Assembly: GCA_028293125.1 (NCBI GenBank)
Contig: JAQGPJ010000079.1
Coordinates: forward strand, 69,817 to 117,295
DNA from: Verrucomicrobiales bacterium
GTDB taxonomy: Bacteria; Verrucomicrobiota; Verrucomicrobiia; Verrucomicrobiales; V1-33
Direction of reading: 5' to 3'
Length of the DNA: 47,479 nucleotides
Notes under the pieces: model-generated
Databases searched by the model: none
What the model was told of the DNA's origin: nothing
Seen by the model: only the letters and a program-made list of their open reading frames with translations
Shown: in pieces, positions 1-47,479 of the stretch
How the letters are laid out: the number at the start of each line of letters is the position of its first letter
Position numbering within the stretch: position 1 is the first letter of the stretch
Made by a program: the position numbers and the translations under genes

Positions 1-1494
1 ACCCGTTTCCCCGTTTGCCTTCTGCTGGCCTTCCTGCCGCTTTCCGCCGTTACGGTCACCGCCGCCACGCTCCTTCCCTCCACTGAAATCCCGGAACTCC
101 GGGAAAGCGCCGATCTCAGCGATGGTCAGGAGGCCATGAGACGCAAGGACTACGCGGCGGCACTGCTCATCTTCACCCGCAAAGCCGACTCCGGAAACGC
201 CGCCGCTCTCTTTGCCCTCGGGTACATGCACCAGCATGGCCTTGGTGTCGATGCTTCCGCCATGGCCTCCGAGACCTTTTATTGGCAGGCCGCCAAACTG
301 GGAAATGTGGCCGCCATGCACAATCTGGCGGTTCTCCTTGCAGCCCGCCCGGGCAGTGTGGCCGAGGCCACAGAGTGGCTGACCAAAGCGGCGGAAAAAG
401 GCTCCGGACGCGCCGCCTTGGCCATGGGACGGCTGATCACCGACGGGCCCAATGCCAAAACCCAGGCTGCCGATGCTGAGAGCTGGTTCCGCAAAGCGGT
501 CCAGGCCCCGGAGCTGAAGGAGGAGGCGTCCTTCACCTTGGCCGTGTTTCTGGATCCCACTCTCACCGGCACTGACGGGCGGAGCAAAGAGGGCCGGAAG
601 TTTCTGGAATCCTCCGCCGAAGCCGGATACCAGCCGGCGGTCCTGGCTCTGTCGGATGCCCTGCTGCGCACCAAGGAGGGTGCACGCGCGGTGGAGGTGC
701 TGAGAAAAGGGGATGCCGCCGGCTCCACAGAGGCCGCTTTCCGTCTGGCCTCCCTCAATTTTGAAGGCCGCGTGATGCCCGCCAATCCGGCAGAGGCTCT
801 CCGCCTCTACACCAAAGCCGCGGAGGCCGGTCATCCCGCCGCCTGCAACCAGCTCGCCAGTCTGTATCAGGCGGGGAAGGGGGGCGTGGCCGCCGATCCC
901 GTCAAGGCCTGGGAATGGTTTTTGAAAGCCGCGACCCTGGGTCTGCCCATGGGCCAGTTCAATGCCGGTGTATGCCTGGAGGATGGCTTGGGAGTGGCTA
1001 AAAATCCCGCCGGGGCCTGCCAATGGTACTGCCAGGCGGCCTTGTCGGGTTATGCACCGGCGCAGAACCGCTTGGGCCTTCGCTATCAGGAGGGTCAGGG
1101 TGTAATGAAGGATCCGGTCGCCGCCCGCGCCTGGCTGCGCGAGGCCGCCATGCAGGGCTTTGAGGCCGCCATGCTGAACTACGCCGCCATGCTGGCCGGT
1201 GGCCAGGGCGGACCGCGGGATATTCCCAATGCCGTCACCCTCTATAAATCCCTGGCCGGCAAAAACCATCCCGACGCCCTGCACGGTCTGGGCCTGCTGA
1301 TGGAGTCCGGCCTGGCCGGCCCGGTCGACCCGCCGCGGGCCTTGGCTCTGCAGCAGCTGGCCGCCGACCGCAATCCCGCCGCTAAAGCCCGCGCCGAGGC
1401 CCTTCTCAAGGTGCTCTCCCCGGAGGACAAAACCAAAGCCGCCGCCTACGTCAAGGATCCCCGCACGCTCTTTCCCGCCAAAACCGAAGGCTGA
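1..1494 (+). CDS. Secreted Sel1-like repeat (SLR/TPR-like) protein, 5' end cut by window
   Basis: The frame is open from base 1. The codons before the first internal ATG (base 136) encode a hydrophobic stretch rich in Leu/Ala followed by Thr-Ala-Ala, which reads as the end of a signal peptide, so the true start lies just outside the window. The remainder is a run of about 36-residue Sel1 repeats, with recurring patterns such as A-x-x-G-x-x-x-A, YxxGxGV-x-x-D-x-x-x-A and W-x-x-x-A-A-x-x-G. Sel1 repeats form alpha-alpha solenoids that bind other proteins. In this family they are often exported, and their partners can rarely be predicted. No enzymatic domain is visible. It is followed by about 270 bp without a gene. 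The repeat class is certain; the partner and role are unknown. Confidence 0.9.
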   Translation, partial: TRFPVCLLLAFLPLSAVTVTAATLLPSTEIPELRESADLSDGQEAMRRKDYAAALLIFTRKADSGNAAALFALGYMHQHGLGVDASAMASETFYWQAAKLGNVAAMHNLAVLLAARPGSVAEATEWLTKAAEKGSGRAALAMGRLITDGPNAKTQAADAESWFRKAVQAPELKEEASFTLAVFLDPTLTGTDGRSKEGRKFLESSAEAGYQPAVLALSDALLRTKEGARAVEVLRKGDAAGSTEAAFRLASLNFEGRVMPANPAEALRLYTKAAEAGHPAACNQLASLYQAGKGGVAADPVKAWEWFLKAATLGLPMGQFNAGVCLEDGLGVAKNPAGACQWYCQAALSGYAPAQNRLGLRYQEGQGVMKDPVAARAWLREAAMQGFEAAMLNYAAMLAGGQGGPRDIPNAVTLYKSLAGKNHPDALHGLGLLMESGLAGPVDPPRALALQQLAADRNPAAKARAEALLKVLSPEDKTKAAAYVKDPRTLFPAKTEG

Positions 1495-1768
1495 TCCCGC
1501 GCTGCATCCGCACGGCAGTCCGGTCCTGCACGCTGAAAAGGAAGAGGGCCATGGAGAAGGCTTTGAATTCCTGACGGAAATCGGGATGCCACTGCCTTCC
1601 GGACCCGGATTTCCGCCTGAAGGCTGATCCGCCGGGAGATGCATCGCCGGCCTTGGTGATCTCCGTTTCATATCCGGCACCCCCATGAATTTGCCTCCCA
1701 CGTTAAAATTCACCTCTTCCCGCAGTGGCATCCAAGCATGGTTTCTGCTACCTGCGCAAAAGTAAGTT

Positions 1769-4700
1769 ATGACCCGATCCCTGCAGGACACCATTGGATT
1801 CCACTCCTCCGCCCGCGACGCCGAGGCCGCCCGGCAGCGCATGCACGAGTTGGTGAATATAAAGCTCGCCTCCCGCGGGTTTACGGTCCCGCCGGAGAAG
1901 GTGGACTCGCCGCTGTTGAGCCTGGGACGATCGCTGTTGGCGAATTTCGAGGAGAAGCTCCGCCTCTTTGGCGAACCGCTGTGTCCGGTGGATCAGGCCA
2001 TCAGCGCCTTCCTGGCCGCCTATCTGGGGGAGGCCGCCAAAGGTATTTTCCAAGAGGGCGAGCCGCTGGTGCCCTCCGGCGCCTTGGCGCTGGAGCGTCA
2101 CGGCTTGGCCCGTGAGCTGTCGCTGCCGGCGGATGCGGATGTGGTGAAAAGCGCCATCCTGTCCTCCTACCGCGTGTTCCAGGGCGTGTGCCACAATCCC
2201 GCCAAGGACCGCCGCACCACGGAGGGTGTGTTTCACATCGTCGAGGGCGGCCTGCCGATTCCGGCGGACAAAAAAGCCGTGCCCCGCTTGGCCTTCGCCC
2301 ATCTTTTGAAGGCGGCGCTGAACCCGCCCGCCGACCTGCTGCCGCTGCCCTACACCGCCACGCTGCCGGATGCCGAGCAGGCCCGCACGTTTGTCAGCCT
2401 GCTGCTGCGGCCTATTGTCTGTCCCGAGGTGGCCGGCGTGATCCGGCAGCAAACGATGGAGATCCGGTTCTTTGCGCCCGGGGTCCTGGTCAGCAATCTG
2501 GACTTTGTGGAGAGCATCTTCGGCAATGCCGGCGATCCCTTTTTGCCGGAGAACGATGCCCGGCTGGACGCCGGCGGCTGGACCGGCCACACCGGCTGCG
2601 TGATCCTGGCCCCGCAGCTGATCACCCTCAAAAAGAAAGATATCGGCCTGCCGCACATCTCCATCGCCACTCCGCGTCAGGTGCGCGACCGCATGTGCTG
2701 GGAAAAGGAGGACGAGCTCTACAACGACGGCGGAGCCTTCAAAATCGCCTGCCGGGACGAGCGCGGTGTCTGCGTGACGCTGATCGCCGACAGCTACTAC
2801 GGCTACTGCAAGAAGGAGGTCAAAACCCAGATCAGCTACGCGGCCAATCTGCTCGGCCAGTGCGAGGAGGAGCATTCCGGCGGCGCCCTTGCTTTTCCGT
2901 CCTTTGATTTGGGGGAGGATTTCTCCCTCAGCCAGTTTGGTGCGGATGTGGACCACACTTGGGCGGAGACCGTGAAGCTGCACGGCGACCGCATGAACCT
3001 TCACGCCGACGGCTACGGCACGGACAAGATTTGGCCGGACATCATCTACCTGCCGGAGAACGCGGAGATCAGCCTGCGGCACCAAAGGATCACTTGGAAA
3101 AAACTCGATGGCAACCAAGCCACCCTGAAGCTGCTGGCCGGTCACACCCACATCCTTCCTTCCGGTTATAAAATCGCCATGAGCCAGAGCGTGAAGGGTC
3201 AGCGCTGGCGTCTGGTGGGCACCCAGGCAGAGGGTACCTTTTGCCACAAGCCCTGCACGGTGTCGGGCGGCGGAAAGAGCGAAATCTCCAAGTCCCTCTC
3301 GGACGCCATGCTCACCGGTCCGGTGATCGTGAGGAATCTGGTGGAGGACATGGCCGCCGCCAAAGCCGTGATGAACTATGATTTCAGCAACCGCTTCCGC
3401 AATCCCCGCGAGCCCCGGCTGCCCAGCCGTCCGGTGCTGGATCCCTCCCGATCCTTCGGCAGCGTGGTGCGCATGCTGACTCCCAGTGAGCATTTCACCG
3501 ATGAATACAACCACTGGCTGAAGAGTATTCCACGCTGGGTCCGGGATCTGGTGCTGGTCATCAAACGGCGCTGGAAATCCGCGTGGGGGGAGGATTGGGA
3601 AAAGCGCTTCACCGTGGACATCATTGACGGTCAGCCGGGCATCGAGCTGAAGTACCGGAATCAGAAACTGGTAACCCGCTACCTGCGTGTGGGCTTCACC
3701 GAGAGCGGACTGTGGCGCACCTTCGGCGTGCGCAAGGACTTCGCCCCCGCGGCGAAGCTCCAGCGGGAGGACGACATCACCGCCAGTGTGGTGGTGGCCG
3801 CCGAAAGTCTGACCGGCCTGCACCCCCAGCTTTCGGAGCCCGCCTACAAGTTCTCTGTGAACTGTGAGTACCGCCTCTTCCAGCGGCCGGACGACGCCAT
3901 CGTGCGCGGTTATGACAAAGGCGCGGAGGCCGACTTCTCACGTCCCGGCTGCTTCTTCTCCAACTACGAGCCGCTGCCCCGCGCCGAGGCCAAAGAGATG
4001 ACGGAGGACGCCATCCGCTTCGGGCAGTTCACGCCGCCCATGCAGGATCTTATCCATAAGGTCGCGGCCTCGGAAAAACCGGACTACTTCGTCTGCACCG
4101 CCAACCCGCGCATCGTGGATGGCAAGCCCACCAAGAACCCGCGCTATCTCCAGAACCGTCCGGATCTCGACCATCCGCGCGATGAATACCTGGCGGAGAC
4201 CGGTGCCCGCCTTTACCGCCGGCTGGGCGGGAAAAAGCCGGTGCTGAATCCCGTCCACGCGGTGCTGGTGGGCCGACGGAACAACCCCGCCGAGCCCGGC
4301 ATCCGGCCCTTGGCGGTTTACGGACCCATCCACTATCAGGAACTGCCGGAGCTGTTCATGGACTTCACCGCCAGCCTCACCGGCAAGTCGCCGTCCACCA
4401 CCGGCGCGGGCTCCGAGGGCGCGCTGACCAAGGGGCCTTTCAACTGCCTGCTGCCCATCCACGATCTGAACAACGCGCTCATCTCCGCCCTGCTCACCCA
4501 GGCGGGGGGCTTCAGCTCCGCCGCCGGGCACGTGGGCAAAAAATACCGCGTGGAGCACGATATCAGCCTCGCCATTCCCGAGGTCTGGAGCCGCATGTAT
4601 CTCAATGAGCGCAAACCCGAATGGCTCCTCGCCAACGGCTGCCTGGAGCCGGTGAAGGATTTTGAGTATGAGGGCCGCACCATTCCGGGCAGCCGCCTGG

Positions 4701-5251
4701 GCTGGCGCATCACCTCGGAGTTTGTGCAGAACTTCTTCGGACGAGTCTTCAGCGACCCCGCCTCCGTCTTCCCGCCGGACATGCTCCAGCCGGAACTCCA
4801 GAGCATGGAGGAGTATGTGGACGGCATTGAGCACATCGTCGAAGCCCAGCAGAAGGCCGCCAAAATGTATTTCGAGGACGGGGCCGTTGATCTCGCCATT
4901 CCGCCTCTGAAGGCGATGCTCGAAATCATGGCCCACGGCGCTTGGAAGGGGAAAACCGCACAGGATCCGGAATTTCGTGCCCTCTTCACCCGCGAGTCCA
5001 TGCTGGCCAGCGACTGGTACACAGATCGTCTCAATGCCCGCGGCGTGCTGGAGCGCCGCCTCTGGACCCGCCACATCGACGATCTACGATCCTTTCTCAC
5101 CCGCCGCGCCCGGCTCCAGTCCGCCGAGCGCGCGGAGATGGAACGCCGCCTGGCCACCGCCGAAGCCGCGCTCGCGGACCTCAGCCAGTGGGATGCCGCC
5201 GAGCGTTACCGCGGAACCCTTGGCGTGGAGCCGCACTTCATGAACGGATGA
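1769..5251 (+). CDS. Probable diphosphate (PPi)-type phosphoenolpyruvate carboxykinase
   Basis: This is a 1160-residue protein with no signal peptide or membrane segment, so it is probably cytoplasmic. The PPi-dependent PEP carboxykinases (EC 4.1.1.38, known from Entamoeba and Propionibacterium) are also about 1100-1200 residues. They interconvert oxaloacetate plus PPi with PEP, Pi and CO2. Visible support: residues 343-349 read YYGYCKK, followed by an Ile-Ser-Tyr-rich helix, which resembles the substrate-binding Y-x-G-x-x-KK segment of ATP-type PEPCK. Residues 499-504 read SGGGKS, like a degenerate kinase-1 phosphate-binding loop. A Gly/Thr/His-rich segment near 268-276 (GWTGHTGCV) and EEEHSGG near 366-372 also look catalytic. 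An in-frame TAA lies one codon before the ATG, which fixes this as the earliest start. The ribosome site is weak. The family call rests on size and motif resemblance, not an alignment; the alternative is an uncharacterised large protein family. Confidence 0.6.
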   Translation: MTRSLQDTIGFHSSARDAEAARQRMHELVNIKLASRGFTVPPEKVDSPLLSLGRSLLANFEEKLRLFGEPLCPVDQAISAFLAAYLGEAAKGIFQEGEPLVPSGALALERHGLARELSLPADADVVKSAILSSYRVFQGVCHNPAKDRRTTEGVFHIVEGGLPIPADKKAVPRLAFAHLLKAALNPPADLLPLPYTATLPDAEQARTFVSLLLRPIVCPEVAGVIRQQTMEIRFFAPGVLVSNLDFVESIFGNAGDPFLPENDARLDAGGWTGHTGCVILAPQLITLKKKDIGLPHISIATPRQVRDRMCWEKEDELYNDGGAFKIACRDERGVCVTLIADSYYGYCKKEVKTQISYAANLLGQCEEEHSGGALAFPSFDLGEDFSLSQFGADVDHTWAETVKLHGDRMNLHADGYGTDKIWPDIIYLPENAEISLRHQRITWKKLDGNQATLKLLAGHTHILPSGYKIAMSQSVKGQRWRLVGTQAEGTFCHKPCTVSGGGKSEISKSLSDAMLTGPVIVRNLVEDMAAAKAVMNYDFSNRFRNPREPRLPSRPVLDPSRSFGSVVRMLTPSEHFTDEYNHWLKSIPRWVRDLVLVIKRRWKSAWGEDWEKRFTVDIIDGQPGIELKYRNQKLVTRYLRVGFTESGLWRTFGVRKDFAPAAKLQREDDITASVVVAAESLTGLHPQLSEPAYKFSVNCEYRLFQRPDDAIVRGYDKGAEADFSRPGCFFSNYEPLPRAEAKEMTEDAIRFGQFTPPMQDLIHKVAASEKPDYFVCTANPRIVDGKPTKNPRYLQNRPDLDHPRDEYLAETGARLYRRLGGKKPVLNPVHAVLVGRRNNPAEPGIRPLAVYGPIHYQELPELFMDFTASLTGKSPSTTGAGSEGALTKGPFNCLLPIHDLNNALISALLTQAGGFSSAAGHVGKKYRVEHDISLAIPEVWSRMYLNERKPEWLLANGCLEPVKDFEYEGRTIPGSRLGWRITSEFVQNFFGRVFSDPASVFPPDMLQPELQSMEEYVDGIEHIVEAQQKAAKMYFEDGAVDLAIPPLKAMLEIMAHGAWKGKTAQDPEFRALFTRESMLASDWYTDRLNARGVLERRLWTRHIDDLRSFLTRRARLQSAERAEMERRLATAEAALADLSQWDAAERYRGTLGVEPHFMNG

Positions 5252-5311
5252 GCGCTGGCCAATCCATTTTGAAATTGGTCAGGTCAGGCCAATGGTACAG
5301 CCTGATCGTTT

Positions 5312-6538
5312 TCAAGGCACCGCCGGCTCGTCGCGGCCCACCCGCCAGACATGGGAGTCGCTGCGGAGGTAAATGGCGCTGCCGGAGAGGGAGGGGGTGC
5401 AGAGGATGGCCTCCTCCAGAGGGAGCTTGCCGGTGATGCGGCCCTCGGGCGCGGTGGTGTCCACGCACTGGAGAACGCCGCGCTCGCTGACCGCGTAGAG
5501 AGTGGAGCCGGACATGACCGGGCTGCCGCTGAAGGGACCCTCCAGGCGCAGCTTCCAAGGACGGTCGCCGGAGTCCAGTTCCGCGCAGCTGAGCACGCCC
5601 GCGCCGTTGATGGAGAAAACGCGGGTGCCGTGGATGACCGGGCTGGAGGTGTCGGAATTGATCTGGGCGGATTCCCAGACCATTTCTGGCGCGGTGCCGG
5701 CGGTGGTGAGGGACCAGACGGCGAGGCCCTTGCCGGGACGGGGCACGGCGAGGTGTTTGGCGCTGATGCCGCTGGAGGGAATGCTGCTGCCGGGCTTGGG
5801 CAGGCTCCACCGCTCCTTGCCGGTTTTGGGATCCAGCGCCAGAACACCCTCCACAGAGTTCACCATCACGGCGCAGCCGCCCGCGGGATCGCGCCAGATG
5901 ACAGGGGTGGTCCAGTTGGCGTTTTTGGGACGGCTGATTTTCCAGAGGTTGGTGCCGGTGGCGGGATCCAGCCCGGCGGTGAAGGAGTCGCCATCGTTTT
6001 CAATCTGCGTCACCAGCACGCCGTCGGCCAGCACCGGCGAGGAGGCGAGGCCGAGGCTGTTGCTGGCATTGGGGTAATCGACCGTGAAGCCGCGCAGCCA
6101 GATCAGATTTCCCTCCAGATCCAGACAGAACAGGTCATTGGTGGAGAAGAGGGCGAAAATCCGCTGTCCGTCGCTGGCGGGGGTGGGGGCGGCCACGCAG
6201 GTCTTTTCATGGCACATGGTGCGGCCAGTGGCCTGAAAGCGGCGCTCCCAGAGGCGTTTGCCGCTTTTCTCCTCCAGGCAGATCACGTGCAGGGTCTGCT
6301 GGTCCGGCCCGCTGGCGGCGGTGAGAAATACCTTGCCCCCCATAATGACCGGAGAGGAAAGACCGCGGCCCGGCAGTTTCTCCTTCCAGACGACATCCGC
6401 TGTGCCGGGAGAAGCCGGTGGTTTGCCATCACCTTTGCCGGAGGCATCGTTGCCGCGGAACTGCGGCCAGTCGGCACGGGCGGCGGTGGACAGGGCCGGC
6501 AGGAGGAGCAGGCCGGTGAGGAGACGGGGAAACTTCAT
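5312..6538 (-). CDS. Secreted PQQ-like beta-propeller protein
   Basis: The protein has 408 residues. It begins with Lys-Phe-Pro-Arg, a Leu-rich hydrophobic core and an Ala-Arg-Ala cleavage region, which together form a clear signal peptide. Directly after it comes WPQFRG, the mature N-terminus typical of planctomycete and verrucomicrobial outer-membrane-type propellers. Repeated units of the kind G-x-V/T-L-x-A-L/I-D-x-x-T-G-x-x-x-W (for example ALDPKTGKERW near the middle) are the W-motifs of a PQQ-type beta-propeller. In this family many members are structural or binding proteins, not PQQ dehydrogenases, and no second catalytic domain is present. It converges with the upstream PEPCK-like gene across about 60 bp and is the last gene of a minus-strand group. 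A binding or scaffold role in the envelope is inferred; the substrate is unknown. Confidence 0.85.
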   Translation of the reverse strand: MKFPRLLTGLLLLPALSTAARADWPQFRGNDASGKGDGKPPASPGTADVVWKEKLPGRGLSSPVIMGGKVFLTAASGPDQQTLHVICLEEKSGKRLWERRFQATGRTMCHEKTCVAAPTPASDGQRIFALFSTNDLFCLDLEGNLIWLRGFTVDYPNASNSLGLASSPVLADGVLVTQIENDGDSFTAGLDPATGTNLWKISRPKNANWTTPVIWRDPAGGCAVMVNSVEGVLALDPKTGKERWSLPKPGSSIPSSGISAKHLAVPRPGKGLAVWSLTTAGTAPEMVWESAQINSDTSSPVIHGTRVFSINGAGVLSCAELDSGDRPWKLRLEGPFSGSPVMSGSTLYAVSERGVLQCVDTTAPEGRITGKLPLEEAILCTPSLSGSAIYLRSDSHVWRVGRDEPAVP

Positions 6539-6579
6539 AAGATAAGCCGGAAGGGGAAGGGAAAAGCGTGAGGAGTGGT

Positions 6580-7044
6580 TTATTCGGGAAGAAGCTGGAT
6601 GGCATCACCCACTTGGATGGGGCCGCCGGTCAGGACACTGGCTCCGATGCCGGTCTGTCTGGCCAGATACTTGAAGATTTCCTTCCTGCCGGTCCGCTGC
6701 ACGATATGCAGGCAGGGGGGCCAGGCTTTACGGCCATGAAGGACCGCATGGGGGCCGATTTTGAAATCGCGCCCGATCAGGGAATTCAGGTCGATGCCGG
6801 TGGTGATGAAGTTCCGTCGCAGCAACGCCGGATCGATCTCCCCACCGTGCTCTTTGGCCAGCGATTCGAAGGGTTCGAGCTCAATCAGGGTCACATGGGC
6901 ATCCCATTCCACCACCCCGGTATAGAATCCCTTGCCGGTGGCGTAGCGGTCGTCCGGCAGACCCGTGCCCGCGATGGCCTCTACCCGCTGATGGCTGATC
7001 ATCGGGGTTTTGCTCTCCGGCGAGGTGAGGATGGCGGTGATCAT
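6580..7044 (-). CDS. MOSC domain-containing protein
   Basis: At 154 residues the protein is one stand-alone MOSC domain (molybdenum cofactor sulfurase C-terminal domain), a fold that binds molybdenum cofactor or hands sulfur to it. Landmarks are GTGLPDDRY at about residues 26-34, RRNFITTGIDLNSLIG at about 76-91, and the conserved cysteine in PPC at about residue 111, where the family usually has a Pro/Cys-rich EPCxxC-type segment. There is no signal peptide. It lies 41 bp upstream of the PQQ-propeller gene and about 80 bp downstream of the secreted jelly-roll protein, all on the minus strand, so co-transcription is possible. No molybdoenzyme gene lies nearby, so the client cannot be named. 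Confidence 0.88.
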   Translation of the reverse strand: MITAILTSPESKTPMISHQRVEAIAGTGLPDDRYATGKGFYTGVVEWDAHVTLIELEPFESLAKEHGGEIDPALLRRNFITTGIDLNSLIGRDFKIGPHAVLHGRKAWPPCLHIVQRTGRKEIFKYLARQTGIGASVLTGGPIQVGDAIQLLPE

Positions 7045-7124
7045 CGGATGGGAACGGGAACTGCAGGCGGCGGGATGGAGTGAAATCCGTGTGCGGACGC
7101 TTTTGGCTTACGCCTCCATAGGGG

Positions 7125-8279
7125 TCACAGCTTGCCTTTCAGAGCGGTTTCCGGTGTCGGCGGGCGGTCGGGTGCCAGGATGGCGGTGCCGGAGGCATCG
7201 CAGACCCGGAGCTGGAATTCCCATTCCACGGTCCAGGTTTCCGTCTGCTCGTTCTGGCAGCATTTGACGAGGATTTCATTGGCTCCGGCTTTGAGCTTCA
7301 CGGGCAGGGCGTATTGATCGATTTTCATGCCGCGGTGGTATTCATCACGGCCAAAGAGCGGTTCGCCGTTGAGCCACACCTTCCACGCGTTTTTGCAGCC
7401 CAGCCGGATTTCCGCATCGCGGGCTTCAGAGCTTTGGAAGGTGGTCACGGCATAGGCGGTGGTTTCCTTCAGCATGCCCAGAGGCTTGTTGAAATCGATG
7501 ATCCCGAACTCGTTCTGCCCGGTGAAAGGCTGCCATTTGAGAGGTGCGGCATCGGGGGTGGAAGCCGGGTAGGAAGCCGCCGGGTCCACGCCCTTTTCCG
7601 GCGGGAAAACCGCGTCGTAGCCCTTGCGGTCCTTGTTGTCGAAGGGGCCGATCACCTTCCAGTCCAGCAGGAATCCGTAGTGCCGGGGAAGGTCCACGGT
7701 CTCGCCCAGGCCCCGCAGCTCATCCGTGGCGGCGCGCACCTGGTCCTGATCGCGGGCGGCGTGCAAGGCTTTGCGCAGGCCCTCCTTGTCCTTTTCCGCC
7801 GTGGCTTTAGTGAGGAGGGCGGCCACCGGTTCGCGGCGCAGCATGGCCTCCGGATCCTCCAGAAAAGCGGGCATCAGCACGGCCCAGGCGGCGGGGTCGG
7901 CCTGTTTCACCAGATCCGCCGCCAGCATGCGGCCCGCCCCGCCGTGCGAGGTGTTTTTCAGAAACGTGGTCAGGCCGTCCAGCGGAAAGGGGCGTCCGGC
8001 GGCTTTCTCCCGGTCCGCCAAAGTGTAAACAGCTCCCCGCAGCCAGTTTTGGGAAAGCGCATTGGCCCCGTCCATGGCGCCGATAATCCCGGGCCACTGG
8101 GCGGGGGACGCGGTGTTTACCAGCTCCTTCCACGCGGTGGAGGCGGCGGTGTTTCCCTGGCCCTCGGGCTTCACGGCCAGCAGGGCGGCCACGGGATCCG
8201 ATGCCGCCGTGGCGGGCACAGGCGCCAGCAATGGCAGCGAAAGGAACAACAGACCCGGGAACAACGGATGAGCGCGCAT
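7125..8279 (-). CDS. Secreted protein with a C-terminal NPCBM/galactose-binding-like jelly-roll region
   Basis: The frame is open up to base 8354. I choose the ATG at 8279 because it is followed at once by a typical signal peptide (Arg-Ala-His, a Leu/Phe-rich core, then Ala-Thr-Ala-Ala) and is preceded by a good GGGGAGGA ribosome site. That gives 384 residues. The N-terminal half is helical and HEAT-like in composition. The C-terminal half contains W-K-V-I-G-P-F-D-N, a Phe-Pro-Pro-Glu-Lys-Gly segment, and then a beta-rich stretch with WLNGEPLF. This arrangement is common in planctomycete and verrucomicrobial secreted proteins that carry galactose-binding-like folds. A carbohydrate-binding role is inferred. 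No catalytic residues are recognisable. Confidence 0.72.
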   Translation of the reverse strand: MRAHPLFPGLLFLSLPLLAPVPATAASDPVAALLAVKPEGQGNTAASTAWKELVNTASPAQWPGIIGAMDGANALSQNWLRGAVYTLADREKAAGRPFPLDGLTTFLKNTSHGGAGRMLAADLVKQADPAAWAVLMPAFLEDPEAMLRREPVAALLTKATAEKDKEGLRKALHAARDQDQVRAATDELRGLGETVDLPRHYGFLLDWKVIGPFDNKDRKGYDAVFPPEKGVDPAASYPASTPDAAPLKWQPFTGQNEFGIIDFNKPLGMLKETTAYAVTTFQSSEARDAEIRLGCKNAWKVWLNGEPLFGRDEYHRGMKIDQYALPVKLKAGANEILVKCCQNEQTETWTVEWEFQLRVCDASGTAILAPDRPPTPETALKGKL

Positions 8280-8355
8280 GTGGGACTGTGCTTCCTCCCC
8301 GTCAATTGCGCCAGAGTTTTTTATGTTGTCCGAAGCCTTCGCACGCTTATACACT

Positions 8356-8369
8356 TGCCTTTAAAGGCA
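8356..8369. promoter_or_regulatory. Perfect 14-bp palindrome in a divergent intergenic region
   Basis: TGCCTTTAAAGGCA is a perfect inverted repeat. The flanks ATACA and TGTAT extend it with a two-base interruption on the left side. It sits between the secreted jelly-roll gene (minus strand, start 8279) and the methyltransferase gene (plus strand, start 8433), where an operator for either gene would be expected. No regulator is assigned and no clear -35/-10 pair is seen. Confidence 0.35.
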
Positions 8370-8432
8370 TGTATGAGGGGTGACGGAAATCCCGCGTTTC
8401 CAAATCCCCGTCCGGCCCGTTACGGATGCGCC

Positions 8433-9122
8433 ATGAGGCGTCTCTTTGATCCTGACAATCCTGAACTGATGGACCGCCCGCAGCCGGTGTCTCCGGCGCT
8501 GGAGCGAGATCTGGCGAATCTGCGAGGGTTGAACCGGTGGTTCGGCGCGTGGCGGATCGTGCGGCGGGTGCTCGGACCGGTGCTGACGCAGGGCGGCAGG
8601 GTGGAGATCGCCGACCTCTGTTGCGGATCCGGTGATCTGCCCCGGCTGATGGTGCAACTGGGCCGGCGGCACGGCACCCGTGTGGAGGTGGAGGCCGTGG
8701 AGGGACATCCGGCGACGTTTGAGATCGGTCGCGGCTTCTGCGCGGACACGCCGGAGGTGCGGTTTGTCCATGCCGATGTCCGCACTTGGGAGCCGGCGGG
8801 AAAACCGGACTGGGTGGTGTGCTCGCTGGCGCTGCACCACTTCAGGGAATCCGATGCCATGGACATTCTCAAGCGCATGCGGACCGCCGCCTCGCGCGGT
8901 GTGCTGGTGGCCGATCTGGAGCGCGCCTGGTGGGCCAGCGCCGGCATCCATGCCGCGTCCTTGTTTTACCGCGAGCCCATGACGGTCGAGGACATGCGCC
9001 GCTCCGCCAAAGCCGCCTTCTCCCGGCGGGAACTGCGGGATCTGACCCTCGCCGCCGGCTGGGGCGGCATCCGTCAGGAGCGCTTCTGGTACGGGCGGCA
9101 GGCGGTGTGGGAGGTTTTTTAA
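8433..9122 (+). CDS. Class I SAM-dependent methyltransferase
   Basis: The open frame runs far upstream, but only because it overlaps the antisense of the preceding gene. The start chosen is the ATG at 8433, giving 229 residues that begin MRRLFDPDNPELMDRPQPVS, an N-terminus familiar from small-molecule methyltransferases found beside lipid or polyketide genes. The SAM-binding motif I is EIADLCCGSGDLP at about residues 58-70. An acidic residue ends the second strand (AVEGHP), and VCSLALHHF is the post-motif segment. The fold and cofactor are clear. The acceptor is unknown, and no biosynthetic partner gene sits next to it. Confidence 0.85.
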   Translation: MRRLFDPDNPELMDRPQPVSPALERDLANLRGLNRWFGAWRIVRRVLGPVLTQGGRVEIADLCCGSGDLPRLMVQLGRRHGTRVEVEAVEGHPATFEIGRGFCADTPEVRFVHADVRTWEPAGKPDWVVCSLALHHFRESDAMDILKRMRTAASRGVLVADLERAWWASAGIHAASLFYREPMTVEDMRRSAKAAFSRRELRDLTLAAGWGGIRQERFWYGRQAVWEVF

Positions 9123-9252
9123 CGGATACCGATTACGGCTGGACCAAATTTGAAATCATAAAAAGCCGCCAAAACCGCGGACCAGGCCGCTTGATCAATT
9201 ACGGAATATCGTTCTAAATACTGATACGGATCATAAGACCTCGGTTGAAAAG

Positions 9253-9624
9253 GTGGATGAAATTCTCGCCGCGAAGCTGCTGGCGGATCATGGCCGGTAT
9301 CTGAGGCTGGTGGATGCAGCGAATTATTCGCGCATGGATATGTATTTGGGCGGGCCGTGGGTATCCACAGAATGGAGGGTGATGATCCGGCACCTGCTGT
9401 ATGGCGCCGCCTTTCTGGTCATTGGATACTCCTTTGCCGTGAAATTCGCCGGAGTGTCGTGGGTGGGCGGCCTGATCATGACGGTGCTGCGCCTGCACTG
9501 CCGGACGGACGCCCTGGCGCAGCTGCGGGAAGGGTTTCCCAATGGCTGGCCCATGACGGGCGGGAGGAATGCGGTCACGGTTCCCGCAAAGCCGGTGGCG
9601 GATATCAGCACCTTGCCGGGCTGA
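9253..9624 (+). CDS. Small hypothetical protein with one hydrophobic segment
   Basis: This is a 123-residue frame starting at GTG. The frame is open back to a TGA at 9151 but has no better start codon. An N-terminal helical part (DEILAAKLLADHGRYLRLVD) is followed by a hydrophobic stretch near residues 47-76 that could be a membrane helix, and then a polar tail. I do not recognise a family. It has no visible Shine-Dalgarno sequence, and the opposite strand also carries an open frame over the same bases, so it may not be expressed. It stands alone between the methyltransferase gene and ispE. Confidence 0.4.
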   Translation: MDEILAAKLLADHGRYLRLVDAANYSRMDMYLGGPWVSTEWRVMIRHLLYGAAFLVIGYSFAVKFAGVSWVGGLIMTVLRLHCRTDALAQLREGFPNGWPMTGGRNAVTVPAKPVADISTLPG

Positions 9625-9762
9625 GGTTTTGGGCCTACAGGCGGAAAAAGGGAGGGGTCGTTTTCCTGAAGCGTGGCGGATGGCATTGACCACCGCCGCC
9701 GGCGGAGCGGGGCCGCCTGCCTTTATCTTGTCTTATTGCCAACCCCGACACTGCCCGCCCCC

Positions 9763-10668
9763 ATGACCACCTATTCCCTGAACGCCCCCGCGAAGATCAA
9801 TCTGTGGCTGCGCGTGCTGGGGCGGCGGGAGGATGGATTCCATGCGCTGGAGACGCGGCTGGCTCCCCTGACGCTTTGCGACCGGCTGACCCTGCGCGCG
9901 GATGCGGGACTGGCTTCGGGAAACATCGGGTTTGAGTGTGACGATCCCACAGTGCCGGGGGATGAGTCGAATCTGGTGCTGAAGGCGGTGCGGGCGCTGG
10001 AGAAAACCACGGGTCCGCTGCCGGGGATGCGTTTTTCCCTGACCAAGCGGATTCCGCACGGCGCGGGCCTGGGCGGAGGCAGCAGCGATGCCGCGGCGGC
10101 CCTGCGGCTGGTGCGGGCGGCGTTTTGTCCTGAGGTGGAGGAGGCGGTGCTGTTCGATGCCGCCGCCGCCGTGGGATCGGATGTGCCGTTTTTCCTGCTG
10201 GGGGGGATGGCGGACGCCTCAGGCCGGGGGGAAATCGTCACGTCGGTGCCGCCGACGGAGGCGAAGGCGGACCATGGGAGCGTGGCTCCCCTTCCGCGGG
10301 TGCTGCTCATCAAGCTTCCCTTTGGCGTGGCCACGCCGTGGGCTTACAAACAATGGCGGAACTCGCTGGAGGTGCCGGGGCTGCCCTATGCGTCCCAGTC
10401 CACGCCATGGGGGGAACTGCGCAACGATCTGGAGCGCCCGGTGTTTGAGAAATACCCGGTGCTGGGCCTGTTGAAAGCCCGGCTCCTGAACGCGCCCGGT
10501 GTCACGGCGGCCCTCATGTCCGGCAGTGGATCGACTGTTTTCGCTCTGCTGGAGGAGGATGCGGACACTGGGCCCATTCTGCACGCCGTGGAGGATGAGG
10601 CCGGGGAGGAGTATCTGTCTTTTGACACCCGCATCTCCTCCGCTCAGGAGCCGGTGGGCATTTCATGA
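9763..10668 (+). CDS. ispE: 4-diphosphocytidyl-2-C-methyl-D-erythritol kinase
   Basis: This GHMP-family kinase phosphorylates CDP-methylerythritol at the 2-hydroxyl, the fourth enzymatic step of the methylerythritol phosphate route to isoprenoid precursors. The protein has 301 residues, the usual size. The N-terminus has the family signature with APAKINLWLRVLGRREDGFH. The ATP-binding glycine-rich loop PHGAGLGGGSSDAAAAL lies at about residues 98-114, and a C-terminal MSGSGSTVFAL matches the third GHMP motif. The start at 9763 is preferred over the upstream in-frame start at 9673, because the upstream codons do not resemble the family and the mature enzyme begins right before the APAKIN motif. 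No other MEP-pathway gene is in the window. Confidence 0.95.
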   Translation: MTTYSLNAPAKINLWLRVLGRREDGFHALETRLAPLTLCDRLTLRADAGLASGNIGFECDDPTVPGDESNLVLKAVRALEKTTGPLPGMRFSLTKRIPHGAGLGGGSSDAAAALRLVRAAFCPEVEEAVLFDAAAAVGSDVPFFLLGGMADASGRGEIVTSVPPTEAKADHGSVAPLPRVLLIKLPFGVATPWAYKQWRNSLEVPGLPYASQSTPWGELRNDLERPVFEKYPVLGLLKARLLNAPGVTAALMSGSGSTVFALLEEDADTGPILHAVEDEAGEEYLSFDTRISSAQEPVGIS

Positions 10669-10858
10669 TAGTGCCCTGCTTAAAGCGTCGGGTTTTGCCC
10701 GCCCCACAGTGACGACCCCGGCATATTCCACCGTTTTGCGGGGAGGGGCCGCCGGACAAAAAAACCAGCGCTTGCCGCTTCTCCGGCGCGGCGCAAATGC
10801 TGCTGCCCGTTCCGCGGACCAACGGTTCCCACTCGCTTCGATTTTCTTTTCCCCTACT

Positions 10859-12388
10859 ATGATTTCCCGTCTTTTCCGTCCGGCTTTGATTGCGGTTCTG
10901 CTGTCCGGGTTTTCCGGTGCTGCCCTGGCGCAGACAGAGGCGGAGGGCATGTTTGAAAACGTCCGGAGGCTGGCGAAGGAGCGCGCGGCCAAACCCTATG
11001 CGGCCCGCCCCTCCACCCTGGCTCCCTTCTGGGCCGGTCTGACCTACGATGATCACCGCCGGATCACTTTCCGGCCGGGGAAGGGGCTGTGGCAGGGTGA
11101 GCACCGGGGCTATCAGCTGGAGTTTTTTCATCCCGGCTGGGTCTTTCCGAAAACCATCGAGTTCCATGAGACCGCGCCCGACGCCTCCCGCACCATCGAC
11201 TGGAACAGTGATTTTTTTGACTATGGGGAACTGAAAGTGCCGGAGGCCACGCCGCGCCCTGACGGTTATGCCGGCTTCCGCCTTATGGCTCCGGTGGACG
11301 ATCCAGCGTCACTGAGTGAGCTGGCGGTGTTCCTGGGGGCATCCTATTTCCGTGCTCTTGCGCCGGGGCTGGGCATGGGCACCTCCGCGCGCGGTCTGGC
11401 GCTGAATCCCATGCGCCCGCAGGGGGAGGAGTTCCCGGACTTTATTGAGTGGTGGGTGGAGCGTCCCGCGTCCGGAGCCCGCGAAATCCGCGCTTGGGCG
11501 CTGCTGGACAGTCCCAGCGTGTCCGGGGCGTATCAATTCCGCATCCTGCCCGGCCGGGGCACGGTGATGGAGATCGAGACCGAGCTGACCTTCCGGAAGG
11601 ATGTGGAGCTGATCGGCATCGCGCCGTTCTCGTCCATGATGTGGTACAGCGAGTATACCCAGCCCAAGCCCCAGGACTACCGTCCGGAGGTGCATGACGC
11701 CGACGGACTGCTGATCCAGTTCAGCGAGACCGAGGCTGCGTGGCGCCCGCTCGACACCAGCAAAACCGTGCGCCACAGCGTGTTCAGCGCCGGAAAATTT
11801 CTGGGTTTCGGTCTTGCCCAACGGGACCGGAATTTTGCCAGCTATCAGGATATGGAGGCGAATTTCCACAAGCGGCCCAGCGTGTGGGTCCAGCCCGTGG
11901 GCGAGTGGCCGGAGGGCCGCATCAACCTGATCGAAAGCCCCGCCGGCGGCGACGGCAGCGACAACGTGGTCTGCTTTTGGGAGCCTCAAACCCGGCCCAA
12001 ACCGGGCGAGCCGCTGCGGCTGGCCTACCGTCTGGAATGGCTGCCGGAAATCGCCGTGCCCGGCCTCAGCCGTGTGGTCAACAGCCGCCGCAGCCACCAT
12101 GTGTGGCCGGAGGGCGACAGCCGGCCGAATGACGAACTGTTTGTGGTGGACTTCGGACCGGCCCCCAACCCTGCGGATGATGAAACGCGTCCGGAGCTCA
12201 GTGTGGAGATCGATGCCAATGCCAAAATACTGGAGCAGAACCTCCAGCGGAACCTGGACACCGGCGGCTGGCGGGTCACGCTCTCCATCCTGCCCGCTGA
12301 GAAAGCCGTGGCGGTCGAACTGGGCTGCCGCCTTGTGCGGGAGGGCCGCCCCCTCAGCGAGCGCTGGACCGCCCAGTGGAAACCCTGA
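10859..12388 (+). CDS. opgG: Periplasmic glucan biosynthesis protein OpgG/MdoG
   Basis: OpgG is a periplasmic protein needed to make beta-glucans (osmoregulated periplasmic glucans). In E. coli it acts with the membrane glucosyltransferase OpgH. The chosen ATG gives 509 residues, close to the 511 of E. coli MdoG. The first 24 residues form a signal peptide ending Ala-Leu-Ala before Gln. Family landmarks follow: FENVRRLAKERAAKPY, then AFWAGL-type and YDDHRRITFRPGKGLW segments, an FHPGWVFPKTIEFHE stretch, GASYFRALAPGLGMGTSARG and later FWWEPQ-like and W-rich motifs. A longer in-frame start at 10499 overlaps ispE and is rejected. No opgH is adjacent, so its partner must lie elsewhere or be replaced. 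Confidence 0.92.
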   Translation: MISRLFRPALIAVLLSGFSGAALAQTEAEGMFENVRRLAKERAAKPYAARPSTLAPFWAGLTYDDHRRITFRPGKGLWQGEHRGYQLEFFHPGWVFPKTIEFHETAPDASRTIDWNSDFFDYGELKVPEATPRPDGYAGFRLMAPVDDPASLSELAVFLGASYFRALAPGLGMGTSARGLALNPMRPQGEEFPDFIEWWVERPASGAREIRAWALLDSPSVSGAYQFRILPGRGTVMEIETELTFRKDVELIGIAPFSSMMWYSEYTQPKPQDYRPEVHDADGLLIQFSETEAAWRPLDTSKTVRHSVFSAGKFLGFGLAQRDRNFASYQDMEANFHKRPSVWVQPVGEWPEGRINLIESPAGGDGSDNVVCFWEPQTRPKPGEPLRLAYRLEWLPEIAVPGLSRVVNSRRSHHVWPEGDSRPNDELFVVDFGPAPNPADDETRPELSVEIDANAKILEQNLQRNLDTGGWRVTLSILPAEKAVAVELGCRLVREGRPLSERWTAQWKP

Positions 12389-12667
12389 CAGAAACTCGGG
12401 AGGAAGGCACATGGCTGAGCGGTTCTGCCCGGACTATGCCCTATGGAAAGGCTGCGGACCGCCTGACGGAGGCCGAATTACCCTGAGGAAGGCGCGGGAA
12501 TTGTGCGTCCGGAAAAAGGGGCGGGGGAGTTCTGCCTTGTGAACGGCCATGATTTTTCCATTCCCTGATTGACCGGACAGCTTTGGCCGTCCAGGCCGGC
12601 TGAAAGCTATTCTCATGCGGACAGCCGGCAAGGGGGATGGTTTTGCTCGTTTCCCACTTGTCCCGTT

Positions 12668-13786
12668 ATGAAAAAACTGATCCGGCAACTTCCCAGCCTG
12701 TTGAAGGAAACCCTTAAGGAATGGCAGGATGACAATGCCATGCGACTGGCCGCAGCCTTGGCATACTACACTGTTTTTTCACTGGTTCCTCTGATGCTGG
12801 CCTCCATTGCGGTGGCCGGGCTGGTGTTTGGGGAGGAGGCGGCAACTGGTAAAATCTACAGCGAAATGCACAACGTGGCCGGTCCCCAAGTGGCGTCGTC
12901 GGTGCAGGAGATGGTGCAGGCCGCCAATAAACCGGAGAGTGGATTATTGGGTGCTGTGCTGGGTTTTGCGATGGGCCTTTTTGGCGCCTCCGGGGTGTTT
13001 GGGGAACTGATGGGATCGCTCAATCAGATCTGGGGCGTCACCCCCACCGGGGAGGGCGGTATCATGACTTGGATCAAAGGCCGCTTTCTGTCCATCGGCA
13101 TGGTGATGGGCGTCTGCTTCCTGCTGCTGGTCTCGCTGCTGCTGAACACTTTTCTGACCACCGTCACCGATTATGGGCTCCACTGGATGCCAGGGGTCGG
13201 ATTCCTGAGCCAGGCTATCGCCTTCATCCTGTCATTCGGTCTGGTGACGGTGCTGTTTGCAGCCATGTTCAAGTTTCTGCCTAAAACCGCTATTCAATGG
13301 CGGGATGTCTGGGTGGGGGGAGCGGTCACCGCTCTCCTGTTCAGCATCGGAAAATTCGGACTGGAGCAATATTTGGCACGGTCCAATCCCACCTCCGGGT
13401 ATGGAGCCGCCGGAGCTCTGGCGCTGATTCTGGTGTGGGTTTATTACTCCGCGCAGATTTTCTTCTTCGGAGCGGAGTTCACGGAGGTTTATGCCCGCCG
13501 CTTGGGATCACGCACTGCACATGCCGCGCCTTCGGAGGTCAAGGAGCACATCATGTCCGGCGGGGCTCCGGCTCCCGATGCTAAAGCTGTTGCCGCAGGT
13601 GAAATCCCGGAACCGGTCCTGGCCTCCACTTTGGCGGCCCGTCAGCAGCAGGTGCCTGTGCCTGATCCGAAGCCCTCAGCCCTGGGGCAGTTCGCCGCTC
13701 TGGCTGTGGCAGGCTTCCTGACCTACCGAACGGAAAAAAAAGCGAGGAAACTCGAAGAGGAGAGCAGAAGAAGCACGGTGGACTGA
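12668..13786 (+). CDS. YihY/virulence factor BrkB family membrane protein
   Basis: The protein has 372 residues and several hydrophobic helices. It carries the family N-terminus (W-x-D-D-N-A-M-R-L-A-A-A-L-A-Y-Y-T-V-F-S-L-V-P) and the central GASGVFGELMGSLNQIWGV region. YihY/BrkB proteins are inner-membrane proteins of uncertain function. The old name ribonuclease BN for this family is an error in annotation history. The C-terminal tail of about 90 residues is soluble and Pro/Ala-rich, then Lys/Arg/Glu-rich, including a run of eight adenines (about 13734-13741) near the end of the gene. The ATG at 12668 is preferred to the upstream in-frame start because it sits just before the conserved region. 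It is followed by about 200 bp before the Bat operon. Confidence 0.9.
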   Translation: MKKLIRQLPSLLKETLKEWQDDNAMRLAAALAYYTVFSLVPLMLASIAVAGLVFGEEAATGKIYSEMHNVAGPQVASSVQEMVQAANKPESGLLGAVLGFAMGLFGASGVFGELMGSLNQIWGVTPTGEGGIMTWIKGRFLSIGMVMGVCFLLLVSLLLNTFLTTVTDYGLHWMPGVGFLSQAIAFILSFGLVTVLFAAMFKFLPKTAIQWRDVWVGGAVTALLFSIGKFGLEQYLARSNPTSGYGAAGALALILVWVYYSAQIFFFGAEFTEVYARRLGSRTAHAAPSEVKEHIMSGGAPAPDAKAVAAGEIPEPVLASTLAARQQQVPVPDPKPSALGQFAALAVAGFLTYRTEKKARKLEEESRRSTVD

Positions 13787-13993
13787 AAAGTGGATTCACT
13801 GCGGAAAGATCTCCGGCAGACATCTTCGCGGAAAAATGGCAGTTCCGGAGCCGGGCCCCGCCTTGCCGCCCGCCTTACCGTTTTGTAATGCGGGAGTAAT
13901 GCCGGGGACAGGTTGAGGTGTTTGGTTGACTCATAAAAGCAGGGGCACCGGCCACTGCCGGCAGTCCAACCGAAACCCACGTCCCGTTTCCGC

Positions 13994-15127
<1,134 letters not shown>

Positions 15128-15274
15128 GGGGAGGAGGAGGGGGAGGGGTTATTGGTTAATGGTTATTAGGAATGGCTCTTAAAAAACCTCCTCCCGTCCC
15201 ATTTTCAGATTCCCGGCTCCCCGCCCATTAATTAATAACCAATAACTATTAACCCCTCCGCCCCGCCTCCCCCC
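15128..15274. repeat. Inverted heptamer-repeat element filling the moxR-DUF58 gap
   Basis: The left arm holds three perfect tandem heptamers GGTTATT, GGTTAAT, GGTTATT (15147-15167). The right arm holds four heptamers of the same type on the other strand: ATTAATT, AATAACC, AATAACT, ATTAACC (15227-15254). Outside them lie a purine tract (15128-15146) and its near-complementary pyrimidine tract (15255-15274). The arms are about 40-47 bases and imperfect, and the middle is about 60 bases with a run of A (15180-15186). The AT-rich core contrasts with the GC-rich genes. It may be a small mobile or dispersed intergenic element, or an RNA hairpin tuning downstream expression; the sequence alone does not decide. 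The DUF58 start codon follows directly. Confidence 0.8.
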
Positions 15275-16174
15275 ATGACCTCACAGCAGCTCCGCGAGAT
15301 CCTTAAGAAGGTGCGGCAGATTGAGATCCGCACGAACCGTCTGGTCACAGACGCTTTGGCCGGGCAGTATCACAGTGTCTTCAAGGGGCGGGGCATGAAT
15401 TTCGATGCCGTGCGGGAGTATGTGCCCGGGGACGAGGTGCGCACCATTGACTGGAACGTCACGGCGCGGGCGGGGCGGCCGTTTGTGAAGAAGTTTGTCG
15501 AGGAGCGGGAGCTGACTCTGATGCTGATGGTGGATGTCAGCGCCTCCAGCGACTTCGGCTCCGGCCTGCAGAGCAAGCGGGAGCTGGCCGCGGAGATCGC
15601 GGGCGTGCTGGCCTTCTCCGCTGTCCGGAACAGTGACAAGGTGGGGCTGCTGCTCTTCACGGACCAGGTGGAGCTCTACGTTCCCCCACGAAAAGGACGA
15701 CGGCATGTCCTGCGCATCGTGCGGGAGGTGCTGGGCTTCAAGCCGAAACGGAAAGGGACGGATCTGGTCAAAGCCTTGGAATTTGTGAACCGGGTCGTTA
15801 GCCGCCGCTCCATTCTGTTTCTGCTGTCGGATTTTCAAATGGAGGGCGCCGATCAGGAGGCCCTGCGCCGCTCCCTGCGGCAGACCAACCGCCGGCACGA
15901 TCTGGTGGCCATGCCTGTGGCGGATGCCCGCGAGCGCGTGCTGCCGGACCTCGGTATCATCGCCATTGAGGATGCGGAGACCGGGGAGCTCATCGAGCTC
16001 GACACCCGCAGCGCCGCCGTGCGCCAGCGCTTTGAACAGCTGGCCGCCGACCGCGCCAAGTCGCTGCGCCGCCTCTTCAGCGCCGAGGCCGTCGATTCCC
16101 TGCCGGTGGAAACTGACCAGGCCTATGTGGCCCCGCTGATGGCCTTCTTTCAAAACCGCGCCCGTCACCGCTGA
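15275..16174 (+). CDS. DUF58 (VWA-like) protein of the Bat operon
   Basis: The protein has 299 residues and no signal peptide. The DUF58 hallmark YVPGDEVRTIDWNVTARAGR lies near residues 49-68. It is followed by a VWA-like strand with a D-x-S-x-S metal-site pattern (VDVSASS). DUF58 proteins are partners of MoxR ATPases and resemble the VWA fold. The stop codon overlaps the start of the next gene by one base (TGATG), a sign of translational coupling. The gene is second in the moxR-Bat series. Confidence 0.93.
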   Translation: MTSQQLREILKKVRQIEIRTNRLVTDALAGQYHSVFKGRGMNFDAVREYVPGDEVRTIDWNVTARAGRPFVKKFVEERELTLMLMVDVSASSDFGSGLQSKRELAAEIAGVLAFSAVRNSDKVGLLLFTDQVELYVPPRKGRRHVLRIVREVLGFKPKRKGTDLVKALEFVNRVVSRRSILFLLSDFQMEGADQEALRRSLRQTNRRHDLVAMPVADARERVLPDLGIIAIEDAETGELIELDTRSAAVRQRFEQLAADRAKSLRRLFSAEAVDSLPVETDQAYVAPLMAFFQNRARHR

Positions 16175-17172
16175 TGAAACCCAACACCCCCAGCCTCCAC
16201 AACCCGGCCCGCCTCGCCATGGCGGCGGTCCTCGCCATCGGGTTCAGCGCACCCACGCTTCATGGTCAGGAGCCGGGCCCGGCACCTTCCCCTGCTCCGG
16301 TTGCTCCCTCCGCTCCCGCTTCAGCGGAGAGTCCCGTTCCTGACTCCGCCATTCCATCCCCGTCTTCAGAGCCAGTTCCTGCAGTTTCCACGGAAGCTCC
16401 CCTGCCGCTTTCCGAACCGGCGGCGGTGGAGCCTGGACCCGGTCCTTCCCTTCCGCAGCCCTTGCCGGGGCCTTCCATTCAGCCCCCTCCGCCGGGCCCG
16501 CTCTCCCTCCCGCCTCCCTCCCGGTCCGCGCCTCCTGTGCCGCGGTCGCGGGTGCAGCTGCAGGCACCGCCTTCTGTTCCCACTCCCGTACCGCTTCCCG
16601 CACCGGCCGGGAATGGTGACGCGCTTTCCGATGAGGACATCCTGGATATCCGGGGGCCGATCCACATTGAACCACCGTTTCCATGGATTCCATGGACTGC
16701 CGGTGCCGCCGGGGCGGTCCTCGCGGCGTTTCTGCTTTGGAAATGGCTCGGGCGTCCCCGCGGTTCCGTGCCACCCTGGAGACTGGCGCTTGAAAAGCTG
16801 GCCGCCAGCCGGGCGCTGATGGACAGCAGCAATGCCCAGCCCTTCTCCCATGCGGTGTCGGAGATCGTCCGCTCCTTCATCGAGCAGTCCTTTCCAGTGC
16901 GCGCCGCCCACCGCACCACCAGCGAGTTTCTGCACGATCTGGTGAAGCTGCCCAACAGTCCTTTGGCGGCCCACCGCGCCACGCTGGCGGAGTTTCTGGA
17001 ATACTGCGATTTAACCAAATTTGCCCGCTGGTCCCTGACGCTTCCGGAGATGGAGGCCATGCTGTCCAAGGCTCAAAGCTTTATCTCCAGCACCGGCCAG
17101 GCCGCCGCCGCTGTCCCGCCGGAGCAGTCCGCCCCCAAACCGGCCACCGTCCCGGAGGCCCGCCGGGCCTGA
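16174..17172 (+). CDS. DUF4381-like membrane protein with a long Pro-rich periplasmic region
   Basis: The protein has 332 residues. The N-terminus is a signal-like segment ending Thr-Leu-His-Gly-Gln. It is followed by about 120 residues that are extremely rich in Pro, Ser, Ala and Val, then a single membrane helix near residues 170-190. The cytoplasmic C-terminal part has the pattern seen in DUF4381 proteins of Bat operons: repeated Ala/Leu helices, an IVRSFIEQSFPVRAAHRTTSEFL segment and a CDLTKFARWSLT motif. The position between DUF58 and BatA fits that family. The Pro-rich region is probably an extended spacer. It starts inside the stop codon of the upstream gene. Confidence 0.75.
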   Translation: MKPNTPSLHNPARLAMAAVLAIGFSAPTLHGQEPGPAPSPAPVAPSAPASAESPVPDSAIPSPSSEPVPAVSTEAPLPLSEPAAVEPGPGPSLPQPLPGPSIQPPPPGPLSLPPPSRSAPPVPRSRVQLQAPPSVPTPVPLPAPAGNGDALSDEDILDIRGPIHIEPPFPWIPWTAGAAGAVLAAFLLWKWLGRPRGSVPPWRLALEKLAASRALMDSSNAQPFSHAVSEIVRSFIEQSFPVRAAHRTTSEFLHDLVKLPNSPLAAHRATLAEFLEYCDLTKFARWSLTLPEMEAMLSKAQSFISSTGQAAAAVPPEQSAPKPATVPEARRA

Positions 17173-17210
17173 CAGGCTTCCGCCTTTTCATCCTTTACCC
17201 CCCTGCTGTC

Positions 17211-18209
17211 ATGATCCGCTTTCTCCACCCCGCTTTCCTTTGGCTGCTGGCCCTGCTGCCACTGCTGGCCCTGCTGCGCGGCCGGCGCGGGCCGGTGGCC
17301 GCCGTGAAGTTCTCCAGCGCCGGCATCGTCCGCCAGCTGGCGTGTGAAACCCAAAGCCGTCCCGGTCAATGGATGGGCATCCTGCCGCTGCTGGCCATGG
17401 CGCTGATGATCACCGCCCTCGCCAGGCCGCAGCTGGGCCGCGCCGGCAAACCTATGGAGGCCAGTGGCATCGATATGGTGCTCGCTCTGGACTGCTCAGG
17501 CTCCATGGAGGCTCTGGACTTCAAGCTGGATGGCCAGCCCGCCAACCGCATCGACATCGTGAAATCCGTGGTGTCGAAGTTCATTGAAGCCCGGACCAAT
17601 GACCGCATGGGCATGGTGGGCTTCGCCGGCGCGCCCTATCTGGTCAGTCCGCTGACCCTGGACCACGACTGGCTGCAGCGGAACCTGGACCGCGTGAAAA
17701 TCGGTTCCGTGGAGGACGGCACCGCTATCGGCTCCGCGCTGGCCGCCAGCGTCAACCGTCTGCGGGACCAGACGGGCAAGTCAAAGGTGGTCATTCTTCT
17801 CACCGACGGTCAGAACAACGCCGGCAAGATCCTGCCGGAAACCGCCGCCCAAGCGGCCAAGGCGCTGGGCGTGAAGGTTTACACCATCGGGGTCGGGGTG
17901 CGGGGCGAGGCTCCCATGCCGGTCACCGACGCCTTTGGCAACCGACGCTTAGCGAGGGTGAAGGTGGATGTGGACGAGGACACGCTCAAAAAAGTGGCGG
18001 AGGAGACCGGCGGCTCCTTTTTCCGCGCCACGGACACGGAATCCCTTCAGAAAATCTATGCTGAAATCGACCGCATGGAGAAAACCACTTACTCCTTCAC
18101 CCTGTTCGAGAGCACCAACGAGCTGTTCCCTTGGGCGGCGGTGCCGGCCTTGGCCCTTCTGGGGCTGAGCACCGGTCTCAGCCAGACACGGTTTCGCCGG
18201 CTTCCCTGA
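17211..18209 (+). CDS. batA: BatA-type VWA-domain membrane protein
   Basis: The protein has 332 residues. An N-terminal hydrophobic helix with the FLHPAFLWLLALLPLLALL pattern is typical of BatA. A second helix lies near residue 65, and then a VWA domain whose metal-ion-dependent adhesion site is intact: D94-C-S96-G-S98. A threonine site (VILLTDGQNNAG) sits further on, and a C-terminal membrane helix closes the protein. Bat (Bacteroides aerotolerance) proteins are linked to oxidative or envelope stress tolerance in Bacteroides and spirochaetes; their exact mechanism is not settled. It is followed by the BatB-BatC fusion about 60 bp downstream. Confidence 0.9.
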   Translation: MIRFLHPAFLWLLALLPLLALLRGRRGPVAAVKFSSAGIVRQLACETQSRPGQWMGILPLLAMALMITALARPQLGRAGKPMEASGIDMVLALDCSGSMEALDFKLDGQPANRIDIVKSVVSKFIEARTNDRMGMVGFAGAPYLVSPLTLDHDWLQRNLDRVKIGSVEDGTAIGSALAASVNRLRDQTGKSKVVILLTDGQNNAGKILPETAAQAAKALGVKVYTIGVGVRGEAPMPVTDAFGNRRLARVKVDVDEDTLKKVAEETGGSFFRATDTESLQKIYAEIDRMEKTTYSFTLFESTNELFPWAAVPALALLGLSTGLSQTRFRRLP

Positions 18210-18268
18210 CATTTGCTCAGAACCCCGCCGATGCGGCTGCTCCTTTCATTTCAACTTTTTCCTGACGT

Positions 18269-20713
18269 ATGCAATTTGCCCAACCCATCTGGCTTGCGGG
18301 AGGCGTGCTGGCCTGCGCGCTGCTCGCCTGGAGCTGGCGGCGCTTTGACGCCGGCCAGCGCGCCGCTCTGGCGAAATTCGCGGCGGCCCGCCTGCTGCCG
18401 AAGCTGACCACCTCCATTTCCCCGGTCCGCCGCCGTCTGAAGCGCGGTCTGATGCTGGCCGGGGTGGCACTGCTTTTCACTGCGCTGGCCCGCCCGCAGT
18501 CCGGCTTTGAGATGCGCGAGACCCACCGCCGGGGTTTGGAGCTGGTGTTCGCGGTGGACACCTCCAAAAGCATGCTGGCCAAGGATGTGAAGCCCGACCG
18601 CCTGACCCGCGCCAAGCTGGGGGTGACGGATCTGCTCGACCGGCTGCAGGGCGACGGCGTGGGCCTGATCGCTTTCGCGGGCACCGCCTTTCTGCAATGC
18701 CCGGTGACGCTGGACTACAACGCCTTCCGGGAATCCCTCAATGCGCTGGACACCGGCACCATCCCGGCGGGCGGCACCAATATCGCCGGTGCCATCCGCG
18801 AGGCGGAGGCGGTGTTCGAGGAGCGCGGCACGTCGGAGAAAATCCTGGTGCTGCTCACGGACGGCGAGGATCTGGACGGGGATGGCATCACCGCCGCGGA
18901 GGCGGCGGCCAAAAAAGGAGTGAAAATCTTCACGGTCGGGGTGGGCAGCGGCAACGGCGAACTGGTGCCGGTGCCCTCCGCCAATGGCGGCACGGAGTTT
19001 GCCCGCGATGCCCGGGGACAGCTGGTGAAGTCCCGGCTGGACGAGGCGGTGCTGAAAAAGATCGCGGAGATCAGCGGGGGCATGTACCAGCCGCTGGGCG
19101 GGCAGGCGGGGGGCCTCAATGTCATTTATGACCAAGGGCTGGCGGGGTTCAAACGCGGCGATCTCAGTTCGCGGGAGATGAAGGTCCCGCTGGAGAGATT
19201 CCAGTGGCCGCTGGCGGCGGCGCTGCTCTGCCTCATGGCGGACTGGATGATTGGCGGCCGCCGCCGTGCGGCCGCAGTGCCGGCGGAGCCTGTAGTGTCC
19301 TCCGCTGCACCGGCGCGCAAAGCGCCTGTCCCCTCTCCGGCGCGGGTGGGTGCGGGGGCTGCTGTGGCCATGGTTCTGACCGTGCTGACTGCGCCCGGAG
19401 CCCGTGCCGCGACCCCGCAGAGCGCGGAGCAGGCTTATCAGAAAGGGGATTACCCGCGGGCGCATCAGGATTATGCCGCCACCGCCGCCAAGGAGCCCGG
19501 CAGGCCGGAGCTGCAGTTCAACACCGGCTCCGCCGCCTACAAGGCCGGCGACTATTCCCAAGCCGTCGCCGGGTTTCAGGAAAGCCTGAAAAATGCGCCC
19601 GTGGCCGTGCAGCAGGATGCCTATTACAATCTCGGCAACACTCAGTACCGGCTTGGTCAGAAAACCGCCCAGGAGAAGCCGGAGGAGACCATCAAAACCT
19701 GGGAGGAGGCCGTGAAGTCCTACGAGGCCGCCCTCCAGATCAATCCCTCCGACCATGTAGCCAAACACAACCGCGACCTGGTGAAGCGCAGGATAGAGCA
19801 GCTCAAAAAACAGCAGGACCAGAAAAAGGACCAGCAGCAGGACAAGAACAACAACAAGGATTCGAAGGACCAGGAGGACCAGAAGGACTCCAGCGGCGGG
19901 CAGGGCAAGGATCAGAAGGATCAGCCATCCAAGAATTCAAAAGACCAGCAGAGCCAAGATAAGAAAGATTCCGGAAAATCCGGCAACGATTCCAAAAATC
20001 AGCAAAATCAGGATCAGAACCAGCAGTCCGGCGATGGAAAGGAAAACCAGGACCAGCAGGAGAAAAACAAATCCCAGGACCGGAAGGATCAGCAGAGTGA
20101 CCCGGACAAGAATCAGGATCCAAAAGAAGGGAACAGGCCACCGGATTCCGGCGGGCAGGATCCGCAGGACCAAAACAAAAGGGACGCCCAGTCCCCTGAC
20201 GGGAAAAAGTCGGAGGATGACCCGGACTCCAAGAAGGCTGACAAGAACAAACAGGACGGGGCGCAGGATCAGGACAAGGCTGACAAGGACGGCAAACCGG
20301 ACTCCGGAGAGGACAGGGAAAACGGCAAGCCTCAAAACGGGGAGTCGGAACAGGACAAGGACAAAGATGGCAAGCCGGACGCCCGGCCGGGGGATGATCC
20401 AAAAAACGACTCCAAGGACAAAGGCCAGGATGCCGGGAAGACAGGGAAGGACCAGCCGCAGGCGGTGAATCCTGATCACAAACCCCGCCAAGGCGACATC
20501 CAGCCGGCCAACGGTGCGCCGCCCCCTCCCGGCGCGGAGGAGGCAGCGGCCGCCGCCGACCGTGTGCGGGCCGCTCCTGGCCAGATGACCCGCGAGGAGG
20601 CCAGACAGCTGCTGGAGGCGCTGAGAAATGATGAGCGCCGTGTCCCCGCCATCTCCGCCCAAGGTCGTGCGGGCAGTCAGCCCATCAACCGTGGAAAAAT
20701 CAAAGACTGGTAA
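18269..20713 (+). CDS. BatB-BatC fusion: VWA domain, membrane helices, TPR repeats and a charged low-complexity linker
   Basis: The protein has 814 residues. Residues 1-75 hold two membrane helices. The BatB VWA domain follows with an intact metal site, D97-T-S99-K-S101, and VLLTDGEDLDGDG. A third helix is near 313-329 and a fourth near 358-378. Residues about 382-510 are TPR repeats like BatC (QKGDYPRAHQDYAA, FNTGSAAYKAGDYSQA, YYNLGNTQYRLGQ). About 220 residues after that (bases about 19805-20470) are almost only Lys, Asp, Gln, Asn, Ser, Glu and Gly. The C-terminal end carries the BatC-type helix MTREEARQLLEALRNDERR. In many genomes BatB and BatC are separate genes; here no stop lies between them. 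The linker is probably disordered. Confidence 0.88.
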   Translation: MQFAQPIWLAGGVLACALLAWSWRRFDAGQRAALAKFAAARLLPKLTTSISPVRRRLKRGLMLAGVALLFTALARPQSGFEMRETHRRGLELVFAVDTSKSMLAKDVKPDRLTRAKLGVTDLLDRLQGDGVGLIAFAGTAFLQCPVTLDYNAFRESLNALDTGTIPAGGTNIAGAIREAEAVFEERGTSEKILVLLTDGEDLDGDGITAAEAAAKKGVKIFTVGVGSGNGELVPVPSANGGTEFARDARGQLVKSRLDEAVLKKIAEISGGMYQPLGGQAGGLNVIYDQGLAGFKRGDLSSREMKVPLERFQWPLAAALLCLMADWMIGGRRRAAAVPAEPVVSSAAPARKAPVPSPARVGAGAAVAMVLTVLTAPGARAATPQSAEQAYQKGDYPRAHQDYAATAAKEPGRPELQFNTGSAAYKAGDYSQAVAGFQESLKNAPVAVQQDAYYNLGNTQYRLGQKTAQEKPEETIKTWEEAVKSYEAALQINPSDHVAKHNRDLVKRRIEQLKKQQDQKKDQQQDKNNNKDSKDQEDQKDSSGGQGKDQKDQPSKNSKDQQSQDKKDSGKSGNDSKNQQNQDQNQQSGDGKENQDQQEKNKSQDRKDQQSDPDKNQDPKEGNRPPDSGGQDPQDQNKRDAQSPDGKKSEDDPDSKKADKNKQDGAQDQDKADKDGKPDSGEDRENGKPQNGESEQDKDKDGKPDARPGDDPKNDSKDKGQDAGKTGKDQPQAVNPDHKPRQGDIQPANGAPPPPGAEEAAAAADRVRAAPGQMTREEARQLLEALRNDERRVPAISAQGRAGSQPINRGKIKDW

Positions 20714-20717
20714 TCCC

Positions 20718-22595
20718 ATGAAGACCCCATTCCATCATCCCCTTATCATGCGGCTGGCTCCCGTAGTGCTCGCCACGTCCGCCGCCTGGGCGGTCCAAGC
20801 CCATGCCGCAGTCACCGCCACCCTGAAGCCGCAGAGCATCAGCCTGGGCCGGTCCGCACAGCTTGTCGTCACCGTGCAGAATGAGGAATCCGGAGAGCTG
20901 GTCCTTCCCGATGTGCCCGGGCTTCAGTTCTCCTCCGCCGGCATGCAGAGATCCATGAGCTTCGGCAGCGGAGGCATGAACTCCGTCGTCAGCCACATTT
21001 ACCGGGTTACGCCGCAGCGGGAGGGAACCTTCACCATTCCCGCCATCTCCGCCGGAGGCACGGGCAGCTCGAAGCCCCTCACCCTGACCGTGACCCAGGG
21101 GAGCGGCAATGCCCGCGCCAATAGTGGGCAGCCATCGCCGCCAAGCGTGAAGGACAGCGGCCCGAACGCGGAGGAGGCCAAGGACAAAATGGCGTTTCTC
21201 CGCGTGGTGCTGCCCAAAAAGGAACTGGTGGTGGGTGAACTGGTGCCGGTCCAGATCAAGGCCTACATCCGCGAGGGCATCACCGTGGCGCGGAATGGAC
21301 TGCCGACGCTGAGCAGCGATGCCTTCACGCTGAATCCCCTGTCCGACCGGGTGACCAAGGAGCGCGAATATATCAATGGCGTGCCCTTCATCGCGGTTAC
21401 TTGGACATCCTCCCTCTCGGCGGTGAAAGCCGGTGAATATCCACTGGACCTGACCATGCCGCTGATCGCCAAGGTGCGGGAGCGCAGCACCCGGCGCAAT
21501 ATCGTCAGGGATGCGTTCGGCAATGATATTTCCGCGCCGGGCGCGGGGTTCGAAGACCCGTTTTTCGATGAGTTCTTCGGGCGGTCCACAGAGAAGGATC
21601 TGACCATGCACACGGCGGGCGATCCTGTCAGGATCCATGAGATTCCGGTGGAGGGGCGGCCTGCGGACTTTTCGGGGGCGGTCGGGAAATTTGACATCAC
21701 CGGGTCCGTCACTCCCGCCGCCGGGGCTGCCGGTGATCCGCTGACCCTGAAGCTCGGCATCACTGGGGAAGGCAATTTCAACCGCGTCAGCACCGATGGC
21801 CTGGGCGACGGTCCGGACTGGAAAACCTACCCGCCCTCCGCCAGCTTCGCCGCCCGCGACAGCAGCGAGACCAGCGGCGTCAAGACCTTCACGCAGTCCG
21901 TCATTCCGCTGAAGGCCGGAGCGCAGCAGGTGCCCTCCGTGCCGTTCAGCTACTACGATCCTGACCGCAAACAGTTCGTGACCAAGCGCACCCAACCGGT
22001 CGCGGTCACCATCAGGCCTGGTGCCGCTCCTGTGGCCGCCGCGCTCTCCGTCGCTTCCGCCGACACAGCGCCGGCGGAGCCGGAGCCCCCCAAACCCGGT
22101 GCCGACGGGCTGATGCCGGACAAGACGCTGCCCCCCGCGGCTTCGTCCACGTTGCGGGCGCTGGTGCGGACACCGTGGTTCATCGCCGCAAACGCCGGTA
22201 TGGCCGGAGCCTTGGTACTGGGGCTGGCCTTCCGCCGCCTGCGCGCCCGGCTGTCAGCCAAAGCCCCGCTTTCCCCCAAAGTCCTCGCGGACCGGGCGGT
22301 GGCTGAATCCCTCAACGCCATGGAGGCCGCCATGCAAACCCGGGACGCGCCGCGGTTCTTTCAAGCCGCCCGCCGGGCGGTCCAGGAACGCTTGGGGGCC
22401 CAGTGGAACCTGCCGGCGTCGCGCGTCACGCTGCCGGAAATCCGCAGCCGGCTGCATGACGGGGGAGGGGAGGTGCGCGCCCTGTTTGAAACCGCCGATG
22501 AAATTGCCTACGCCGGTCGCCGCTTCAGCACGCCGGACCTCCAGCAGTGGCGCGATCTGGTGCGCACCCAGCTCCAGCAATTGGCGAAATCCTGA
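20718..22595 (+). CDS. batD: BatD-like membrane-anchored protein
   Basis: The ATG at 20718 gives 625 residues and lies four bases after the stop of the previous gene. A frame extending upstream is rejected because it overlaps that gene. A signal peptide (Met-Arg-Leu-Ala-Pro-Val, then a hydrophobic core and Ala-His-Ala) precedes a BatD beta-sandwich part, recognisable by an Ala-x-L-x-P-x-x-I-x-L-G-x-x-x-Q-L start and a YRVTPQREGTFTIPAI segment. One membrane helix is near residues 485-505. The last 110 residues form a cytoplasmic helical domain. BatD is the large substrate or partner-binding member of the Bat complex. Confidence 0.88.
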   Translation: MKTPFHHPLIMRLAPVVLATSAAWAVQAHAAVTATLKPQSISLGRSAQLVVTVQNEESGELVLPDVPGLQFSSAGMQRSMSFGSGGMNSVVSHIYRVTPQREGTFTIPAISAGGTGSSKPLTLTVTQGSGNARANSGQPSPPSVKDSGPNAEEAKDKMAFLRVVLPKKELVVGELVPVQIKAYIREGITVARNGLPTLSSDAFTLNPLSDRVTKEREYINGVPFIAVTWTSSLSAVKAGEYPLDLTMPLIAKVRERSTRRNIVRDAFGNDISAPGAGFEDPFFDEFFGRSTEKDLTMHTAGDPVRIHEIPVEGRPADFSGAVGKFDITGSVTPAAGAAGDPLTLKLGITGEGNFNRVSTDGLGDGPDWKTYPPSASFAARDSSETSGVKTFTQSVIPLKAGAQQVPSVPFSYYDPDRKQFVTKRTQPVAVTIRPGAAPVAAALSVASADTAPAEPEPPKPGADGLMPDKTLPPAASSTLRALVRTPWFIAANAGMAGALVLGLAFRRLRARLSAKAPLSPKVLADRAVAESLNAMEAAMQTRDAPRFFQAARRAVQERLGAQWNLPASRVTLPEIRSRLHDGGGEVRALFETADEIAYAGRRFSTPDLQQWRDLVRTQLQQLAKS

Positions 22596-22676
22596 CAAAA
22601 TCCGCCGCGCCGGATCAATAGTCCTACCGGTCCATCCCTGCCTCCCATTCCCGCCAACTCCAATCCCCCGCCAGCC

Positions 22677-23459
22677 ATGGAAACCACCGGCTTTTCTTTT
22701 TTCCATCCCGCCCTTTCCCAAGGCGAGAGCCGCACCAAGCGTTCCGGCCCTTTTTTGAAAAGGTTCAGGCTCCTTCCGCTGCTCTGCGCGCTCGGCCTGC
22801 TGCTGTCCCTGCGGACGGCGGGTGCCGGGGAGTCCGCGAGCCAGGAAAAGACCTCCGCAGCCGCCCTCTTCAACGAGGGCAATGCCGCCATGCGCCTGGG
22901 CCGCTTGGGGCCTGCGGTTCTCCATTACGAGCGTGCCCACTGGCTCGCGCCCACGGATGACGCTATCACGCACAATCTCCGGGCGGCCCGTGAAAAAGCT
23001 GCGGTGACTGTGCCCGTGGTGCCCGCTTGGAAACGCCCAGCGCACTGGCTCAGCCTGGACGCGGCGGCTATCTTGGGCAGCCTGTCGCTGCTGCTGGTCT
23101 GCCTGCTTTTTTTCGGGGCCGGCCTCATTCCCCCCGTCCTGCGCCACTCGGCGCGCGGAGCCTGCGGGCTGCTCCTTCTCGCGGTGGCATTTTCCGCCAC
23201 GGTGCTGGCGGTGCGCTGGCGGGAGTTGGACCGCGCCGTCATTACCGCCGCCGCCCCGGCTCCCGCCCGCATCGCGCCGGCGGATAACGCCGCGCCCGCC
23301 TTTGATCTCAAACCCGGCGAGACTGTCACCGCCGGAGCCGCACACGGTGCCTTCGTCCATGTGCGCACCGGTGATGGCCGCGCCGGCTGGATGGCCTCCA
23401 CCGATCTTGAAAAGATTCTTCCGGACAAAACCGGGCCGGCGCGCAGGGTGAGTGTTTGA
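22677..23459 (+). CDS. batE: BatE-like protein: TPR, two membrane helices, SH3-type tail
   Basis: The protein has 260 residues. After a basic N-terminus and a hydrophobic segment (residues about 30-50) comes a single TPR pair (AALFNEGNAAMRLGRLGPAVLHYERA). Two strongly hydrophobic helices follow (about 127-150 and 162-182), and the C-terminal 60 residues resemble a bacterial SH3 domain (GETVTAGAAHGAFVHVRTGDGRAGWM). This matches BatE and ends the Bat operon. The distance to BatD is about 80 bp. The gene products together suggest a membrane complex with VWA domains facing out and the MoxR ATPase inside. Confidence 0.82.
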   Translation: METTGFSFFHPALSQGESRTKRSGPFLKRFRLLPLLCALGLLLSLRTAGAGESASQEKTSAAALFNEGNAAMRLGRLGPAVLHYERAHWLAPTDDAITHNLRAAREKAAVTVPVVPAWKRPAHWLSLDAAAILGSLSLLLVCLLFFGAGLIPPVLRHSARGACGLLLLAVAFSATVLAVRWRELDRAVITAAAPAPARIAPADNAAPAFDLKPGETVTAGAAHGAFVHVRTGDGRAGWMASTDLEKILPDKTGPARRVSV

Positions 23460-23492
23460 CAGGTTCGGGACAAAGCCGGCCGGACGCCATGT

Positions 23493-23738
23493 TCAGAAGC
23501 GGATCAATGCTTTGCGCTGATTCTCCGGATCGGACATGTCCGCCCGCAAAGCCAGCCGCCAGCCGCACACCAGCATCACGGTCCCGGTGACCAGAGCTGC
23601 CGCTCCCTGAATCCAAAGCCACTTCACGGTGTCCGCCTCCTGGGCCGCCTCGGCTGCGGGCAGTCTGCCCGCTAGATAAATGGCCCGTCCGCAAAGACCG
23701 GCATACACCCATGCGAACAAGCCAAAGAGCCCCAGCAC
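23493..23738 (-). CDS. Small two-helix membrane protein
   Basis: This is an 81-residue frame with a GTG start. It contains two hydrophobic segments (residues about 1-24 and 43-64) separated by a short polar stretch, and a basic/acidic tail (NQRKALIRF). No family is recognised. It lies on the minus strand between the Bat operon and the DUF1080 gene. The predicted start is very close to a GGAGG run, so either the true start is somewhat different or the gene is not expressed. Confidence 0.4.
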   Translation of the reverse strand: MLGLFGLFAWVYAGLCGRAIYLAGRLPAAEAAQEADTVKWLWIQGAAALVTGTVMLVCGWRLALRADMSDPENQRKALIRF

Positions 23739-23886
23739 ACCCTCCGCGGGGCACCGCGCGGTTCAATTCAGGAGGGTCGAACATGAGAGTTACTTACAGC
23801 CGGCGGTTTCAGCCTGACAGGAAATTTCAAAAATGGTTTTCGTCTCCGGTGAGAGGGGGTCACGGCGTGGCCGTTTATGTCCCCTG

Positions 23887-24675
23887 ATGAGAACACCTCT
23901 TTTCCTTGCCGCAATTCTGTCCCTGTCCATCCTGCCCGCCTTCACGCAGGATCCATCCGCGCCGACTGCGACGGCACCAGCGCCCGCGCCGGAAACCAAA
24001 CCGGAGGAGGGTTTTGTGCCTCTCTTTGACGGCGCCTCACTCAAAGGCTGGCACGTCAGCACCAAAAGCGGCCACAGTGGGGCCAGTGGCCACAAGACCG
24101 GAGGCCGCTGGGTGGTGGAGAACGGGGTCATCACCGGCTCGCAGGATATCCCGGGCAATGGCGGGCTGATCGTCACCGATGAGGCGTTCGGCGACTTCGA
24201 GGTGAAGCTGGAGATGAACAACGATTTCGGCCCCGACAGTGGCCTGTTTCTCCGCAGCAGCGAGGATGGCAAGGCCTGGCAGGCCATGATCGACTACCAT
24301 GCCGGCGGCAATCTCATGGGCATTTACGGCGAGGGCCTGGGCGGTGTGCCCCACATCCGCAACTACAGCTTCACGGACAAGGTTACGGAGATCACCACCA
24401 AACCCACTGGGGAGCCGCCCACTCCGCTGCCGGTTCTTCCCGCCGCCTGGCCGCACTTCTGGCGGCACGGCCAATGGAATGAGCTTCGCGCCCGCATCGA
24501 GAGCAACCCGCCGCACATCACCACTTGGATCAACGGGGTCAAAATCATGGAGTGGCAGGAGAAGGAAGTGCGGCACCCTGCCCAGGGCGGCATCGCCCTG
24601 CAGGTGCACGGAGGCGGCGATTTCACCAAACAGTTTGTCCGCTACCGCAACATTCAGGTGAAGCGGCTCAAATAA
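23887..24675 (+). CDS. Secreted DUF1080 / 3-keto-disaccharide hydrolase-family protein
   Basis: From the ATG at 23887 the protein has 262 residues. That start is followed at once by a signal peptide (Arg-Thr-Pro, a Leu/Ile-rich core, then Ala-Phe-Thr-Gln), while an upstream in-frame start adds 18 unrelated residues. The DUF1080 domain starts at FVPLFDGASLKGWH. It has the conserved WVVENGVITGS, FEVKLEMNNDFGPDSGLFLRS and W-N-x-L-x-A-R-I patterns and ends with GGIALQVHGGG. Members fold like concanavalin-type lectins, and some cleave 3-keto-disaccharides. They are numerous in Verrucomicrobiota and Planctomycetota. The substrate of this one is not predictable. Confidence 0.9.
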   Translation: MRTPLFLAAILSLSILPAFTQDPSAPTATAPAPAPETKPEEGFVPLFDGASLKGWHVSTKSGHSGASGHKTGGRWVVENGVITGSQDIPGNGGLIVTDEAFGDFEVKLEMNNDFGPDSGLFLRSSEDGKAWQAMIDYHAGGNLMGIYGEGLGGVPHIRNYSFTDKVTEITTKPTGEPPTPLPVLPAAWPHFWRHGQWNELRARIESNPPHITTWINGVKIMEWQEKEVRHPAQGGIALQVHGGGDFTKQFVRYRNIQVKRLK

Positions 24676-24682
24676 GTAAACA

Positions 24683-24697
24683 GCCTTTGGCAAAGGC
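24683..24697 (+). terminator. Possible hairpin after the DUF1080 gene
   Basis: GCCTTT, a three-base loop and AAAGGC form a perfect six-pair stem seven bases after the stop codon. It sits in the short gap between two convergent genes, where a terminator would be expected. No T-run follows, so it is at best a weak or factor-assisted terminator. Confidence 0.3.
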
Positions 24698-24740
24698 AGG
24701 GAGGCCCCGGTTTCATGTCCACCTTCCGCCAAAAACAGCC

Positions 24741-25895
24741 TCAGGCGTGGCGGATGCGCGCTGAAGGCAGATCCGTGGGAGCCGGCATTAGTGCCGGGCC
24801 GAGGGCTTCCTCAAAAAGATCGGGCCGGAAAGCGCCTTCATGGCGTGTATGGGAGGCGGGCAGCAGATTGGCCTGTCGCATGCTGGACAGAATCCATTCC
24901 GCTTTCTCCGGGCCGGGGAAGTTCAGGCCATCTCCATGAAAGCGCAGCAGATCACGGGGTGCCAGCCGGCTGCCGTCCCCGCAGTCGAACGGCCCCAACA
25001 GCGCCGGGCGCAGGGACAACCGGAGCTCCTGAAACCACGGGCAGCCGCTGAGCAGGTCGGTGAGCGCCGGACGGTTCTGCGGATCCTCGCACCACTGGCA
25101 GGCCTCATCCATGGCCCGCAGCAGGGCCGCGTGCTCATCCGGCGAGCGGTCGGCGAAAGCCGTGCGGGTGAGCAGAACTTTTTCCGGGGAAAGAGGCGGG
25201 AAGTGCAGGCTGGTGGCGGGGCACCAGCCGCTGCCGGCGGCGACGGCCATACTGTTCCAAGGCTCGCTGACGCAGAATCCATCAATATGGCCGGCCTGCA
25301 GGGCAGCCGGCATCTGGGCTGCCGGCAGGACCACCGTCTGGATTTCACTGGCGGCATCGATTTCCCCCGGGTCCAGCCACTGCCGCAGCAGGAGCATCTG
25401 ACAGGAATGCAGCGAGCTGAGCGCCACGACAGGGCGGTCCGGGTGTTTGGAGCGCAGGTGGCGTTTGAAGTCCGCCGCCGTGCGCACTCCCTGACGGCGG
25501 AGACCGGTGCTGAGGGTGATGGCGCTCCCTCCGGAGTTCAGGATGTAGCTGCTGAAGACCTCGCAGGGCGGTCCGTCCACCCCGGCGCGCAGCCGGTACA
25601 CAAAAGGCGCGGGAGCCTGGGCCGCATCCAGGCCGCCATGAACGAGGCGGTCCCGGATGGAGGCCCAGCCCAGCTCGCGGGAAAGCGTCACCTCCAGTCC
25701 GTGGCGGACGAAAATGCCCAGCTCCTGCGCGACGGTGAAAGGCGCGCTGTCCAGAAGCGGCACAAAGCCCAAGCGCACCCGCTGCCGCGGGGAACGCAGG
25801 ATGGGCCGGTGCGGGCGGACAGAAGGCCGTGCCGGAGTGCTGGGGGCGGGCATGGAATAGAAGTCATTTTCTGTCAGCAAAGCCTGTGCCATCAC
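24741..25895 (-). CDS. NrtA/NasS-like substrate-binding protein lacking a signal peptide
   Basis: The protein has 384 residues. It has the fold pattern of the nitrate/bicarbonate-binding NrtA-CmpA family: RVRLGFVPLLDSAPFTVAQELGIFVRHGLEV, a W-A-S-I-R-D-R-L helix, AAQAPAPF, and a DGFCVSEPWNS segment near residue 215. The first 38 residues are polar and Pro/Arg-rich, so no signal peptide is visible and no transporter permease or ATPase gene is adjacent. In the NasS-NasT systems a cytoplasmic NrtA-like protein senses nitrate and controls an RNA antiterminator, so a sensor role is plausible. It is divergent from a LysR gene. The start could also be the second codon or the later Met (MPAPSTP). Confidence 0.78.
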   Translation of the reverse strand: MMAQALLTENDFYSMPAPSTPARPSVRPHRPILRSPRQRVRLGFVPLLDSAPFTVAQELGIFVRHGLEVTLSRELGWASIRDRLVHGGLDAAQAPAPFVYRLRAGVDGPPCEVFSSYILNSGGSAITLSTGLRRQGVRTAADFKRHLRSKHPDRPVVALSSLHSCQMLLLRQWLDPGEIDAASEIQTVVLPAAQMPAALQAGHIDGFCVSEPWNSMAVAAGSGWCPATSLHFPPLSPEKVLLTRTAFADRSPDEHAALLRAMDEACQWCEDPQNRPALTDLLSGCPWFQELRLSLRPALLGPFDCGDGSRLAPRDLLRFHGDGLNFPGPEKAEWILSSMRQANLLPASHTRHEGAFRPDLFEEALGPALMPAPTDLPSARIRHA

Positions 25896-25959
25896 TGGGG
25901 CCGGGAGATTGGAAATTTGGGATTTGAGGATCAGGACGGCACGGTTCGACGCTAAAGAA

Positions 25960-25974
25960 ATGAAATCAATTCAT
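25960..25974. promoter_or_regulatory. Candidate LysR box (T-N11-A palindrome)
   Basis: ATGAA, a five-base spacer ATCAA and TTCAT form a 15-base imperfect-spacer palindrome with the T-N11-A pattern that LysR regulators bind. It is placed 65 bases upstream of the binding-protein start and 35 bases upstream of the LysR start, in the divergent intergenic region. The pattern is direct; binding by the neighbouring LysR protein is inferred. Confidence 0.5.
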
Positions 25975-26008
25975 CCTGTGGCAGAGGGCCTGCTGTGGAA
26001 CTGCGGTC

Positions 26009-26926
26009 ATGGATGATGTGATCGACTCGTGGCAACTCCGGATGTTCTCGACGCTTTCGCGGACCGGCAGTTTCACCGAAACCGCCCGGCATATGAGTCT
26101 GACCCAGAGCGCGGTCAGCCATGCCCTGCGGAAACTGGAGCAGGACATGGGCAGCAAGCTGCTGCACCGCAATGGGCGCAGCCTGGGCCTGACAGCCGCC
26201 GGCCAGCGCCTGCTGCTGTGCGCGGATGCGGTGCTCCAGCAGATGGCCAAGGTGCGCGCGGACCTGACCACGCTGAACAGTGAGTTTCAGGGCCAGCTGC
26301 GCTTGGCCTGTCCGGCGGACGCGACCTCCCACCTGCTGCCTCCGGTGCTGCGGGAGTTCCGGGAATGCTTCCCCCAGTACACACTGACAGTGCATCCGGG
26401 CGACGGGCAGGATCCGGCGCGGCTGCTGGACGGGCAAGCCGCTGATCTGGTGGTGGGCATTGAGCCGGAAAACACCGCCGGTCTGGTCAGCGAACGGCTG
26501 TTTTCCGATCATCTGGTGTTTCTGGTGCGCGCCGGCCATCCTTGGACGGACGGGGTGCCGCCGGACCGGGAGCGTCTGGGCTCCGAACAATTTCTCCTGC
26601 CCCAGCGCTCCGTGCCGGCCATGCAGGAGGTGGAAACCCATTTTCTTCGGCAGGGCGTCCGGACCCACGCCTTTGTAGAACTCGGAAGCTCCGCCGCGCT
26701 GGTGGAGATGGCCAAGCTGGGACTGGGTGTCTGCATTGCCCCTGCATGGATCGCGGCCTCGGAAATCACGCAGGGCACCGTGCAGGCGCTGCCGATCCCC
26801 GGCCTGCATCTGGAGCGCCACTGGGCCGTGCTGTATCACCGGGAACGTCGACTGAGTCTCGTTGAGGAGACCTTTATCGGGCTCTGCCGCTCCGCTTTAC
26901 GCGGCCATGGGTCCGGAACAGGCTGA
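26009..26926 (+). CDS. LysR-family transcriptional regulator
   Basis: The protein has 305 residues, the usual size. The N-terminal helix-turn-helix is standard: LRMFSTLSRTGSFTETARHMSLTQSAVSHALRKLEQDMGSKLLHR, with the following linker helix. The C-terminal 210 residues form the effector-binding domain (QLRLACPADATSH and then GVCIAPAWIA). LysR proteins typically control the divergent neighbour, here the NrtA/NasS-like protein, and sense a small molecule. A T-N11-A palindrome sits in the gap between the two genes. Confidence 0.93.
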   Translation: MDDVIDSWQLRMFSTLSRTGSFTETARHMSLTQSAVSHALRKLEQDMGSKLLHRNGRSLGLTAAGQRLLLCADAVLQQMAKVRADLTTLNSEFQGQLRLACPADATSHLLPPVLREFRECFPQYTLTVHPGDGQDPARLLDGQAADLVVGIEPENTAGLVSERLFSDHLVFLVRAGHPWTDGVPPDRERLGSEQFLLPQRSVPAMQEVETHFLRQGVRTHAFVELGSSAALVEMAKLGLGVCIAPAWIAASEITQGTVQALPIPGLHLERHWAVLYHRERRLSLVEETFIGLCRSALRGHGSGTG

Positions 26927-27109
26927 AGTCCGTGCCGCGCCGGCTCCTTACCCCCCTTGTTGGCACGGTGAAATCAGAGCCAGGGCCGCATCAAACCGCG
27001 GTGGGTCTCAAAGCGGCAGCTGGAAACAGGGTTTTTCACCAGGGAATCTTCGATCCGCATCGAATCGGTATGGCATTCCCCGGCAAGGTGTGCTAGACCG
27101 GCGCGCCGT

Positions 27110-27610
27110 ATGAAAGAATTTGCCTACATCCACGAGGAGGGCACCCTGCCGGAACCGCTCGACCGCATCCCGTTTTTCGAATCCTTCCAGGGCCGCCACC
27201 TCAATGACATCCTGTACTCCAGCTATTTCATCCAAGCGGATCCAGGTGACGTCATCATCCGCGAGGGTCAGGATGACTCCCGTATTTTCATCCTGCTGAC
27301 GGGCAATCTGGAGGTCAGCAAGCAGGGTGAGCCCTTGGCTGAACTGAAGTCCGCCGGGGAGATTTTCGGGGAGCTGTCCGCCGTCACCAATGAAAAGCGC
27401 ACCGCATCCGTCACGGCCCGCAGCAACACCCTGTGCCTGGTGATCGACCAACAGTTCCTGCGCGAAATCAAGCCCGAGGAGGACAACGCCAGCTACTACG
27501 CGGCCCTCTACGGCTTCATTTCCCGCGTTCTCGCCGATCGTCTGAAGAAAGCCTCGGAACTGATTGCCAGACTGGAGAAAGAGATTGAGGATTCCCCGGT
27601 CAAAAAATAG
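27110..27610 (+). CDS. Stand-alone cyclic-nucleotide-binding-domain protein
   Basis: The protein has 166 residues and is one CRP-type effector domain without a helix-turn-helix. The phosphate-binding cassette is present: FGELS at residues 86-90, then RTAS with Arg97-Thr98, matching the family requirement for a phosphate-contacting Arg and a Ser/Thr next to it. The last 40 residues form a helix with an acidic/basic pattern that may be a coiled coil (KASELIARLEKEIEDS). It cannot bind DNA by itself. It lies 24 bp upstream of the PII gene on the same strand, which suggests co-transcription and a link between cyclic-nucleotide and nitrogen or carbon signals. Confidence 0.85.
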   Translation: MKEFAYIHEEGTLPEPLDRIPFFESFQGRHLNDILYSSYFIQADPGDVIIREGQDDSRIFILLTGNLEVSKQGEPLAELKSAGEIFGELSAVTNEKRTASVTARSNTLCLVIDQQFLREIKPEEDNASYYAALYGFISRVLADRLKKASELIARLEKEIEDSPVKK

Positions 27611-27994
<384 letters not shown>

Positions 27995-28030
27995 GAGGGA
28001 GCCACCGCCTGACGGGTTTTCTTTTCCCGA

Positions 28031-28070
28031 CGGGGCCGACAGGGTAGAAATCCCTGCCGCCCCGTTTTGT
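28031..28070 (+). terminator. Intrinsic terminator after glnB
   Basis: The stem CGGGGCCGACAGGG (28031-28044) pairs with CCCTGCCGCCCCG (28052-28064) with one or two mismatches around a seven-base loop, and TTTTGTT follows directly. The site is 36 bases after the glnB stop and before the TPR gene, so it probably ends the two-gene transcript. Confidence 0.8.
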
Positions 28071-28121
28071 TCTGTGTCGTAATGCCGGTGCCGGTGCCGC
28101 CCCGCCGGCCGATCCTTTTCC

Positions 28122-28700
28122 ATGCCTTCGGATTTCACTCCCCGTTCCCCTTTTGAATCCGGGTTCGAGGATGATACCACTTTCAAACCTAAACCCATTT
28201 ACGGCACCGGAGGCGTGGACCAGACTGTTCTTCAGAGTATCCGGATGGAGATCGAGGGCTATCTAGAGCTGGACATGGCAGACTGTGCAGAGGAGGAGCT
28301 CAGTAAACTGCCCTCCTATGTCCAGCGGCAGCCCCTGATGCTGGACGCCTGGCTGGCCCTGCTGATGCAGACCCGGAGATGGGAGGAAGCCTTGGCCACA
28401 GGACTTCAAGGCTGTAAGGCGGCTCCCCTCAATCCGGCGTTTTTTATTCACTCCGCTTTCTGCCTGCATGAGTTGGGCCACACCGGCGAGGCCCACCGGC
28501 TTCTCTCCACCGGCCCGGAGTCCCTTTTGAAGGAGGCGCTTTATCATTACAACACCGCCTGCTATCTCGCGGTGCTGGGCCGTCCCCGTGAGGCCGCCCC
28601 CCACCTTGCCCAGGCGTTCCAACTGGATCCGGGCCTGCGGCAGTTCGCCGAAACCGACCGCGATCTGAAATTCCTGTGGCCAAAACTGCCGGAATTATAA
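28122..28700 (+). CDS. TPR-like helical protein
   Basis: The protein has 192 residues and no signal peptide. The first 40 residues are Pro-rich and polar. They are followed by pairs of helices with TPR-like spacing and consensus residues (WLALLMQTRRWEEALATGLQGCKAAPLNPAFFIHSAFCLHELG, then YHYNTACYLAVLGRPREAAPHLAQAFQLDP in outline). Such domains bind peptides or proteins; no partner can be named. The gene stands alone between the glnB terminator and the convergent methyltransferase gene. Confidence 0.72.
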   Translation: MPSDFTPRSPFESGFEDDTTFKPKPIYGTGGVDQTVLQSIRMEIEGYLELDMADCAEEELSKLPSYVQRQPLMLDAWLALLMQTRRWEEALATGLQGCKAAPLNPAFFIHSAFCLHELGHTGEAHRLLSTGPESLLKEALYHYNTACYLAVLGRPREAAPHLAQAFQLDPGLRQFAETDRDLKFLWPKLPEL

Positions 28701-28842
28701 AGCATGTCTGGAATTTCTGATGCGCCTGTGAAATCAGAGCCGGTCCCATGCCCATGGTGAAGGTGACACCTGTGATCCGGGCGTGCCGGGAGCAGGAACG
28801 CTCCCTGAAAGGGACAATGCATAGGCGCCGGGATCCGCGCAC

Positions 28843-29481
28843 TCATTCCTTGCGGACAACGGTGTAGCTTTTTGGCCATCCAAGCACACGCTCCGTCATG
28901 ATTTCAGAATCTGGAAACATGATTTTCAATTTACGGCGCGAGAGCAGATAAGCCCGTGCATGGTCATGATACTCCTGCAAAGTGGCGCGGTCGGGCCGCA
29001 GCAGCCCCCAAGTAGTGAACCTGAAGCACTTTTCCTGAAGCGGCCTGGGCATAAAGTGATAGAACGGCATCAGCAGATGGGGTTCGATCGGAAACTCCAC
29101 CGCCGGAGTCTGAACCCAGTAACTTTTCCCGACACGCGCCGTTTCCTTCGCAAAACGCATCTGCGGTTCGAAGTCCCCCACATGCTCAATAACCGAATTG
29201 CTGAAAACGATGTCGAAGGACTTGTCAGCATGATCTCTCAGATCACATCCATTGCCTTGGATGGAGGTGAAATTAGGGGGGCAGTCCGGGGGAAGTTTTT
29301 CAGGCCCTTCCAGCCGCAGGATGGTCACCTTGGCGGTGATTCCGGACTCCTTCCAGAATTTATGAAATCCACCCACATCCAAAATAGTCGTCTCCGGAGT
29401 CAAAGGGAATTTTTTAAGAAAAAGCTGCATCCGTTTCCTGCGGAATCCCTTGGCGAGTTGATGTATGGTTAAAGCATTCAT
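28843..29481 (-). CDS. SAM-dependent methyltransferase in a lower-GC stretch
   Basis: From the ATG at 29481 the protein has 212 residues; a TTG four codons earlier is possible. It has TTILDVGG as a variant of SAM motif I (about residues 31-38) and FDIVFSNSVIEHVG (about 89-102), a combination typical of Methyltransf_11/23-type enzymes. The gene has clearly lower GC than the neighbouring genes (about half by eye) and codes a more Lys/Phe-rich protein, so it may have been transferred. These methyltransferases often sit in glycan or surface-polymer clusters, but no such gene is adjacent. Confidence 0.78.
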   Translation of the reverse strand: MNALTIHQLAKGFRRKRMQLFLKKFPLTPETTILDVGGFHKFWKESGITAKVTILRLEGPEKLPPDCPPNFTSIQGNGCDLRDHADKSFDIVFSNSVIEHVGDFEPQMRFAKETARVGKSYWVQTPAVEFPIEPHLLMPFYHFMPRPLQEKCFRFTTWGLLRPDRATLQEYHDHARAYLLSRRKLKIMFPDSEIMTERVLGWPKSYTVVRKE

Positions 29482-30247
29482 ATTGTGTAGCAACTAATTC
29501 CGGACGTGCCTCGGCTGGTCGTTCCCCACTTGGTGGTTTTTGGAAATGCCCATCACCCAACCTGTGATGATTCCGTCACTGTGGGCAGGGCGGCTGATTT
29601 ACGGCTTGGAAGCGCATATGCCTCCGGATGGCATGCAATCCTGCAGATCGGGCTGCCAGGAGCGCTCTGCTTCCCCAAGCGTAAATCGAAGAATTTTTCC
29701 TGCATTCAGCACATTGAATAATAGTAGACAGCGTTGGGGGAAATGATGGATGGGAGACCCCGTTCTCCCGGTCTTTGCCCGGTAGCTTTTTCCAACGCCT
29801 GCCGGGATGCAACGAGTTTTTGGGCGCGGACCGAATTAGTAAAAAAGACATAGGTCCACTGATCCTGCAAGGCTGATGCGGATCATGAAGGAGCGGCCAC
29901 CGGAGCCTTCGGATGTTTCAACGCAGCCAGGAAGTGCGGTGCTGGTGCCGCGGATGCTGATAAGTTGAAATTCAATTCCAGGAATTGGTAAAAAGGCCAT
30001 CATTTTTCGCGTGCTGCACAGTGGGGACTTCTACTTTCCGGCATTGCCGCTTAAGCGGATTCTCGAAACTGCGAATTTTCACTCGCAAGGGCAACGGTGA
30101 AAGTTTAAGCTGCTGAAAATTCCGGACAGGGATCGGCGGGCTCAAGACAGCAGCGGATTTCCCCATCGCAGGAGGGTGGCTGGCTGCCCTGATGTGGACC
30201 GGGCATTTTCCGGTATTTCCGGGTTTTCCCTCTTTCGTGAATCAGTC
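29482..30247. other. Long stretch without a convincing gene
   Basis: About 760 bases between the methyltransferase start and the response-regulator start hold only frames under 92 codons with no recognisable domain. GC is lower than in the flanking genes, as in the methyltransferase next to it. A perfect 12-base palindrome lies within it at 30047-30058. It may be a degraded transferred segment or hold an unrecognised RNA; no tRNA-like arms or terminator are visible to me. Confidence 0.6.
30047..30058. repeat. Perfect 12-bp palindrome
   Basis: CCGCTTAAGCGG reads the same on both strands and lies about 190 bases upstream of the response-regulator gene, inside the gene-poor stretch. It could be an operator. 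Nothing in the sequence shows which protein would bind it. Confidence 0.3.
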
Positions 30248-31684
30248 ATGTCAAAAATCGTAATCGTGGATGATGAGGCACCGATCCTGGACCTGATCGG
30301 TCAGGTCTGCCGCCGGATGGGGCATAATCCGGCAATGTTCGAAACCGGCCGGGAGGGATTGGCGGCTCTGGAGCGGATCCGGCCGGATCTGATGATCGTG
30401 GATCTGCGCATCGGCGATGTGAACGGGCTGGATATCATCCAGCAGTGCCGGGAGGACCACCCGCGCACACAGGTGGTCATGGTCACGGGGTATGGCAGTG
30501 TGGAGACCGCTGTCGAGGCCATGAAGCTGGGGGCTTTCGATTATCTGACCAAACCCTTCGCGCTGGAGGATCTGCAGAAAACCATTACCCGGGCTCTCCA
30601 GGAGGGGGCGGTGGAAGCCGAGGCTCTGGCCGCCGCCTCCCCAGCCACTACCCCGGGCAGCACTCTGCCTGTGGAAGCTGGAGCGGCGCAGGGCCAGGGT
30701 GGAGGTCTGGCACTCGGAGTGCCTACCGGGGAATTCATCGGCGAAAGCCCGCAGATGAAGGAGATTCTGAATCTGGTGCGGAAAATCGCGGACCGGGACA
30801 GTCCGGTGCTGCTGGAGGGCGAGTTCGGCTCCGGCAAGCAGGCCGTGGCCCGCATGCTGCACAACACCAGCCGGCGCCGCGGGGCTCCTTTTAAGGTGCT
30901 GCATTGCAGTTCGTTGCCGGAGAACCTTCTGGACCAGGAGCTGTTCGGAGATGGCAGCGTGACGGCCATCCACACCATTTTCCACCGCGCTGAGGGCGGC
31001 ACGGTGGTGATCGACGAGATCAATGTCATGCCTGTGCGGCTGCAATCCCTGCTGGAGGGGTTTCTGGAGGACTTGAATGCCCGGCGGATGACCGGACAGC
31101 TGCCGCCGGCCTTGGACTTCCGGTTCATTGCCACCTCCAGTGTCTCCCTGGAGCAGCTCGCACGGGAGGGGAAATTCCGCGAGGACCTGTACTACCGCAT
31201 CTCGGTCATTCCCATGACTGTTCCGCCGCTGCGAAGCCGCCGCAGCGACATTGAACCGCTGATCCGGCATTTTCTCCTGCATTACAGTCTCCTGACCCAT
31301 ACCCCAGCTAAGGAAGTGGATCATTACACGGCTAAACTGCTGGAGGATTATCCCTGGCCGGGGAATGTGGGGGAGCTCCGCAACGCCGTGGAGCGGGCTT
31401 GTTCCTTCGCTGATGACGAGCGCATCCGGCCGGCGGATCTTCCCCCCAAAATCACGCGGAAGGTCGAGGTCTCCGACGAGGAGAATCAGGAGCTTAAACA
31501 CCATTTGCCCGTGGGCACGCCTCTGGGAGACTTCATCAAAAAGCAGGAGCGGCTCTTCATCAGGGAAACGCTTAAATTCAATGATGGCTCCCGTGAGAAG
31601 ACCGCCTCCATGCTCGGCATCTCCATCGCCACTCTTTACCGGAAAATGGGGTTGAAGCTGGAGCGGGACAAACTGTTGGGATAA
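30248..31684 (+). CDS. NtrC-type response regulator without the GAFTGA loop
   Basis: From the ATG at 30248 the protein has 478 residues. The receiver domain has D8, D9, the phospho-acceptor D52, and T/K switch residues (VMVTGYG, YLTKPF). A linker follows, then an AAA+ domain with Walker A GEFGSGKQ (about 191-198), ELFG at 231-234, Walker B VVIDEI with D256-E257, and the arginine region FREDLYYRISVIPM. A Fis-type helix-turn-helix ends it (EKTASMLGISIATLYRKMGLKL). In canonical members ELFGHEKGAFTGA lies before Walker B; here the stretch from ELFG to Walker B is six residues shorter and the GAFTGA motif is absent. Such members (for example R. capsulatus NtrC, TyrR) do not work with sigma-54. Walker A and B remain. 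Confidence 0.92.
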   Translation: MSKIVIVDDEAPILDLIGQVCRRMGHNPAMFETGREGLAALERIRPDLMIVDLRIGDVNGLDIIQQCREDHPRTQVVMVTGYGSVETAVEAMKLGAFDYLTKPFALEDLQKTITRALQEGAVEAEALAAASPATTPGSTLPVEAGAAQGQGGGLALGVPTGEFIGESPQMKEILNLVRKIADRDSPVLLEGEFGSGKQAVARMLHNTSRRRGAPFKVLHCSSLPENLLDQELFGDGSVTAIHTIFHRAEGGTVVIDEINVMPVRLQSLLEGFLEDLNARRMTGQLPPALDFRFIATSSVSLEQLAREGKFREDLYYRISVIPMTVPPLRSRRSDIEPLIRHFLLHYSLLTHTPAKEVDHYTAKLLEDYPWPGNVGELRNAVERACSFADDERIRPADLPPKITRKVEVSDEENQELKHHLPVGTPLGDFIKKQERLFIRETLKFNDGSREKTASMLGISIATLYRKMGLKLERDKLLG

Positions 31685-31740
31685 GGCGCGATTTCGCTTT
31701 CCCCCTTTCCACGGGACTTGGAGCAGGTTTTATTGCCGGC

Positions 31741-32184
31741 ATGATGGCTGATTTGGAACACGCACTGCAGCTGGCTGTCCGGGCTCATGCCGGACAGAAG
31801 GACAAAAACGGGGCCGCCTACATTTTCCATCCTATCCGGGTGATGTCGCGCTGTGTGACTCCCGATGCCAAAATCGCCGCGCTGCTGCACGATGTGGTGG
31901 AGGACACTGACATGACGTTTGAACAGCTGGAGCAGGCCGGTTTTTCCGCTGAAGTGATGGCGACGGTGCGGCTGCTCACCCATGAGTCCAGCGTTTCCTA
32001 CGATGATTATGTCACGGCCATCATCACCAATCCCACTGCGGTGGAAGTGAAGCTGGCGGACTTGGAGGACAACTCCAGCATCCAGCGGCTGCAGTCGATG
32101 GACGGGAAAACGGTGGCCAGAATGGAGAAATACATCCGCGCCTGGAACCGACTGGCCGCCGTGCGGAACGCGCAGTCCTCCTGA
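31741..32184 (+). CDS. Single-domain HD phosphohydrolase of the (p)ppGpp-hydrolase type
   Basis: The protein has 147 residues. It has AHAGQKDKNGAAYIFHP (residues about 15-31), ALLHDVVEDTD (about 47-57) and VKLADLEDN, which match the metal-binding His, His-Asp, Glu-Asp and Asn positions of the RelA/SpoT hydrolase domain. There is no synthetase or regulatory domain, so this is a small alarmone hydrolase-like protein (MESH1-like). It could remove (p)ppGpp or another nucleotide. It starts 57 bp after the response regulator on the same strand and may be in the same transcript. Confidence 0.85.
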   Translation: MMADLEHALQLAVRAHAGQKDKNGAAYIFHPIRVMSRCVTPDAKIAALLHDVVEDTDMTFEQLEQAGFSAEVMATVRLLTHESSVSYDDYVTAIITNPTAVEVKLADLEDNSSIQRLQSMDGKTVARMEKYIRAWNRLAAVRNAQSS

Positions 32185-32240
32185 AGCAGCCGTCGCCGCG
32201 GCAGGAATGGAAAGAGGGATGGGGGTCAGGCAGAGGCCGC

Positions 32241-32729
32241 CTAACCGCGCTTCACTGCTGCGCGGCGCAGCAGGCCGTCGGCGGACAGCCAGCCCGGGCC
32301 GCTGATCAGCAGCACCAGATAAATGGCCGCGTACAGCAGATACTTCTCCGCCCGGTCCGGATAGGCCTTGTAGAGAAAGGCCGCCGTGACCGCCGCCGTT
32401 CCCAGCAGGATGGCGCTCACCCGTGTCAGAAGTCCCAGCACCAGAAAGACCGAGCACAGCACCCCGATGGCCACCAGGGTCACGGCGGAGGGCACCGGCC
32501 AGGGAAAGCCCATGGCGCCGAGGGTGGAGGGAAAGGACCAGGAGGTTTTGCGCCAAAGATGGAACCAGGCTCCGTAAGCCTCCCGCCAGCCGTGCCAGCC
32601 CAGCAGGCTCAGCCCGGCGGCCAGCCGGAGCAGGAGAAGGCCGGTGGCGTGCATCAGGGAGGGCAGACCGACAGTGGAGGAGACAGCCGGGGAGGGGCGG
32701 TGGGCGGGGGAGGAGCGGTGATATTCCAT
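32241..32729 (-). CDS. DoxX-family membrane protein
   Basis: From the ATG at 32729 the protein has 162 residues; a later Met (base 32654) would give 137, the more usual DoxX length. Four hydrophobic helices are visible, starting with LLLLRLAAGLSLLGWHGWREAYG, and the pattern of Gly, Trp and Tyr in the second and third (FLVLGLLTRVSAILLG, YLLYAAIYLVLLISGPG) fits the family. DoxX proteins are small quinone-related or respiratory-associated membrane proteins of mixed function. It is on the minus strand after the sigma-factor gene with a gap of about 200 bp. Neither start has a clear ribosome site. Confidence 0.8.
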   Translation of the reverse strand: MEYHRSSPAHRPSPAVSSTVGLPSLMHATGLLLLRLAAGLSLLGWHGWREAYGAWFHLWRKTSWSFPSTLGAMGFPWPVPSAVTLVAIGVLCSVFLVLGLLTRVSAILLGTAAVTAAFLYKAYPDRAEKYLLYAAIYLVLLISGPGWLSADGLLRRAAVKRG

Positions 32730-32929
32730 GACCGGAGGAGATGCCAGGACGGAGGCGTAACGCCCGCAGGGAAGCAGCCCGATGCTTAATTGCAATGCGG
32801 AGCTGCCGGGTGATAGCGGATTGGCCCTGTTCCGTCAGGATGGCATGGGATGCCGGGAAAGCGGACAGTCCCGGCAAGGAAGTCCCCCATGCCGCTCCGG
32901 ATAATGGAGGCCTGTCCAGCCGCCAGGCT

Positions 32930-32954
32930 CCCCATCAGTTGCTGCCTGATGGGG
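32930..32954 (+). terminator. Nine-pair hairpin at the sigma-factor stop codon
   Basis: CCCCATCAG (32930-32938), a seven-base loop and CTGATGGGG (32946-32954) form a perfect stem; on the plus strand it is followed by ATTTTT. It contains the stop codon of the minus-strand sigma-factor gene. As written it would end plus-strand transcripts entering from the antisense of doxX. For the minus-strand gene it lacks a T-run, so it may be a bidirectional or RNA-stability structure. Confidence 0.4.
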
Positions 32955-34887
32955 ATTTTTCCTTCAGCGACTGGTGGGCTGTCGATATTTCCTCAAACAC
33001 AGCCAGGGATTTTTGAAATTGGGGATCGGTCTGATGGGCGGTTTTCCAATCCATGAACTCCTGGGGATTGGCCTGGCTCCAACTGTGAAGCGCCGGGACG
33101 AGCGCTCCCTCACGGATGGTTTCCGGCAGGTTGGCGGCCCAGTTGACGGCTTGGCCCCCATTTTTAGCCGCCCATTGGCTGGCCACTTCAGAGGGGTAAT
33201 GGGAATCCGCCATCCAGGGATCAGAGGCGAATCTCTCCACAAATCCGGCTTTCTTATCCGGCGGAACATTGACCAGGGCATGGTACAGCGACTCAAACCC
33301 TTTCTGCTTCAAAGGAGAAGTGTCGCTCTGATCCAAGGATTGCAGGGAGGCCAGCCAGTTGGCGGCTCCCCCGGCACCCTGATCGATGATCTGCTGGCGG
33401 ACCAGGGATTCCATGAACGGCGCGCGCTCCGCCTCCGGAAACTCATTCAGGCAGCGCCAGGCCCGATCAATATCTTTAAGGGCCAGGCCGCTGATAAGGG
33501 ATTTCGCCAGCTCGTTTTTGGTGTTGCCCTCCTCCTGCGCATTCCACCACCCGATGGCCTTCTCCGGCTCCTCCATGGCCCAGGAGGACATGGCTCCCTG
33601 CTGAGCCCCGGTGGGCGTTCCGGCCCGCGGGTTGTACCAGCGGAAGATACTGTCCATCGTCGCTTCCCCGTCCACTGTCCCGGCGGTGGCCAGGAACAGC
33701 TCATACTCGGGGCCGAACAGCCGGCCCTGCTGGTCCTGTCTGGCGAAACCGGCATTCACCGCCTCATAGTCGCCGGGCTTCAGCTCGTCCATGAAGGCGG
33801 AGAACAGCTTGAGCCGCCGCGCTGGATTCCGCTCGCTCAAAATCGCCTGCGCCCTGTCCGTCAGAGCCGCAGCGCGTTCCGGTCCATTCATACGCTGCCG
33901 CCACTCCGCCTCCTCACCGGACAGGGGCGGCGGGGCCCCCCCGTCGGGCCCGGCATGGGAACCGGTGACGTTTCCGGTCTGTTTTCCGGAAGCCGCGTGA
34001 CCACCCGGCAGCCGGCCGGTGCCCGTTGGGGAACGGAGCGCCGCGCCGCGTCGGGCCTCCGCTTCGGCCTCCATCAGGGCCAGGCGTTTTTCCTGGGAGC
34101 TTAAACGCTGCCATTGCCAAGCCAGAGGCGCGGACATGCAGGCGGCAGTGAGCAGCGCGGTGGTGACTTTTGCATTCATAAGGCCGGGAGTAAGGAATTT
34201 TCCGAGGAGAGGCGCTTTGATGGCGGTGGCGGACACCTGAATGATGGCGGTGGCGACGGCGGCAGCGGCGGACGATGAGGGCTGGAGAGCGCCACCCAGT
34301 CCCGCCGCGAGCATGGCGGAGGACACCGGCATTCCCCTCCGCTTGAGACGCCGCTCCAGCTTCTCCAGAGCCCGCTGGCACTGCTTGCGCACCGCGGCTT
34401 CGCTCCTGTTGAGAGCGGCGGCAATGCCGGCCAGCCCGTGACCTTCATAAAAACGCATCAGCACAATCCGTCGGTCCGTCCCGCTGAGAGCCTGCAGCGC
34501 CTCATCCAAACAAGGCAGGGCCTGATGCAGAGCGGCTTCCGGAGGGGCCGCAGGTGAAAGGGTGTCAGCCAGGGCAGTATAGGCATCCATATGGCGGCGG
34601 CGGGTGAATTCACGGCGCAGGGCGCTGCTGGTCTCGCACCACGTGCAGTGATGCAGCCATGGGGCGAGGGTGGGGCTGGCGTTCAGAGCGCCGGCCTTCC
34701 GGGCGGTGAGAATGAAAACGGTCTGGGCCACATCATCCGCCAGCTGCGGATTGCCGGTCCGGCGCAGAGCCACACCCCGCACCAGGTCCATGTATTTCGC
34801 CACCAGCCGCCGGAAAGACTCCTCACAGCGGTCCCGGCTCCAGGCGCGGAGCAAATCGGAGTCGGAGCTGGGAGAATCCAGAGTCAT
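32935..34887 (-). CDS. ECF sigma factor fused to a membrane helix and long C-terminal region
   Basis: The protein has 650 residues. Region sigma2 is at about residues 22-68 (RRLVAKYMDLVRGVALRRTG, then DDVAQTVFILTARKAG) and sigma4 at about 125-185 (TDRRIVLMRFYEGHGLAGIAAALNRSEAAVRKQ). A hydrophobic membrane helix lies near 237-258, then a short coiled-coil-like stretch, a Gly/Pro-rich linker to about 340, and a helical C-terminal region of about 300 residues with no recognised domain. Extended ECF sigma factors of this kind are known in planctomycetes and verrucomicrobia; the C-terminal part may be an outside sensor or anchor. The membrane helix predicts that the sigma factor is tethered and must be freed or acts at the membrane. 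No separate anti-sigma gene is adjacent. Confidence 0.9.
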   Translation of the reverse strand: MTLDSPSSDSDLLRAWSRDRCEESFRRLVAKYMDLVRGVALRRTGNPQLADDVAQTVFILTARKAGALNASPTLAPWLHHCTWCETSSALRREFTRRRHMDAYTALADTLSPAAPPEAALHQALPCLDEALQALSGTDRRIVLMRFYEGHGLAGIAAALNRSEAAVRKQCQRALEKLERRLKRRGMPVSSAMLAAGLGGALQPSSSAAAAVATAIIQVSATAIKAPLLGKFLTPGLMNAKVTTALLTAACMSAPLAWQWQRLSSQEKRLALMEAEAEARRGAALRSPTGTGRLPGGHAASGKQTGNVTGSHAGPDGGAPPPLSGEEAEWRQRMNGPERAAALTDRAQAILSERNPARRLKLFSAFMDELKPGDYEAVNAGFARQDQQGRLFGPEYELFLATAGTVDGEATMDSIFRWYNPRAGTPTGAQQGAMSSWAMEEPEKAIGWWNAQEEGNTKNELAKSLISGLALKDIDRAWRCLNEFPEAERAPFMESLVRQQIIDQGAGGAANWLASLQSLDQSDTSPLKQKGFESLYHALVNVPPDKKAGFVERFASDPWMADSHYPSEVASQWAAKNGGQAVNWAANLPETIREGALVPALHSWSQANPQEFMDWKTAHQTDPQFQKSLAVFEEISTAHQSLKEKSPSGSN

Positions 34888-35176
34888 TCATTTCCTCCAC
34901 CGCTGTGGGCGGCGGTTCGGGGGACAAAAAATATTCCGCTGGCCAAGGAATGGGAAAAAGATGAGGCAATCCCTGACTGATGAGGACGGGGTTTATGATA
35001 TCATGACCGGCCTCGCGGAGCACAGAATAACCAGGACTGGATCAGCGGATATTCTGCGGGGAATGTTTGGCCAGGGATAGCCTGCGCTGTTCATCCGAAA
35101 GGCCAGGGTTCATACCGGAGTTTTCATGAATGTCCTGCTTGCCACAGGGAATGGGTTCAGGTGTGATGGCGGACGT

Positions 35177-36703
35177 ATGAAACCAACACCCGCCGTTACG
35201 ATTGCTGTATTCCTGGGACTCGCCGCCTCACTGCCGGCGGAGGTGAAGCTGCCGCCTGTTTTCTCCTCCCACATGGTGCTGCAGCGCGACAAAACGGTGC
35301 CCGTCTGGGGGCAGGCGGACGCTGGGGAGAAAGTCGCGGTGGCCATCGGCGGCCAGACGCAGGAGACAACCGCCGGGGCGGACGGAAAGTGGATGGTAAA
35401 GCTCACGCCCATGCCCGCCAACACCGTGCCTCAGACGCTGGAGGTGCGCGCCGGCAACAAAATCGAGCTGACCGACGTGCTGATCGGTGAGGTATGGCTG
35501 GGCAGCGGTCAGAGCAACATGGAGTGGCCGGTGAAGGCGGCGGTGAATGGGGCGGCGGAGACGGAGGCGGCGAAATTCCCCACCATCCGCCTGCTGAATG
35601 TGCCCAAAACCACGGTGCCGCAGCCGGTGACGACGTTGAACGCGACTTGGACAGAATGCACCCCGCAGACGGCGGCGGGCTTCTCCGCCGTGCTGTTTTT
35701 CATGGGCCGCGAGCTGAACCGCGAGCTGAATGTGCCCGTGGGCCTCATCAACAGCTCCTGGGGCGGCAGCCGCATCGAGCCTTGGACGCCTGTGGAGGGA
35801 TTTGCCCTGGTGCCCTCGCAGCGCGACAATGCCCGCGCCATCCGCGCCACCATTCCGGGCACGGGAGAATACAATAACAGCATGTCCGCCTGGCTCGGCA
35901 ATGTGGAGCAATGGGCCCGTGATGCGCGTGCGGGTCTTCAGAAAAATCAGCCAGTGCCGGCCATTCCGGAGCAGCCCGGACCTCCGCCGCAGGGGTCCCA
36001 GGGCTTGGTGGGGCTTTACAACGGCATGATCCATCCGCTGGTCCCCTACGCCATCCGCGGCGCGGTCTGGTATCAGGGTGAGAGCAACAACGGCGAGGGC
36101 ATGGGCTATCTGGACCGTAAGAAAGCGCTCATCGGCGGCTGGCGTCAGGTCTGGGGGCAGGGGGATTTTCCCTTCTACACTGTGCAGTTGGCTCCCTATA
36201 ATTACGGCAAGGGCCGCGAAAACACCAGTCTGGCGGAGATCTGGGAGGCCCAAAACGCCACCTTGACCGAGATTCCCAACACCGGACTGGTGGTGACCAA
36301 TGATATCAGTGATCTCGCGGACATTCATCCCACCAACAAGCAGGAGGTGGGCCGCCGTCTGGCGCTGACCGCCCTGGCCAAAGAGTATGGCCGGGCCAAT
36401 CTGGTTTACTCCGGACCGCTTTTTGCCGGCAAGTCCGTGGAAGGGGGCAAAATCCGGGTCAAATTCAGTCATACCGGCAGCGGACTGGCCTCACGCGACG
36501 GCAAGCCGCTCGACTGGTTCGAAATCGCGGGTGAGGACGGGAAATTTGTCCCGGCGGAGGCCGTGATCGACGGCGCGGATGTGCTGGTCTCCAGCGCGCA
36601 GGTGCCTCAGCCGGTGAAGGTGCGCCTCGCCTGGAGCCAGCTGGGCACGCCCAACCTGATGAACAAGGAGGGTCTGCCGGCCTCCGCTTTCCGCAGCCTT
36701 TGA
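35177..36703 (+). CDS. Secreted sialate O-acetylesterase-type SGNH hydrolase
   Basis: The ATG at 35177 gives 508 residues and starts a signal peptide (Lys-Pro-Thr-Pro, a hydrophobic core, Ala-Glu). An upstream in-frame start adds 17 unrelated residues. After a small beta-sandwich N-terminal part (PPVFSSHMVLQRDKTVPVWG), the catalytic block has GSGQSNMEWP with Ser113, then YQGESNN and a DISDLADIHPTNK segment with the Asp-x-x-His pair near the C-terminus, matching the SGNH triad layout. The family removes O-acetyl groups from sialic acids and from plant polysaccharides. With DUF1080 and PQQ proteins in the window it fits a glycan-degrading organism. It is a single gene here. Confidence 0.92.
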   Translation: MKPTPAVTIAVFLGLAASLPAEVKLPPVFSSHMVLQRDKTVPVWGQADAGEKVAVAIGGQTQETTAGADGKWMVKLTPMPANTVPQTLEVRAGNKIELTDVLIGEVWLGSGQSNMEWPVKAAVNGAAETEAAKFPTIRLLNVPKTTVPQPVTTLNATWTECTPQTAAGFSAVLFFMGRELNRELNVPVGLINSSWGGSRIEPWTPVEGFALVPSQRDNARAIRATIPGTGEYNNSMSAWLGNVEQWARDARAGLQKNQPVPAIPEQPGPPPQGSQGLVGLYNGMIHPLVPYAIRGAVWYQGESNNGEGMGYLDRKKALIGGWRQVWGQGDFPFYTVQLAPYNYGKGRENTSLAEIWEAQNATLTEIPNTGLVVTNDISDLADIHPTNKQEVGRRLALTALAKEYGRANLVYSGPLFAGKSVEGGKIRVKFSHTGSGLASRDGKPLDWFEIAGEDGKFVPAEAVIDGADVLVSSAQVPQPVKVRLAWSQLGTPNLMNKEGLPASAFRSL

Positions 36704-36867
36704 TCCGTTTCAGACAGGAGCCCGATGGCTCCTCCCTCTGCGCACCCTTTCCTTTGAAGCAGTCCCTGGCTGAATAAGCCGGGGGCCGTTTCAAACGGCT
36801 TTGCCGGATTTACGGATGGGACCGTCTGTGCTCCCTTTGCCGGTCCCTTCAGCCCCGGACCCGTGTT

Positions 36868-38112
36868 ATGACCTTCTCCAATCCCTGGTTTACTGTTCTC
36901 ATCCTCTCCTCCGTCATTCTGTTTCTGCTGGAAATGGTTTCCGTGCTGCTGAACCTGAGCCGTCTGCGGCCGGAGCTGCCGGGGGACTTCAGCGATGTTT
37001 TCGACGCGGAGGCCTACGCCAAAAGCCAGGCCTACACGCGGGAGAGCGAGCGCTTCGACCTGCTCTCCGGGGCGGTGAAGCTGGTGGTCTTCCTGGCGTT
37101 CTGGCTGGGCGGCGGGTTTGGCTGGCTGGATGGCCTGGTGCGGGGCTGGACGCCCTCGCCGATCATGGGCGGTCTGGCGGGGCTGGCGGTGCTTTCCCTT
37201 GGCTCCTCCCTGCTCAGCTGGCCCTTCGACTGGTGGGACACCTTCCATATCGAGGAGAAATATGGATTCAACAAAACCACGCCCAAAGTCTTTTGGATGG
37301 ACCGCATCAAGGGGCTGGTGCTGTCCGCGGTTATCGGCCTGCCGGTGATGGCGCTGCTGCTGTGGCTGTTCGGACGTTTTCCCAATGCCTGGCTGTGGGC
37401 GTGGCTGTCGGTGACCGTGATCATCCTGGCGCTGCAGTTTCTGGCCCCGCGCTATCTGATGCCGATTTTCAATAAGTTCACGCCCATGCCGGACGGCCCC
37501 CTGAAGACCGCCATTCAGGAGTTGTCCGTGCGATGCCGGTTCCCGGTGAAGGAGCTGTTTATCATCGACGGCAGCAAGCGCTCCAGCAAAGGCAACGCCT
37601 TTTTCGCCGGCTTCGGTAAAAACAAGCGTATCGCCCTTTATGACACGCTGATTGAAAAGCACACTGAACCCGAGCTGCTGGCGGTGCTGGCGCATGAGAT
37701 CGGCCATTTTCGCCGGGGTCACATCGTGCAGCGGCTGGCCCTGTCGGTGGCGCAGCTGGCGGTGGTGTTCCTGGTGATGGGACTGCTGCTGAACAACAAG
37801 GGGCTTTTCGCGGCCTTCGGGGTGGAGCAGACCTCGGTTTGGCTGAGCATCGTGTTTTTCATGATCCTGTTCGAGCCTGTGCAGACGGTAATGAGCATCT
37901 TCGCCAGCCTCTGGAGCCGGAAGCACGAATACGAGGCCGACGCTTTCGCCGCCGATGCCATGCAGGGCCCGCAGGCGCTGATCGATGGCCTCAAACGTCT
38001 GACCCGCGACAATCTCTCCAACCTGACCCCCCACCCCTTCCACGTTTTCCTGCACTACTCGCATCCGCCCATGCTGGAGCGCCTGGCGGCTTTGCGGGCT
38101 TGGAAAGAATAA
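36868..38112 (+). CDS. M48-family (CAAX/Ste24-type) membrane metalloprotease
   Basis: The protein has 414 residues, close to the length of Ste24-type proteases. It has several membrane helices, the CAAX N-terminal five-helix part, and the zinc site HEIGH at H276-H280 in LLAVLAHEIGHFRRGH. The third ligand is a Glu in HEYEADAFAAD (E356). Other features are GSKRSSKGNAFFAGFG and the DTLIEKHTEPELLAVL stretch. In bacteria without prenylated proteins these proteases act on membrane proteins or misfolded chains. No regulatory feature is seen. Confidence 0.93.
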   Translation: MTFSNPWFTVLILSSVILFLLEMVSVLLNLSRLRPELPGDFSDVFDAEAYAKSQAYTRESERFDLLSGAVKLVVFLAFWLGGGFGWLDGLVRGWTPSPIMGGLAGLAVLSLGSSLLSWPFDWWDTFHIEEKYGFNKTTPKVFWMDRIKGLVLSAVIGLPVMALLLWLFGRFPNAWLWAWLSVTVIILALQFLAPRYLMPIFNKFTPMPDGPLKTAIQELSVRCRFPVKELFIIDGSKRSSKGNAFFAGFGKNKRIALYDTLIEKHTEPELLAVLAHEIGHFRRGHIVQRLALSVAQLAVVFLVMGLLLNNKGLFAAFGVEQTSVWLSIVFFMILFEPVQTVMSIFASLWSRKHEYEADAFAADAMQGPQALIDGLKRLTRDNLSNLTPHPFHVFLHYSHPPMLERLAALRAWKE

Positions 38113-38184
38113 GCGCGGGTAAATAAGTGGCGGTGCTGGTCAATTTCCTGCCCCGGCGCAAGGCCCGCCGGATATGAATTGACG

Positions 38185-38640
38185 CTACAGCCTGCGGTGA
38201 ATAATCCGCACAGGTGTTTCAAGAATCCGTGCAAGCTCCTCTGCCAGCCCGTCAGGCAGTTCGCTGATTCCAGCGTTCATCACCTCAATGGCGAATTTGG
38301 CGAACCCCTGTGGCCATTCATAGTTCAGCTCCGCAAGCGTGAGCTCCATGCGGCAGCATGGTGTGGGATATTTTTGAAGCCGGAAACCGCCTTCATGGAA
38401 ATCCTTATCCATGCAGTCTGTCCACCAGCCTAAATCCGGCCAAGCTCCGCATGAAGGGCAGACAATGCGTTCGAAATTGGAGCCGCAGCTAAAGAATTGA
38501 ATTCTCTCCGTGAATTCTGAGCGGAGGTGATCTGCCTGTGGAGCCATCTCCCGCAGGCGGTTCACGGCAGCGGCTTGACGGGCCGGCTCCGGCTGAAATT
38601 CCGGATCGGTGGAAATCAGAATGATGAAGTAATCAGCCAA
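38185..38640 (-). CDS. Small hypothetical protein with a Cys-rich (zinc-ribbon-like) centre
   Basis: The protein has 151 residues with a TTG start and a GGAG run about 11 bases upstream. Residues about 61-95 contain CPSCG and later PCC, which looks like a zinc-ribbon pair. The rest is helical. No family name comes to mind. It is 15 bp downstream of lipA on the same strand, so it is probably in that transcript. GC is lower than in lipA. Confidence 0.7.
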   Translation of the reverse strand: MADYFIILISTDPEFQPEPARQAAAVNRLREMAPQADHLRSEFTERIQFFSCGSNFERIVCPSCGAWPDLGWWTDCMDKDFHEGGFRLQKYPTPCCRMELTLAELNYEWPQGFAKFAIEVMNAGISELPDGLAEELARILETPVRIIHRRL

Positions 38641-38655
38641 ACGGCCGGCTCCGGT

Positions 38656-39573
38656 TCAGGCCGCCGGTGCCTCATCCCGACCCGCGAGGTCAAGCTCCGG
38701 TTTGAAATCGGCGGCGTGGTAGGAGCTGCGGACGAGCGGACCGGAGGCGACGTGGCGGAAGCCCTTGGCCTCCGCGATCACCTTCAGGGCGGCGAACTGG
38801 TCCGGATGGATATACTCGACCACCGGCAGATGCTTAGGTGACGGGCGCAGATACTGTCCGAGGGTGAGGACGGTGACGCCCGACTCCCGCAGGTCGTCGA
38901 GCGCCTGAAGCACCTCTGTCTCCGTTTCCCCAAGGCCAAGCATGATGCCGCTCTTGGTGGCGACACGGTCGCCGGACATTTCCTTGGCGCGTTTCAGCAC
39001 GTGAAGGCTGCGGTGGTACATGGCGCGGCTGCGGACCAGTTTGGTCAGGCGCTCCACGGTCTCCAGGTTGTGATTGAAGATATGGGGACGGGCATCCATC
39101 ACCACCTGCAGGGCGTCGTCCTTGCCGTTGAAGTCCGGGACGAGGATTTCGATGGTGATGCCGGGATTGGCGGTGCGGACGGCCTCGATGGTGCGGGCGA
39201 AATGGTCCGCTCCGCCATCGGCGAGATCGTCACGGGCCACGGCGGTGATAACCACGTGGTTGAGCCCCATGCGCTTGGTGGCGGTGGCCACGCGCTGCGG
39301 CTCATCCGTCTCCAAGGCGAAAGGTTTGGCGGTTTTGACCGCGCAGAATCCGCAGGCCCGCGTGCAGCGGTCGCCGGCGATCATGAAGGTGGCGGTGCCC
39401 TGGCTCCAGCACTCCCAGCGGTTCGGACACTGGGCCTCCTCGCAGACGGTGTGCAGCTTCAGATCCGAGACGAGGGATTTCGTGGACCAGAAGACAGGGT
39501 TGCTGGGCAGGCGGACCTTGATCCACGGGGGTTTTTTATCTGTATGCAGAGCCGGATCGATCTTGGGCAACAT
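38656..39573 (-). CDS. lipA: Lipoyl synthase
   Basis: LipA inserts two sulfur atoms into octanoyl groups on the lipoyl domains of 2-oxoacid dehydrogenases and the glycine cleavage system, using two iron-sulfur clusters. The protein has 305 residues. The auxiliary cluster cysteines are C44, C49 and C55 in CEEAQCPNRWECW, and the radical-SAM cysteines are C70, C74 and C77 in CTRACGFC. The C-terminal RSSYHA is the conserved end of the family. LipB or a lipoate ligase is not adjacent. A small Cys-rich gene follows after 15 bp. Confidence 0.97.
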   Translation of the reverse strand: MLPKIDPALHTDKKPPWIKVRLPSNPVFWSTKSLVSDLKLHTVCEEAQCPNRWECWSQGTATFMIAGDRCTRACGFCAVKTAKPFALETDEPQRVATATKRMGLNHVVITAVARDDLADGGADHFARTIEAVRTANPGITIEILVPDFNGKDDALQVVMDARPHIFNHNLETVERLTKLVRSRAMYHRSLHVLKRAKEMSGDRVATKSGIMLGLGETETEVLQALDDLRESGVTVLTLGQYLRPSPKHLPVVEYIHPDQFAALKVIAEAKGFRHVASGPLVRSSYHAADFKPELDLAGRDEAPAA

Positions 39574-39666
39574 GATTCCCGGATTCTGAGGGTGGTCCGC
39601 CGGGAATGCAACCGGGGCCGTGGAGAGAGACGTGTGCGGGCTTGGAGAACCGGCTCCGGAGAAGAA

Positions 39667-40119
39667 CTAATCGGTGGTCCAGGTGGCGCGGTCCTTGGCC
39701 GCATTGGTGGCTTCCCGGGAGCGGAGCTCAAGGTAGGCGGTGCGCCCGTCCGGTCCAAAGACCGGGGTCATGTGCAGCTGATAATCCTGGGACAGGGCCC
39801 ACAGCAGCTGGCGGCGGGTCATGCCGATCTTGTCGATGAAAATGGTGGGATTGGTGACCGGCAGGTTGATGAACCGGTAGTTCAGCCCGCGCAGCGGGGG
39901 CTCATTGACCACCTCCGTCAGCGGCACATCGAAGATCTGCACCCGCATCCCGGTGTCCAGCCAGGCGTTCAGCGGCGCATAGCGGGTGAAAAGAAAGTCC
40001 GGCGGCACCACAGCCTTGGGATCCACCGCCTTGTACTTGGGCTTGGGCTCAAAAATTCCGCAGGAGGGACAGGCGAGGGCGAGCAGCAAGGCGGCGGTGC
40101 GGACGGGGGAAAACTTCAT
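39667..40119 (-). CDS. Lipoprotein candidate
   Basis: From the ATG at 40119 the protein has 150 residues; the frame continues upstream, but those residues look like a shadow of the 5' region. The N-terminus has a short basic part, a Leu/Ala-rich core and Ala-Leu-Ala-Cys, a fair lipobox, followed by a Pro-Ser-Cys. The mature part has no recognised domain (YKAVDPKAVVPPDFLF, and near the end YQLHMTPVFGPDGRTAYLELRSREA). It lies about 90 bp upstream of lipA on the same strand. Its role is unknown. Confidence 0.68.
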   Translation of the reverse strand: MKFSPVRTAALLLALACPSCGIFEPKPKYKAVDPKAVVPPDFLFTRYAPLNAWLDTGMRVQIFDVPLTEVVNEPPLRGLNYRFINLPVTNPTIFIDKIGMTRRQLLWALSQDYQLHMTPVFGPDGRTAYLELRSREATNAAKDRATWTTD

Positions 40120-40422
40120 AGGATAGGCGGAAATGGCGGGAACCGTGGATGGTGAAAGGGCTTTAGTCGCTGACCGAACCGGCGACAGGCAAGGAATTTC
40201 TGTCCGGTTACCCGTATCAGACCACCGCCACGCCGGAATGTTGAATGGCTTTTTCAGCGGTAGGCAGGCGGGCAGAAGGAAAATGGACCGGTTTTTTGCG
40301 GCTTTCCCTGTTCCTGTTCTGTCAGGCCTGAAGCGGAGCATGGCCGGCGGTTTGGAAACAAGCCAAATCCGTCACATTTCCCTGTTGGAACCGGAGAGTG
40401 CCTCTGTTAACCTGTGTAAGGT
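40120..40422. other. Divergent intergenic region
   Basis: This is about 300 bases between the lipoprotein candidate (minus strand) and the TTG-initiated gene (plus strand). It carries no frame with coding character. A TTGGAA/TAACCT pair 17 bases apart (40385-40413) precedes the plus-strand gene but matches the consensus poorly, so no promoter is claimed. Confidence 0.5.
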
Positions 40423-40965
40423 TTGAGCGATCACGAAGCCATCAGACTTCTGGAGCGGATTGAGGCCTTTGAGCTGGATGATCCGGAGGCGCAGTTTCCC
40501 TTTTCAAGCCGGCTGGCGGGCGAGCAGGGCTGGAGCCATGTCTTCGCCGCCAAAGTGATCCGGGAATACAGGCGGTTTGTGGGGCTGGCAATGGTGGCCG
40601 GGCATCCGGTTTCCCCCTCCCCGGCGGTGGACCAGGTGTGGCATCTGCATCTGGTTTACACCAAAAGCTACTGGCGGGAGATGTGCGGAGAATGCCTGGG
40701 AAGGGAATTTCACCATTCCCCGACCGCGGGCGGCGTGGAGGAGGGGGCCAAATTCCATGACTGGTATGGAAGGACGCTGGACAGCTACCGGCGGTTTTTC
40801 GGGATGGAGCCGCCGGAGGATGTATGGCCATCGCCGGAGCGCCGGCTGGAGGAGCCGGAAGAGGGGCGGTGGATTGTCAAAACCCGGTTCTGGCTGGTGC
40901 CCCGCCCGCCCTGGACGGGGCGCGGCTGGTGGCGGCAGTGGCGCCGGCGATGGGGCAAAACCTGA
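40423..40965 (+). CDS. Glycine-rich-domain (GRDP/DUF1399)-like protein
   Basis: The protein has 180 residues and begins at TTG, with AAGG four to seven bases before it. The motif pair KVIREYRRFVGLAMVAGHPVSPSPAVDQVWHLHLVYTKSYW, in outline, with W-H-x-H-L, is characteristic of this small domain, which in bacteria often precedes a TIGR04222 membrane protein. The C-terminal end is Trp/Arg-rich and basic. Its activity is unknown. The next gene starts 11 bases downstream and is the expected partner. Confidence 0.72.
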   Translation: MSDHEAIRLLERIEAFELDDPEAQFPFSSRLAGEQGWSHVFAAKVIREYRRFVGLAMVAGHPVSPSPAVDQVWHLHLVYTKSYWREMCGECLGREFHHSPTAGGVEEGAKFHDWYGRTLDSYRRFFGMEPPEDVWPSPERRLEEPEEGRWIVKTRFWLVPRPPWTGRGWWRQWRRRWGKT

Positions 40966-40976
40966 GTTTTCCTGTT

Positions 40977-41969
40977 ATGAATATCATACTCAAGCAACAG
41001 ACGGCTGGCACGCTGGCGGAAATCCCGGTGCTGGACTGGCGGGGGCCGGAATTTCTGATTTTTTACACTGTGGCCTTTGTGGCGGCGGTGGTGTGGTCCG
41101 GAAGGCGGCGGTCAAAACTGCTGGGGCGCTTTGATGTCCCGCCGGGACAGGAGGTGACCCTGAGCGACCCCTATGAAATGGCCTTCCTGGCGGGCGGAGT
41201 GGCCCGGTGCGCCCAGCTGGCGGTGGTGAGGCTGTTGGAGAAACGGGCACTGGAATGGAAATCCGGCAAATGGTTCTCCGGCGGCAGGCTGGTGGCGCGG
41301 AGTGCCCCCGGCGCGGGGATGAACGATATTGAAACGGCAGTTTATCAGGGAGCCGCGGCCGCGCGGGAGAAGGGAATCAGAGTGGATGAGGTGATGCCTC
41401 TGGCAAAACTGAAGCTGCCCCGCATTGAGGTCCGACTGGCCGCGCTGGGGCTGAGGCCCACACGGGGGGAGAGAGCCGGGCTGGGGTTCAAAGCGGTGCT
41501 CCCGCTGCTTGGTCTGATGGCGTTGGGACTGGTGAAGCTGGGGATCGGACTGGTGCGCGAAAAGCCGGTGATATTTCTGATCGTGGCGCTGGTGCTGACT
41601 TTTATCGTGACTGTCGCTCTGGCTGCCGGGATCAGATTCCTGACTCCGGGCGGCGAACTGACTCTGAAAAAGCTGAGGGAGGGCCGGAAGCCGGATTTCA
41701 ATACATCACAGCCAAATCCGGAAACGATGAGCACTTCGCTTGCCCTGATGGGGCCGGCGGCCATGGCGGGCTATGCCTTCCTGATGCCCGAGCAGCCGGC
41801 ATTCCAAAGGGAGCTTGCCCGGATGGGAGGCAGTTCCGGAGCGGCCTCCAGTGGCGGGTCATCAAGCGGCTGCGGAGGAACAAGCGGCTGCGGTGCCAGC
41901 AGCAGTGAAGGGGGCGGGTGTGGCGGTGGCGGCGGCTGCGGGGGGTGTGGCGGCGGGGGAGGAGATTGA
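40977..41969 (+). CDS. TIGR04222-type membrane protein with a Gly/Cys-rich tail
   Basis: From the ATG at 40977 the protein has 330 residues; a longer frame starts inside the upstream gene. It has an N-terminal membrane helix (FLIFYTVAFVAAVVWSG), a conserved segment (DPYEMAFLAGGVARCAQLAVVRLLEKRALEW, in outline), two further helices near 184-220, and a last 55 residues made of Gly, Ser and Cys (GCGGTSGCG, then GGCGGGGGCGGCG), possibly disulfide-linked or metal-binding. This tail layout is typical of TIGR04222 proteins, whose role is unknown. It is probably translated with the TTG-initiated gene. Confidence 0.82.
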   Translation: MNIILKQQTAGTLAEIPVLDWRGPEFLIFYTVAFVAAVVWSGRRRSKLLGRFDVPPGQEVTLSDPYEMAFLAGGVARCAQLAVVRLLEKRALEWKSGKWFSGGRLVARSAPGAGMNDIETAVYQGAAAAREKGIRVDEVMPLAKLKLPRIEVRLAALGLRPTRGERAGLGFKAVLPLLGLMALGLVKLGIGLVREKPVIFLIVALVLTFIVTVALAAGIRFLTPGGELTLKKLREGRKPDFNTSQPNPETMSTSLALMGPAAMAGYAFLMPEQPAFQRELARMGGSSGAASSGGSSSGCGGTSGCGASSSEGGGCGGGGGCGGCGGGGGD

Positions 41970-42217
41970 CAACCTTGGCGGAAACCGGAATCCGGGAAGG
42001 CAGTCCATGCCGTATTGCCGGGCTGGAGGGATTGTCTCGAAACTTCACTGACCGGGTTTATCGCCTCAGAGTGGAAGCTTTCTGTAAATATCAGTAGTGG
42101 CGTAAGTCTTAATAGTGTTGACAAATGCATATCTGAGACGCAAATCCTGCATAAGTCCGGTGTATTCAGGCAGCAGCCTATTTCCTGACGGACGAAACCG
42201 CTTTTCCGTTCACGGCC

Positions 42218-44485
42218 ATGGTCTCGTTCTTCCGTCTCCTTTTCAAAAGGGCCGCCCCCGCCAGTGCCGGGGAATCCCAGGCTTCTGAGAAACGGACCGG
42301 CAAGGCTGCCAGGACAAAGCCCGGGGCTGTTTCCGCCCTTCCCACTATCAGGCCTGGCGTGCGGGTTCCTGCCATCAGGCCTGTATTGAAGCCGGTTGTG
42401 GCCCCGCCGCCGGAACCGGTGCCGGAAGTGCCGGACGCGGTTGATCCCCTTCGGCCGGAGACAACGCTCCCAGCCTCCCCCGTTCCTCTGGAATCCGCAG
42501 CCGGAAGTCCGGACGCCGCTCTGTCCTTGGTGCAGGAAGCGGAGGAGGAGAAAAATCCGGCTCCTGACTCCCACGGGCCGAAGGCCGACAGCTCTCTGCC
42601 GGCCGCCGCCGCTCCGGTTTCGCAGGCCGCACCTGTTATCCTCCAGGAGGATCCTATCCTGCCCACCACAGTCCATGAGAGGGTTCCCGGGCTGAATTTT
42701 AAAGACAGTCCGCCGGCGGAGACCAAAGCCGCTGAAGCCCCGGAGTATCCAGCTCCCATAGAGGAGGATGCCGGATTGCCCATCCCCACAGCGGCACCTC
42801 CGGAGGAACCGCCGGCTGTGACCAGGGCAGGGACAGCGCCTCCTCAGGAGACCCAACCGGCGAAAAAAGCGGAGCCAGTGCCGCCTATCTCCAAGCCCGG
42901 TATCCTGGAACTTGGGCTGCGGGGCGCCTTGAGAACTGCGGATCCTTTGCAGCTTGGGTTTGATCCCGCCAAAATCCCGGTTTCCGTCAGGCTGGTCCTG
43001 CCGCTGGAACTGGTCCGTCCCCAGATGGTCAGAGGACGGGTGGAAATCGGGTTGGAGGATTTGAGAAACGGCGTGCTGGAGAAATACCGTCCGGCCTTCG
43101 CGCGGTCGGTGGAAGGCCTGCGGGTGGCGGTGCCGCTGTCCGAGATTTTCCCTCTGCTGCCGCAGGAGGCCATCCCCTCCCTGGCGGCCCGGAAGGAGGA
43201 GGCTTTGACCGATATGGATACCGGGACCGGCTTCGCCGGTTTGGAGTTTGTCACCCCCTTCAGTGAAAACGCGCGGGAGGAGGAAAGCCTGCGGCCGGTC
43301 CTGCCCGCAGTGGCGGCCACTCCGTTGCTGCCACCGCTGATGCCGGTTCCGGGACTGATTTGCCCTACTGTATCCGCAATGACCGCCTCCCCCGGTGGCC
43401 CCGGGCTGGGAACTGACCATTACGGGCCCGCCCAGGGAAAGCCCGCTGAAGCGAGGAAATCCGGAGTGTTCCCGGATTTGGTGCCCATCGCGGGCGCGGA
43501 GCCGGAGCCGGGGATTACAGGGGAAAAGGCAGGGACTGCGCCGTTACCTGCCGATGCCGCCGGCAAATCCTGGCCGGGACTGCAGCCATTGGTTCAATGC
43601 AGCGGAGTGCTGGCCCGTCCTCCAGGCTCCCCTGCCGCCGCCGCTCCGGAGCCTGTTAAGACAGGGGGGGGGGCGGTGCCGCTTCCTGTTTCCACCGCCC
43701 TGTCCGGGACTCCGGCAAAACCGGTTTTGGAACCGTCCCCTCTGGACGCGGATGATGACGATGATCTGGGGGAGGCGGTGTCCGCAGCGGCCTTGGCGGA
43801 ACCTCCATTCCACCCGGCCAGCCTTCTTCCTCTTCCCCCATTATCCGGATCCCCGGCCGTGAATGGAAAAGGCCCGGGCCATGTCAATGGGCATGCGGGA
43901 CACCGGGAATATGCACCGCCGGTTCCGCCGGAGCTCCCGCCCCACGCAGAGGGGCATGCCCGGATGAATGGGAAGCCACCGTCCCCATCCCTGGGGTCCG
44001 GAGCGGGATATGTGGATGCCAACAACTCCGCCACCATTTCCGGATGTGGGGCTTCCGCCGGTCCGCCATTGGAGGATCTGAATTTTGGCTGTCTGGAGGA
44101 TATCACCCAGACCACCCTGCGGGCGGTGCTGGGCACCAATCAGATGCTGACCGCCCAAGCGGTGCTGGACCACTGCGCGGCTCTGCCCGGACTGAAAGCC
44201 TGCGGGCTCCTGCGCGGTGCGCATTCCCTGAGCTGCACCACCATGTCTCCCGGGGAGGCCCGGACCTTTCTTGCCAGCGCGGCCCGCACCCTTGATTCTC
44301 TAAAGATGCTGTCCGAAGCCATGGGGCTGGGAGAGGGCGGCAATTTCACGCTGCGCACGGACCAGGGCATCCGCTCCTTCTTCCTCGGAAACGGTCTGTG
44401 TCTGGTGGTCTGGCATGAGATGCCGGTTTTTTCCTCGGGAACGCGGGAAAAACTGATGCTGGTGGCCCGGAACTTTCCTGCCTGA
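42218..44485 (+). CDS. Large Pro/Ala-rich protein with a C-terminal roadblock-like domain
   Basis: The protein has 755 residues. Residues 1-228 are Pro/Ala/Glu-rich and probably disordered. A compact part at about 229-322 has two related beta-type motifs, LVLPLELVRPQ (259-269) and LRVAVPLSEIFP (301-312), separated by a GRVEIGLEDLR segment. About 290 further residues are again Pro-rich. Residues about 618-755 read like a roadblock/LC7 domain: QTTLRAVLGTNQMLTAQAVLDHCAAL, then LKACGLLRG, and a C-terminal LVVWHEMPVF strand. Roadblock domains bind or activate MglA-type GTPases. The MglA-like gene follows after 30 bp. A G10 tract lies at 43664-43673, inside the frame (Gly-Gly-Gly-Ala). No signal peptide is seen. 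Confidence 0.78.
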   Translation: MVSFFRLLFKRAAPASAGESQASEKRTGKAARTKPGAVSALPTIRPGVRVPAIRPVLKPVVAPPPEPVPEVPDAVDPLRPETTLPASPVPLESAAGSPDAALSLVQEAEEEKNPAPDSHGPKADSSLPAAAAPVSQAAPVILQEDPILPTTVHERVPGLNFKDSPPAETKAAEAPEYPAPIEEDAGLPIPTAAPPEEPPAVTRAGTAPPQETQPAKKAEPVPPISKPGILELGLRGALRTADPLQLGFDPAKIPVSVRLVLPLELVRPQMVRGRVEIGLEDLRNGVLEKYRPAFARSVEGLRVAVPLSEIFPLLPQEAIPSLAARKEEALTDMDTGTGFAGLEFVTPFSENAREEESLRPVLPAVAATPLLPPLMPVPGLICPTVSAMTASPGGPGLGTDHYGPAQGKPAEARKSGVFPDLVPIAGAEPEPGITGEKAGTAPLPADAAGKSWPGLQPLVQCSGVLARPPGSPAAAAPEPVKTGGGAVPLPVSTALSGTPAKPVLEPSPLDADDDDDLGEAVSAAALAEPPFHPASLLPLPPLSGSPAVNGKGPGHVNGHAGHREYAPPVPPELPPHAEGHARMNGKPPSPSLGSGAGYVDANNSATISGCGASAGPPLEDLNFGCLEDITQTTLRAVLGTNQMLTAQAVLDHCAALPGLKACGLLRGAHSLSCTTMSPGEARTFLASAARTLDSLKMLSEAMGLGEGGNFTLRTDQGIRSFFLGNGLCLVVWHEMPVFSSGTREKLMLVARNFPA

Positions 44486-44515
44486 CCGCCTTTTCCTTTT
44501 CAAAGACAATCCACC

Positions 44516-45136
44516 ATGGCCGTCATCAACCACGAAACGCGGGAAGTGAGCTTCAAGCTCGTTTACTGCGGCACGCCCATGGGCGGGAAGACGACCAATC
44601 TGAACCATATTCACAGCCGCATTGCTCCCGGACAGCGCGGGGATCTGATCACGCTGGCGACCTCCGGCGACCGGACTCTGTTCTTTGATTTCCTGCCTGT
44701 CCACACCATGGTCATCAACGGCTACCGCACCAAGTTCATGCTCTACACCGTTCCGGGCCAGGTGCAGTTCAACGCCACCCGTCAGATGGTGCTGCGCGGG
44801 GTGGACGGCATTGTGTTCGTGGCGGACTCCCAGCTCGACCGCATGGAGGAGAACGTGACCTCCCTGCACGGCCTGAGACGGAATCTGGAGGAGAACGGAC
44901 TCTCTCTGGACACCATGCCGGCGGTGCTGCAGCTGAACAAACGCGACCTGCCGGCCGTGGCCCCGGTGCCCTATCTGGAATACCTGCTCAACAGCGGCGC
45001 GCGCCGCCTTCCCGTTTTCCAAGCGGCAGCCTCCGGAGGGCACAATGTTTTCGCCACTCTGAACGCGCTGGCCCAAGGGGTGCTGCGGCTGTTCCATCAG
45101 CACACCTCCCCCCCCCGGCCCGGGGTTCCCGTCTGA
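44516..45136 (+). CDS. mglA: MglA-type small Ras-like GTPase
   Basis: MglA is a bacterial Ras-like GTPase that sets cell polarity and drives motility in Myxococcus, where MglB is its activating protein. The protein has 206 residues. Walker A is GTPMGGKT at residues 19-26. The key residues match M. xanthus numbering: R53 in DRTLFFDFLP and Q82 in the VPGQ loop. The guanine motif NKRD is present in LQLNKRDLP. The 11-residue tail (SPPRPGVPV) carries a C9 tract (45108-45116). It is 30 bp after the roadblock-adaptor gene and 22 bp before another roadblock gene, which strongly suggests one transcript. Confidence 0.93.
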   Translation: MAVINHETREVSFKLVYCGTPMGGKTTNLNHIHSRIAPGQRGDLITLATSGDRTLFFDFLPVHTMVINGYRTKFMLYTVPGQVQFNATRQMVLRGVDGIVFVADSQLDRMEENVTSLHGLRRNLEENGLSLDTMPAVLQLNKRDLPAVAPVPYLEYLLNSGARRLPVFQAAASGGHNVFATLNALAQGVLRLFHQHTSPPRPGVPV

Positions 45137-45158
45137 GTCTTCCCCCTTTCCCGGCATC

Positions 45159-45674
45159 ATGGAATTCCGAAACCTCCAACCCTCCCAGAATCTGTATCTG
45201 GGCCCGGCCCTGACGCCGCAGCTGCGTCAGGCCCTGGCGCGGTTCTGCGGGGATTCGGAGGTGCGTTACGCCGCGGTCCTGGAGGAAAGCGGCACCCTCT
45301 GCGCGGATGCCGGCGATGAGTCCCTCCGGGATTCCGGGGAGACCGCGGCTCTGGCCGTTGGGGCCTTTGCGGCGGTGCAGGCGGTGGCGGCCCGGCTGGG
45401 GGACGACACCTTCGAAGGGTTTTTCCATGAAGGCAAATCCCGGCAGTTCTGCCTTATGCCTATCACGCCCCGGTTTCTGCTGCTCAGCGTGTTTCAGGCT
45501 CCCGTGAGGTTCGCGGTGGTGAAGATTTGCGCCCACAAGGTGATTGCCGGACTGCGGACCACCCTGGAGTCCTCCCCCAAGGCCGGATTCGCGCTCTCGC
45601 CGCTGAGCCTCCGCGGGGCGGCGGACGCGGGGGACTTTGTGCTGGGGCCGGACGTGCTTTTCCCGGAGGACTGA
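45159..45674 (+). CDS. Roadblock/LC7-domain protein (MglB-like)
   Basis: The protein has 171 residues. The alternating strands and helices fit a roadblock domain: YAAVLEESGTLCADAGDE near residue 30-48, AALAVGAFAAVQAVAARLG (helix), FEGFFHEGKSRQFCLMPITPRFLLLSVF (strands) and a C-terminal helix. Roadblock proteins dimerise and, as MglB, act as GTPase activators of MglA. It is directly downstream of the MglA gene. The last 35 residues are less regular. Confidence 0.82.
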   Translation: MEFRNLQPSQNLYLGPALTPQLRQALARFCGDSEVRYAAVLEESGTLCADAGDESLRDSGETAALAVGAFAAVQAVAARLGDDTFEGFFHEGKSRQFCLMPITPRFLLLSVFQAPVRFAVVKICAHKVIAGLRTTLESSPKAGFALSPLSLRGAADAGDFVLGPDVLFPED

Positions 45675-45798
45675 CCTCCTGTGAGGGAGGACGCGCCGCA
45701 AGAGGGAGGAAATCGCAATTTTTCACTTCCACGGGCGCAGGCAGTGCTATTCTGGCGGCGGCTTCCGGCCCTTTGCAGCCCCATCCCCGCTTCCCAAC

Positions 45799-47391
45799 AT
45801 GTCCGCATCCGCCGTCTCCTGGAACCAGTTTTGTGAATCCTTTGTCCGTTATGAGGACCTGGGGCTGTCGCTCGACTACAGCCGCATGTCCCTGACGGAA
45901 ACGTTCTTTGAGGACATGGCCCCTCTGGCGGAGCGGGCTCTGTCGGAAATGAAGGCCCTGGAGGCGGGAGCCATCGCCAATCCCGATGAGAACCGCATGG
46001 TGGGCCATTACTGGCTGCGGAACGCGGAACTGGCTCCCAATAAAGAAATCCGGGACGGAATTCTGAGCGACATCGCGGAGAGCAAGGCCTTCGCCGCCGC
46101 CGTGCACAGCGGTGAAGTGCGGACGGCGGCGGGAGAGAAATTCACGGATCTGCTGGTGGTGGGCATCGGCGGCTCCGCCTTGGGGCCGCAGCTGGTGTCC
46201 GAGGCCGTGGCCGCACTGAAGCCGCCGCTGGCGCTGCATTTTTTTGACAATACGGACCCGGACGGCCTGGCCCGCACGCTGGCCCGCCTGGGGAAAAACC
46301 TGGCCACCACCCTGACCGTGGTGATCTCCAAAAGCGGCGGCACCGCTGAGACGCGCAACGGTATGCTGGTGGCCAAAGCCGCCTATGAGGACCAAGGGCT
46401 GGACTTCGCCAAACACGCGGTGGCTGTCACCGGCCCCGGCAGCAAAATGGATGAGCACGCCATCCGGGAGGGCTTCATCAAACGGTTCCCCATGCAGGAC
46501 TGGGTGGGGGGCCGCACGTCCGTCATGCACACGGTCGGCCTGGTGCCGGCGGCTCTTCAGAGAATCGACATCGATGCGTTCCTGGCCGGGGCGGCGGCGG
46601 CGGATGAGAAAACACGCTCCCTGCCGGTGAGGCAGAATATTTCCCTGCTGATGGCCCTGATGTGGTTCTCCGCCGGAAAGGGGAAGGGGGCCAAGGACAT
46701 GGTGATCCTGCCCTACAAGGACCGGCTGGTGCTGCTGAGCAAATACCTTCAGCAGCTGGTGATGGAGTCGCTGGGCAAGGAGCGGGATCTGGACGGCAAG
46801 GTGGTCCATCAGGGCATCGCCGTTTACGGCAATAAAGGCTCAACCGACCAGCACGCTTACGTGCAGCAGCTGCGCGACGGGGTGAACAATTTCTTCGCCA
46901 CCTTTCTGGAGGTCCGGCGCGCCCAGGACGGCCCGCCCTTGGAGGTGGAGCCGGGAGTGACCTGCGGCGATTATCTCCAGGGTTTCCTGCGGGGCACACG
47001 CCGGGCCCTGTTTGAAAACGGCCGTGAAAGCCTGACGCTGAGCATTCCGGAGGTGACGGTGCGGACGCTGGGCATGATCATCGCCATTTTTGAGCGGGCG
47101 GTCGGGTTCTACGCGGTCCTTGTGAATATCAATGCCTACCACCAGCCCGGCGTGGAGGCCGGCAAGAAGGCGGCGGGCGAGTTTCTCAAACTGCTGGCCT
47201 CCGTGAAAAGCGGGCTGGCGGAGGCGGGGGAATCCACTGCGCAGGCACTGGCGGGGAAACTGGCCGTGGATCCGGAGGATGTGTGGCACTGCCTGAACCA
47301 TCTGGCGGCCAACGGCGGAGTTTCCCGCACGGCGGGCGCAACTCCTGCTGAGGACGTTTTCACCGCCGGGGCCGGCGCCACCGCAGTCTGA
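45799..47391 (+). CDS. pgi: Glucose-6-phosphate isomerase
   Basis: The enzyme interconverts glucose 6-phosphate and fructose 6-phosphate in glycolysis and gluconeogenesis. The protein has 530 residues, within the normal range. The sugar-phosphate SIS-type motifs are clear: [16 protein letters not shown] at about residues 119-134, [15 protein letters not shown], the active-site stretch [19 protein letters not shown] near 342-360, and a late [17 protein letters not shown]. It starts about 120 bp after the roadblock gene, so it is probably a separate unit. Confidence 0.95.
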
Positions 47392-47439
47392 GGCTGGAAA
47401 CCTGGCCCGCTTCTCTTTCCGCCCCGCCTTTCCCGTTTC

Positions 47440-47479
47440 ATGGGCCGTTTCCTTCTCTCACGTCTCCTCAGCCTGGCCG
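47440..47479 (+). CDS. Start of a further gene, cut by window end
   Basis: An ATG 48 bases after the pgi stop opens MGRFLLSRLLSLA, a basic and hydrophobic start. It may be the first helix of an ABC-transporter permease or a signal peptide. Only 13 codons are visible, so the product cannot be named. Confidence 0.3.
   Translation, partial: MGRFLLSRLLSLA

Follow-up and report, generated by a model that had tools for sequence, protein, structure and literature searches.

The gap between moxR and the DUF58 gene in a Verrucomicrobiales genome is an inverted array of RGTTAWT heptamers, regular far beyond chance, and the same architecture brackets genes for the 23S rRNA intervening-sequence protein (IVP; PF05635), a four-helix bundle related to Avd (PMC10053308). 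We read this array, with confidence that is about evenly balanced, as belonging to a widespread family of intergenic elements with heptamer arms, of which it is a member without a gene. The full element of this family consists of a 5' arm of tandem, usually 7 bp, repeats, an IVP gene, and the same repeats inverted as a 3' arm, and many copies, including the one described here, have just a short spacer between the arms. The window referred to below is the whole stretch of 47,479 nucleotides that was analysed.

The element between moxR and the DUF58 gene

The element occupies the entire gap between the moxR stop codon (15125–15127) and the DUF58 start (15275), and its parts are listed in Table 1. 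Genes of the VWA/BatA type lie past DUF58 in the window, and a gene for a BrkB/YihY-type membrane protein (12668–13783) lies upstream of moxR. A first-pass annotation of the sequence had described a plus-strand array of three perfect tandem GGTTAWT heptamers and a minus-strand array of four, and both arrays are present as described, the minus-strand units reading GGTTAAT (15248–15254), AGTTATT (15241–15247), GGTTATT (15234–15240) and AATTAAT (15227–15233), that is, two exact GGTTAWT and two variants. With up to two mismatches allowed there are five two-unit arrays in the window, all of them in this gap, where 0.14 are expected and none of 100 shuffles reaches five, which bears out the view of the same annotation that the regularity is beyond chance.

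Table 1. Parts of the heptamer element and its neighbouring genes, in window coordinates
Feature	Position	Strand	Basis
Whole element, inverted heptamer hairpin	15128–15273	none	sequence, arm complementarity, fold (RNA and DNA)
Outer purine (G-rich) tract, 5' arm, abuts moxR stop codon	15128–15146	+	pairs with 15255–15273 in predicted fold
Three tandem heptamers, GGTTATT GGTTAAT GGTTATT	15147–15167	+	array scan
Spacer (loop), 59 bp	15168–15226	none	blastn and shuffle comparison
Four heptamers, GGTTAAT AGTTATT GGTTATT AATTAAT	15227–15254	-	array scan
Outer pyrimidine (C-rich) tract, 3' arm, abuts DUF58 start codon	15255–15273	+	sequence, predicted fold
MoxR-type AAA ATPase, upstream neighbour	13994–15127	+	Pfam AAA_3 1.8e-64
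DUF58 protein, downstream neighbour	15275–16174	+	Pfam DUF58 2.7e-78

The two arms (15128–15168 and 15233–15273, 41 nt) are 78% complementary when aligned ungapped and 85% over 41 when one gap is allowed. The predicted RNA fold of 15128–15274 has an energy of -67.4 kcal/mol (z -5.1, with 0 of 200 shuffles as good), and the corresponding z values are -3.9 for the minus-strand RNA and -5.2 for DNA. The outer purine and pyrimidine tracts, which had been noted as complementary, do pair in this fold. The strong RNA hairpin proposed at that stage holds as a prediction; the accompanying suggestion that it separates moxR from the rest of the operon gains no support from a consensus scan, which detects neither an intrinsic-terminator-like nor a sigma-70-like site in the gap. 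There is no Rfam match to a known RNA family in the window.

The 59 bp spacer is too small for any gene, and the element is thus gene-less. No second copy of this spacer is found by blastn (E 0.01) in about 0.81 Mb of the same genome, and it weakly resembles the spacer of the paralogous moxR–DUF58 site G000:C13 (score 14, reached by 3 of 2000 shuffles).

Dispersal of heptamer arrays

The idea of a dispersed element of the lineage, also raised in the first-pass annotation, agrees with what we observe. Three-unit arrays with up to three mismatches give 94 matches in the window's own genome (G000; 6.48 Mb, 99% complete); the control column for this count was the pattern read backwards, which is nearly another phase of a tandem heptamer and is no real control. 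A search of 57 genomes, counting the own genome, shows heptamer arrays in 14, and these 14 include two of the four genomes of the same genus. Long perfect GGTTAAT arrays of ten or so units are seen in a same-order genome (G016:C157:4658–4727 and C262:326–388), and in the own genome the 82 kb contig G000:C38 is very dense in arrays of three types, with about ten sites.

We sampled 810,749 bases (12.5%) of the own genome as 40 stretches, mostly around array matches, together with the window. The period-7 segments in this sample comprise 37 of the GTTAWT type and 43 others, largely of the GTTTTCA, GGGTTCA and ATTTGAA types. The strong period-7 excess seen in parts of our analysis stems from such a sample, picked around known sites; an excess across Verrucomicrobiota was considered and rejected, since 40 other loci show two segments at period 7 as against eight at period 6 and eleven at period 9.

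When segments are paired by complementarity, inverted pairs number 22 in the own-genome sample, 16 of them with a gap of less than 300 bp, as against eight pairs in the same orientation separated by up to 2.5 kb. Gene context was scored for 17 of the 22 pairs (gaps of up to 333 bp), the other five, with gaps of 566–2349 bp, being excluded as likely pairings between neighbouring elements. By a crude gene caller 14 of the 17 lie between tandem genes, three between convergent genes and none between divergent genes, and the background of all gaps of 80–500 bp divides into 133 tandem, 54 convergent and 60 divergent (60/247); the chance of 0/17 divergent is about 0.009 by a hand calculation based on the same rough gene calls. 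The arms of most of these pairs are less than 30 bp from the nearest crude CDS end, and one pair overlaps a crude CDS. Some elements are nested, with GGGTTCA arms outside and GGTTAWT arms inside (L131 6276–6468; L139 18111–18346). One spacer family (L002sp) recurs across own-genome sites at 71–88% identity, and the window spacer lies outside it.

Comparison of moxR–DUF58 gaps

In the nearest named relative (L031, DUF58 79% identical) the same gap is 40 bp and is without arms. At a paralogous moxR–DUF58 site there are inverted RGTTAWT arms in G000:C13 and in G004:C67, and the same-genus G003:C52 reads simply TGA CCCCC ATG. G004:C101 is likewise filled at a third paralogous site, where G001 and G003 have no arms. 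The filled gap at G004:C101 (L113) also contains a long CCAAGAA-type array of nine units directly adjoining the RGTTAWT arm, which is a second unit expanding inside one element.

We compared 77 moxR–DUF58 gaps, four of 81 loci having been dropped as lacking a recognisable moxR end. The gap is shorter than 40 bp in 29 of these, and in six, that of the window among them, period-7 arms form a significant inverted repeat. Two of these six (L103 and L084) are gene-less with other units, and three (L036, L039 and L041, from Desulfobulbaceae and relatives in a different phylum) have a four-helix-bundle gene with AATTACG-type arms inserted between moxR and DUF58; the protein encoded by the L039 insert matches PDB 2RLD at 3e-34. 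Neither this IVP insertion in the same gap in three Desulfobulbaceae genomes nor the arms around IVP genes described below formed part of the first-pass annotation. The comparisons of filled and empty sites reveal no target-site duplication or exact junction, and are too diverged to exclude one.

Heptamer arms around IVP genes

The own genome has a single IVP gene (G000:C19:50022), which is bracketed by AGGTAAAAGGGTTCAGGGTTCAGGTTTCAGA arms with a GGGTTCA unit, and it also has gene-less copies with AGGTTAAAGGGTTCAGGGTTCAG arms, some of which contain nested GGTTAWT-type arms. Because of this armed gene together with the IVP inserts in the L036, L039 and L041 gaps, we tested the flanks of PF05635 genes more widely. 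Inverted tandem-repeat arms, mostly of period 7, are present around 58 of 70 IVP genes of relatives, these 70 being taken from more than 150 listed places, first by score and then 20 by genome. In the first set, from 57 related genomes, the local score of the inverted arms exceeds 14 in 43 of 50, and it does so in 15 of the 20 chosen by genome. Arms are also found at 13 of 14 plasmid IVP genes from Cyanobacteria, Bacillota, Bacteroidota, Spirochaetota and Chloroflexota, the 14 examined being from 25 records with an IVP match.

The controls behave differently. Genes for ribosomal protein L19 never pass the threshold (0/30, largest score 13), and mismatched left and right flanks pass in 2% of 397 pairs (Mann-Whitney p 8.6e-13 for the first-set test), three of 400 pairs having been set aside for a score of at least 60, taken as homologous flanks, or for too short a flank. 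The 30 GIY-YIG loci, less L262 with its 938-codon open frame, divide into 13 UvrC-like genes, of which none passes, and 16 short genes, of which two pass (one a self-palindrome); this last count speaks against arms as a general property of accessory genes.

The best repeat lag is 7 in 33 of 43 armed genes of the first set, 13 of 15 of the second and 12 of 13 on plasmids, other lags being 8, 10, 11 and, in one case, 5. Arms of period 8 or of mixed 10/11 period are seen in the IVP elements L230, L233, L182, L183 and L237. In 40 of 43 relatives' elements G outnumbers C in the 5' arm.

The heptamer type of the window arms IVP genes in G056 (L298, GTTATCAGTTATT) and G040 (L188, AGTTAAT). A permutation test for RGTTAWT among the arms of 50 IVP genes gives two loci against a mean of 1.0, which is not significant, and L298 and L297 were added after this test from G056, picked as rich in the unit. 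Gene-less and gene-bearing copies that share arms within one genome are seen with the GGGTTCA arms of G000, and the window's unit is on an IVP gene only in other genomes. The same-genus G001 and G003 have IVP genes but not the window heptamer, and the IVP genes examined in them (L312 and L313) have no arms; the same-genus G002 (68% complete) has the window heptamer and no IVP match. We also considered DGR-like copying by a resident reverse transcriptase, which is not supported, as there is no RVT_1 match in the own genome or in G056, a genome with 16 IVP genes.

Variation of the arms and sites of IVP elements

Both arms of one element share a unit, and units differ from element to element. Arm similarity increases with IVP identity, most such pairs being orthologous sites; among non-orthologous IVP pairs of at least 60% identity, 7/15 have an arm similarity above 12, as against 27/1445 pairs below 45%, although these pairs are not independent and represent few independent cases, largely from Nostoc. 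In three related Nostoc plasmids the numbers of units in the two arms are 4+4, 4+4 and 3+3. The arms of the Planktothrix elements L251 and L255 are rearranged differently, and concerted change is clear only in the Nostoc trio. We rejected three-frame stop codons as the cause of period 7: the AATAACC of the window carries TAA, but many IVP arms (GTTTGCG, GACAGGG, GTGGGCA) are stop-free on both strands.

IVP elements separate cas2 from cas1, stand between restriction genes and between drmD and a methylase gene, and interrupt a C5 methyltransferase gene. In Nostoc and Anabaena plasmids (L240 and L241) the heptamer-armed IVP genes between cas2 and cas1 are antisense to both, and cas2 and cas1 adjoin without an insert in Nostoc UHCC 0870 (L253) and N. 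edaphicum (L254). In the Nostoc plasmid locus L246 (825–1290), as compared with L260, the element splits the C5 DNA methyltransferase gene with 328 bp replaced, which is not a clean insertion.

Discussion

The window element is of one kind with the inverted G-rich heptamer arrays of Rehm 2015 (PMC4692102), GGGAATC in Xanthomonas, with 70–75 convergent inverted pairs per genome, and GGGGA(C/T)T in Nostoc PCC 7120. Both consist of tandem heptamers in two close arrays of convergent orientation, and both are dispersed, intergenic and near the stop and start codons of aligned ORFs. As described there, the G-rich strand is sense within 50 bp of a stop codon and antisense within 50 bp upstream of an ORF, most arrays lie between aligned ORFs and few between divergent ones, and in Xanthomonas they show no association with mobile elements and an increased stability of the flanks. 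The unit in the window is different. Its heptamers carry GG only and its outer tract, with G runs of 4, 2, 2, 5 and 4 as read from the sequence, has three runs of at least three G, so that it lacks the four G-tracts of at least three G that make up the G-quadruplex feature of the Rehm arrays. IVP and four-helix-bundle genes go unmentioned in that paper (the terms 'four helix' and 'xcc0516' give no match), and in the open-access literature searched we found no paper tying heptamer arrays to IVP genes. That the arms belong with the IVP gene seems to be a new aspect of these arrays.

Other known repeats share some of these features. The TAACTGA repeats of Beggiatoaceae, some Cyanobacteria and Bacteroidetes (MacGregor 2015, PMC4679880) are likewise tandem heptamers, mostly intergenic and near start codons, with no tie to gene function, but as reported there they have a single unit and their 169 sets are almost all direct (one indirect repeat), with no hairpin and no IVP. 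A gene between arms is also seen in the intervening sequences of 23S rRNA, for example in Coxiella, in which terminal inverted repeats form a long stem around a PF05635 (IVP/S23p) gene and which, with their scattered distribution, have been proposed to be selfish or mobile (PMC4990558). Those sequences lie within rRNA and are excised by RNase III, the 28 bp stem is not described as heptameric in the account consulted, and the window copy, in contrast, is gene-less and lies between protein genes. The survey of Zhang et al. (PMC3936711) records 23S_rRNA_IVP genes in cas loci, read as a possible CRISPR-associated function; L240 and L241 share with those loci a PF05635 gene between cas genes, and the survey as available reports no repeats. 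MITEs resemble the window element in being short, gene-less and intergenic with inverted ends and a gene-bearing relative in the same genome, but here the ends are tandem repeats that vary among copies, the gene-bearing copy encodes IVP and no transposase, and no target duplication is seen in the rather diverged sites compared. REP/BIME elements with RAYT are GTAG/CGTC-tagged palindromes with a Y1 transposase; the arms here are tandem heptamers. As to the IVP-bearing family that we propose, the window has the inverted period-7 arms of one unit but lacks a PF05635 gene between them.

How such elements arise is a separate matter. In a plausible scheme they would spread by movement or by being copied. 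The IVP protein would recognise their arms, in RNA or DNA form, and assist in spreading or maintaining them, and copies without a gene would rely on IVP produced at another place in the genome. We infer this role for IVP from the association described above, its kinship with Avd (PMC10053308) and what has been proposed for the 23S rRNA sequences (PMC4990558). By their position at gene borders within operons the elements would form a long hairpin in the transcript, which RNase III may cut as it does in 23S rRNA, and would therefore be tolerated. Counting against spread by IVP are the lack of exact junctions, the replacement in place of a clean insertion, the absence of a reverse transcriptase from G000 and G056, and the armless IVP genes of G001 and G003. 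The permutation result for RGTTAWT, a window spacer that is not itself repeated, and the report on Xanthomonas of stable flanks and no tie to mobile elements also count against our preferred reading. A stronger form of the proposal, which we put forward tentatively as less likely than not, is that PF05635 genes are the portable core of phylum-spanning selfish elements with renewable short-tandem-repeat arms, in which IVP would read its own 7-nt unit as RNA or DNA, both arms would be rewritten together, and gene-less hairpins would be parasites or relics.

A serious rival, although we consider it rather unlikely as the whole explanation, is that these are locally grown simple repeats, in which slippage builds the 7 bp arrays, hairpin-templated strand switching copies the inverted partner, no movement takes place, and IVP genes just happen to lie in permissive gaps. 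Such growth would account for a unit that is common to the arms of one element and different between elements, for unit numbers that vary in step as in the Nostoc trio, and for the CCAAGAA array that grew beside the RGTTAWT arm in G004; heptamers are, moreover, the commonest long simple repeats in many genomes, and the polymerase footprint has been suggested as their cause (Mrazek 2007, as cited in PMC4679880 and PMC4692102). It leaves unexplained why IVP genes are bracketed and L19, UvrC and most GIY-YIG genes are not, why related IVP genes at unrelated sites have common units, and why the L002sp spacers are alike across sites of one genome. Growth in place by slippage and hairpin-templated copying may well renew the arms under either account.

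Two explanations in terms of host function appear weaker. A regulatory hairpin, in which the 40 bp stem at the moxR end would act as an insulator, processing site or mRNA stabiliser and tune DUF58 relative to moxR, is consistent with the strong fold predicted on both strands and with the preference of gene-less elements for tandem over divergent genes; we nevertheless think it improbable, as L031 and most relatives do without the element in this gap, no terminator-like site accompanies it, the elements adjoin unrelated genes, and no regulatory role could be identified for the Xanthomonas repeats (Rehm 2015, PMC4692102). A binding array for a protein was the last idea of the first-pass annotation. 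Such an array for a host protein of the cold-shock, S1 or Csr type, with one heptamer per subunit as proposed for the TAACTGA repeats, would suit the regular 7 bp period and the heptamer binding by CspB cited in MacGregor 2015 (PMC4679880). Inverted pairing would not be needed for such an array, and the variation of units within one genome (GGTTAWT, GTTTTCA, GGGTTCA) counts against a single sequence-specific reader, so that we regard this as very improbable.

Under the preferred reading of a widespread heptamer-armed family, two long-standing loose ends, the surplus of heptamer repeats in the intergenic DNA of bacteria and the role of the IVP four-helix-bundle genes, appear as one architecture. 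If IVP acts on the arms, such elements would form a class defined at its ends by a period and not by a sequence. It also offers an alternative view of the IVP genes in cas and restriction operons, as inserted passengers and not immune genes, and the selfish-element reading, if true, would explain both the excess of heptamer repeats and the scattering of IVP genes over rRNA, cas and restriction operons.

Follow-up and report, generated by a model that had tools for sequence, protein, structure and literature searches.

A proline-rich roadblock protein encoded beside MglA and an MglB-like protein in Verrucomicrobiota: a candidate scaffold between a Ras-like switch and an envelope motor

An MglA-type GTPase between two roadblock genes

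The stretch of DNA analysed here (the window, 47,479 nucleotides from a Verrucomicrobiales bacterium) carries three open reading frames on the forward strand, confirmed at positions 42218..44485, 44516..45136 and 45159..45674 and separated by gaps of 30 and 22 bp, in the order adaptor, mglA, mglB, then pgi. They encode, as the first-pass annotation had claimed, a Pro-rich protein of 755 aa, an MglA-type Ras-like GTPase (206 aa) and a second roadblock protein (171 aa). Orthologues are arranged identically in dozens of genomes, so chance open reading frames are ruled out and the three are genuine genes; promoter and terminator scans at the locus were uninformative.

The GTPase displays the motifs of Group 1 MglA. 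Its P-loop (G1), GTPMGGKT at residues 19-26 (44570..44593), follows the pattern GxxxxGK[T/S], and its G4 motif, NKRD at residues 141-144 (44936..44947), the pattern [NT]KxD. Arg53 (44672..44674), at the intrinsic arginine-finger position in G2, stands beside the conserved Thr54 and is kept in intact relatives, while the G3 motif reads TVPGQ (residues 78-82, 44747..44761). Both R53 and Q82 are thus intact, as first read, within D-R53-T and T78-VPGQ82. MglA proteins of Groups 2-5 have a threonine at the arginine-finger position and GTPGQ as their G3 motif, according to the classification cited here (PMC4316618). The nearest solved structures were Thermus MglA (3t12, 5.5e-57) and Myxococcus MglA (6h17, 1.1e-55), and these matches, together with the motifs, identify the protein as an MglA bearing Group 1 features.

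For the small protein, the earlier roadblock assignment holds: residues 28-109 match Pfam Robl_LC7 above its cut-off (30.8 bits against 23; 2.4e-7), and the profile of its family matches Myxococcus MglB at 7.4e-26. Its score against the MglB equivalog NF052242 of NCBIfam is 31.1 bits, below the curated cut-off of 200, and we therefore call it MglB-like. The genome from which the window derives contains one MglA, one Pfam roadblock match, which is the small protein itself, and one ExbB of the motor-linked subfamily discussed below.

Domain organisation of the large roadblock protein

The adaptor (42218..44485) belongs to a Pro-rich family whose members range from 312 to 1230 aa. It opens with the motif MVSFFRLLFKR (42218..42250), amphipathic and docking-like in character, an equivalent of which was found in 30 of 39 order-level adaptors as opposed to 3% in shuffles; no transmembrane helix was detected at this N-terminus, where the best 19-residue hydropathy was 1.5. 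There follow a Pro/Ala-rich linker (residues 13-228, 42254..42901; 21% Pro), which its composition suggests to be disordered, a middle domain (residues 229-322, 42902..43183), a second linker that is Pro/Gly/Ser-rich by composition (residues 323-617, 43184..44068; 17% Pro) and a C-terminal domain (residues 618-755, 44069..44482).

A roadblock fold at residues 618-755 had been set beforehand as a test, and the AlphaFold2 model of this region (pLDDT 89.5, pTM 0.83; folded part 629-752) has the alpha-beta-beta-alpha-beta-beta-beta-alpha arrangement of a roadblock. Foldseek matched the model to MglB and Ragulator chains with probability 1.00, and VIA-align gave Z scores of 13.0 to the solved roadblock structures 3kye and 9jue and of 11.9 to MglB 6hjm. 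In sequence searches, residues 618-755 of the window protein alone had no Pfam match, and neither Pfam nor NCBIfam gave a reliable match to the whole adaptor or to its two domains taken separately. Across the family the relationship is evident in the profiles: 20 of 36 members match Robl_LC7, and the family profile matches the roadblock 7f8f at 6.5e-11. The hhalign comparison of the C-terminus with the small roadblocks was weak with order-level adaptors (30%) and rose to 94% (1.3e-7) with adaptor sequences from the whole phylum. Since an iterated profile also matched the small roadblocks, it was rebuilt with these excluded; the resulting adaptor-only profile recovered 63 of 72 small roadblock ORFs, compared to 2 of 72 reversed sequences used as control. 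Judged by fold model and family profile, the adaptor C-terminus is a roadblock domain.

The middle domain is modelled by AlphaFold2 as a compact unit (pLDDT 91.0, pTM 0.77) of four beta-alpha units, with an HMM core at residues 234-314, and is conserved among relatives, most of which at order level have two copies where the window protein has one. The first-pass annotation had described a duplicated beta motif at 259-269 and 301-312 between disordered spacers. These segments are strand-plus-helix units and do not stand apart among linkers: they make up two of the four units of one domain spanning about 230-314 in the model. Profile comparison showed no relationship between this domain and the roadblock domain. 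Sequence and fold searches found no solved counterpart, which is not proof of a new fold.

Gene order and linkage to motor genes across the phylum

A single MglA of the window type occurs in 40 of the 388 genomes of our phylum sample. The adaptor adjoins it in 33 of the 38 MglA genomes examined, the other five having no recognisable adaptor adjoining MglA; at order level, it immediately precedes the GTPase gene at each of 38 loci. The two genes are co-directional near the window's lineage and mostly divergent elsewhere. Synteny among relatives, the other test set in advance, was thus observed. Coincidence or slow drift alone, without any shared function, is scarcely credible as the reason for the three genes lying together, given adjacency in so many genomes, in many families and in both orientations.

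When neighbourhoods were clustered, genes for ExbB, ExbD and TonB-like proteins stood out. At 13 loci ExbB/TolQ, ExbD/TolR and TonB-like genes directly follow mglB, one of each per cluster; the motor genes are recognised by Pfam (MotA_ExbB, 1.1e-24; ExbD, 9e-16), and a TonB C-terminal domain was found in the TonB-like protein of one locus (L117). Four genomes lack a detectable MglA and have the adaptor immediately before exbB/exbD; the MglA-less order adaptor-exbB-exbD-tonB is seen in families f3, f15 and f19. An envelope partner had been guessed at for the adaptor, and the repeated linkage, even where MglA is undetectable, adds support to this guess. The presence of the adaptor in both contexts points to a bridge from the switch genes to a proton motor. 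It is also what would be expected if the adaptor were primarily part of an ExbB/ExbD/TonB-like envelope machine, with MglA-MglB an optional input lost several times, and the retention of the adaptor in family f2, where the GTPase is decayed or missing, fits the same picture. However, the linkage partner of the adaptor in the window's family, and in the greater part of the phylum, is mglAB rather than ExbB, making this very unlikely as the whole account. The motor genes do not adjoin the module in the window's family or in most of family f4, no ExbB was found near the divergent loci of the wider phylum, and in the window's own genome the motor genes are unlinked to the module, on another contig.

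The losses in family f2, where the adaptor stands alone in genera or beside decayed pseudo-GTPases, bear on a further possibility, namely that the adaptor mainly co-regulates the GTPase cycle in the manner of MglC or RomY, its roadblock pairing with MglB and altering GAP/GEF activity and its arms serving localisation only. Heteromeric roadblock complexes are a known theme among small-GTPase regulators (PMC9481161), the roadblock paralogue MglC is a binding partner of MglB (PMC7949163), and the adaptor adjoins mglA-mglB in almost every MglA genome. Against this, an adaptor kept without a working GTPase, whether alone, beside a pseudo-GTPase or beside ExbB/ExbD in the four MglA-less genomes, would be unneeded as a pure GAP or GEF co-factor, and we regard this role as unlikely.

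Phyletic distribution is of less help. The ExbB subfamily is carried by 54 of 57 relatives with or without MglA, and ExbB must therefore have work of its own; as it does not track MglA, the argument from co-occurrence was dropped and gene linkage alone was used. PilT-family ATPases occur in all 57 relatives, a distribution that does not discriminate and leaves type IV pili as a possible output. A role in setting the number or polarity of these pili, in which the adaptor would act like the effector SgmX and the ExbB linkage would be secondary, would have its precedent in Myxococcus, where MglA acts on pili via SgmX and FrzS (PMC12288465). Yet PilT does not track MglA, the f2/g5 genomes possess PilT without the module, and no pilus gene was prominent in the neighbourhood clustering, unlike exbB, exbD and the tonB-like genes; pilus control is thus distinctly improbable as the primary function.

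We propose instead, at about even confidence, that the additional roadblock protein is a scaffold joining the MglA/MglB switch to an envelope motor. The three genes would form one switch module, in which the small protein would be an MglB-like roadblock regulator of MglA, putatively of GAP/GEF type, and the large one a cytoplasmic scaffold with an N-terminal amphipathic or docking motif, a middle domain carried on Pro-rich linkers and a C-terminal roadblock. The latter may bind MglA-GTP or pair with MglB, while the middle domain and the N-terminal motif could tether the switch at the inner membrane beside an ExbB/ExbD (TolQ/TolR-like) proton motor, together with a TonB-like transducer. MglA-GTP would then set where or when the motor engages, much as MglA acts on AglRQS and GltJ in Myxococcus gliding; the recurrence of the set across the phylum, sometimes beside motor genes, suggests such control. 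Starting from the demonstrated genes, folds, motifs, phylum-wide linkage and adaptor-motor linkage with and without MglA, we infer the binding, the direction of control and the output, be it surface motility or polarised envelope work.

Comparison with known systems

A stronger version of this proposal, which we advance only tentatively, is that the module represents an undescribed MglA-gated machine of the Verrucomicrobiota, a minimal counterpart of Agl/Glt in which a scaffold containing a new fold (the middle domain) ties the Ras-like GTPase physically to a proton motor of ExbB/ExbD/TonB-like proteins for polarised motion or envelope work. Our literature search found no work joining roadblock, ExbB and MglA, and no description of such a system in this phylum. 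The clustering predicts directly that Verrucomicrobiota show surface motility or cell polarity, and natural losses that split the parts (switch with scaffold, scaffold with motor, scaffold with decayed GTPase) allow the role of a roadblock scaffold placed between GTPase and motor to be studied by comparison.

The closest parallel to the switch is MglA/MglB of Myxococcus xanthus, with the same arginine finger (R53) and TVPGQ motif and an MglB-like roadblock encoded adjacent. The first-pass annotation had set the second roadblock here against one small MglB in Myxococcus. This contrast does not stand, as the Myxococcus polarity module also includes MglC, RomY and RomR/RomX (PMC9481161, PMC7949163, PMC12288465), and more than one roadblock protein is found around one GTPase in both cases. 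What differs is that the second roadblock here is a Pro-rich scaffold of 312-1230 aa beside mglA, with a structurally unmatched beta-alpha domain. One MglA with two roadblock proteins also recalls the two-MglB systems of Groups 1 and 3 (Wuichet and Sogaard-Andersen, 2014; PMC4316618), a survey that reports, for a few systems, a Group 1 MglA coupled with two MglBs. There, Verrucomicrobia appear under Group 5 and not Group 1, whereas the present GTPase has Group 1 features, and the neighbours of Group 3 MglA are receiver/winged-helix proteins, unlike those seen here; the sections cited here describe no Pro-rich roadblock scaffold of several domains.

Actinobacterial conservons (CvnA-D) likewise combine a small GTPase and a roadblock protein in a conserved cluster. 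The window's set contains neither a histidine kinase (CvnA) nor a CvnC-type gene, and its GTPase, with NKRD and R53, differs from the conservon (Group 2) GTPases in G4 motif and arginine finger. A remote resemblance (about 7-16% identity) extends to Ragulator/LAMTOR and the dynein roadblock, which are scaffolds around small GTPases or motors and to which the adaptor domain is structurally similar.

With the Agl/Glt gliding machine, in which the AglRQS motor and the TonB-like GltG are under MglA control, the likeness at Pfam-family level covers an MglA-type switch, a motor of PF01618 (MotA/TolQ/ExbB) and PF02472 (ExbD/TolR) proteins and a TonB-like partner. The linked clusters were not classed as Agl/Glt, since they hold one ExbB, one ExbD and one TonB-like gene rather than a TolQ-like and two TolR-like genes (AglR, AglQ, AglS), a single ExbD-type gene standing in place of AglQ and AglS. 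The engagement of proton motors by MglA-type switches has been described in Myxococcus and a few of its relatives, whose motor genes lie away from mglA; here, by contrast, motor genes are linked to mglAB in some lineages, and several families bring switch, roadblock scaffold and motor together in one cluster.

A putative roadblock adaptor beside mglA and mglB

The first-pass annotation had described three adjacent genes, and all three open reading frames (ORFs) lie where it placed them, on the plus strand, with ATG starts and gaps of 30 and 22 bp: a 755-residue Pro-rich protein (42218-44485), here called the adaptor, an MglA-type GTPase of 206 residues (44516-45136) and a small MglB-like roadblock protein of 171 residues (45159-45674), with pgi in the slot after mglB. 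A 549-residue ORF antisense to and overlapping the adaptor gene (41771-43420, minus strand) is most likely a high-GC shadow ORF. The ORF at 40824-41969 has a Cys/Gly-rich terminal tail (GCGGTSGCG...GGCGGGGGD) and no Pfam match.

Pfam and NCBIfam searches of the adaptor gave no reliable match. When its last 138 residues were modeled from an alignment of 39 sequences, a confident roadblock fold resulted (pLDDT 89.5, pTM 0.83; order H-H-E-E-H-E-E-E-H), for which Foldseek listed Myxococcus MglB together with Ragulator chains, at probability 1.00 and E about 1e-3. VIA-align superposed it on Streptomyces and Asgard roadblocks at Z 13.0 and on MglB at Z 11.9, spanning 110-115 residues at 2.5-3.3 A. 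With divergent family members included, the C-terminal profile matched a solved roadblock protein (6.5e-11) and dynein LC7b (3.1e-8), and 20 of the 36 members of the adaptor-domain family individually match Pfam Robl_LC7. Comparison with the small roadblocks by hhalign gave 94% (1.3e-7), and a profile trained on adaptor domains alone picked up 63/72 small roadblock ORFs as against 2/72 reversed controls.

Residues 229-322 were modeled as a single compact domain (pLDDT 91.0, pTM 0.77) built of four units, each a strand plus a helix. The two copies of the duplicated beta motif previously proposed at 259-269 and 301-312 are units two and four of this one domain, for which neither fold nor sequence searches found a solved counterpart. 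Most relatives within the order carry two copies, the first being weaker, and the window adaptor may retain only a trace of that first copy at 81-113 (E 0.43). Its N-terminal start, MVSFFRLLFKR, has an equivalent in 30 of the 39 adaptors from the order, compared with 3% in shuffles; no transmembrane segment was found in the adaptor, and the N-terminus may bind the membrane or dock. The linkers contain 17-21% proline.

The small protein exceeds the Pfam Robl_LC7 cut-off (30.8 bits against 23) and a profile of its family hits Myxococcus MglB (7.4e-26), but because it scores only 31.1 bits with the NCBIfam MglB equivalog, far under the cut-off of 200, we call it MglB-like. At six loci from relatives (L059, L062, L063, L065, L067, L069) the small roadblocks bear long C-terminal tails ending in a common Y[VT]F[EQ][IL]-like motif or SGPFYF, which the short window protein lacks. 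Downstream of the GTPase at L048-L054 (family f4) the small roadblock is cut to about 120-135 residues and strongly diverged, although GTPase and adaptor remain conserved.

The GTPase and its distribution with the adaptor

The GTPase carries the P-loop GTPMGGKT (residues 19-26), G3 motif TVPGQ (T78-Q82) and G4 motif NKRD (141-144), and R53 and Q82, noted earlier, are both present on reading its motifs. Its closest solved structures by phmmer are Thermus MglA (5.5e-57) and Myxococcus MglA (1.1e-55). In its residues it agrees with Group 1 as described by Wuichet and Sogaard-Andersen (PMC4316618), whose survey lists Verrucomicrobia in Group 5, not Group 1. The intact GTPases of relatives have the arginine in common, as well as a G3 of the [T/S/A]VPGQ type; L065 has TVPSQ, and L069 is degenerate. 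Four MglA homologues (L126 6172-6735, L127 5199-5822, L128 2719-3363, L129 5250-5786), adjoined by shortened roadblock adaptors, are decayed in P-loop, catalytic glutamine and NKxD, and look like pseudo-GTPases heading for loss.

The GTPase was found in 39 of 57 genomes of the order, the window's own included. At all 38 loci of relatives, a long, mostly Pro-rich ORF of 312-1230 residues (some shortened by contig ends) ends at most 143 bp upstream of the GTPase, and every one matches the C-terminal adaptor profile. Relatives bearing names are Verrucomicrobiales and Verrucomicrobiia metagenome bins. Family f2 differs by genus: g5 genomes possess neither adaptor nor GTPase, while in the other genera the adaptor persists, either alone or next to a decayed GTPase stripped of most or all GTPase motifs.

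An even sampling of the phylum (388 genomes) included 40 that encode one MglA of this type. Among the 38 examined for an adaptor, recognized by its roadblock or middle domain, it adjoins mglA in 33, three of them with a contig ending inside the adaptor and the middle domain alone visible; no adjacent adaptor was found in G251, G193, G131, G273 and G156. Some adaptors are co-directional, while in most of the wider phylum they are divergent from mglA-mglB. Three non-verrucomicrobial MglA loci from the same search (L080-L082) showed no adaptor nearby.

Linkage to ExbB/ExbD/TonB-like motor genes

The analysis shows the parts of a possible switch-scaffold-motor system, their folds and their gene linkage. 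Clustering of ORFs around the module returned a single further set of recurring neighbors, directly after mglB. The set encodes one protein of the MotA/TolQ/ExbB type and another of the ExbD/TolR type (Pfam 1.1e-24 and 9e-16, respectively), and a third that is TonB-like, for which the TonB C-terminal model scores over cut-off in L117. This trio occupies that place at 13 loci (eight in family f3, one in f4, three further named Verrucomicrobiia and one in another class-level family) and lies a few kb distant in two f10 genomes. Where no MglA was detected genome-wide (G018, G035, G167, G407), the adaptor directly precedes exbB-exbD-tonB (L138 5774-6649, L139 5784-6782, L116 5971-7248, L117 4801-6459). 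Since the adaptor is linked to mglAB in some genomes and to the motor genes in others, it is the element common to both partner sets. The link to the motor is limited by the presence of the ExbB subfamily in 54 of 57 relatives irrespective of MglA. The only member in the window genome lies on another contig (G000:C99:41903-42559; L137 about 6001-6657), followed by ExbD, and no TonB-like gene was recognized beside them.

A possible mechanism and comparison with known systems

The contacts, direction of control and output of the model we infer as follows. By analogy with Myxococcus, either MglA-GTP or MglB would be held by the adaptor's roadblock domain, the adaptor's middle domain and N-terminal motif would extend to the ExbB/ExbD motor or to the transducer of that motor, and the GTP state would consequently place or gate the motor. 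In the known circuit, MglB dimers act as GAP on MglA-GTP and RomR/RomX as GEF, joined by RomY and MglC (PMC9481161, PMC7949163, PMC12288465). A small minority of Group 1 systems is reported to have two MglBs (PMC4316618). In the literature searched we found no description of mglA encoded together with a large roadblock scaffold of several domains, nor of mglAB genetically linked to ExbB/ExbD/TonB-like genes. Compared with Agl/Glt by their motor genes, the exbB/exbD/tonB-like clusters seen here do not include a second TolR-like gene, and we therefore do not class the system as Agl/Glt. In Myxococcus, MreB, AglZ, AglR and GltJ are targets of MglA-GTP; AglR belongs to PF01618, and GltG resembles TonB (PMC3169522, PMC12288465).
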